35,908 nucleotides of DNA from Acidobacteriaceae bacterium (GTDB lineage Bacteria; Acidobacteriota; Terriglobia; Terriglobales; Acidobacteriaceae). The stretch lies in contig PKVW01000057.1 in the NCBI GenBank assembly GCA_003131585.1, forward strand, positions 47,505 through 83,412. The letters are read 5' to 3'. Every line of letters begins with the position of its first letter. The stretch's first letter is position 1. The translations under genes were made by a program, and so were the position numbers. Of the stretch, positions 1 to 35,908 are shown in pieces. Below the pieces are notes generated by a model. That model had not been told where the DNA came from and searched no databases. It saw nothing but the letters and a program-made list of their open reading frames with translations.

Positions 1-102
1 CCGCTCTTCCACGGTACTTCACCGATTTGCGAGTTTTTCCGCAGCCTGTGAAGTCGCGCCCTTCCCGAGCCATTTATCAGGTAGCTCCGAACAAGGCCCG
101 CG

Positions 103-384
103 TTAAACCAGCTCCAGACGAACTTGACGTCCGACAACGGCTGCGGCCTTTTGAAGCGTGCTCAGGGTAATGGCACCATTCTCGGGATCAAGGAGCCGGT
201 CGAGGGCGGAACGGCTGGTGCGCATCCGCCGCGCCATTTCGACCTTGGTCAAGCCTCTTTGGCGCATGGCGGCCTCAACCTGGCGCGCGACGACTCGCTT
301 GATGGCGGTCGCGCTGACTCTTTCATAGAGGCCTTCCTCACGAAGCCAGCTATCGAAAGTTGCGCCAATGTTTTTTTTCTTCAC
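103..384 (-). CDS. XRE-family antitoxin of a toxin-antitoxin pair
   Basis: A 93-residue protein that likely neutralises the toxin encoded just upstream and represses the shared operon. The C-terminal half carries a helix-turn-helix of the Cro/C1 (XRE) type: LTKVEMARRMRTSRSALDRL at about residues 45-64, followed by a short helix pair (TLQKAAAVVGRQVRLEL). Its start overlaps the toxin stop by 4 bases (ATGA arrangement), typical of translationally coupled toxin-antitoxin genes in the toxin-first (HigBA-like) order. Family assignment is clear from the HTH; antitoxin function is inferred from the neighbour. The first 102 bases of the window, downstream of this gene, show nothing I recognise. Confidence 0.85.
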   Translation of the reverse strand: MKKKNIGATFDSWLREEGLYERVSATAIKRVVARQVEAAMRQRGLTKVEMARRMRTSRSALDRLLDPENGAITLSTLQKAAAVVGRQVRLELV

Positions 385-731
385 GTTCCCAGTCCTTTCT
401 TCCGTCTGATTGCGAGATCAATCTCTTGGTTGGGCGTCTTCTGCGTTTTCTTCATAAACCCGTGCAGGAGCACCCTACAGTCTTGTTCAAAGCAGAAGAG
501 CACGCGGGCGATGCGGCCGTGCGGCAGGCTGCTTCGGACTTCCCACAGTTCCCGGCCGAGCGAACGTACCAGCGGCATCCCAATGGGCCAGGAGAATTCG
601 ACGTCTTTGATGTCCTCACCGATGATTCTGCGATCTTCAGCATCCAGGCTTTTGAGCCACTCTCGCACGGGTTCTCGTCCGCTATCGGAGCGATAGAACC
701 GCGCTGGCAGCCGCTTCAAACCTGTGTTCAC
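381..731 (-). CDS. HigB/Gp49-like (DUF891) mRNA interferase toxin
   Basis: A RelE/HigB superfamily toxin of the phage-Gp49-like type, expected to cleave mRNA on the ribosome. Recognisable family stretches are the N-terminal LPARFYRSDSGREPVREWLK, the central DIKDVEFSWPIGMPLVR, and the C-terminal RVLFCFEQDCRVLLHGFMKK followed by TQKTP. I chose a GTG start at 731, giving 116 residues. The family normally begins a few residues before the LPARFY motif, and the palindromic operator at 740-755 would otherwise lie inside the gene. An ATG at 815 would give 144 residues with an N-terminus that does not look like the family. Cotranscribed with the antitoxin (4-base overlap). Confidence 0.85.
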   Translation of the reverse strand: MNTGLKRLPARFYRSDSGREPVREWLKSLDAEDRRIIGEDIKDVEFSWPIGMPLVRSLGRELWEVRSSLPHGRIARVLFCFEQDCRVLLHGFMKKTQKTPNQEIDLAIRRKKGLGT

Positions 732-739
732 ATATAAAG

Positions 740-755
740 GTACCACTATTGGTAC
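740..755. promoter_or_regulatory. Palindromic operator of the toxin-antitoxin operon
   Basis: GTACCA-CTAT-TGGTAC is a perfect 6-base inverted repeat with a 4-base centre, 9 bases upstream of the proposed GTG start of the toxin. Its position fits autoregulation by the XRE antitoxin. Function is inferred from position and symmetry only. Confidence 0.55.
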
Positions 756-876
756 ATAGTAACAAGAAGCGTTTCCCGTAATGGTTTGGAGCCTATTGTT
801 GCGGTGATGAGGCAATAGTCAGTCAGGCGCTTCATCTACCGGGAAACCAACTGTACACTCCCGGTGAATTCTGGCG

Positions 877-905
877 TTGCCGCCGCGTTCGCTTCTTGGC
901 ATAAT
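877..905 (+). promoter_or_regulatory. Putative sigma70-type promoter of ftsK
   Basis: TTGCCG at 877-882, a 17-base spacer, and CATAAT at 900-905. Transcription would start near 912 and leave a leader of about 54 bases before the ftsK ATG. It is the best -35/-10 pair I see in the 150-base gap between the toxin-antitoxin operon and ftsK. Confidence 0.45.
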
Positions 906-965
906 GATGAGGCTCTGGCCGATTTGCGGCACGGGACGGTTCGTCCGGTGTGAACAACGGCCCAC

Positions 966-3371
966 ATGCGTTTTCTGGCAAGCATCTTTGTCCCCACGGG
1001 CAACCGGCGGCTGAATGAGCTGATCGGTTTCCTGATGTGCGTCTCCGCGCTCCTCCTCTTCCTCGCGCTGGCTTCGTATTCGCCGCTGGATCCTTCGCTG
1101 AATAGCGCCTCCGTGCTGACCGGAACACACGCTGCCCGCAACTGGATTGGGGTGGTCGGAGCGCTCGTCTCGGACCTGGCACTCCAGTTCTTCGGGATCG
1201 GAGCATTTCTGCTGCCGGTATTTTTCGGCGTGTTGGGAATTCGCTGGTTTGCTTCGCGGAAGGTTCAGTCTCCGGTGGCGAAAAGTCTGGGCGGAATCTG
1301 GCTGATCGTTTTCGTTCCCGCGCTGCTGGCGTTGCTGCCGGGCCATTTGCGCTGGCTGAACGTGTTGCCGATCGAGGGCCTGGTGGGGCGGGTTGTGGGC
1401 GACGTCCTGATTCACTACTTGAACTTGGCGGGCGCCTACATCGTGTGTGCCAGCGTGCTGGCGATCGCGCTCTATCTCTCGACGGCGTTCTCGTTTTCGT
1501 CAATCCAGCTGTGGGCTCCGACGCGATTCGCGTTTCTGACGGCGCTGTGGAATCGCTACCAGGATTGGCAGGAGGAGCGGGCCAAGCGGCAGCAGCAGAA
1601 GGAACTCGACCAGCGCCGGATTTCAAAGCTAGCGGTAAGGACGCAGTTAATTCCATCGCGGCAGGCTGCCGAACCAGCGGTGCAGTCGAGGGTTGCTCCG
1701 GAACCTCGCCGCACTGGCATTGAACGCATGCTGGAGCCTGAGGTCACCGAGGCTGCTCCCGCGGCGACACGCGGGATTCTGACGGAGTCTCTGTCTTTGG
1801 CCGGAGCCGAAGCCGCGGTTGACCCGGAAGTGACGCAACGGGCCGACAGCGATCACAAGCCGAAAACAACGATGCCACGGATCGCGGGTGGCTACAAGCT
1901 GCCCTCGAGCAGTTTGCTGCAGCGTCCTGACGAGCAGCAGACTGTGGATGCCGACGAACTGAAACTGCTGGCGCAGGTGCTTACCGAGAAGTATGCGGAG
2001 TTCGATGTCCACGGGCAGATCACGCAAATCAATCCCGGCCCCGTGGTCACCACGTTCGAGTTCAAGCCCGATGCCGGAATCAAATACAGCCGCATCACCA
2101 ACCTTACCGACGACCTTTGCCTGGCGCTGAAGGCCGAGAGCATTTTGATCGAACGCATGGCGGGGAAATCGACCGTGGGCATTCAGGTGCCGAACCGCGA
2201 GCGCGAGATCATCTGGCTGCGGGAGAACATCGAGTCGCAGGAATTCATGGGCTCGAAGTCGAAGCTGACAATGGCCCTGGGCAAGGACATCAACGGGCGT
2301 ATTGTAGTGGCCGACCTGGCCGGGATGCCGCACTTGCTGATTGCCGGATCGACGGGCGCGGGCAAGAGCGTGGCCATCAATGCCTTCATCATGTCGATTC
2401 TGTACAAGGCCACGCCGGAGCAGGTGCGGTTGATTCTGGTGGATCCGAAGCGACTGGAACTGGGCAACTATGAAGGCGTGCCACATCTGTATACGCCGAT
2501 CATCACCGAACCGAAGCTGGCGGCAAACGCGCTGCGCAACGCCGTGCGCGAAATGGAACGGCGGCTGAAGCTGCTGGCCGCCAAGGGCGTCCGCAACATC
2601 GACCAGTACAACCGGCTGTTTGACAGCGGCGGGACGCCGAGCCTGTTTGAAGAGGATTCCGACGACAAGCCGATTCCTTACATCGTGATCATCATCGACG
2701 AATTGGCCGATCTGATGATGCTCGATTCGTCGAACGTGGAAGAATCGATCACGCGGCTGGCGCAGATGGCGCGCGCCGTGGGCATTCACCTGGTGCTGGC
2801 GACGCAGCGTCCGTCCGTGGACGTGATTACGGGATTGATCAAGGCAAACTTCCCGGCGCGAATTTCGTTCCGCGTGGCGACCAAGGTGGACTCGCGAACC
2901 ATTCTTGACGCCAACGGGGCGGAGGCCTTGCTGGGCAAGGGCGACATGCTCTACCTGCCTTCGGGATCGGCGCGGGTGCATCGCTTGCATGCGCCGCTGG
3001 TCACGGAGAAAGAGATCGCGGCGGTGGTTGAGTTCTGGAAGCAGCAGGGCTCGGCGGAATACCAGCAGCAATTCCTCGAAGCGCCGAAAGACGAGCGCGA
3101 GGCTGGGAGCAGCGGAGGCGGCATTGAGGGATCGGAGGGCAGCAGTGAGGACGATCCTCTGTATCAGGATGCGGTGAAGCTGGTAGTGGAGTTTGGGAAA
3201 GCCTCCACTTCCCTGCTGCAACGGCGGCTGCGCATTGGTTACGGGCGCGCGGCGCATCTCATCGATCTGATGGAGCAGGACGGAATTGTAGGCGCCGCGG
3301 ATGGTCCCAAGCCGCGCGAAGTGTTGAAGCGTCCCAACTGGATCTCTGAGATTGAAGAGACCATGCGGTAG
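966..3371 (+). CDS. ftsK: DNA translocase FtsK/SpoIIIE
   Basis: An 801-residue septal DNA pump that clears chromosome termini through the division septum. Residues about 15-185 form a hydrophobic N-terminal domain with four or so membrane spans. A charged linker follows (about 190-320), then the motor: Walker A GSTGAGKS at residues 461-468 and Walker B ending IIIDELAD with the Asp-Glu pair at 578-579. The C-terminal residues about 735-795 form the winged-helix gamma domain (LVVEFGKASTSLLQRRLRIG, then YGRAAHLIDLMEQDGIVG) that reads KOPS-type polar sequences. The linker is short compared with E. coli FtsK, like many non-enteric homologues. The gene appears intact; assignment is secure. Confidence 0.97.
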   Translation: MRFLASIFVPTGNRRLNELIGFLMCVSALLLFLALASYSPLDPSLNSASVLTGTHAARNWIGVVGALVSDLALQFFGIGAFLLPVFFGVLGIRWFASRKVQSPVAKSLGGIWLIVFVPALLALLPGHLRWLNVLPIEGLVGRVVGDVLIHYLNLAGAYIVCASVLAIALYLSTAFSFSSIQLWAPTRFAFLTALWNRYQDWQEERAKRQQQKELDQRRISKLAVRTQLIPSRQAAEPAVQSRVAPEPRRTGIERMLEPEVTEAAPAATRGILTESLSLAGAEAAVDPEVTQRADSDHKPKTTMPRIAGGYKLPSSSLLQRPDEQQTVDADELKLLAQVLTEKYAEFDVHGQITQINPGPVVTTFEFKPDAGIKYSRITNLTDDLCLALKAESILIERMAGKSTVGIQVPNREREIIWLRENIESQEFMGSKSKLTMALGKDINGRIVVADLAGMPHLLIAGSTGAGKSVAINAFIMSILYKATPEQVRLILVDPKRLELGNYEGVPHLYTPIITEPKLAANALRNAVREMERRLKLLAAKGVRNIDQYNRLFDSGGTPSLFEEDSDDKPIPYIVIIIDELADLMMLDSSNVEESITRLAQMARAVGIHLVLATQRPSVDVITGLIKANFPARISFRVATKVDSRTILDANGAEALLGKGDMLYLPSGSARVHRLHAPLVTEKEIAAVVEFWKQQGSAEYQQQFLEAPKDEREAGSSGGGIEGSEGSSEDDPLYQDAVKLVVEFGKASTSLLQRRLRIGYGRAAHLIDLMEQDGIVGAADGPKPREVLKRPNWISEIEETMR

Positions 3372-3396
3372 TTATGCGTACTGCGTAAAGCGCGCC

Positions 3397-3591
3397 ATGC
3401 GGAAACGCAATCTCCGAGTGCTGAAATGGCTTGGGATCCTCCCCGCGATTGCAGTCTGCACGCACTGCAACCGCGAGTTCAGGGTTCCCCTGGATGCGTT
3501 GAAGCGCGTGGCCGATGCGCAGGCCAACCTCAAGAGCCAATTCGCGGCGCACGAATGCAAGCAGGATGAGGCCTTTTCGTCCCTCGGGTAG
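3397..3591 (+). CDS. Small conserved zinc-ribbon-like protein
   Basis: A 64-residue protein beginning [20 protein letters not shown]. It contains a Cys-X2-Cys pair (CTHCNREF) in the middle and a His-X-Cys pair (AAHEC) near the end, a plausible zinc site. The sequence has the look of a family of short single-domain proteins I associate with acidobacterial genomes, but its function is unknown. An upstream in-frame ATG at 3352 would overlap the ftsK end; the ATG at 3397, 25 bases after the ftsK stop, gives the family-like N-terminus. Probably cotranscribed with ftsK. Confidence 0.6.
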
Positions 3592-3617
3592 AATCGCCTG
3601 TATTCAGGAGTAGGGCG

Positions 3618-4031
3618 ATGAAAGTTCTGACCGAATACCTAAAGTTTCATACCAAGACCCATCGGGCGTATGTGCACGTGACGCCGCAGGTAGAAGAAGT
3701 CGTGCACAAGAGCGGAGTCAAAGAAGGCATGGCGCTGGTTTCCGCCATGCACATCACGGCGGGCATTTATGTGAACGACAATGAGAGCGGGCTAATCGAA
3801 GATATCGATCAGTGGCTGGAACACCTGGCGCCGTTTCGCAAGAACTACAAGCATCATGAAACCGGCGAGGACAACGGCGACTCGCATCTCAAAGCGCTGC
3901 TGATTCATCACGAGGTAATCGTGCCTGTCACTGCCGGTAAACTCGACCTTGGGACATGGCAGCGAATTTTCTACGCCGAGTTCGATGGACAGCGCGACAA
4001 GCGGGTGATCGTGAAGGTGATGGGAGAATAG
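3618..4031 (+). CDS. YjbQ family protein (UPF0047)
   Basis: A 137-residue single-domain protein of the YjbQ/UPF0047 family. Members have been reported with a weak thiamine-phosphate synthase activity, but the physiological role is not settled. Family landmarks are [20 protein letters not shown] near residues 37-56, the histidine-rich segment [18 protein letters not shown] near 91-108, and the C-terminal [20 protein letters not shown]. The His residues in HITAG and in the [10 protein letters not shown] segment are the expected metal or active-site ligands. An AGGAG sits about 9 bases before the ATG. Length matches the family. Confidence 0.92.
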
Positions 4032-4181
4032 GAGCTGCCAGTTTCGCGGTTGTCAGCGTCGAGTGTAACCATCGAAAGTCGAGAGCCGCTTGCTCTGAGC
4101 ATCGGGAATCCGTACCATCGACAGTTTGCGACCGGGTTCTTGCCGGCTGAGCATCTGGGGGATCAATGATCTGGAGGGTCA

Positions 4182-4724
4182 ATGAGTGACGAGCTGCAAG
4201 AACTGCAGGAGAATGCCGAACATGCGCACCACAATCCCAGCCTGGCGCCAGTATCGCTGACGATGGCGGTGCTGGCAGTATGCGTGGCGGTGGTGTCGCT
4301 GCTGGGACACCGGGCGCACACCGAGGAAGTGGTGTTGCAGGCCAAGGCGTCCGATCAATGGGAGTATTACCAGGCCAAGAATATTCGTCAGCACGAGGAC
4401 GAACTGTTCGCCGATCTGGCCACGGTGGTGGGCAGCAAAGACGCTGGCGAGATGGTCAAATTCCATGAAAAGTCTGCGCTGGAAGCGGAGCGTTACAAAC
4501 ACGAGAAGGGTGAGATCCAGGATGAGGCGCGCAAGTTGGAGGGCGAGGTCGCGATGGAAAGAAGCCGTGCCGACCGGTATGACCTGGCCGAGGTGTTCCT
4601 CGAGATTGGGCTGGTGATTACGTCCATCACGCTGCTTTCCGGGCGGCGAATCTTCTGGCACCTGGGGATTGTGCTGAGCGTGGTAGGAGCGATCGTGGCG
4701 GTTTCGGGGGCGATCATACACTGA
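4182..4724 (+). CDS. DUF4337 domain membrane protein
   Basis: A 180-residue protein with one N-terminal membrane span (about residues 24-44, VSLTMAVLAVCVAVVSLLGH), a charged, mostly helical periplasmic or cytoplasmic middle (about 48-140) with many Glu/Lys, and two closely spaced C-terminal spans (about 139-178). The middle includes the QAKASDQWEYYQAKNIRQH stretch typical of DUF4337. Function is unknown for the family. The ATG at 4182 is preceded by GGAGG. The 150-base gap after yjbQ shows no gene I can support. Confidence 0.85.
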   Translation: MSDELQELQENAEHAHHNPSLAPVSLTMAVLAVCVAVVSLLGHRAHTEEVVLQAKASDQWEYYQAKNIRQHEDELFADLATVVGSKDAGEMVKFHEKSALEAERYKHEKGEIQDEARKLEGEVAMERSRADRYDLAEVFLEIGLVITSITLLSGRRIFWHLGIVLSVVGAIVAVSGAIIH

Positions 4725-4770
4725 GCGCAGAGTCGCGGCTAAAGAGGAACAAAGTGCCTAAGAAATCTGA

Positions 4771-4808
4771 TTTTGGGTGGGGCAGCGCTTCCAGCGCTGC
4801 GTTAAAGA
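4771..4808 (+). repeat. Dispersed hairpin repeat, short copy
   Basis: The stretch begins TTTTGGGTGGGGCA and contains GCAGCGCT-TCC-AGCGCTGC, a perfect 8-base stem with a 3-base loop (4782-4800). It resembles the first half of the longer repeats at 12591-12673 and 17036-17121: the lead-in TTTTGGG and the paired stem are kept while the stem bases differ in a compensated way. The 200-base gap between 4725 and 4927 otherwise holds only the direct repeat at 4835-4860. Confidence 0.55.
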
Positions 4809-4834
4809 TGTTATTTTCAGACCGGTTAAGGGTT

Positions 4835-4860
4835 GTCAGTGAGTGTAATGGCGATATTTC
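4835..4860 (+). repeat. Direct repeat flanking the peroxiredoxin gene, copy 1
   Basis: A 26-base element with core TGAGTGTAATGGCGAT that matches the element at 5493-5518 at 22 of 26 positions in the same orientation. The two copies bracket the TGA-containing peroxiredoxin gene. A shorter inverted match lies at 6863-6880. Confidence 0.5.
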
Positions 4861-4927
4861 AACCGTTGCGCTTGGACGAACCCTATCTCCACAATGCCTC
4901 GCCGTAAATGCCTACTAGAATAGTGCC

Positions 4928-5479
4928 ATGGCAAAAGTTCCTGTCGCTGGGGAAATCGCGAGGGGCTTCGAGTTGCTGGACTCGACACGTGCGCCAAGGC
5001 GGTTGTCCGAGTTGGTCTCCCAGGAGGGGCGCCTGGTTCTGCTCTTCTATCGCGGGAATTGGTGACCGTTTTGCCTCCGCCAGTTGGCGGATTATCGCGA
5101 ACACTATCCGGAAATCAGGTCGGCGGGCGCGAGCCTAGTGGCGGTTTCTGTGGATTCGTGCGAATCATCGGAGGCCTTGCGAACTCAGCTCTCATTGCCG
5201 TTTCCGATTTTGTGCGATACGGAACGACGCGTTGTCAAGGACTGGGACATCTACAACTCGCGAGAAAGAGGCGGCATCGCCAAACCGGCCGTCTTCGTGA
5301 TTGATCCCAACCAGGTAGTCCGTTCCGCTTCGGTGGACTCGGTCGCGACGCGCGTTCCAGCCGTCGAGATTGTCCACTTGCTACAAAGTGCTGCCAATGC
5401 GCAGCCGATTCGACGGAGAGTTCACATCCCCATGTTGTCGGAGTGGATCAGGGCGATTCGGAATCACTTTCAAGGTTAG
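4928..5479 (+). CDS. Peroxiredoxin-like (AhpC/TSA) protein, candidate selenoprotein with in-frame TGA
   Basis: Read straight through from ATG 4928 to the stop at 5479, this is one 183-residue thioredoxin-fold peroxiredoxin-like protein interrupted by a single TGA at 5063-5065 (codon 46). The sequence around it is LVLLFYRGNW-(TGA)-PFCLRQLADYR. The family motif is RGxWCPFC, so the TGA replaces exactly the first, peroxidatic Cys of the C-X2-C pair, and the second Cys (residue 49) is present. The downstream half is fully conserved (LVAVSVDSCESSEALRTQ, LPFPILCDTERRVVKDW, KPAVFVIDPNQVVRSASVDS), with no other stop or frameshift. A hairpin follows the TGA directly. I read codon 46 as selenocysteine: a thiol peroxidase/oxidoreductase with a U-X2-C centre. 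The alternative is a one-base nonsense mutation from TGC or TGT. No selA/B/C/D is in this window. The ATG is the only possible start, because an in-frame TAG lies just upstream. Confidence 0.78.
5066..5102 (+). promoter_or_regulatory. Bacterial SECIS-like hairpin next to the TGA codon
   Basis: In the RNA just after UGA, TCCGCC-AGTT-GGCGGA (5076-5091) forms a perfect 6-bp upper stem with a 4-base loop. Below it, after a small internal loop, GC 5073-5074 pairs with GC 5097-5098 and GTTT 5068-5071 with GAAC 5099-5102 (one G-U). The loop starts 16 bases after the UGA and has a G in its second position followed by U. This agrees with the known bacterial SECIS layout, a stem-loop immediately 3' of UGA with G/U in the apical loop, though it sits at the short end of the allowed spacing. 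Confidence 0.6.
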
Positions 5480-5492
5480 GCGGAATGAATTC

Positions 5493-5518
5493 GTCAATGA
5501 GTGCAATGGCGATGTTGC
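5493..5518 (+). repeat. Direct repeat flanking the peroxiredoxin gene, copy 2
   Basis: A 26-base element with core TGAGTGCAATGGCGAT, 13 bases after the peroxiredoxin stop, in the same orientation as 4835-4860. The remaining gap to 5657 holds the ribosome site of the next gene (AAAGGAG at about 5643-5649) and nothing else I recognise. Confidence 0.5.
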
Positions 5519-5657
5519 GATGACAATCGCCAGTCGCATAGTTTCCGGTTTGTCCAAGAGACGCCCCTGACTCCAGATGAAGATCATTTCGCGACGTGGC
5601 GAACAGCCGAGATTGGTGTAGACTGAGTGCCGTTTTTATTCAGAAAGGAGATTCTCA

Positions 5658-6182
5658 ATGAAGAGCAGCAGGATTTTCGCTGGTGTGTCGGTGGCTCTCC
5701 TCAACGTCGCCCTATGCACTGTCGCCGTTGGCCAGGACAGCGCAACCGCACAGGAGGTCGTCGCCAAGGTGAGGGAAGCTGCCAGCACCCTAGCGAAGAC
5801 GCGTGACTTGGCACAGTTTAACGAGAAGCAGGGTCCGTGGGTGTGGAAAGACACTTATATCTTCATCCAGGACTGCGACAAGAAGGTCATGGCGGCTCAC
5901 CCGATAAAGCCGGAGATGATAGGCCAAGACATCTCGTCCGTCAAGGATGCAAAAACGGGAAAAAGCATCTACCCGGACTCAGTAGCTTACTGCAAGATGG
6001 TTCGGGATTCGCCTTCTGGCGTGTGGGGTGACTATTGGTGGCCGAAGCCTGGCGAGAAGGAGCCGTCACGCAAGATCACCTATCACCTGAGCGCTAAAGG
6101 AACCCCGTACATCGTGAACGCTGGAATCTACAGCGACACGGCAACCGTCAAGGAACTGTCAAAGATGAGCAGCAAGAAGTAA
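5658..6182 (+). CDS. Secreted single-Cache-domain protein
   Basis: A 174-residue exported protein. Residues 1-25 form a signal peptide (basic start, hydrophobic core, cleavage likely near AVGQDS). The rest resembles an sCache_2-type ligand-binding domain: DTYIFIQDCDKKVMAAHPIK, MIGQDISSVKDAKTGKSIY, and GVWGDYWWPKPGEKEPSRKI. Unlike chemoreceptors or histidine kinases, it has no membrane span or signalling domain after the Cache fold. It therefore probably acts as a free periplasmic binding protein or as the sensory subunit of a separate system. The ligand is unknown. AAGGAG sits 9 bases before the ATG. Neighbours do not reveal a partner. Confidence 0.82.
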   Translation: MKSSRIFAGVSVALLNVALCTVAVGQDSATAQEVVAKVREAASTLAKTRDLAQFNEKQGPWVWKDTYIFIQDCDKKVMAAHPIKPEMIGQDISSVKDAKTGKSIYPDSVAYCKMVRDSPSGVWGDYWWPKPGEKEPSRKITYHLSAKGTPYIVNAGIYSDTATVKELSKMSSKK

Positions 6183-6229
6183 CCGTCAGCCCTCACTCAC
6201 CACGCCCATTAGCCTCGCGAAAGTGCACT

Positions 6230-6247
6230 TCCTCCCGCGAAGGAGGA
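6230..6247. terminator. Hairpin between convergent genes, possible terminator
   Basis: TCCTCC-(6 bases)-GGAGGA forms a 6-bp stem between the ends of the Cache gene (plus) and the VOC gene (minus). There is no T-run on either side, so intrinsic termination is doubtful. The rest of 6183-6402 shows no gene. Confidence 0.3.
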
Positions 6248-6402
6248 GGGGCATTCCCTTCTTACCTCAACCCCTTTTACTTCGGCCGGTGGAGTGAATC
6301 CTGTCGATTGGACCGTTTTCAAGCAAGAGATTGGACATACAGTTCGATGGCGGAGGAGCAGCACAGACAAGTTCGGAATTTCGAAGAAGTCTGAGAATCG
6401 AC

Positions 6403-6813
6403 TCACTTAAGATGAAATGCACCGCCGCTCCATTCTTCGGGAGCGACATCGGTGATGGTCTCCGTAAAGTCCCAGCGGTGGCCGCAAAAGTCCTGAGCGT
6501 TATATTGGCGCTCGCCATAGGGTTGGTCTTGGGGTTCCGTCAGGATGATGGCACCGTTCTGTCGAGCTCGCTCGCAGTGGCCCTTAGCATCTTCGATGCG
6601 AACCTGAACGATGTGCGAGTTGTTGGGTATCGCGTTGCCTTCGGCGATGGTGAAGCAGCCATCGCCGGCTTTCATCTGGACGCGGTGATTTGCGATGCGG
6701 AGACGGATGGCAAAGCCAAAAGCCTTTGACAGCCAATCGGCCGCTGCTCCGGGGTCGGGGTAAATGAGCACAGGAATTACGACACAGGGCGGCACGGATC
6801 GGTTTGATCGCAT
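6403..6813 (-). CDS. VOC (glyoxalase/bleomycin-resistance) family protein
   Basis: A 136-residue protein with the vicinal-oxygen-chelate fold of the compact PhnB-like or glyoxalase type: IPVLIYPDPGAAADWLSKAF near the N-terminus, a central GDGCFTIAEGNAIP, and the C-terminal EPQDQPYGERQYNAQDFCGH followed by RWDFTE. The last stretch is the usual PYG-x-R-x(5)-D-x-x-GHRW signature, with a Cys replacing the common Pro/Leu before GH. It lacks clear catalytic metal ligands for glyoxalase I, so the substrate is unknown. It stands alone, convergent with the Cache gene. The roughly 200 bases between it and 7010 hold no gene, only the short repeat at 6863-6880. Confidence 0.85.
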   Translation of the reverse strand: MRSNRSVPPCVVIPVLIYPDPGAAADWLSKAFGFAIRLRIANHRVQMKAGDGCFTIAEGNAIPNNSHIVQVRIEDAKGHCERARQNGAIILTEPQDQPYGERQYNAQDFCGHRWDFTETITDVAPEEWSGGAFHLK

Positions 6814-6862
6814 CTGGACACTTTATCATTCAGCGTTCAGAGATAGATCAATGTCGTTAACA

Positions 6863-6880
6863 GGCCATTACACTCATTGA
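6863..6880 (-). repeat. Third, inverted copy of the TGAGTGTAATGG element
   Basis: The reverse complement reads TCAATGAGTGTAATGGCC and matches the core of the direct repeats at 4835-4860 and 5493-5518. A weaker match (ATGAGTGCAATGG, reverse complement) occurs at about 11054-11066, just after the tRNA. Confidence 0.4.
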
Positions 6881-7009
6881 GACTTGGTCGATTCCGACCA
6901 CTCGACCTACTGTTAGCCTTGTTCAGACGGTATTGCCTGGGACCTCAACCGACTTTTTTCGCGAGCCGTTCAGGCCCCGCGCCCTTTCAAAACGCAATCC
7001 CCTTCTCCG

Positions 7010-7837
7010 CTAGGGCAGAAAAGCCTTCATACAAGACAAACTGCCGCCGGACTTCTCGAACTCTGACGTGTCGACGATGACGGGCGCAAGGGCTTCCTTG
7101 CGAAGGATGGCTTCAAGGTGCGGCGTGACGTAGGGAGTGAGATAGCGTCCGTTGGCGACGATGCCGTTGCCCATGAATTTGTGGGCTTCCTCGGCGGTGA
7201 GCTCGTGAACGCGCTTCCAGAATCCACGCAGGGTGGCGAGGGATTCGGGAGCGTAGGCGCCGGGATAGACGAGCACGGCTTCGTGGTTCAGCGGGCAAAA
7301 GCAGGTATCGAGGTGATAGCAGTAGGGGTCGACTAGATGGAGCGGGACGACCGGGATTTCCAATTTGGACATGGCATCACGAAACTTTTCGACACCAGCA
7401 CGGGTCGACCGAAAGCCGTAGCCGGCATAGATACGGGACCAGTCAGGATGCCAAAGAAGGTCGCCATGGCCTTCCAGGTGGTCGGGGCCGAGATCGACTT
7501 CGATAATCTTGAATCCGCGCTGGCGGTACCAGTCCACATAGAAAGGCACCTCGCGCTGCCTTGAAGCGTGCACCATGCGGCTGGGCACGACGAACTTGCC
7601 TAGTCCTTCGTGAAAACCTACAAAGACCTGGTTGGCGGCGAAGACCATATCTTCGAGGCCTGGCGCGGGAGCGATGGTTTCGACCTGGCAGCCGGCTTGC
7701 TCCAGGGCGGAACGCAGAGCCTGCCATTGCCGCTGGGCTTTCTCGCGATCAATCGAAGCCTTCTCTGACATGTAGGGGTTTTTCTGATCGACGACGTCGA
7801 AGTAGGCCGGTGGACACAACAGAACATGCTTTGCCAT
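7010..7837 (-). CDS. Guanidino-group hydrolase of the DDAH/arginine-dihydrolase (ArgZ-like) family
   Basis: A 275-residue pentein-fold enzyme of the amidinotransferase/dimethylargininase superfamily, closest in feel to the N-terminal arginine dihydrolase domain (ArgZ/AgrE) of cyanobacteria. It begins MAKHVLLCPPAYFDV; I use this ATG (7837) because the upstream extension does not fit the family. Key motifs are LEDMVFAANQ (Asp63, substrate guanidine contact), LEGHGDLLWH near 121-130, YHLDTCFCPL with His175, and GGSLSCMKAF with the nucleophilic Cys269. All catalytic positions are present. It should hydrolyse arginine or a methylated or related guanidine; which one cannot be told from sequence. 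It is monocistronic. Confidence 0.85.
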   Translation of the reverse strand: MAKHVLLCPPAYFDVVDQKNPYMSEKASIDREKAQRQWQALRSALEQAGCQVETIAPAPGLEDMVFAANQVFVGFHEGLGKFVVPSRMVHASRQREVPFYVDWYRQRGFKIIEVDLGPDHLEGHGDLLWHPDWSRIYAGYGFRSTRAGVEKFRDAMSKLEIPVVPLHLVDPYCYHLDTCFCPLNHEAVLVYPGAYAPESLATLRGFWKRVHELTAEEAHKFMGNGIVANGRYLTPYVTPHLEAILRKEALAPVIVDTSEFEKSGGSLSCMKAFLP

Positions 7838-7898
7838 TTCCTGAAATGGTAGCGAGGTACGAGACTTGAGGCAAGGCACGGAAGACGAAAGTTCGTCA

Positions 7899-7920
7899 CC
7901 GTGCCGATGAGTCGGCACGG
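7899..7920. repeat. Perfect 9-bp hairpin upstream of the guanidino hydrolase
   Basis: CCGTGCCGA-TGAG-TCGGCACGG is a perfect stem-loop in the gap 7838-8101. The gap also holds a second small hairpin (CAGGGA-TCGAG-TCCCTG, 8040-8056). Either may be a leader structure or a degenerate intergenic repeat; no T-run follows. No gene is supported in this gap. Confidence 0.4.
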
Positions 7921-8101
7921 AGGGACGAGACACGGGCCAGAGAGTGGGCATCGAATTCAAGGAATTGACTGGGGAGTCTTCCGCACGGTCTGGTATTGCA
8001 CATGCATGCGCCGTGGAATCTGGCCGCTCTTGCGAGTCTCAGGGATCGAGTCCCTGCGTTGCAAGTCTGAGCTTTAACAGAGCAGTCCAGCGGAGGACAC
8101 G

Positions 8102-8398
8102 ATGCTCAGCCACTGTGCGAATTCGCAATGTTCAAGACCGTTTCTTCGACTACGCCAAGGCAAGCTGTTCCTGGTGGAGTCGGAGTGTGTGGCCAAGCCG
8201 GGAGAGGTGACAGCTCCGCCTTCTCCTCATATGCGGCAACATCCCCGGCGGGTGGAGCGCTTCTGGCTGTGCGATCAGTGCGCGGAGGTTTGGACATTAG
8301 TTCACGACCGGAACCAGGGGATCGGGTTGGTGCCGTTGCCCCAGCCGCCCGCCGGCGCGAGGGTCGCAATGGCGGAGGAGTACAGAGAAACTGCGTAG
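8102..8398 (+). CDS. Small conserved protein with two Cys pairs (zinc-ribbon-like)
   Basis: A 98-residue protein with C-X4-C in the N-terminal MLSHCANSQCSRPFLRLRQG and C-X2-C in the central FWLCDQCAEVWTLVHDR, which together form a credible four-cysteine zinc site. The segments GKLFLVE and RVERFWLCDQC are the conserved cores of a short protein family I associate with acidobacteria. Function is unknown; a regulatory or nucleic-acid-binding role is a guess. A strong GGAGG lies 5-6 bases before the ATG, supporting translation. It is convergent with the IclR regulator. Confidence 0.75.
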   Translation: MLSHCANSQCSRPFLRLRQGKLFLVESECVAKPGEVTAPPSPHMRQHPRRVERFWLCDQCAEVWTLVHDRNQGIGLVPLPQPPAGARVAMAEEYRETA

Positions 8399-8425
8399 AG
8401 CCAGCGGCCGGATTCCCAGAATGGT

Positions 8426-9223
8426 CTAGGCGCCGCTGGCCCGGCGATGCGGGGCCCGGTATCCCATGCCCATGGAGATGTGGCGGGCCGCGTCCTTGAG
8501 CGCTTCGAGAATGCGTGGCATGGTTTGCGGACTTACCTGCTGCGTGGTGCCGCTCAAGCCCAGGCTGGCCTCGATGGAACCGCGCTCATCGAAAATCGGG
8601 GCGGCGACGCAGCGCGCACCCAGGTTGTTCTCTTCATCGTCGACGGCGCAGCCCTGAGTGCGCACTCGTTCCAGTTCCTTGAGCAGACGCGGTAGAGTGG
8701 TGATGGTCTTGGGCGTGCGCTTTTCCATACCGTTCTTGCGCACAATCTGCTCCAGTTGCTCCCGAGGAATATGGGCGACGATCGCCTTGCCGACGCTGGT
8801 AGCGTGCACGCGCATGCGGCGTCCGATCCAAGTGTCCATGCGGATAAAACCCTCCGGCTCGACTTTCTCGATATAGACGGCGTCAGGACCATCTAAAACG
8901 GCCAGGTGGCAGGTGAGGCCGGTCTGGTGCGTCAAGTGGCGCATGATGGGCAAGGCCACTCCGCGAACATCCAGGCCGCCCAGCGCTCCCCGGCTCAGGC
9001 TCAGGATCTTCAGCCCCACGCGGTACTTTCCGGACTCCCCGTCGCGCGTCAAGTAGCCCTGGGCCTCCAGAGTGCGCAGAATGTAACTGGCGGAACTCTT
9101 TGGAATGTTGAGTTTACGGCTGATTTCGGCATTGCTTAAGCCCTCGGACGCTTGGGCGACAGCTTCCAGCATGGCCAAAGCGCGTTCGACGGCGGCGGAT
9201 GGAGAATCGGGCGTAGCAGGCAC
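8426..9223 (-). CDS. IclR-family transcriptional regulator
   Basis: A 265-residue regulator. The N-terminal winged HTH lies at about residues 12-75 (GLSNAEISRKLNIPKSSASY recognition region, then GKYRVGLKIL). The C-terminal IclR effector domain spans about 85-255, with HATSVGKAIVAHIP, DDEENNLGARCVAAPIFDER and SIEASLGLSG landmarks. The GTG start at 9223 gives a family-like N-terminus. It is transcribed divergently from aceA across a 180-base gap holding two identical-geometry palindromes. It is therefore the likely local regulator of isocitrate lyase, as IclR is for the glyoxylate operon in enterics. The effector is unknown. Confidence 0.92.
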   Translation of the reverse strand: MPATPDSPSAAVERALAMLEAVAQASEGLSNAEISRKLNIPKSSASYILRTLEAQGYLTRDGESGKYRVGLKILSLSRGALGGLDVRGVALPIMRHLTHQTGLTCHLAVLDGPDAVYIEKVEPEGFIRMDTWIGRRMRVHATSVGKAIVAHIPREQLEQIVRKNGMEKRTPKTITTLPRLLKELERVRTQGCAVDDEENNLGARCVAAPIFDERGSIEASLGLSGTTQQVSPQTMPRILEALKDAARHISMGMGYRAPHRRASGA

Positions 9224-9267
9224 GGTCGGACTCTATGGTACCAAACATGGCCAATAAAATGAATATA

Positions 9268-9285
9268 TGTTCGCCCTATTGAACA
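9268..9285. promoter_or_regulatory. Operator 1 in the iclR-aceA gap
   Basis: TGTTC-(8 bases)-GAACA, an imperfect dyad ending 6 bases upstream of the proposed aceA -35 box. Operator 2 has the same arms and the same 8-base spacing 73 bases away, about seven helical turns. Confidence 0.6.
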
Positions 9286-9291
9286 GCAGGC

Positions 9292-9320
9292 TTGACCGGG
9301 CATGGAAACTGACATACGCT
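9292..9320 (+). promoter_or_regulatory. Putative aceA promoter
   Basis: TTGACC (9292-9297), a 17-base spacer and TACGCT (9315-9320). It lies exactly between the two operators, so transcription would begin near 9327 and run through operator 2. Confidence 0.45.
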
Positions 9321-9340
9321 TCGCCAGTATGATGAATGTG

Positions 9341-9358
9341 TGTTCGGTATATTGAACA
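9341..9358. promoter_or_regulatory. Operator 2 in the iclR-aceA gap
   Basis: TGTTC-GGTATATT-GAACA, with the same arm sequence and spacing as operator 1. It lies downstream of the predicted start site, the position expected for a repression site. Confidence 0.6.
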
Positions 9359-9361
9359 TAC

Positions 9362-9391
9362 AATTTGTGAGCCCAGAATTTGTGAGCCCAG
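9362..9391 (+). repeat. 15-base tandem duplication before aceA
   Basis: AATTTGTGAGCCCAG occurs twice in direct succession (9362-9376, 9377-9391). The second copy runs into the AGGAG ribosome site of aceA. Confidence 0.8.
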
Positions 9392-9403
9392 GAGAATACG
9401 CGA

Positions 9404-10879
9404 ATGCCCGCCAAGGAAAACGGAACCAGGAACGCGACCCAACAACATTCTCCCTCCCCCTCAATGAGCGAAGAAGAGAAGCGCGCAAAGAACGCACTGG
9501 CGCAGGATTGCCTGAACTACGAGTGGGCAAATAACCCGCGATGGAAGGGAATAGAGCGTCCCTACGCGGCCGAGGATGCGCTGCGTCTGCGCGGTTCAGT
9601 TCAGATTGAGCACACGCTGGCACGCCAGGGGGCGGAGCGGCTGTGGGAACTTCTGCAGACCGAGCCTTACGTCAACTCGCTGGGCGCCGTGACGGGCAAT
9701 CAGGCGGTGCAGCAGGTGCAGGCGGGGTTGAAGGCGATCTACGTGAGCGGATGGCAGGTCGCGGCCGACGCCAACAATGCGGGCCAGATGTATCCCGACC
9801 AGAGCCTGTATCCGGCGGACAGCGTTCCCAATCTTTGCCGGCGCATCAACAGTGCGCTGCAGCGGGCCGACCAACTCCATCACGCGGAAGAAAAAGTTTC
9901 TTCCGTGCAAACCTGGTTTGCGCCACTTGTGGCCGATGCGGAAGCTGGGTTTGGCGGCACACTGAATGCGTTCGAACTGATGAAGGCGATGATCGAGGCG
10001 GGTGCGGCTTGCGTGCACTTCGAGGATCAGCTTTCGTCGGCGAAGAAGTGCGGACACCTTGGCGGCAAGGTGCTGGTTTCAACCACCGAAGCCGTGCAGA
10101 AACTAGTAGCGGCACGGCTGGCCGCCGATGTCATGGGCGTACCGACATTGGTGATGGCGCGGACCGACGCCAACAGCGCGCATCTGCTGACCAGCGACAT
10201 CGACGCGCGGGACCGCGAGTTTTGCACCGGCGAACGCACCGCGGAAGGCTTCTTCCGCATCCGGGGCGGGATCGAGTCTGCAATCGCGCGCGGCCTGGCC
10301 TACGCGCCTTACGCGGACCTGCTCTGGTGCGAAACTTCGGAGCCCAATCTGGAAGAGGCCCGGCGCTTCGCCGAAGCGATACACGCTCGCTATCCCGAGA
10401 AGATGCTGGCCTACAACTGCTCGCCCAGTTTCAATTGGCGCAAGAAGCTCGACGAGGAAACAATCGCCCGCTTTCAGACGGAACTGGCCGGCATGGGATA
10501 CAAGTTTCAGTTCGTGACCCTGGCGGGATTTCATGCGCTGAACCTGAGCATGTTCGAACTGGCGCGGCATTACAAAGAAACGGGGATGGCCGCTTACTCG
10601 GCATTGCAGGAGAAGGAATTCGCCAGCGAACGCGAGCATGGATACCAGGCGGCGAAGCATCAGCGTTTCGTCGGCACGGGATATTTCGATCGGGTGCAGC
10701 AGGTGATAAGCGGTGGACTGACGTCGACCATGGCCCTGGCCGAATCCACGGAGGCGGAGCAGTTTTCGGCGGGTGAGACTCCGGCTGCGCGGCCGCAACG
10801 CAAGCCCAAAGCAGTCACTCCGGAGCAGCCGTTTCCGGATATGCCTCAGGAGGAAATGCTGCAGCCGTCGGGAGATTAG
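9404..10879 (+). CDS. aceA: Isocitrate lyase
   Basis: A 491-residue isocitrate lyase that splits isocitrate into glyoxylate and succinate, the entry to the glyoxylate shunt. The active-site signature KKCGHLGGK is present, with the catalytic Cys at 216 and His at 218. Other landmarks are [10 protein letters not shown] near 115-124, VHFEDQL at about 204-210, MARTDANSA, and [11 protein letters not shown]. The ends are extended relative to E. coli AceA: about 20 residues at the front (a second Met at 21 is a possible start) and a Pro/Glu-rich tail of about 45 residues. No malate synthase is adjacent. Acetate or acetyl-CoA from aromatic or fatty-acid breakdown would need this enzyme. Regulation is probably by the divergent IclR protein. 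Confidence 0.97.
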
Positions 10880-10917
10880 CATCGCATCAGGCCGACAGCC
10901 TGTAGCGGCGAGGCTGA

Positions 10918-10938
10918 GCAGAATCGTTCTGCTATAAT
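10918..10938 (+). promoter_or_regulatory. Extended -10 promoter of tRNA-Leu with overlapping dyad
   Basis: TGCTATAAT (extended -10; TATAAT at 10933-10938) lies 33 bases before the tRNA. Directly upstream, GCAGAA-TCG-TTCTGC (10918-10932) is a perfect inverted repeat that overlaps the extended -10. The dyad may be the end of the aceA transcript or an operator. No clear -35 is visible. Confidence 0.55.
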
Positions 10939-10970
10939 CAAAGCGCCTTCGGGGTGTTGTTCACATCCGT

Positions 10971-11055
10971 GCGGAAGTGGTGGAACTGGCAGACACACCA
11001 TCTTGAGGGGGTGGCGCCGAAAGGCGTGGGGGTTCAAATCCCCCCTTCCGCACCA
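10971..11055 (+). tRNA. tRNA-Leu (anticodon GAG)
   Basis: A complete 85-base class II tRNA. The acceptor stem GCGGAAG pairs with CTTCCGC. The anticodon stem CCATC/GGTGG encloses loop TTGAGGG, giving anticodon GAG (Leu, CUC/CUU). A long variable arm (CGCC-GAAA-GGCG) and the T arm GGGGG-TTCAAAT-CCCCC follow. CCA is encoded. The alternative anticodon TGA would break the anticodon stem. Confidence 0.95.
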
Positions 11056-11093
11056 TTGCACTCATTCTGAACGATTTAGGACCTCTCGACTCC

Positions 11094-11426
11094 ATGATCA
11101 TCCTTGTCACCATCATCCACGTGATCGTTTGTCTGTTTCTGACTGTGGTTGTTCTGTTGCAAAGCGGTAAAGCCGGAGACATCTCGGCGGCCTTCGGCGG
11201 ACAGGGCAGTCAGGCGGCGTTTGGCCCGCGCGGCGCAGCCACGGCGCTCTCCAAAGCGACGACCATTTCGGCCGTTCTGTTCATGCTAACGTCGGTGACG
11301 CTCTCCATCTACTCCATCCGGCACAGTGGGCCAAGCTCCGTGTTGCAGGGAGTGAAATCGGCGCCTGTCAAGACGCAACCGGCAGCGCCAGCGCCAATCC
11401 CGGCCAATCCGTCGGTGCCGAAGTAG
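11094..11426 (+). CDS. secG: Preprotein translocase subunit SecG
   Basis: A 110-residue inner-membrane subunit of the SecYEG channel. It has two membrane spans (about residues 2-21 and 55-75) flanking the conserved cytoplasmic loop (VVVLLQSGKAGDISAAFGGQ then GSQAAFG). An Ala/Pro-rich tail of about 30 residues follows, common outside enterics. It starts 38 bases after the tRNA-Leu(GAG) CCA and is probably read from the same promoter. In E. coli, secG also neighbours the GAG leucine tRNA (leuU), but there the tRNA follows secG. Confidence 0.95.
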   Translation: MIILVTIIHVIVCLFLTVVVLLQSGKAGDISAAFGGQGSQAAFGPRGAATALSKATTISAVLFMLTSVTLSIYSIRHSGPSSVLQGVKSAPVKTQPAAPAPIPANPSVPK

Positions 11427-11582
11427 AACTTCCATCCCAATCGCGGTCGTAAGAACAAACGAAAGAGCTTTGCCGCTGCAATCTTCCGCTAGCAGCCTAC
11501 TTGGGGGCTTGCCGTAATTGTGTTTCCCTGATGCGGGTGCTAACATCGGATTATCGGCACTTATGGCCGGGAGGTCTCTGTT

Positions 11583-11903
11583 ATGTCGGATCGCGAGAAC
11601 AATAGTAGCAACAGTCTTGTGTGGTTCGTGGCCGGGTTGGGTCTGGGGGCGTTGGCGGGCGTTCTCTACGCGCCAAAGTCGGGTAGCGAGACGCGGGACG
11701 CCCTCCGCGCTCAAGCCGAAGAAGGACGCGACTACGTGCGCGGCCGCGCGCGCGAAGCCCGCGAGCAGGCTTCGGAGTGGGTAGACCGCGGCCGCGAAGT
11801 CGTGAATCAGCAGAAGGATCAGTTCCGCGCCGCCTACGAGGCTGGCCGGCAGGCCTATCAAGAGGCGACAACGGAGACGACCGGAGCACCCAAGAACCTG
11901 TAA
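11583..11903 (+). CDS. YtxH domain protein
   Basis: A 106-residue protein with a glycine-rich N-terminal membrane segment (WFVAGLGLGALAGVLYAPKS, residues about 14-33), the hallmark of YtxH-type general stress proteins. A long, highly charged amphipathic helix with repeated Arg/Glu/Ala/Gln follows. Related proteins are envelope-associated and stress-linked, with no known enzymatic role. The ATG is preceded by GGGAGG. It lies just upstream of a similar membrane-plus-coiled-coil gene and may be cotranscribed with it. The 156-base gap after secG shows no gene. Confidence 0.85.
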   Translation: MSDRENNSSNSLVWFVAGLGLGALAGVLYAPKSGSETRDALRAQAEEGRDYVRGRAREAREQASEWVDRGREVVNQQKDQFRAAYEAGRQAYQEATTETTGAPKNL

Positions 11904-11945
11904 ACCGCCTGGAGCCGGCGGGTCGGCGGCAGAGTTTTGGACGTT

Positions 11946-11977
11946 GGCAGGTTTGGACAACGGCAGGTTTGGACAAC
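11946..11977 (+). repeat. 16-base tandem duplication
   Basis: GGCAGGTTTGGACAAC occurs twice in succession (11946-11961 and 11962-11977), just before the ribosome site of the next gene. Confidence 0.8.
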
Positions 11978-11997
11978 GGCTCAGGAGAGCGCTCTAT

Positions 11998-12519
11998 ATG
12001 GAAAACCTCACTCCACTATTCATCGCCCTGACCGGAGCCGCGGTAGTTCTGCAGGCAGGCATTCTTGCGGCTTTGTACCTGGCCATGCGCAAGAGCAGCG
12101 CCCGCATGGAGGCGCTGGCCGTCGAAGTCAAAACCAAGGCTATGCCCGCGCTGGAGACGGCACAGGCCATGCTTGCCGAACTGCGCCCCAAGCTCACGGT
12201 GATTGCCGACAATCTGTCGGAGGCGACATACTCGGTGCGCTCGCAGGTAGAACGCATGGATGCCACGGTGAATGACGTAGTCGATCGCGCCCGCCTGCAA
12301 ATCATTCGCGCCGATGAGCTCCTCAGCCGCACGCTCGATCGAGTGGAAGAGACTTCCGATATTGTGCATCGGACCGTGGTTTCGCCGGTGCGCCAATTCT
12401 CCGGCCTGATTCAGGGCGTTACGGCTGGCATCGAGTTCCTGGTCGGTGGCCGCGGCCGCCGAAACGGCGGCAGCCGCGAAACGCGGCGGCCTGTGCCGCA
12501 GGACGAGATGTTCATCTAA
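11998..12519 (+). CDS. DUF948-like membrane-anchored coiled-coil protein
   Basis: A 173-residue protein with one N-terminal membrane span (about residues 4-26, TPLFIALTGAAVVLQAGILA) followed by a long helical region (about 30-140). Its heptad-like pattern (LRPKLTVIADNLSEATYSVR, QVERMDATVNDVVDRARLQI) resembles the DUF948/apolipophorin-type fold. The tail is Gly/Arg-rich and ends DEMFI. I choose ATG 11998, which has AGGAG about 11 bases upstream; the earlier ATG at 11944 would translate the tandem repeat. It probably works at the envelope with the YtxH protein. The last codons lie inside the first unit of the 35-base tandem repeat. Confidence 0.75.
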   Translation: MENLTPLFIALTGAAVVLQAGILAALYLAMRKSSARMEALAVEVKTKAMPALETAQAMLAELRPKLTVIADNLSEATYSVRSQVERMDATVNDVVDRARLQIIRADELLSRTLDRVEETSDIVHRTVVSPVRQFSGLIQGVTAGIEFLVGGRGRRNGGSRETRRPVPQDEMFI

Positions 12520-12606
12520 CGCGATCTCATAAAGTTGACGAGATGTTCGTCTAACGCGATCTCATACACTTGACGAGATGTTCATCGGAAGCTATCTCTT
12601 AAACTT
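12502..12606 (+). repeat. Three tandem 35-base repeats spanning a gene end
   Basis: Units are 12502-12536, 12537-12571 and 12572-12606, each beginning GACGAGATGTTC(A/G)TC. Units 1 and 2 are nearly identical; unit 3 diverges in its middle. Unit 1 encodes the last residues and TAA of the DUF948-like protein, so the array copies a gene terminus into the intergenic region. AGATG-TT-CATCT inside the unit is a small dyad. Confidence 0.85.
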
Positions 12607-12673
12607 GTTTTGGGAAGGGCACGGCTTCAGCCGTGCCGCTCAAAGCCAAGAAAGACGTGGGCTTTAGCCCCTG
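12591..12673 (+). repeat. Dispersed two-hairpin repeat, copy A
   Basis: This element matches the reverse complement of 17036-17121 over about 83 bases. It starts GCTATCTC, runs through TTTTGGGAAGGGC, and contains GGCACGGCT-TC-AGCCGTGCC (12618-12637, perfect 9-bp stem) and GGGCT-TT-AGCCC (12659-12670). The paired hairpins resemble a REP/BIME-type intergenic element. Apart from the repeats, 12520-12737 holds no gene. Confidence 0.8.
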
Positions 12674-12737
12674 AGCTAGCCGACGAGTTAGCTGGTTCAT
12701 CATCTGCTTGAGTCATCCGGCAGACGACACTATTCCC

Positions 12738-13160
12738 ATGCGCTATCTGGTTCGAGCCCGCGTCAAACCCGGCCGCGAAGGCGATCTGCTTCAAGCCATT
12801 GAGGACCAAACCCTCGGGCAAGGCTCCGTTGCCGAGGGCGAATATCGGCGCAACATGAGCGAAGCGCGGCTCGGCGCCGACCAGACCGTGCGCTGGGTGG
12901 AAGTCTGCTACTGTCCAACGCCGCTGCAGGAAGAACGGTCTTATTGGGAAGAATACTTTGACCTAACGCGGGTGCAGGATGCTCACGACCGCCGCAAGTG
13001 CCGCGACGAGAACGGGAGCGAGCCTTGGGCGTGTGGCGACTGCGATTGCACCGCGAGGCTGGAGCAGAAGTTGAAGGCGGTTGGCGCGGAGTTTGTCCAA
13101 TCCCACGGCGGGAAAAAGCAAGAGGATCCGCCACCCGGGCAACCGTCAGGCTGTGACTAG
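12738..13160 (+). CDS. Conserved cysteine-rich hypothetical protein
   Basis: A 140-residue soluble protein starting MRYLVRARVKPGREGDLLQA. The N-terminal 60-70 residues have the pattern of a small ferredoxin-like alpha/beta (dimeric barrel) domain. The second half has WVEVCYCPTPLQEERSYWEE and then the cluster CRDENGSEPWACGDCDCT, with four Cys in 18 residues plus two earlier ones, suggesting metal binding or thiol chemistry. I have the impression of a conserved acidobacterial family but know no function. The ATG at 12738 fits better than the upstream 12708 start. Its 3' end overlaps the convergent PIN-like gene by 15 bases. Confidence 0.72.
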   Translation: MRYLVRARVKPGREGDLLQAIEDQTLGQGSVAEGEYRRNMSEARLGADQTVRWVEVCYCPTPLQEERSYWEEYFDLTRVQDAHDRRKCRDENGSEPWACGDCDCTARLEQKLKAVGAEFVQSHGGKKQEDPPPGQPSGCD

Positions 13161-14063
13161 GAAGCTCTGGCAAAAGTCGTCGTAGGACAGAATTTTCGTA
13201 TCCAGACCCGCAACGGAGGCAACCTCACGTAGGCACTTCTCCTGTGCACCATTCTTTTCCGCTGTAACGAACCAATCGCAGTAAGGCAGATACACACTCA
13301 TAAACAGGTCGTTGCTGCCCGCATTCAACTTTTTTCCCACAACATGATCCCGCACTGCATTGTTGTACCACGGTATGAACATCGCATAGACAAGCGCACG
13401 GAATGGCGGACAGACGCGCATGAACTCCCCGATAGTTGCTTCGTCGGTCCCAGTCTTAGCGACGTGGTCATAAAACCGCTGGCCCACAGCCCATACTGAA
13501 CTGCCCTTTGCGTTCTCTAGCCGAGAAATAGCGAGACGAAAAGCGGCGGGTGGTTCCTCACCGTGCTCCTCAAATACCGCTTGAATCTTCGGACGAAGCG
13601 AAACACGTTGTCGCTCATTCTCCCGCCTGCCGATGTTCCTCCGCTCGCGTTGGAATTCCCGCTGATCCTTCGAGTCTTGCTCATCAGCAAAGAACTCGGG
13701 ATTGCGGATTGCCCTCTCGCAATCTGACCATCTGACGTTCACGGTCTTCCAGTCAAAGGCTGCGGGTTTGTTGGAATGACCCAACACCAATTGCTCTATC
13801 AATAGGTTAGTAGGAAGAAGGCACTCGTTTGGGCCGTTCTGGAGGCGTCGGCAACTGGTGAAAAGCTCCTCGCGCTTCGGGTCACTGCTGGCAGACAACT
13901 CCTCTACACTCAACCCTGCGAAACGGAACCACAGTTCCGAGTTTATCTTTGTGAGTATCGGCTCAGCGCGAAGGCCGTCATCAACCAACCGATTGTGGGC
14001 GCTTGTGTCAAACGTAACAATAGGGAAATCACCGATCATAAAACTGTCCTCATCTTCGCTCAT
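13146..14063 (-). CDS. Orphan PIN-like domain protein
   Basis: A 305-residue protein with PIN-nuclease-like acidic positions at both ends of the fold: IVTFDTSAHNRLVDD at about residues 14-28, and NDLFMSVYLPYCDWFVTAEK near 250-270. The latter has the Asp-x(9-11)-Asp spacing and the FVT(A/S)D/E-like strand expected for PIN active sites. A long basic/acidic helical insertion (QREFQRERRNIGRRENERQR) sits in the middle. It is larger than VapC toxins and has no adjacent antitoxin, so a simple toxin role is unlikely; RNA processing or defence is possible. It is visibly less GC-rich than its neighbours, which suggests acquisition. Confidence is good that it is a gene, moderate for the fold. Confidence 0.7.
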   Translation of the reverse strand: MSEDEDSFMIGDFPIVTFDTSAHNRLVDDGLRAEPILTKINSELWFRFAGLSVEELSASSDPKREELFTSCRRLQNGPNECLLPTNLLIEQLVLGHSNKPAAFDWKTVNVRWSDCERAIRNPEFFADEQDSKDQREFQRERRNIGRRENERQRVSLRPKIQAVFEEHGEEPPAAFRLAISRLENAKGSSVWAVGQRFYDHVAKTGTDEATIGEFMRVCPPFRALVYAMFIPWYNNAVRDHVVGKKLNAGSNDLFMSVYLPYCDWFVTAEKNGAQEKCLREVASVAGLDTKILSYDDFCQSFLVTA

Positions 14064-14126
14064 GTTACCACGCTACAATCAGAGGAAAATGCTACGTCTT
14101 GAAAGCCCTTGTCAAAGATAGAATCA

Positions 14127-14234
14127 ATGATCAACCGCATCAAGCACTGCGTCGAACGCGCAGCCCATTATCGGGATGAGGTTCTTAAAGAAATCAGCAA
14201 GCAACCGACTGCCGATACCAGCGATTCGAGTTGA
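14127..14234 (+). CDS. Possible 35-residue ORF or gene remnant
   Basis: ATG to TGA gives MINRIKHCVERAAHYRDEVL and about 15 more residues, a charged helical peptide. There is no convincing ribosome site and no known family. It could be a fragment of a decayed gene. I list it with low confidence because the codons look protein-like. Confidence 0.2.
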   Translation: MINRIKHCVERAAHYRDEVLKEISKQPTADTSDSS

Positions 14235-14568
14235 CCAGCGACAATTCCTCGCGCCCATGGCCATAGAACTGGACATCGCTTGGTGCTAATATTTCCACAA
14301 CCCCCATGTGACATCTGACCTTGTGCCGCCATGGAATTTGCGTAATCATGGTCGAGGCCGTGACGGTCGGGTGAACCCGCATCGCCGCGCCGCTAAGTCC
14401 TTTGTTTCACGGATTTTAGTATCTAAGTTCTTTGACATCCGGATTTTACGGGGAATTTCCTGCTAACTCCATGATTCCATTAGACCCCAGGGGGGAGGGG
14501 TATCGAGGTTCAATCATGCCGCGCATGCCAGCAGTCGCACTTCGGCGGCCCCGACCAAGAATTTATTT

Positions 14569-14611
14569 CGGTGAAGATATTCACAACCACAGAACTGGGG
14601 TTTGTTCACCG
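14569..14611 (-). terminator. Imperfect palindrome downstream of mnmA
   Basis: CGGTGAA (14569-14575) and TTCACCG (14605-14611) form a 7-base outer stem, with partial inner pairing (AACC/GGTT) about 20 bases beyond the mnmA stop. It has no T-run, so if it ends transcription it would be as a processing or Rho-assisted structure. Confidence 0.3.
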
Positions 14612-14630
14612 TAAAGACACGCACGACTTC

Positions 14631-15743
14631 CTAAGCGATCCAGCCGCCGCCGACGACGGTGTCATCGTCATAGAATACCGCAGCCTGGCCTGGAGTGATG
14701 GCGCGCTGCGGCTCATCAAAGGTGGCGAGAACCTCGTCGCCGCCGACCTTCTCAAGCATAGCTGGAGCGGCCGCGTGGCGGTGACGAATCTTCACGGAGA
14801 CGCGCATCGGCTCGCGCAAGTCGTCCACCGAGATGAGGTTCATGCGCCGGGCGCGCAACGTCCGCGAATAGAGATGCTCATCGCCGCCGACCACCACCTG
14901 CTTGTCGGCTCCATTAATTTGGATCACATAGAGCGGCGATCCCGTTGCCAGACCCAGTCCCTTGCGCTGACCCACGGTGAAGTTGTGAATGCCGCTGTGC
15001 TCGCCGATCACTTCCCCGCTTGCGGTTACCAGCTCGCCTGTAGTGTCAGGCAGAGCCTCGCCACTCTCGGCGAGATAGGCATCAATAAAACGCTTGTAGT
15101 CGCCGCCCGGGACAAAGCAGATCTCCTGCGAGTCGGGCTTCTCGGCCAGAGCCAAGCCCTGCTTGCGGGCCAGTTCGCGAACCTCGGGCTTCGTCATTCC
15201 GCCGAGTGGAAAGAGCGTGCGGCTGAGCTGCTCTTGGGTCAGGCCGAAGAGGAAGTACGTCTGGTCCTTGCTGCGATCCGTGGGACGCTTGAGCAACCAC
15301 CGTCCGCGGGCGTCGTCGTACTCCACGCGGGCGTAGTGGCCGGTAGCAATGCAATCCGCGCCAATCTGCTGCGCGACGACGAGCAACTGATCGAACTTCA
15401 GATGATTATTACAAAGGCTGCAAGGGATCGGCGTTCGTCCCGAAAGATATTCGGCGACGAAGGGACGCACCACGTCGCGCTCGAAGCGGTCTTCGTGATT
15501 GACCACATAATACGGAATGCCGATGTGCTCGGCCACGCGGCGCGCGTCGTAGACATCGTCGAGCGAGCAGCAGCGGCCGGTTACCTGCTCGGGCATGCCT
15601 TCGTGTCCGGCGAGGCGGCGCTGGTTCCAGAGCTGCATGGTCAGGCCGATGACGTTGTGGCCTTCGGCGCGGAGCACGGCCGCTACGGTTGAGGAGTCCA
15701 CTCCTCCCGACATGGCGACGGCGATGGTTTCGGAATTCAGCAT
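14631..15743 (-). CDS. mnmA: tRNA-specific 2-thiouridylase MnmA
   Basis: A 370-residue ATP-dependent enzyme that places the 2-thio group on U34 of tRNA-Lys, -Glu and -Gln, using persulfide sulfur relayed from a cysteine desulfurase. The PP-loop SGGVDSS is at residues 12-18. The catalytic Cys of PCSLCNNHLKF is Cys111, and the persulfide Cys of PDSQEICFV is Cys209. The tRNA-contact motif TGHYARV and the C-terminal beta-barrel (HNFTVGQRKGLGL onward) are present. The gene lies 36 bases after a cysteine desulfurase gene, a common pairing. All active-site residues are intact although the partner gene is broken. Confidence 0.97.
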   Translation of the reverse strand: MLNSETIAVAMSGGVDSSTVAAVLRAEGHNVIGLTMQLWNQRRLAGHEGMPEQVTGRCCSLDDVYDARRVAEHIGIPYYVVNHEDRFERDVVRPFVAEYLSGRTPIPCSLCNNHLKFDQLLVVAQQIGADCIATGHYARVEYDDARGRWLLKRPTDRSKDQTYFLFGLTQEQLSRTLFPLGGMTKPEVRELARKQGLALAEKPDSQEICFVPGGDYKRFIDAYLAESGEALPDTTGELVTASGEVIGEHSGIHNFTVGQRKGLGLATGSPLYVIQINGADKQVVVGGDEHLYSRTLRARRMNLISVDDLREPMRVSVKIRHRHAAAPAMLEKVGGDEVLATFDEPQRAITPGQAAVFYDDDTVVGGGWIA

Positions 15744-15763
15744 TTAGCACTTAGCATTTAGCT
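15740..15763. repeat. TTAGCA heptamer repeat before mnmA
   Basis: On the plus strand, GCATTTAGCACTTAGCATTT plus AGCT: three copies of TTAGCAN or a close variant with 7-base periodicity, overlapping the start of mnmA. A related array occurs at 25625-25698. Confidence 0.6.
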
Positions 15764-15779
15764 CAAACCCAACCCAAGT

Positions 15780-16958
15780 TTATCTCGCGAGTTTGCGGGA
15801 CACCACGCCAGCTCCGGCCCACACCGGCGACAACTCCCGCAACCGCCCCACCGTTTCCGGAATCAAGCCCAGCGCGAAGTCTACCTCCTCAGCTATATTT
15901 TGCTTTCCGAGGCTGAACCGAATGCTGGCCTTGGCGCGGTCGGGACGCAGGCCCATCGCAGTCAGCACGTGCGATGGTTCGATTGCTCCGGAAGAGCACG
16001 CCGCGCCGGTTGAGACCGCCAGTCCCTTCAAGTCCAGCGCGATGACCAGCGCCTCGCCTTCGATGCCATCGAAATAAATGTTGGTCGTATTCGGCACGCG
16101 CGGCGCGCCTTAGCCGTTTATGCCCGTGGCTTCGATCTCGAGCAGTTCCCTCTCCAGGTGGTCACGCGCGGCCGCCATTTTCAAGTCGTCGCCGCGCTCG
16201 AAACCGGCGCGGGCCAACTCGGCTGCCTTGCCTAATCCCACTATGCCGGGGACGTTCTCCGTCCCGGCCCGGCGCGAGCGTTCATGGCTGCCGCCATAGA
16301 GCATCGGCTCCAGCTGAGTTCCCTTCCGGACGTAAAGCGCGCCCACACCCTGTGGCGCGTGAAGCTTGTGGCCGGAGATGGTCAGCAGATCGCACCCGAT
16401 TTGGTTGACATCGATCGCGATCTTTCCCGCTGCCTGCACGGCGTCGGAGTGGAAGTAAATGTCGGCTTCGGCGGCAATCTTTCCAATCTCCGCGACCGGC
16501 TGCAATACTCCAGTTTCGTTGTTGGCCATCATGATCGAGATCAGCTTTGTGTTGGGCCGCAATGCCCGGCGCACATCGTCGGGATCCACAAGGCCGCGGC
16601 CATCGACCGGAACGTAACTCACATCGCAGCCCGTTTCCTCAAGATGCTTGCAGGTAAGCAGCACGGCATGGTGCTCGATGCTGGAGGTAATGATGTGGTC
16701 GCCCGGGCTGGTCAATCCCGCAATCGCCAGGTTGTCGCCCTCGGTCCCGCCGCTGGTGAATACAACTTCCGCGGCCCGGCAGCCAAGCAACGACGCCACT
16801 GAATCCCGCGCCCGCTCCACCGCAGCACGGGTCTCCTGCCCATGATGATGGATCGACGAAGCATTGCCAAAGCGCTCGTCAAAATACGGACGCATGGCGT
16901 CGAACACTTCCGGCAGAACCGGCGTGGTGGCGTTATTGTCGAGGTAAAGGCGGAGCAT
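15780..16958 (-). pseudogene. Cysteine desulfurase (NifS/IscS type) interrupted by an in-frame TAA
   Basis: One continuous reading frame of 393 codons encodes a complete class V aminotransferase-fold cysteine desulfurase, except for a TAA at 16110-16112 (codon 283). Upstream it has the N-terminal YLDNNATTP, FTSGGTEGDN, the PLP-site IYFHSDAVQAAGK, and the PLP lysine in TISGHKLHAPQG (Lys198). Downstream it continues without a frame change (APRVPNTTNIYFDGIEGEAL) and contains the catalytic cysteine loop STGAACSSGAIEPSH (Cys321). The truncated 282-residue product would lack the catalytic Cys. A GTG at 16097 could restart translation of the last 104 codons, but it looks incidental. TAA cannot be selenocysteine. 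Likely explanations are a recent nonsense mutation or a sequencing/assembly error, since no other damage is seen. Confidence 0.8.
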
Positions 16959-17035
16959 AGCTCTTTTATTCTACCTGCTTTCGTTGGATGTCCGTCCGAT
17001 TCGTTTGCGGAAAAAGGAGATGGCTCCCGAGAGGC

Positions 17036-17121
17036 TCTTCAGGGGCTAAAGCCCGCGTGTTTATTGGCTCGAGACGGCACGGCTGAAGGCGTGCCCTTCC
17101 CAAGACGATTTGCGAGATAGC
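17036..17121 (-). repeat. Dispersed two-hairpin repeat, copy B
   Basis: The inverted match to 12591-12673. On the minus strand it reads GCTATCTC, CTTGGGAAGGGCAC, then a 9-bp hairpin with one mismatch (GGCACGCCT-TC-AGCCGTGCC), and GGGCTTTAGCCC (17043-17054). It fills most of the 173-base gap between citrate synthase and the cysteine desulfurase, where no gene is seen. Confidence 0.8.
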
Positions 17122-17131
17122 TCTTAGAAGA

Positions 17132-18274
17132 TCACCGGCTATCCATGGCCACGTAACGGTTGGGATAATCCGGTCCAAGATACTCTGCGCGCGGGCGAAT
17201 TAAGCGATTGTCGTCAAGTTGCTCGATGACGTGCGCGGCCCAGCCGCTGATGCGGGAGATGGCGAATACGGGGGTGAATAGATCCTCATCGATACCCAGC
17301 AAGTGGTAAGTGGAAGCGGAGTAGAAGTCCACGTTGGCGTTCAGTTTCTTTTCCGCCTTCACGAACTTCTCGATTTTTTCCGACATGTCATACCACTGCG
17401 GCTGGCCGCTGGAACGACCGAGATCCCGCGACATTACGCGCAGGTGCGTAGCCCTGGGATCCTCGGTGTGGTACACGCGATGGCCAAAGCCGGGAACCTT
17501 TTTCTTCTGCGCCAGCATGTTGCGGACATGCTCGACGGGGTCGGATTTCTGGCGGTCAATTGCTTCCAGGATGCGGAAAACGGCCTCGTTCGCCCCGCCA
17601 TGCAGCGGTCCCTTCAGCGCGCCGATGGCCGATGTGATGGCGGAATGCATGTCCGACAAGGTGGCGGCGGTAACGCGCGCCGCAAACGTGGACGCATTCA
17701 GCTCGTGGTCCGCATGCAGGATGAGGGCAATATCGAGCGCCCGCTCGGCCGTGGAAGAAGGCTTGGCTCCATTCAACTGCAGCAAGAAATTGGCGGCGTG
17801 CGAGAAGGAGCGGTCGGCTTCGACGACCGGCTTGCCCTTGCGAATCCGGTCATAAGCGGCAACCATCATCGGAATCTGCGAAGTCAGCCGGATGGCCTTG
17901 CGAACGTTGGCATCGTGATCGTTGTTCTTCTCGTCCGCATCGTAAAAAGCGAGCGCCGACACCGCGGTGCGCAACACATCCATGGGCAGCGCGGTCTTGG
18001 GTGCGTTGCGGAGAAGTTGAATAATCGCCGGGTCAAGGAGACGCGCTTGCGCCAGACGCTCCTGCAGATCCTTCAACTCGCTCCGATTCGGCAAGCGCCC
18101 AAACCAAAGCAGGTAGCAGGTTTCTTCAAACGTGGAATGGTCGGCCAGTTCGTGAATATCAATGCCGCGATAGGCAAGAACACCGCGGTCGCCATCGATA
18201 TAACAAATGCTGGAGTTGGTGGCTACGATGCCTTCCAAGCCTTTGGGGGCAGGAGTGGTGGTCACGCTGGACAT
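17132..18274 (-). CDS. gltA: Citrate synthase
   Basis: A 380-residue citrate synthase of the short (Gram-positive/archaeal-like, CitZ/PrpC-related) type, condensing acetyl-CoA with oxaloacetate. Catalytic residues are visible: His225 in KGPLHGGANE, His265 in PGFGHRVYHTEDPR, and Asp316 in NANVDFYSAS. His187 lies in LILHADHELNAST. The N-terminal IVATNSSICYIDGDRGVLAY and YRGIDI are standard. The 2-methylcitrate synthases are close relatives; the absence of prpB/prpD neighbours favours citrate synthase. It provides the substrate branch that aceA draws from. It is divergent from the S46 peptidase across 263 bases in which I see no gene. Confidence 0.93.
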   Translation of the reverse strand: MSSVTTTPAPKGLEGIVATNSSICYIDGDRGVLAYRGIDIHELADHSTFEETCYLLWFGRLPNRSELKDLQERLAQARLLDPAIIQLLRNAPKTALPMDVLRTAVSALAFYDADEKNNDHDANVRKAIRLTSQIPMMVAAYDRIRKGKPVVEADRSFSHAANFLLQLNGAKPSSTAERALDIALILHADHELNASTFAARVTAATLSDMHSAITSAIGALKGPLHGGANEAVFRILEAIDRQKSDPVEHVRNMLAQKKKVPGFGHRVYHTEDPRATHLRVMSRDLGRSSGQPQWYDMSEKIEKFVKAEKKLNANVDFYSASTYHLLGIDEDLFTPVFAISRISGWAAHVIEQLDDNRLIRPRAEYLGPDYPNRYVAMDSR

Positions 18275-18537
18275 AGTCTCTCGCTCAATTGGATTAATTA
18301 GCCGTTGCCGGAGCCGCGCGAGGGGATACGCGAGGAATGCAACTTTCTTTTATACCCCAAAAAGCGCCTACATTCCAGACGGTGCTGCCTTTGCCGGGCT
18401 CCGGGCGGAGCCACGGACGTATCGTTTGTGCGTATCGTTTGCCACGATCTTTTCTCGCGGAGTATAGTGAAGGGTCGGTTCATCGTTCGCCGTGCAACCT
18501 GTAATCGCTGCTCACAATCCCCTCCTGGAGGAATGCT

Positions 18538-20652
18538 GTGAAGCGCTTTTCATCGATTTGCCTCGCCCTGTCCTTTCTCTTTTCCACTGTGGCTTCGGCC
18601 GACGAGGGCATGTGGCTCTACAACGAGGCCCCGAAGGACAAGATCAAAGCCAAATATGGTTTCGAACTGACCCAGCAGTGGCTCGATCATGTCAGATTGT
18701 CTTCGGTTCGGTTTAACAATGGCGGTTCGGGCTCGTTCGTTTCCGCCGACGGCTTGACCTTCACCAACCACCACGTCGGAGCAGGGTGCGTGCAGCAGCT
18801 TTCCAGCGAAGGCCACGACTACATCAAGACCGGCTTCTACGCCAAGACTCAGGCCGAAGAGGCGAAATGCCCGAATCTCGAGCTCAACGAACTGGTCGGG
18901 GTCGAGGACGTAACCGATAAGGTTAGTGCCGGCGTAAAGCCGGAAATGTCGGCCGCCGACGCAGGGCAGGCACAGCGCGCCGCAATGTCGCAGATCGAGA
19001 AGGACTGCGCGACCTCCACCGGGCAGCGCTGCGATGTGGTCACCTTCTACTCCGGTCAGGTTTATAACCTATACAAGTACAAAAAGTACACCGATGTGCG
19101 CCTCGTGTTCGCGCCCGAGTTTGACGCCGCGTTCTTCGGTGGCGATCCCGACAACTTTACCTATCCCCGCTACGATCTCGACGTCACCTTCTTCCGCGTC
19201 TATGAAGACGGGCACCCCGCGCACCTGGAGCACTATCTGCGCTGGTCCCGGAAAGGTGTGAAGGATGGCGATTTGATCTTCGTTTCCGGCCACCCGGGCA
19301 CTACCAACCGCCTGCAGACGAGGGCTCAACTGGAGTTCACGCGCGATGTGGCCTATCCCATGACCCTGGCCACGCTGAAACGCCGCATCGCCTTGCTGCA
19401 GGACTTCAGCAAGCAATCGGAAGAAAATGCCCGCATCGCCAAAGAGGATATCTTCGGGATGCAAAACTCGCAGAAGGCCCTCACCGGATTCGAGTCCGGC
19501 TTGCTTGATCGATCGATCATGGACGCCAAGGCTGCCGACGAGACGAAACTGCGAACCTCGTACACGACGGACGCCAGGAACGTTAGAACGGCCGGGAACG
19601 TTGGAACGGCCGATCCATGGGATGAGATTGCGCAGGCCATGAAGGTGCAACGCGGCATCTATCCCCAACTCGCATACCTGGAGCGCTTGCGCGGATTTGC
19701 ATCGGGTTTGCCACAGATCGCACGGGTTCTGGTGCGGGCAGCGACGGAGAAACCAAAGTTGAACTCGGATCGCCTGCGTGAGTTTCGTGATTCCGCGCTG
19801 CCATCGCTGGAACAGCAATTGTTCTCCACGGCACCGGTGTACAAGAGTCTCGAAACGGTTCTTCTGGCGGATTCGCTCTCTGAGATGCAGGATGCGCTGG
19901 GGAAGGACAACCCCGACATGCTAAAGGTTCTGAACGGCAAGACCCCCGCCGACGCGGCGAAAGACATAATTGCAGGCACCAAGGTGGATGAAGTTGCCGT
20001 GCGCAAACAACTTTATGAAGGCGGCGAGGCCGCCATTGATGCCAGCAATGACCCGCTCATCGTCGCCATGAAGGCGATCGAGCCTGATGCCCGCACCGCC
20101 CGCAAGTCGTTCGACGATAAGATTGACTCGGTCGTGCGCCGCGACGGCACCCTCATCGCGAAAGCCCGCTTTGCCCAGAGCGGCTTCGCCCAGCCGCCGG
20201 ATGCGACCTTCACCCTCCGCCTGAGCTATGGCGCAGTGAAAGGCTACAAGGAAAATGGGAAGGATATTCCTTACTTCACGACCATGGGCGGCGCCTATGA
20301 GCACGCGGCTGAACACAAGAACCAGCCTCCCTACAATCTGGCGGAAAGCTGGATGAAGTCGAAGTCACAACTGGATCTGAAGACTCCGCTGAACTTCGTT
20401 TCGACTGCCGACATCATTGGCGGCAACTCCGGTTCGCCCACGATCAACCAACAAGGCGAGGTTGTAGGCATCATTTTCGATGGCAACATCGAGTCGCTGC
20501 CGTGGAACTTCGCCTACAGCGACGAGCAGGGCCGCGCCGTGTCCGTGGACTCGCGCGGAATTCAGCAGGCGCTGCGCAAGATCTACGGCGCCACCGCCCT
20601 GGCTGACGAACTGTCGAGTGTTAAGGGAGAAACTGTGAGGGCAGTCAAGTAG
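18538..20652 (+). CDS. S46 family dipeptidyl-peptidase (DPP7-like)
   Basis: A 704-residue exported serine peptidase removing dipeptides from N-termini. Residues 1-21 are a signal peptide (ends STVASADEGMW). The S46 triad is present: His in TFTNHHVG (78-79), Asp215 in YPRYDLDVTFFRVYEDG, and Ser631 in IIGGNSGSPT. The position corresponding to the S46 specificity residue (18 after the Ser) is Gly649, as in DPP7. DPP11 has Arg there and prefers Asp/Glu, so a preference for hydrophobic or neutral P1 residues is expected. The GTG start at 18538 is preceded by GGAGG. An 18-base in-frame tandem duplication (19577-19612) lies in a linker. Confidence 0.93.
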   Translation: MKRFSSICLALSFLFSTVASADEGMWLYNEAPKDKIKAKYGFELTQQWLDHVRLSSVRFNNGGSGSFVSADGLTFTNHHVGAGCVQQLSSEGHDYIKTGFYAKTQAEEAKCPNLELNELVGVEDVTDKVSAGVKPEMSAADAGQAQRAAMSQIEKDCATSTGQRCDVVTFYSGQVYNLYKYKKYTDVRLVFAPEFDAAFFGGDPDNFTYPRYDLDVTFFRVYEDGHPAHLEHYLRWSRKGVKDGDLIFVSGHPGTTNRLQTRAQLEFTRDVAYPMTLATLKRRIALLQDFSKQSEENARIAKEDIFGMQNSQKALTGFESGLLDRSIMDAKAADETKLRTSYTTDARNVRTAGNVGTADPWDEIAQAMKVQRGIYPQLAYLERLRGFASGLPQIARVLVRAATEKPKLNSDRLREFRDSALPSLEQQLFSTAPVYKSLETVLLADSLSEMQDALGKDNPDMLKVLNGKTPADAAKDIIAGTKVDEVAVRKQLYEGGEAAIDASNDPLIVAMKAIEPDARTARKSFDDKIDSVVRRDGTLIAKARFAQSGFAQPPDATFTLRLSYGAVKGYKENGKDIPYFTTMGGAYEHAAEHKNQPPYNLAESWMKSKSQLDLKTPLNFVSTADIIGGNSGSPTINQQGEVVGIIFDGNIESLPWNFAYSDEQGRAVSVDSRGIQQALRKIYGATALADELSSVKGETVRAVK
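19577..19612 (+). repeat. 18-base in-frame tandem duplication within the S46 peptidase
   Basis: GGAACGTTAGAACGGCCG is followed at once by GGAACGTTGGAACGGCCG, encoding NVRTAG/NVGTA-type repeated residues in a surface linker. The reading frame is kept. Confidence 0.8.
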
Positions 20653-20673
20653 AGGGCGAACGGTGCCTCCAGC

Positions 20674-21516
20674 CTAGACCGGCCAGAGGCTCAGAGCAGT
20701 CTTGCTCAGAATCTGCCGCTGCATCTCCTCGTCCAGCGGCAACGCGCGGAATTCATCGAGATTCTTCTTGACGTCCGGCACGCCCGGACCCGGCCAATCT
20801 GTGCCGAACAAAGTCTTGTGCGCAATTTCCTCGAGGCGGGGAAAGTACTTGAGCAACATCTTGGGCGGGATGCCGCTGATGTCGAGATACACGTTGGCAT
20901 GACGGCGAATTAGAAAGAACGCTGTCTGCATCCAGAGCGGACGGCCACCGTGCGCCAGCAGGATGTTGAGCTTGGGAAAATCGACCGCTACGTCGTCCAC
21001 ATACATAGGATCGCCGTACTTGTTGCGCGCGCCGGGAAAGATCGACGTTCCCGTGTGAAACATCACCGGCACGCCGTTGGCCTCGGCAGCGCGGTAGATG
21101 ATTTCCAGTTCCTTGACGCCGTTCAGGTAGTCGTTGGGAAACAGAAGCTGGTGCGGAGGATGGATCTTGATCATGCGGATTCCCAGCCGCAGGATCTGCT
21201 CCATGTCGGCCAGAACGTTCGTGGTGTGCCGCGGATGGAGGCTGCCGCAGGAGAGCAACCGCTGGGGATCTTGCTTGACGTAGTCGGCAACGAATTGATT
21301 TACACCGTTGGTGAAGCCGATCACCTCGGGCGCGACATAGTTGATGAGCACAGCGCGGTCGACGCCGCAGGCGTCGAGATATTTCAGGAATGCCTTGGGC
21401 GAACGGCAGAATTCGGCAATCTGCTCGAAGTTCGGCCGCTTCCGCTTCATGAGTTCCAGCGCGTGCGGCTTGAACATCTCCATCGGCTGGATATGGATGT
21501 GGCAGTCCGTGATCAT
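20674..21516 (-). CDS. Amidohydrolase-2 (ACMSD-like) family metal-dependent hydrolase
   Basis: A 280-residue TIM-barrel hydrolase or decarboxylase of the amidohydrolase_2 family. MITDCHIHIQP supplies the N-terminal His-X-His metal pair, HTGTS the central His, LLAHGGRPLW a further His, and LFGTDWPGPG the C-terminal Asp. Members include ACMSD, resorcylate decarboxylases and lactonases acting on ring-derived acids. As the last gene of the aromatic-CoA-like operon it may process a hydroxylated or ring-opened acid; the substrate is unknown. I use ATG 21516. A TTG at 21543 overlapping the previous stop (TTGA) is an alternative and would couple translation. Confidence 0.85.
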   Translation of the reverse strand: MITDCHIHIQPMEMFKPHALELMKRKRPNFEQIAEFCRSPKAFLKYLDACGVDRAVLINYVAPEVIGFTNGVNQFVADYVKQDPQRLLSCGSLHPRHTTNVLADMEQILRLGIRMIKIHPPHQLLFPNDYLNGVKELEIIYRAAEANGVPVMFHTGTSIFPGARNKYGDPMYVDDVAVDFPKLNILLAHGGRPLWMQTAFFLIRRHANVYLDISGIPPKMLLKYFPRLEEIAHKTLFGTDWPGPGVPDVKKNLDEFRALPLDEEMQRQILSKTALSLWPV

Positions 21517-21539
21517 TCGATGCGGCTCGTTTGTTGGCC

Positions 21540-22523
21540 TCAATTGCTCGCAGCAGCCAGCACCGCGCGCTTGGTGAAGACCCGAATCATTTCCCGCCGA
21601 TACTCGGGCGTGAGCGCTGACGTCGTCAGAGGCTTCGCGGTTCGCGCAGCGAGATCGCCCACGGCCTCAGCCAAAGCTTCATCGACAGTTTTTCCGATCA
21701 GCATCTCGCCCGCCCGCCGCACCAGTAAGGGCGCGGGATTCACGGCCGTCATTGCGATCCGCGCATCGGTCACCTGTCCGCTCGACCGCTTCATCACGAC
21801 CGCGACGCCCGCCAGAGGATAGTCGATGGATCCGCGAACCCGCAGTTTGCGGTAAACGCCGCGATAGCCCGCCGACTCCGCAGGCAGGAACACGCTCGTG
21901 ACCAGTTCGTTCGGCAGCAGCCGGCGATAATTTACGCCGTCTCCGGTGTAGAACTCCTGCAAAGGAATGCGCCGCGTACCATTCGGACCTGCGATTTCAA
22001 TTGCCGCATTCAGGCAAAGCAACGCCGGCGGCGTATCCCCGGAAAATGCGGCCCAGCATTTGGTCCCACCGGGAGCGACGTGGCAGAGATCGCCATCTTT
22101 CTTGATGCAGAACCCGCAACCCTTGCGCCAGGTAAGCGACTGGTTGTACCAGAGGCAGCGGGTATCGAGACAAATGTTTCCGCCGATCGTGCCCATGTTG
22201 CGCAGCACGGGCGAAGCGACGGTCGCCGCCGCCTCGGTGAGTACGGGATAATGCCGGCGCAAGTATGCCGACTTCTCAATCGCGCTGAGCGTGGTCGACG
22301 CCCCGATTTCGGCTGCGCCGTCGGACTTTGGCCGGATTCCGCGTAGCTCCGCGATGCCGCGCAGATCCAGCACATACTCCGGCTCAAACAGCTTTTGCCG
22401 CATCGACGGAATCAGGTCGGTGCCGCCTGCGAGCACGCGAATATTGCCCGCGTGCTTCGCCAGGAAGCTTACTGCCTCCTCCGTCGAACGCGGCCTCAGC
22501 AACCTGAATTGCGGAAGGCTCAA
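21540..22523 (-). CDS. hcrB: 4-hydroxybenzoyl-CoA reductase-like FAD/[4Fe-4S] subunit (HcrB-like)
   Basis: A 327-residue FAD-binding subunit of a xanthine-dehydrogenase-family molybdenum enzyme. FAD motifs are VLAGGTDLIPS (30-40) and GTIGGNICLD (111-120). Between the two FAD lobes is a cysteine-bearing loop with Cys123, Cys139, Cys147 and Cys156 (segments CLDTRCLWYNQ, GCGFCIKKDGDLCHVAPGG, TKCWAAFSGD). This loop and its spacing match the extra [4Fe-4S] cluster that distinguishes HcrB of 4-hydroxybenzoyl-CoA reductase from ordinary xanthine dehydrogenases. The cluster lets electrons run from ferredoxin towards Mo for reductive dehydroxylation. The TTG start overlaps the hcrA-like stop by 4 bases and has GAGAGG upstream. 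Family placement is strong; substrate identity is inferred. Confidence 0.85.
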   Translation of the reverse strand: MSLPQFRLLRPRSTEEAVSFLAKHAGNIRVLAGGTDLIPSMRQKLFEPEYVLDLRGIAELRGIRPKSDGAAEIGASTTLSAIEKSAYLRRHYPVLTEAAATVASPVLRNMGTIGGNICLDTRCLWYNQSLTWRKGCGFCIKKDGDLCHVAPGGTKCWAAFSGDTPPALLCLNAAIEIAGPNGTRRIPLQEFYTGDGVNYRRLLPNELVTSVFLPAESAGYRGVYRKLRVRGSIDYPLAGVAVVMKRSSGQVTDARIAMTAVNPAPLLVRRAGEMLIGKTVDEALAEAVGDLAARTAKPLTTSALTPEYRREMIRVFTKRAVLAAASN

Positions 22524-25105
22524 TCTGTACCTCTCGCGGTAGCTGGCGCTTCGCGGCGCGCCGGATCAAGCGCATGGCGCTGCGGTCCTTTGCCGTTGAA
22601 GCAAAGCGCCCCGCCATGCTCGCGAAAACGCGCGGGCGCCGTTGGATCCACGCCCTCGGTCAGGTTCAAAGCCTTGTCCTTTCTCTTCGCCCGCACTGCC
22701 GCCAACACGCGCTCCGGCGTGAACGGGCACTCATGCAAGCGCACGCCGACGGCATCGTAAATCGCATTCGAAATCGCCGGGATGGTCGCCGCCAGCGATC
22801 CCTCGCTGCATTCCTTGGCGCCAAACGGCCCTTCGGGGTCGATGCTCTCCACGATGATGGGCTCCACTTCGGGCGACTCCACTGCCGACGGACTGCGATA
22901 TTCCAGCATTCCGGGATTCATCAACATGCCGTCTTTCCAGACCATTTCTTCGGTCAGCGCCTGCCCCATGCCCATCCAAACCGAGCCGATGATCTGCCCT
23001 TCCACCGAAACCGGATTCAGCGCCCGCCCGCAATCGTGCGCCGCCCAAACTTTGTGCACCGTCACTTCTCCGGTATCTTCGTCCACGCTGACTTCCGCCA
23101 CCTGCGCCGAATACGAATAGGCCGGAGACGGCCCCACGCCCGCGCCCTTGTGTTTACCCCCGCGCGCTTCCTGCGGCGGAGCGTAAGAACCTGTGCCGGT
23201 GAGAGCGCCGTGGAAATCGATGGCGGCGACCACGGCTTCCTCGAAGGTCATCCATTCTTTCGGACCTTCTTCTTTTCGCTTCTGCTGCAACGATCCCCGC
23301 AGAATCTGGCCTTCCACGCGTCCGCTGACCGAAGCGCCGGCCTGCGTCACTTCCGCTTCCTCGATCTGATCCTTCTTCACGACCGGCAGCGCACTTCCCT
23401 TCTTGAAGACGAGATCGTCGCGGAACGCCAGGTCTTCCGTCGCGCAATTCATCTTCTTCGCCGCCGCCGCCGCGATTCTCTTCTTCACGTCTTCCGCAGC
23501 TCGCAGCGTCGCATTACCCGCCATGAAAGTCACGCGGCTGGAATACGACCCGATATCGATCGGGGTGAGGTCCGTGTCAGCCGCGATTACTCGTACGCGG
23601 GCCAGCGAGCATCCCAGCACTTCGGCGGCGACCTGCGCCGTCATCGTGTCCGATCCCTGCCCGATTTCCGACGCGCCGGTATACACGACGACTCCTCCGT
23701 CGCGGTCGATCTTGATGTTCACCGTCGAGTGCGGCATGTCGGAACGGATAATCGAATTGGCCGCCCCGCTCACATAGTGGCTGCAGGCGATGCCCAGTCC
23801 GCGCCCCTTGGGCAGTTTGCCTTTGCGCTGTTTCCAACCAGAGCGCTCAACCGTCTTCTCAATGCACTCCGGTAGCCCGTAGCTTTGGACGCGCAAGCCG
23901 TTCACGGTAATACACGGAGGCTTGAGCAGATTGCGCTGCCGAATCTCCGCCGGATCCATTCCAATCGTCGCGGCGAGTTCGTCCAGTTGCGATTCGAAGG
24001 CAAAGCGTACGTTGACGGTCCCGTGGCCGCGCATGGCGCCACACGCAGGCTTGTTGGTCAGGACGCGATAGCCGTCATATTGAATGTTCGGAATGTCGTA
24101 AAGCGCGCCCAATAGCGCTCCGGAGTAAAGAATCGTGACCACGCCGTAGGAGCAATACCCGCCGCCATCTTGCACCACGCGCGCTTTCACGCAGGTAATG
24201 CTGCCGTCGTTCTTGATTCCGGTTTTGAGATCGATGATAGTGCGCGGACGCCCGCGATGCGCCCAAAACACTTCTTCCCGCGTATAGGTAATCTTGACGG
24301 GAGCCTGGGCCTTGCGCGCCGCAACCGCGGCGATGATCTCCAGCGGAATGACTTCACTTTTGCCGCCGAAGCCTCCACCCACCAGCGGCTTGATCACGCG
24401 AATCTGCGCCATGGGCATGTCCAGCACCAGCGAGAGCTTGTGCTGTAGGTAGTAGGGAACTTGGGTTGACGACCAAACCGTCAGCCGCCCCAGCTTGCCG
24501 GTATGCGGATTAAGCTCGAACGAAGCCAGCGTGGAATGCGGTTCCATGGCAGCATGCGTCACTTCATTCGCGATGAAGCGCGCCTCAGCCACGTGATCCG
24601 CTTCGGCAAAACCTTCGTCGGGATTGCCGAACGCATGGTGATAATCCTTTTCCAGATTGCCCGGCTTGTTGTCGTGGATGAGATCGGTCTGCGCCTTCAT
24701 CGACTCTTCGGGATCGAAATAAGCGGGCAGCACTTCGTACTCCACATTGATGAGTTCCAGCGCTTTCTCGGCGACAGCCTCCGACAAGGCCACCACGCAC
24801 GCCACGTTGTCGCCCACATAGCGGACCTTGTCGAGCGCAAGCGCGTGCTCATCGTGACCGACGGGAAGAATTCCGTAAGGATTGGGCGCGTCGCTGCCGA
24901 TGACCACGGCCACGACGCCATCAAGTTTCTCGGCGCGGCTGGCATCGATGGACTTGATTCGCGCATGCGGATACGGCGAATGCAGAATCTTTCCGATCAG
25001 CATGCCGGGCACGCTGAGGTCGTCAGTGTATTTGCCGCCGCCCGTGGTCTTTTCCGCCGCGTCGATCATTGCGGTGGGCTTGCCGATGATGCTGAAGTCG
25101 CTCAT
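22520..25105 (-). CDS. hcrA: 4-hydroxybenzoyl-CoA reductase-like molybdopterin subunit (HcrA-like)
   Basis: An 861-residue large subunit of a xanthine-oxidase-family enzyme. The N-terminal hammerhead domain begins GKPTAMIDAAEKTTGGGKYT. The Mo-cofactor domains contain VGGGFGGKSEV, AMRGHGTVNVRFAFESQLDE, EIGQGSDTMTAQ and the C-terminal PFGAKECSEGS, whose Glu fits the catalytic base position. It is about 90 residues longer than typical HcrA, partly through a segment near residues 600-680 (DFHGALTGTGSYAPPQEARG) and a C-terminal tail after the RVLAAVRAKRKDK segment. It sits between the [2Fe-2S] and FAD subunit genes with tight spacing, giving a three-subunit C-A-B operon. Hydroxylating relatives are the alternative function. 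Confidence 0.85.
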   Translation of the reverse strand: MSDFSIIGKPTAMIDAAEKTTGGGKYTDDLSVPGMLIGKILHSPYPHARIKSIDASRAEKLDGVVAVVIGSDAPNPYGILPVGHDEHALALDKVRYVGDNVACVVALSEAVAEKALELINVEYEVLPAYFDPEESMKAQTDLIHDNKPGNLEKDYHHAFGNPDEGFAEADHVAEARFIANEVTHAAMEPHSTLASFELNPHTGKLGRLTVWSSTQVPYYLQHKLSLVLDMPMAQIRVIKPLVGGGFGGKSEVIPLEIIAAVAARKAQAPVKITYTREEVFWAHRGRPRTIIDLKTGIKNDGSITCVKARVVQDGGGYCSYGVVTILYSGALLGALYDIPNIQYDGYRVLTNKPACGAMRGHGTVNVRFAFESQLDELAATIGMDPAEIRQRNLLKPPCITVNGLRVQSYGLPECIEKTVERSGWKQRKGKLPKGRGLGIACSHYVSGAANSIIRSDMPHSTVNIKIDRDGGVVVYTGASEIGQGSDTMTAQVAAEVLGCSLARVRVIAADTDLTPIDIGSYSSRVTFMAGNATLRAAEDVKKRIAAAAAKKMNCATEDLAFRDDLVFKKGSALPVVKKDQIEEAEVTQAGASVSGRVEGQILRGSLQQKRKEEGPKEWMTFEEAVVAAIDFHGALTGTGSYAPPQEARGGKHKGAGVGPSPAYSYSAQVAEVSVDEDTGEVTVHKVWAAHDCGRALNPVSVEGQIIGSVWMGMGQALTEEMVWKDGMLMNPGMLEYRSPSAVESPEVEPIIVESIDPEGPFGAKECSEGSLAATIPAISNAIYDAVGVRLHECPFTPERVLAAVRAKRKDKALNLTEGVDPTAPARFREHGGALCFNGKGPQRHALDPARREAPATARGTD

Positions 25106-25123
25106 TTGCTTTCTCGGTGCTCA

Positions 25124-25615
25124 CTACTGGGGGCTGGGTGCTCCCTGGCGTTCCGCCGCGATCGCCGCCCGGATCGCCTCATACATCTGGCTGTAGCCGG
25201 TACAGCGGCACAGATTGCTACTCAGGGCGCTGCGAACCTCAGCTTCCGAGGGATCGGGATTCTCCGCCAGCAGCGATTTCACCGTCATCATGAATCCCGG
25301 GGTGCAAAAGCCGCACTGCGCTCCGCCCCAGTCGCCGTATGCCTTTTGAATCGCAGCCAGACTGCCATGCTCGGTCACGCCTTCGACAGTCGTGATCTCC
25401 TGCTCCTGACAAGTCGCCGCCAGCAGCGTACACGACATCATGGCAACGCCATCCACCAGCACGGTACACGCCCCGCAGGACGACTCATCGCAGCCGCGCT
25501 TCGAACCCGTGAGCCCCAGATCCTGACGTAGCACGTCCAGCAGCAGCGCGCTCGGCTCGATGGCCAGCTCGTGGGTGCGACCGTTGATTTTGAGTTCGAC
25601 GAGTTCTTTCTTCAT
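25124..25615 (-). CDS. hcrC: 4-hydroxybenzoyl-CoA reductase-like [2Fe-2S] subunit (HcrC-like)
   Basis: A 163-residue small iron-sulfur subunit. The plant-type [2Fe-2S] cluster is in GCDESSCGACTVLVDG with the fourth Cys in MMSCTLLA. The second cluster is in QCGFCTPGFMMT and NLCRCTGYSQM. It passes electrons between the Mo and FAD/[4Fe-4S] subunits. I use ATG 25615 (MKKELVELKINGRTHELAIE), which matches the family N-terminus; 27 bases upstream another start would add a non-family leader. It lies 18 bases ahead of the large subunit gene. Confidence 0.92.
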   Translation of the reverse strand: MKKELVELKINGRTHELAIEPSALLLDVLRQDLGLTGSKRGCDESSCGACTVLVDGVAMMSCTLLAATCQEQEITTVEGVTEHGSLAAIQKAYGDWGGAQCGFCTPGFMMTVKSLLAENPDPSEAEVRSALSSNLCRCTGYSQMYEAIRAAIAAERQGAPSPQ

Positions 25616-25624
25616 GAAATCTAA

Positions 25625-25698
25625 GCAGCTAGCAATTAGCAATTAGCATGCTCGCTCCCGTAGGCTCCGGTTTGGCTAATTGCTAACTGCTAATTGCT
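25625..25698. repeat. Long inverted repeat built from TTAGCAA heptamers
   Basis: The left arm AGCAATTAGCAATTAGCA (25631-25648) and the right arm with GCTAATTGCTAACTGCTAAT (25675-25694) are inverted and nearly perfectly complementary over about 17 bases, with a loop of about 26 bases. It occupies the 102-base gap between the crotonase and hcrC-like genes and could be an mRNA processing or attenuating structure. It belongs to the same heptamer class as 15740-15763. Confidence 0.7.
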
Positions 25699-25717
25699 TT
25701 AGTACACAGTTGGCAAG

Positions 25718-26506
25718 CTACTTCCCCACCCACTTCGGCGCGCGCTTCTCCATGAACGCACGGATGCCTTCCTGCGCGTCCGCCGTCTTCATCAACTCTT
25801 CCAGATAAATCTTCTCAGCCCTCGCCAGGCCCTCGTCGAAGTGCATCGCATCCCATGCGTAGAGGGCTTTCTTCGTCACCGCCAGCGCCGCGGGACTCAG
25901 CTTGAGCAGCTCCTCCACGATTCGACTGACTGCGGCATCCAGTTCTTCATCGGGTACTGCGCGGCTGGCCAATCCCATCGCCGCCGCCTCGGTGCCGCTA
26001 ATCGTCCGCCCGGTCAGAATCAATTCCGCAGCCCGCTTTTGCCCCACCAGCGCAGCCAGCGCCGTACACGCCACCGGCGGATAACAGCCCAGCTTGATCT
26101 CTGAAAATCCCCACTGCGCGGAAGCGGTGGTGTATACCACGTCGCAAACCATCGCAAGCTCCGCGCCACCGCCCAGGCAATGCCCGCGCACAGCGGCGAC
26201 TGTCACTTTCTTGCTGGCAACCAAAGCCCGAACTACAGCATGGAAATTGAACAGCATCGCCTCAACTCTGTCGGGAGTGTGCGCCGCCACATCGACGCCC
26301 ACCGAAAAAGGCTTGCCCTCGCCGCTCAGCACGACTATCGAAATATCCGCACGCGCTTCGATCTCTCCCAGCGCCTGCGCCAATTCCGCCATCATGGGAG
26401 TATTGATGACGTTCAGTGGCGGATTGCGCAGCACAATTCGCGCTACCGGCGGATGAAGCTCGAATGTAATCCGCGCAAACTTCGTGATAGCAGGCGTTGT
26501 AGTCAT
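25718..26506 (-). CDS. Crotonase-family protein, dienoyl-CoA hydratase-like
   Basis: A 262-residue enoyl-CoA hydratase/isomerase-fold protein. It has the CoA-binding VRGHCLGGGAELAMVCDVVY oxyanion region and AALVGQKRAAELILTGRTIS. The stretch INTPMMAELAQALGEIEARA followed by GKPFSVGVDVAAHTPDRVEA resembles the cyclohexa-1,5-diene-1-carbonyl-CoA hydratases (Dch/BamR) of anaerobic benzoyl-CoA pathways more than ordinary fatty-acid hydratases. That closer placement is my recollection of the family and moderate in confidence. The position near residue 137 reads EIKLGCYPP, so the usual second catalytic Glu is not obvious, as also seen in dienoyl-CoA hydratases. It lies 35 bases downstream of the boxB-like gene. 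Confidence 0.82.
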   Translation of the reverse strand: MTTTPAITKFARITFELHPPVARIVLRNPPLNVINTPMMAELAQALGEIEARADISIVVLSGEGKPFSVGVDVAAHTPDRVEAMLFNFHAVVRALVASKKVTVAAVRGHCLGGGAELAMVCDVVYTTASAQWGFSEIKLGCYPPVACTALAALVGQKRAAELILTGRTISGTEAAAMGLASRAVPDEELDAAVSRIVEELLKLSPAALAVTKKALYAWDAMHFDEGLARAEKIYLEELMKTADAQEGIRAFMEKRAPKWVGK

Positions 26507-26541
26507 TGGATTCGCGTTCGTTCGTGATCAGCCGGCACTAC

Positions 26542-27717
26542 CTACAGATTGATCGCCGACTTCCTGACCTCACCGATGCTCGCCAGCGGATCGCGCGCGC
26601 CGACCTTCTCCGCAATCCATTTCTTCTCGTTCCCGATGATCTCCAGCAGCAGCTTCTTGTCCTCCGGAGAAGGCATGTAGTCCTTCACATGCTGCTCATA
26701 GGGACGGTCATCGAGCGGCTCGCCCGTCTGCGCGTGAAACTTCTGTCCCGCCCAGCGCCCAATTTCGCGATTGAACTTGATGTGGGGCGCGTACAGTTTC
26801 GGTTGGCCCGGGTTCAAAGCGCCGTTGAAGCGTTCAATCAACCCAGCCACCTCGTCGCGATAGAGGTTCCGGTTGTAGTCGTTCAAATCGTCGAGGTCCG
26901 GCGCGTGCTCGTTCTTGGGCTCGTCGTAGCGACCCTTCACGCCCCAGACATAGGCCCAGTGCGCCGACGAAGAATGGTCGGTGCCGAAGAGGTCGTAAGA
27001 ACTCGAAATCCATTTGTTGAGATACTTCTGAATCAGCCAGCCTGGAATCACGCCCGCTTCCACGATGCGCCGCAGCCCGTCGTTGCCCGTGCCCATGTGA
27101 AATGCCTCTTCGCGCAGCATGTACGACATGGAGCGTCCCAGCGGGGCGAAGGCGGAATGCTTCAGCATCTGCAACTGGAACTTTCCGTCCCGATCAACGA
27201 AGTCCGTGTAGGTGAAGAAATCCATCCAGTTGTCGACCTCGACGTTGAACGCGCCCAGCAGCCGCTTGTTCTCGAAGGCGCGGCGCTCCAGCATTTTCTG
27301 CGCCTCGACCTTGCCCGAATACCCGAAGTGATCCACCAGCAAGGCGCACATCTGCCATCCGTGGCGCATCTCTTCAATCATGACGCGAGTAATGGCGCGC
27401 CGGTCCCAGTCAGTGGGCGCATTTTCGAGGAGATTGCGCTGCTGCTCGACGCTGGCGAACTCGGTGTCGCCTTGATAAACGATCATATTCATCAGCGCGT
27501 CGCGCATCTGCTGCGTAGGAATCTGCCGCAGATTCTCCCACTTCCGCCGGCCCTTGTATGCGCCGAATTCGATCTCTTGGGTATCGATCGCGCCATAGAG
27601 CGTGTCGAAGTGGAAGGCATCGATTTCGTTTGTGTTGACGCCAATGTCTTTGCGCCAGTCGTTGAACATGCCCACCCAGTCACTGAACGTTCCGATTTTC
27701 GCTACTTTGCCTGGCAT
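26542..27717 (-). CDS. boxB: BoxB-like di-iron aryl-CoA epoxidase subunit
   Basis: A 391-residue protein related to BoxB, the di-iron oxygenase of aerobic benzoyl-CoA 2,3-epoxidation, and more distantly to PaaA. All six iron ligands expected from BoxB can be placed: Glu86 (QGDTEFASVEQQ), Glu116 and His119 (IEEMRHGWQ), Asp175 (DFVDRDGKFQ), Glu204 and His207 (LREEAFHMG). The protein is about 80 residues shorter than BoxB (about 473), mainly in the C-terminal third and at the N-terminus, so it may represent a distinct subfamily. AGGAG precedes the ATG. No BoxA reductase or BoxC ring-opening hydrolase is in the window. Aryl-CoA oxygenation is a reasonable inference; the exact substrate is not known. 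Confidence 0.82.
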   Translation of the reverse strand: MPGKVAKIGTFSDWVGMFNDWRKDIGVNTNEIDAFHFDTLYGAIDTQEIEFGAYKGRRKWENLRQIPTQQMRDALMNMIVYQGDTEFASVEQQRNLLENAPTDWDRRAITRVMIEEMRHGWQMCALLVDHFGYSGKVEAQKMLERRAFENKRLLGAFNVEVDNWMDFFTYTDFVDRDGKFQLQMLKHSAFAPLGRSMSYMLREEAFHMGTGNDGLRRIVEAGVIPGWLIQKYLNKWISSSYDLFGTDHSSSAHWAYVWGVKGRYDEPKNEHAPDLDDLNDYNRNLYRDEVAGLIERFNGALNPGQPKLYAPHIKFNREIGRWAGQKFHAQTGEPLDDRPYEQHVKDYMPSPEDKKLLLEIIGNEKKWIAEKVGARDPLASIGEVRKSAINL

Positions 27718-27727
27718 AATGCCGCTC

Positions 27728-29191
27728 CTATCCCATGTTCAACCAAACCGTCTTCAACTCCGTGTAATGCTCTATCGCGTGCATGCCCAGTTCGCGGCCA
27801 AAGCCCGAACTCTTGTAGCCGCCAAATGGCAGCGATGCGTCCATCAAGCCGTAAGTGTTGATCCACACCGTACCGGCCTTCAGCCGCCGGGAGACGCTGT
27901 GAGCTTTCTTTACATCGCGTGTCCACACCGCCGCCGCGAGGCCGTAAGGATTATTGTTGGCCTGCTCGATGACTTCGTCCACGTCGTCGAAGGTCAGCAC
28001 CGAGAGCACCGGACCAAAGATTTCTTCCCGCGCGATCTTCATATCGTTCTTCACGTCGCCAAAGATTGTCGGCTCGATGAAGAATCCCTTGCCCCCGTCG
28101 ACTGTCACGCGGTTGCCGCCGGCCACCAGCTTCGCGCCATCCTTTTTGCCAGCTTCGATGAATCCCAACACCGTCTGCATCTGCTCCTGGCTGACGATCG
28201 CTCCCAGCCGCGTCTTCGGATCGAGGGGATCGGCAGGACGCATCCTGGCCGCGCGCGCCACCAGCTTTTCCGTGAACTCGTCCTTCACCTTGCTTTCCAG
28301 AAACAGCCGCGAGCCGGCGTTGCAGACTTCGCCCTTACCGTAGAAGATGCCTGTGATCGCGCCCTTGACGGCGTTGTCGATGTCGGAGTCGGCGAAGACA
28401 ATGTTCGGCGACTTGCCGCCCAGTTCCAGCGTGATGCGTTTCACGGTATCGGCCGCGCTCCGCATGATTTCCTGGCCAACGGCGGTCGAACCGGTGAATG
28501 CGATCTTGTCAATTCCCGCGTGCTTCACCATTGCCCGTCCTACCGCCCCCGGACCGGTGACAATATTAATGACGCCAGCGGGCACGCCGGCTTCGACCGC
28601 CAACTTTCCGAATCGCAACGTGCTCAGCGACGTCTGGCTTGCCGGCTTCCACACAATCGTATTGCCGCACGCCAGCGCCGGACCAACCTTCCAGGAAGCC
28701 AGCAGCAACGGGAAGTTCCACGGAACGATCAACCCAACCACTCCCACCGGTTCGCGAAGCGTGTAGGTAAATGCAGTTTCGAGGGTATTGACCGTTTCGC
28801 CGTGAATCTTGGTCGCCAAGCCGGCGTAATACCGCAGAACATCAACCACCATCGGCATGTCGACGTAGCGCGACTCAAAAATCGGCTTTCCGTTGTCGAG
28901 GGTCTCAAGCTCGGCAAACTCGTCGATATTCTTTTCTAGCAGGTCGGCGAGCTTCCAGATCAGACGCCCGCGTTCGCTGGCCGAGAGCTTTCTCCACGGG
29001 CCGTTGCGATCCTCGAGGGCACGGCGGGCGGCATCCACAGCCCGATCAATATTCGCGGGCGAAGCCTCCGCGATCTGCGTCAACACTTCGCCCGTAGCCG
29101 GATTAATGGTGTCGAATTTCTTCGCGCCATCGATCCATTGTCCGTCGATCAGTAACTGCCCGGGTTCAATCCTCACCTTAGCTGCCAGCAT
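27728..29191 (-). CDS. NAD(P)-dependent aldehyde dehydrogenase
   Basis: A 487-residue ALDH-superfamily enzyme of the class 1/2 type. It has PWNFPLLLASWKVGPALACG (catalytic Asn), FTGSTAVGQEI (nucleotide binding), ELGGKSPNIVFADSD (general base Glu), and the nucleophile in YGKGEVCNAGSRLFLESKV (the usual GQxCxAG is GEVCNAG here). The C-terminal EEIFGPVLSVL and PFGGYKSSGFGRELG are standard. It starts 88 bases after the upstream enoyl-CoA hydratase and ends 10 bases before boxB. In Box pathways an aldehyde dehydrogenase (BoxD) oxidises 3,4-dehydroadipyl-CoA semialdehyde. This one looks like a general ALDH that could fill that place, but the sequence does not prove it. Confidence 0.92.
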   Translation of the reverse strand: MLAAKVRIEPGQLLIDGQWIDGAKKFDTINPATGEVLTQIAEASPANIDRAVDAARRALEDRNGPWRKLSASERGRLIWKLADLLEKNIDEFAELETLDNGKPIFESRYVDMPMVVDVLRYYAGLATKIHGETVNTLETAFTYTLREPVGVVGLIVPWNFPLLLASWKVGPALACGNTIVWKPASQTSLSTLRFGKLAVEAGVPAGVINIVTGPGAVGRAMVKHAGIDKIAFTGSTAVGQEIMRSAADTVKRITLELGGKSPNIVFADSDIDNAVKGAITGIFYGKGEVCNAGSRLFLESKVKDEFTEKLVARAARMRPADPLDPKTRLGAIVSQEQMQTVLGFIEAGKKDGAKLVAGGNRVTVDGGKGFFIEPTIFGDVKNDMKIAREEIFGPVLSVLTFDDVDEVIEQANNNPYGLAAAVWTRDVKKAHSVSRRLKAGTVWINTYGLMDASLPFGGYKSSGFGRELGMHAIEHYTELKTVWLNMG

Positions 29192-29205
29192 TCATTCTTC
29201 CCTGT

Positions 29206-29257
29206 AGCGCCGGCGTCTCGCCGGCTGTGGGGCGGGTTGCCAGGTCCCGCCCGCCCC
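29206..29257. repeat. Two adjacent GC-rich hairpins
   Basis: GCCGGCG-TCT-CGCCGGC (29209-29225) and GGGGCGGG-(13 bases)-CCCGCCCC (29229-29257) fill most of the 88-base gap between the enoyl-CoA hydratase and aldehyde dehydrogenase genes. The lead-in CCTGTAGCGCCGGCG resembles CCTGTAGCGGCG at about 10899-10910, suggesting another dispersed intergenic repeat type. Confidence 0.6.
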
Positions 29258-29279
29258 ACTCGGTACTAGATACGCGGTA

Positions 29280-30101
29280 CTATTTCGCTTTGAAAACCGC
29301 TGGACGCTTCTCCACATATGCGGCCAAGCCTTCCTTCGCGTCTTCACTCTGGAAGAGTATCTGCTGATTCTCGCGCTCCACCGCCAGCGCCGACTCCATG
29401 GGAATCTCCCATCCGGTCTGCACGGCGCGCTTGATTCGTCCCACGGCTTTGGCCGCCTTGTTCGGCGGACAGAACTGCTTGGCGTACTCCATCATGTTTT
29501 CCATGAAGCCATCGCGCTCGTAGATGTCATTGATGATGCCGAGCTCTTGCGCTTCCTCAAATGAGAAGGTATTACCCGTGACCATCAGTTCGATCGCCTT
29601 GCTCTTGCCCACCAGCCGCGAGAGCCGCTGCGTGCCGCCGGTGCCGGGAAGCACGCCAAGATTCACTTCCGGCAGACCGATCTTGCCCGCATCTTTGCGT
29701 GCGATGCGGATGTCGGCGGCCATCGCAATCTCCAGACCGCCGCCCACGCAGTGCCCGTTGATCGCCGCAATCACCAGCTTGGGCGTGTGTTCCAGCCGCA
29801 ACAGCATTTCGTTGGCGTGCAGGCAGAAGTAATACTTGAAAGTCGGATCGACGGTAGAAAGCATCTTGATATTGGCTCCGGCGGAGAAGAACTTGTCGCC
29901 GGCTCCGGTCAGCAAAATGACATAGGCATCATTGTCCATGCGCGCGCGGAGGATGGCCTCATCGAGCTGCCGGTTCATCTCGTAGGTATAGGTATTGGCT
30001 GGAGGATCGCACATCTCGATCACCGCTACGCCGCCATCCCTGCGGTAGTTGATAAGCTGCTTGGTGGTTTCGCCGGTCGCCGGCTGCATTGTGGTCGCCA
30101 T
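29280..30101 (-). CDS. Enoyl-CoA hydratase/isomerase family protein
   Basis: A 273-residue crotonase-fold enzyme. It has GDKFFSAGANIKML (first oxyanion strand), AAINGHCVGGGLEIAMAADI, and KIGLPEVNLGVLPGTGGTQR, which holds the catalytic Glu position, then LSRLVGKSKAIELMVTG. The middle is fully typical of 2-enoyl-CoA hydratases. It is about half the size of BoxC, so it is unlikely to be the ring-opening epoxide hydrolase of the Box pathway. It is the first enzyme gene downstream of the TetR regulator, with 112 bases between them. That gap contains a small dyad (TAATCT-TT-AGATTA, 30124-30137) and could hold a separate promoter. Confidence 0.92.
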   Translation of the reverse strand: MATTMQPATGETTKQLINYRRDGGVAVIEMCDPPANTYTYEMNRQLDEAILRARMDNDAYVILLTGAGDKFFSAGANIKMLSTVDPTFKYYFCLHANEMLLRLEHTPKLVIAAINGHCVGGGLEIAMAADIRIARKDAGKIGLPEVNLGVLPGTGGTQRLSRLVGKSKAIELMVTGNTFSFEEAQELGIINDIYERDGFMENMMEYAKQFCPPNKAAKAVGRIKRAVQTGWEIPMESALAVERENQQILFQSEDAKEGLAAYVEKRPAVFKAK

Positions 30102-30213
30102 GTCTGTGACTCCTTTATCCTGATAATCTTTAGATTAATCTTCGGATGTAAAACCTAACCCTGATCTTAGTCCCCGAACCCGTCCATCGCCCACTTCCGA
30201 ACTCTTGTCCTGC

Positions 30214-30867
30214 CTATCTGCGGCCCTTACCACCCATCCTCACGCCGCACAGAAAGATGTCGCTCATCTCGCGCGCGAGTTGCCCCGCATCGGCATCGAC
30301 GCGCGAGTTATGCCAGGTGTAGATCCAATTCATCATGCCAAACAGGCTGAGCACCGCGATCCGCGTGGAGAATTGCAATCCGCGGTTGCTCTTCAACTCA
30401 TCCAGCAAGCTCACGCAGATGCGGTAGTATTCGCGCTTGATAGCAGCGACCTCCGAGGCGAAGTCGTCCTTCAGTGCCTCCGCCTCGTGCGACAGCACCT
30501 TCATGGCCGACTGATTGGCCAGGAAATACTCCAGGTGATTGAGAATGAAGATGCGGATTTGCTGTTCCGGATCGTTCACCCCCTCCAGCCGCGCTTTCAG
30601 CCGCTGCACGATAGTCGTGAACGTGTGCTTCTGGATCAGGAAGAGCAGCCGCTCTTTGGACTCGAAGTAGTAATAAAGCCCGGCCAGCGACATGCCGCTG
30701 GCACGCGAAAGGTCGCGCATCGAGGCGCCTTCGTAGCCTTTCTTGCAGAACACTTCCGTGGCGTGGGTGAGTATCTCCGCCAGCCGCTTGTCAAAACGTG
30801 TCGCCGGCACAGGGGCGGCGCGATGCCGCCGCGGGGACACTCGTACTGCTGTCGATGGGCTCGCCAT
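30214..30867 (-). CDS. TetR-family transcriptional regulator
   Basis: A 217-residue regulator. After a basic, Pro-rich leader of about 22 residues comes the TetR HTH (GYEGASMRDLSRASGMSLAG, LYYYFESKERLL, about residues 44-75). A helical ligand-binding domain follows that resembles acyl-CoA-sensing members (FadR/KstR2-like), with EYFLANQSAMKVLSHEAEAL. It heads the aromatic-CoA-like cluster and probably controls it in response to a CoA thioester. A perfect 20-base palindrome lies 22 bases upstream of its ATG, indicating autoregulation. Confidence 0.92.
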   Translation of the reverse strand: MASPSTAVRVSPRRHRAAPVPATRFDKRLAEILTHATEVFCKKGYEGASMRDLSRASGMSLAGLYYYFESKERLLFLIQKHTFTTIVQRLKARLEGVNDPEQQIRIFILNHLEYFLANQSAMKVLSHEAEALKDDFASEVAAIKREYYRICVSLLDELKSNRGLQFSTRIAVLSLFGMMNWIYTWHNSRVDADAGQLAREMSDIFLCGVRMGGKGRR

Positions 30868-30889
30868 GATCGCGGAAAGATAAACGCTA

Positions 30890-30909
30890 ATTCGAACGTT
30901 CGTTCGAAT
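30890..30909. promoter_or_regulatory. Palindromic TetR operator
   Basis: ATTCGAACG-TT-CGTTCGAAT: perfect 9-base arms around a 2-base centre, in the gap between the aldolase gene and the TetR gene. A 10-base partial match (CGTTCGTTCG) occurs at 26515-26524, just upstream of the crotonase gene, but without a second half. Confidence 0.75.
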
Positions 30910-30975
30910 CTAGTATACGGCAGTCCGATCCTCGATCACAAGTCTTGGGATTCCTGCCGGGGATCAACTCCGCTC

Positions 30976-32109
30976 TTAATTCCTTGTGTCCCCCAGCAGT
31001 CGCTCCACTTCGCCCTTCCCGTCGCCGGTGAGCGGCAGCAGCGGAAGCCGCACTGGGCCGCCAAAGTAGCCGTTGAAGTCCATGCCGTACTTCACGCCGG
31101 GAATCCCCAACTCGCCCACCACGCGTTGCGCGGCGGGAGCAATGCGTTCCTGCTTCAGCCGGGCCAACTCGGCGTCTCCCTCTTTCCACGCCGCGTAAAT
31201 CTCATAACACGACGTTGGCGCAAGACAGGCGAACGCGAGAATCGCTCCCACTGCTCCGGCATCGAGCGACGGATGCAGCTTCTGCGCTGCCCCCACCAGC
31301 ACCTGGAATCCGGCTTCCTTCTGCCGGGTTTTCATCTTGCCAACTATCGTGACCGCCGTCGAAGACGCTTTCCCTAAGAACGGCTGCGGGAGGCTCGTCC
31401 TTGGGCTCTTGGCCAAGGTGGGGTCAGTCTCCGAGATCGAACCCGTCAATGCCGCAACCTGTACCAGTTCGGCGGCATTTCCACTCGATCCGGCAGTCGC
31501 ACCCGCAAGCATGCGCGGCGTAACCGCGTCAAACGTCGCCGTCACGGTGGCGCTGCGCCGGATGTGCCGCGTGCCCTCCACCATCTTGCGGACTTTTTCC
31601 ACGTCTCCGCTCGATTCCTTGATCCCGATAACATTCGGATGCTCCGCCAGTTCGATCACCAGTTCGGCGGAAATGTCATAGCCCGTAGCCTGAGGAAAGT
31701 TGTAGATGATCACCGGCAGCGGCGAGCGGTCGGCCACCGTGCGGTAAAACGCCAGGATGTTCGCCGGCTGCATCTGCTTCTTGTAGTAATGCGGCGTGCG
31801 CACCATGGCAACGTCGTAGCCGAGTTCGGCGGCGTATTCGGTAAGCCGCAGCGTCTCAATCGCCGACTCGATCCCGGTTCCCGCAATCAGCACCTTATTC
31901 GGCGCAGCCGCCTCGCGTGCGGATTTCAGCACCCCGCGCCGCTCCTGGTCGGAGAGCAGAATGGCCTCCCCGGTCGAGCCGAGCACAACGATGCCAGCAC
32001 AGGGCGCGCGGGAGTAGCGCTCAACGTTGCTCTCGAGCTTTTTGTAGTACACGTTACCGTCGGGATAGAACGGCGTGATGATGGGAGGAAAAATCCCTTG
32101 GAGTAGCAT
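30976..32109 (-). CDS. Dihydrodipicolinate synthase/N-acetylneuraminate lyase family aldolase with large insertion
   Basis: A 377-residue class I aldolase. The barrel motifs are intact: GSTGEAILLS (44-53), IIYNFPQATG with Tyr136, and NVIGIKESSGD with the Schiff-base Lys164. Family members are usually about 290-310 residues. Here roughly 75 extra residues (about 185-262, Ser/Thr/Ala/Gly-rich, ending KMKTRQKEA) are inserted between the helix after the lysine strand and the next barrel strand (FQVLVGAAQKLHPSL). In-frame continuity suggests a real insertion. The lysA/dapB context is absent, so a 4-hydroxy-2-oxoglutarate aldolase or sugar-acid aldolase role is as likely as lysine biosynthesis. It starts 15 bases after the PIN toxin gene. 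Confidence 0.88.
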   Translation of the reverse strand: MLLQGIFPPIITPFYPDGNVYYKKLESNVERYSRAPCAGIVVLGSTGEAILLSDQERRGVLKSAREAAAPNKVLIAGTGIESAIETLRLTEYAAELGYDVAMVRTPHYYKKQMQPANILAFYRTVADRSPLPVIIYNFPQATGYDISAELVIELAEHPNVIGIKESSGDVEKVRKMVEGTRHIRRSATVTATFDAVTPRMLAGATAGSSGNAAELVQVAALTGSISETDPTLAKSPRTSLPQPFLGKASSTAVTIVGKMKTRQKEAGFQVLVGAAQKLHPSLDAGAVGAILAFACLAPTSCYEIYAAWKEGDAELARLKQERIAPAAQRVVGELGIPGVKYGMDFNGYFGGPVRLPLLPLTGDGKGEVERLLGDTRN

Positions 32110-32124
32110 GGCGAGTCAAGCGTA

Positions 32125-32532
32125 TCACTTCTTCGGCGGGCTCAGAAGAGGGATGGCTTCTCGCTTGTTCCGGCGGTAGACGCGAAAGTCATCTTCGTCG
32201 ACCGTGATGACCGTGTGCCGTGGGTAGAGTTCGCTCATGCGAATCAAACATAGATCGGCGAGGTCGGGATGCCGGTCTGCGTAGCGCGTCGCGAGATCGT
32301 GAAGATGTTCGAGATGGCTCGTGCAATCGAATGCAACGCGAACCACATTGTCTTTCAACATCCCAAGCACTCTCTCGCTTGACCGTAAGTGAAATGCGGT
32401 CTCAGCGAGCACTGCCTCGCAAGTCAGGACAGGCCATGTGATCTGCTCTGCTATCTCCATGGCCCAATCGTGATGTTGGTCTTTCTCTCTTCCAAGAGCC
32501 ACCAGCAGGCCGGTGTCTGCGATGGCATTCAT
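32125..32532 (-). CDS. vapC: PIN-domain toxin (VapC-like)
   Basis: A 135-residue PIN nuclease, probably cleaving RNA. The acidic positions are Asp6 (NAIADTGLLVALGRE), Glu near 44 (EAVLAETAFHL), Asp near 90-93 (HPDLADLCLIRMSEL), and the last strand VITVDEDDFRVYRR. The start overlaps the antitoxin gene by 4 bases. Length and gene order fit VapBC-type modules. Confidence 0.88.
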   Translation of the reverse strand: MNAIADTGLLVALGREKDQHHDWAMEIAEQITWPVLTCEAVLAETAFHLRSSERVLGMLKDNVVRVAFDCTSHLEHLHDLATRYADRHPDLADLCLIRMSELYPRHTVITVDEDDFRVYRRNKREAIPLLSPPKK

Positions 32533-32744
32533 CCGCGCGAGAACCCTTTGCGGGAGGAAACATCCGGCGGACCGCCCTTAATCACTCCGGCATACTTCCT
32601 CCAGGGCTGCCCTTTGTCCTTGGAAAGCGTGGTTTCCAGCGACTCACGAACGACGCGACCCACTGGCAGCCCAGTGCGACGAGCCACTTGCCGGAGACGA
32701 TCCAGAAGATCGGCAGGAAGGCGAACGCTAAGTGTGTTACTCAT
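32529..32744 (-). CDS. Ribbon-helix-helix (CopG-like) antitoxin
   Basis: A 71-residue protein starting MSNTLSVRLPADLLDRLRQV, a classic RHH beta-strand plus helix, followed by a second helix (LPVGRVVRESLETTL) and a basic tail that would wrap the toxin. I use ATG 32744; an earlier in-frame start at 32825 would add 27 non-family residues. A 4-base overlap with the PIN toxin shows coupling. Confidence 0.85.
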   Translation of the reverse strand: MSNTLSVRLPADLLDRLRQVARRTGLPVGRVVRESLETTLSKDKGQPWRKYAGVIKGGPPDVSSRKGFSRG

Positions 32745-32763
32745 GCGGATGTATTGTAACACA
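32733..32763. promoter_or_regulatory. Inverted repeat at the antitoxin start
   Basis: TGTGTTAC (32733-32740) and GTAACACA (32756-32763) are perfect 8-base arms 15 bases apart, straddling the antitoxin ATG. The symmetry and position suit autoregulation by the RHH antitoxin, but the left arm is inside the gene. Confidence 0.4.
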
Positions 32764-32861
32764 GACCGCTGTGCAGCATGTTTGCGATGGTCGCTCGACG
32801 CCACGTCCGAACCTCCGAAATCCACATTACGGTCTCGGGATACAACGGCGCCGACAATGGG

Positions 32862-35800
32862 CTATCGTCTCACCGCTCTCTCCGCGTGCAACTGCTGCAG
32901 CGCCCGAATGTTCACTTCGCCGCGTTGCAGCGCCGCGATGCCTTCCGCAGCCGCCCGCGCCGCCGAGAGCGTGGTAATGGTGGGAATGCGTGCCGTCACT
33001 GCGGCGCGCCGGATCGCCCTTTCATCGAACCACGGCTCAAGCCCTGTGGGCGTGTTGACGATGAGATGAATGCGCTGACCCTTGATCAAGTCCACCACGT
33101 TCGGACGGCCCTCTTTTACTTTGTACACGCGCTCCACTTTCATGCCAGCGGCTTCGATTACATCGCCCGTGCCTGAAGTCGCCACAAGCCTGAATCCCAT
33201 ATCCACAAACTTGCGCGCGACTTCGGCAACCAGGCGCTTATCGTGTTCCGTAACGCTGAGAAACACCGTCCCTTGCGTCGGCAGCTTCTGACCCGCAGCT
33301 AACTGGGCTTTCCCGAAGGCTTCTCCAAAGCTGTCACCCACGCCCATCACTTCGCCGGTGGATTTCATCTCCGGTCCCAGCACCGTGTCTACGCCGGGAA
33401 ACTTGTTCCACGGGAACACCGGCGACTTCACGTAATAGCAGCTTCCCGTGTCGAGATCGGCGCGCCGGTCGATATTTTCCGGCAGGAATTCGCGCAGCTT
33501 GCGTCCCGTCATCAGCCGCGCCGCAATCTTCGCCAATGGAACCCCCGTGGCCTTGGAAACATATGGCACGGTACGCGAAGCCCGCGGGTTCACCTCCAGC
33601 ACGTACACCTTTCCTCCCTCCGCGCCATTCCCCGACCCGCTGCCGTTGCCGCGTGGGATGGCGAACTGAATATTCATCAGCCCCACCACCTTCAGCGCCC
33701 GCGCCAGCTTGAACGTGTAGTCGCGCATGCGCTCCATGAGCGGTTGCGGAATATCCACCGCCGGCAGCACGCACGAGGAATCGCCGGAGTGAATGCCGGC
33801 CTCCTCGATGTGCTGCATGATTCCGCCGATCACCACGTCTTCGCCGTCAGAAAGCGCATCCACATCCACTTCAATCGCGTCTTCGAGAAAGTGATCGATC
33901 AGCACCGGACGATCGTGCGAGTACTCGACCGCCTCCTTCATATACCGCATCACGGATTCCTCATCGTACGCGATCACCATGGCGCGCCCGCCCAGCACGT
34001 AGGAGGGCCGCACCACCACTGGATATCCAACCCGCTTTGCTCCCTCAATGGCTTCTTCAAGTGACGTTGCCATTACGCCCGCCGCCTGCGGTATTTCCAA
34101 TTCTTCCAGTAGTTTGTTGAAGTGCTTGCGATCCTCGGCCAGATCAATCGACTCCGGAGACGTGCCGATAATGTTCACGCCCGCAGCCTTGAGCGGCAAA
34201 GCCAGGTTCAGCGGTGTCTGCCCGCCAAACTGCACGATTACGCCCACCGGGGCGCCCTTCGACGTCTCGTGCTGATAAATCGCCCATACGTCTTCAAACG
34301 TCAGCGGCTCAAAGTAGAGCCGGTCGCTGGTGTCGTAGTCCGTCGAAACGGTCTCAGGATTGCAATTGATCATGATCGTCTCGTACCCGTCTTCGCGCAG
34401 CGCGAACGAAGCGTGACAGCAGCAGTAATCGAACTCAATGCCCTGTCCGATACGGTTGGGCCCACTGCCCAGGATGATGATCTTCTTCTTGTCGGTCGGT
34501 GCGGCTTCGTCTTCGTCTTCGTAAGTCGAGTAAAGGTAGGGCGTGAAACTCTCGAATTCCGCCGCGCACGTGTCCACCCGCTTGTAGACCGGCAACACGC
34601 CGTGCTTCTTGCGCAGGTGGCGCACTTTCTCTTGTCCCTCCAGCCGCCACACGCTGGCCAGCCGCCCGTCGGAGAAGCCCATGCGCTTGGCCTCGCGCAG
34701 CACCTCGGTGGGAATCGACTCCATCGGGTGCTTCTCCAGTTCGAGCTGCATGTCGTTAATTTCCTTGAGCTGATAGAGGAACCAGGGATCCATCGAGGTC
34801 ATGGTCGCGAGCTGCTTCACCGTGTGCCCCTGCCGCAGCGCGTACTGAATGTATGCCAGGCGCTCCGGATGCGGTGTTACCAGCCGTTGCGTCAGGATTT
34901 TTGGCTCGATCTTCTCGCCTCCAATGCGCTTGCCCGTGTCAAGCGAGCGAATGCCCTTCATCAGCGCTTCTTTGAAAGTGCGGCCGATCGCCATCACTTC
35001 GCCGACCGACTTCATCTGAACCCCGAGGCTCTCGTCGGCTCCAGGAAACTTTTCGAACTGCCACTTCGGAATCTTCACCACCACATAATCGAGCGTGGGC
35101 TCGAAACACGCCGGCGTCTTGCGCGTGATGTCGTTGGGGATCTCGTCCAGCGTGTAGCCCACGGCGAGTTTCGCGGCAATCTTCGCAATGGGGAAGCCCG
35201 TGGCCTTCGACGCCAGCGCCGACGAGCGCGAGACGCGCGGGTTCATCTCGATCACCACCATGCGCCCGGTTTCAGGATTTATTCCAAACTGAATGTTCGA
35301 TCCGCCCGTATCCACGCCAATTTCGCGAATCACCGCAATCGCCGCATCGCGCATGGCCTGGTACTCGCGGTCGGTGAGTGTTTGTGCCGGCGCCACTGTG
35401 ATCGAATCGCCGGTGTGCACGCCCATGGGATCGAAATTTTCGATGGAACAGATGATGATGACGTTGTCCTTCGTGTCACGCATCACCTCAAGCTCGAATT
35501 CCTTCCATCCCAGCACCGACTCTTCAATCAGCGCTTCGTGTACGGGGGACATATCCAACCCGCGGGCAAGAACCTCGACTAACTCTTCGCGGTTGAAGGC
35601 GATTCCACCGCCGGTGCCGCCTAGCGTGAACGAAGGCCGAATGATTACAGGAAAGCCGATCTTGCCGGCGAACTCCAGGCCGTCTTTCGTGCTATTCACC
35701 AGCGCCGATTTGGGCACGTCAAGCCCAATCTTCTGCATCGCATCCTTGAAGAAGAGACGGTCCTCGGCTTTCTTGATGGCCTCGACCTTCGCGCCGATCA

Positions 35801-35908
35801 GACTCACGTTATACTTTTCAAGAACGCCGCCGTCAGAAAGCTCAATCGCGAGGTTGAGCGCAGTCTGCCCGCCCACCGTAGGCAGCACGGCAAAACCCGC
35901 GCCCGGCG
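32862..35908 (-). CDS. carB: Carbamoyl-phosphate synthase large subunit, 5' end cut by the window
   Basis: About 1015 codons of the large subunit that makes carbamoyl phosphate from ammonia, bicarbonate and two ATP. The frame is open to the window edge. The visible N-terminus ([20 protein letters not shown]) corresponds to roughly residue 75-80 of the full protein, so about 70 residues are missing. In order it has: the first ATP-grasp ([40 protein letters not shown]), the oligomerisation domain, the second phosphate domain ([68 protein letters not shown]), and the C-terminal methylglyoxal-synthase-like allosteric domain ([28 protein letters not shown]). A short linker GNGSGSGNG sits in the second ATP-grasp. 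It is otherwise a normal copy. Confidence 0.97.

Follow-up and report, generated by a model that had tools for sequence, protein, structure and literature searches.

Whether a TGA triplet inside an otherwise open reading frame is a stop codon or is read as selenocysteine (Sec), and what kind of enzyme results if it is read, are the questions raised by this locus. The frame lies in a stretch of 35,908 nucleotides, referred to here as the window, on contig C23 of the source genome (G000; 3.93 Mb, 75 contigs, 96% complete). Taken together, the Sec machinery of this genome and the constraint on the sequence strongly suggest that 4928–5479 is a real selenoprotein gene, with Sec inserted in a UxxC peroxiredoxin (Prx)-like protein. 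A probability of about 0.93 is given to this reading.

The reading frame and its product

The earlier note described one frame from ATG 4928 to the stop at 5479, interrupted once, by a TGA at codon 46, and this is confirmed; the context of the TGA is FYRGNW-U-PFC. The ATG at 4928 is the only one before the TGA. The open frame begins just three codons upstream, therefore this start is well bounded. The read-through protein matches Pfam AhpC-TSA (PF00578) over residues 8–133, with an E value of 2.4e-28 and a score of 99 bits, where the cut-off is 26; the frame is thus of the AhpC/TSA fold. The score for AhpC-TSA_2 (PF13911) is 22.2 bits, below its curated cut-off of 27, and Rfam gives nothing up to E 1 within 4700–5700. 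The AlphaFold model, made with a 42-row alignment, has a mean pLDDT of 92.2. An open reading frame starting at an internal TTG had also been predicted and is present in the table 11 listing (Table 1). The selenoenzyme is probably under-annotated, since a standard gene caller would report here only the 131 aa piece that starts at TTG, and the complete window protein scores below the cut-off of every NCBIfam model.

Table 1. Positions in the window of the predicted selenoprotein gene and associated features
Feature	Position	Strand	Basis or remark
Predicted selenoprotein gene; 183 aa Prx-like/thioredoxin-fold protein, motif RGNW-U46-P-F-C49	4928..5479	+	Frame, Pfam match, AlphaFold
In-frame TGA, codon 46, predicted to be read as Sec; first UxxC residue	5063..5065	+	TGA at aligned codon in relatives
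Cys49 codon; second UxxC residue	5072..5074	+	Aligns with peroxidatic Cys of peroxiredoxins; Cys in 37/37
Pro120 codon	5285..5287	+	Invariant; position of catalytic Arg in true peroxiredoxins
C-terminal helix, residues 170–182, outside the Pfam match and within the RAIRN-like tail of the subfamily	5435..5473	+	
Truncated open reading frame, TTG start, 131 aa; possible standard gene-caller output	5084..5479	+	Table 11 listing
bSECIS-like hairpin TCCGCC-AGTT-GGCGGA	5076..5091	+	Loop 5082–5085; 6 bp stem
578 bp segment 95% identical to L029/L046 (G053, other genus of the family)	4916..5493	+	Apparent horizontal-transfer unit
Left copy of 24 nt direct repeat flanking the gene	4835..4858	+	Dispersed repeat of the genome
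Right copy of 24 nt direct repeat	5493..5516	+	Begins where the shared segment ends

Conservation of the TGA codon

Matches at E ≤ 1e-20 were found in 18 of 150 relatives; every one of them contains one in-frame TGA, and its position in the alignment is always the same codon. When 399 genomes of the class were searched with a profile, 28 genomes matched at E ≤ 1e-38 with TGA in each matched frame, two of them with an additional stop in that frame. The subfamily set used here is made up of the 18 relatives, 18 new class genomes, and one locus from the phylum sample (L127), giving 37 loci in 37 genomes. All 37 have TGA at this codon, and the stretches extracted contain no further stop. Chance does not account for this, since the same codon is involved in every locus. 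In a tree of the sequences, the 36 rows other than the divergent L188 form a supported clade (99/95). L128 is placed between L188 and the other 36, so that strict monophyly does not hold for the full set of 37.

Across the phylum, the use of Sec in the Prx-like fold seems to be common. A sample of 396 genomes from the phylum gave 27 matches at E ≤ 1e-30, in 26 genomes; 25 of these have TGA at the site and two have TGC (L136 and L150), and the remaining stops sit at frame ends. Of the 24 more distant matches, 22 carry the TGA and two are Cys. These 22 UxxC Prx-like proteins (L128–L149 and L151, without L136) have the hairpin in another register. The 80 loci fetched from named genomes comprise 76 CxxC, 3 TxxC, and 1 UxxC (L046), two rows being read by eye; since the peptide pattern searched for had Cys at this position, Cys forms are favoured. 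Three Sec/Cys changes are seen on the tree, in a sample drawn with Sec-family queries.

The dN/dS ratio downstream of the TGA has a median of 0.41 and a maximum of 0.91 (436 pairs, 0.2<dS<2), and upstream a median of 0.33 (357 pairs). Between the window copy and L029 it is 0.25 downstream, with dN 0.026 and dS 0.106, and 0.08 upstream. Such values, below 1 yet not very low, make only a moderate argument for constraint. A pseudogene in decay, carrying a nonsense mutation, or a mistake in sequencing or assembly at 5063–5065 would present an assembled frame interrupted by TGA as seen here, but is extremely improbable given the same TGA without other stops in 37 genomes, the low dN relative to dS downstream of it in the comparison with L029, and the position of the stop at a redox residue that is Cys in 76 of the 80 fetched relatives.

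Selenocysteine machinery and other predicted selenoproteins of the genome

The source genome encodes SelB (367.7 bits, above cut-off), SelA (529.6 bits across both pieces), SelD (375.6 bits), and a tRNA-Sec with anticodon TCA. Rfam gave three candidates for tRNA-Sec above its threshold, and ARAGORN confirms this one; the other two, L019 and L020, are tRNA-Gly and tRNA-Ser. On contig C6 (5872–6736; L003 and L018), the tRNA-Sec lies downstream, on the same strand, at no more than about 360 nt from the matched part of an AhpC-type Cys peroxiredoxin gene. A selB gene is present in 122 of the 150 relatives, including 16 of the 18 gene-holders among them. It was not found in the other two of the 18 tested, G099 (82% complete) and G101 (73% complete); this test covered 18 of the 37 gene-holding genomes. 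Co-occurrence with selB is uninformative because selB is so frequent among the relatives.

Two further selenoproteins are predicted in G000. One is an FdhA-like frame (C37:47939–48706; L223) with TGA in RV-U-HGPTV, open for 231 aa before it and 608 aa after it, which scores under the Fdh-alpha family cut-off. The other is an AhpC-like peroxiredoxin (C49:26048–26446; L007) of the TxxU type, with TGA at the peroxidatic position in FTGG-U-TKQM. Downstream of the TGA in L223 is a hairpin with AAGTTT in its loop region, which is similar to the AGUU found in the window gene.

The bSECIS-like hairpin

Published criteria for the bSECIS are a loop of 3–9 nt with a G in the first two positions, a stem of 4–16 bp, a spacing of 16–37 nt, and an MFE ≤ -7.5 (PMC13188914). 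The hairpin 3' of the TGA agrees with all of these, having a 6 bp stem, a 4 nt loop with G second, a 16 nt spacer before the loop, which is the lower limit of the model, and an energy of -10.2 kcal/mol. Pairing starts at the 11th base beyond the TGA, within the 16 bases that the earlier note had given.

The loop AGTT is identical in 37/37 subfamily loci. Across 36 distinct rows the stem positions pair in 97.7% of cells, with changes on both sides in three of the six pairs; pairing is poor in the divergent L188. The covariation score of 0.185, against 0.099 for shuffled alignments, was matched by none of 500 shuffles, and the number of pairs changed on both sides by 1 of 500. When the structure is slid by 1–3 columns, at most 67% of cells are paired. 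The slide by +1 column also gives three pairs with changes on both sides, but only 43.5% of cells are then paired.

Constraint is also seen at the codon level. When rows with the same amino acid are compared (36 rows, without L188), codon identity over codons +4 to +8, counted from the UGA, is 0.76, 0.94, 1.00, 1.00, and 0.94, where 0.24 to 0.58 is expected. In the same rows, identity is also high for the Arg codon at -4 (0.74 versus 0.34 expected) and mildly raised at a few others such as -8, -7, +11, and +38, most being near expectation. Leu53 is TTG in 36/36 rows, compared with 130 of 585 other Leu codons. At the equivalent codons of the 76 Cys homologues, identity is about that expected.

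A hairpin of -3 kcal/mol or lower is present in the 16 nt slot in 37/37 subfamily loci, but in only 10 of the 76 rows with Cys and 2 of the 21 distant Sec rows, the contrast with the Cys homologues being partly confounded because base composition differs (median G+C 0.62 in the subfamily and 0.43 in the Cys rows). Of the 17 Cys rows with a G+C of at least 0.55, 9 fold a weak hairpin there, with energies between -3.2 and -6.7, against a subfamily median of -10.2. When each gene is compared with its own synonymous shuffles, 29 of the 37 fall in the most stable 5% and 8 do not. The more distant Sec homologues have other hairpins, a few bases further downstream.

The Sec insertion claimed in the earlier note is thus supported by the checks that it proposed of the homologous codon, of selA, selB, selC, and selD, and of a bacterial SECIS: the TGA is conserved without scattered stops, SelA, SelB, SelD, and tRNA-Sec are present, and the bSECIS-like element shows both covariation and constraint on its codons. 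In the proposed mechanism, SelB with Sec-tRNA(Sec) would be recruited by the hairpin at 5076–5091 and would decode the UGA at 5063–5065 as Sec. A code change or suppression, with UGA read as Trp or Cys or being leaky, would likewise keep the frame open. This is very improbable, however, in a genome with SelB, SelA, SelD, and tRNA-Sec, with a conserved hairpin at SECIS distance, and where the upstream DUF4337 gene (4182–4724) terminates in TGA and the gene itself encodes W45 by TGG and C49 by TGC.

Flanking sequences and probable horizontal acquisition

The flanks of the 578 bp segment shared with G053 are unrelated on both sides, within compared stretches of 3.5 and 10.5 kb. The G053 copy (L029) is identical over 3,546 bp to L046, from Acidobacteriaceae bacterium isolate GL140_6_metabat_77, and there the gene comes after a tRNA-Asn gene. 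A second UxxC Prx-like selenoprotein paralogue (L151; C37:12175–12684) is present in G053 beside the copy with the shared segment.

The window protein has 95% identity to that of G053 and 56–60% to those of four gene-holding congeners. For FtsK, identity to G053 is 78%, and full-length identity to congeners is 91% (G014), 87% (G025), and 84% (G016); G009 has 87% and 83% in two pieces and G032 has 91% over 250 residues. There is no match to the selenoprotein gene in G014 at 1e-20. In the tree, the window copy joins that of G053 and then copies of families f7 and f6 (97/97). A single clade for the five congeneric copies is rejected (dlnL 131.6, AU p 1.7e-49), the group tested being the genus, set after a first tree had been viewed.

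These comparisons suggest that the window copy was probably acquired horizontally as a single gene, and it would have entered the genome with its own SECIS included. The gene-limited 95% identity might instead reflect rearranged flanks or a chimeric contig, either of which could yield a bounded match, and both source genomes are draft assemblies, of 75 and about 160 contigs. This is distinctly unlikely when gene-holding congeners are so much less similar in the window protein than in FtsK (84–91%), G053 has the opposite relationship, and the single congeneric clade is rejected.

The 24 nt direct repeat that flanks the gene has 14 sites in G000, allowing up to 2 mismatches in a 19 nt core, where the reversed-pattern control has none. 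The repeat, GTCAATGAGTGTAATGGCGATRTT, is in several copies then followed by TCGCCA, a short palindrome that is REP-like, and copies are sometimes paired, about 0.55–0.72 kb apart. That these dispersed repeats are linked to acquisition of the gene is speculation.

No conserved operon was found: with the gene itself and antisense frames set aside, no neighbour family is common to more than 5 of 34 loci, neighbouring open reading frames having been called crudely by length and gene names taken from reading of the sequence. Neighbours are nevertheless common to some smaller groups of loci, most of which belong to a single family or genus; L191, L198, and L218, for instance, all have a PurF-like gene nearby. 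In such groups inheritance is therefore locally vertical. For carriage by phages or plasmids, one exact SECIS pattern had no matches in viral contigs, and all matches in 124 plasmid and 4 phage records are under 60% identity.

The active site and likely function

The active site of peroxiredoxins is PxxxTxxC, in which the peroxidatic Cys is last and to which the Pro, the Thr or Ser, and a catalytic Arg also belong. The earlier note had placed the TGA exactly at the peroxidatic cysteine. In five alignments to solved peroxiredoxins, however, residue 46 falls on the Ser/Thr of this motif, while the peroxidatic Cys is matched by C49 and the catalytic Arg by P120. Five TxxC/TxxU paralogues in G000 have Thr or Ser at position 46 and Arg at position 120 in all cases, and Pro at position 42 in four of the five. 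On these alignments, the TGA is at a different position of the motif from that proposed; the statement that the second Cys is kept stands, with C49 present in 37/37.

Arg42, Trp45, Cys49, and Pro120 are invariant in the 37 loci, as is UxxC. The canonical motif PxxxT(S)xxC/U is absent from all 37, which have Arg42 and Sec46 instead of Pro and Thr, and the catalytic Arg is likewise absent, with Pro120 in its place. Pro is also found at position 120 in 20 of 24 more distant rows, and may be comparable to the cis-Pro of thioredoxin. In the AlphaFold model, residue 46 immediately precedes the helix 47–58.

A canonical peroxiredoxin is unlikely, since Pro, Thr, and Arg are all replaced and only the Cys at the peroxidatic position remains. 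The product is more plausibly a thioredoxin-like UxxC selenol/thiol oxidoreductase, a fairly likely reading. U46 would attack a disulfide, a peroxide, or another oxidised substrate, C49 would resolve the U46 intermediate by forming a selenenylsulfide with it, which would then be reduced by a thiol donor. That Sec is inserted but the enzyme is a bona fide peroxiredoxin is rather unlikely. The Pfam match is to AhpC-TSA, true peroxiredoxins rank first in the fold search (3hjp, TM 0.76 by query), and selenols are good at reducing peroxides. Because of the ranking in the fold search, peroxidase activity through U46 or C49 is conceivable. Against this, U46 is located on the Thr/Ser of the motif, with Arg42 and Pro120 for the Pro and Arg throughout the subfamily, and G000 encodes another protein, of the TxxU type, in which the Sec does occupy the peroxidatic position.

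With a thioredoxin-like oxidoreductase as the preferred product, a wider proposal can be made, although it is doubtful: that this is a Sec-obligate thioredoxin-like branch in Acidobacteriota with a function that Cys cannot supply, the SECIS-bearing gene of about 0.6 kb moving among Sec-decoding lineages, perhaps via the flanking 24 nt repeats. The gene would be expected to function only in Sec-decoding hosts, and its compact transfer is therefore a test of how selenoproteins spread. The subfamily also offers a test of Sec irreplaceability in one enzyme, and its near-fixed AGUU hairpin provides a set of natural SECIS variants with which recognition by SelB could be studied beyond the customary model organisms.

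Comparison with known selenoproteins

Prx-like selenoproteins have long been catalogued, and appear as UxxC in two of PMC1794560, PMC2398784, and PMC13188914. The Prx-like thiol:disulfide oxidoreductase selenoproteins have the PF00578 domain with UxxC or UxxU, and include 'Prx-like 1' of the GOS survey, according to PMC13188914 and PMC2398784. In PMC13188914 the Sec peroxiredoxins are given as PxxxTxxU, and the Prx-like UxxC proteins are listed apart from these. For the phylum, a 2006 survey records three selenoprotein families and four selenoproteins in Acidobacteria, and a 2025 test set contains one Acidobacteriota genome with three known selenoprotein genes. A literature search, with most subscription papers outside its coverage, found no paper describing the present subfamily.

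The TxxU peroxiredoxin selenoproteins share the PF00578 fold family with the window protein, and G000 has a copy of its own. In these the Sec is peroxidatic, with a Thr three residues earlier and the Arg kept, whereas the window protein has U at the Thr position and Pro for the Arg. All 18 members of set A1 match the SelL-related redox protein model NF040769 at E ≤ 1e-5, but the window protein scores 39.2 bits against a curated cut-off of 120 and is not a member by this cut-off. The nearest Cys homologues among the fetched loci are the Cys-type RGNWCPxC proteins of Hymenobacter and others, with no more than about 42% identity over partial length. These have Cys in place of Sec and the codon constraint after the motif is absent.

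The closest likeness is to the Prx-like thiol:disulfide oxidoreductase selenoproteins, which have the same PF00578 domain and a UxxC with the Sec first in the motif. As judged from sequence, the window gene is a new subfamily of this known group, of which WP_010940744.1 is a published reference, the assignment being by domain and motif and the tree made from the loci collected here. What is new is that the subfamily is Sec-only in the sample and that the window copy looks horizontally acquired. The window clade is further set apart from the known members by its C-terminal RAIRN-like tail and its near-fixed AGUU hairpin.
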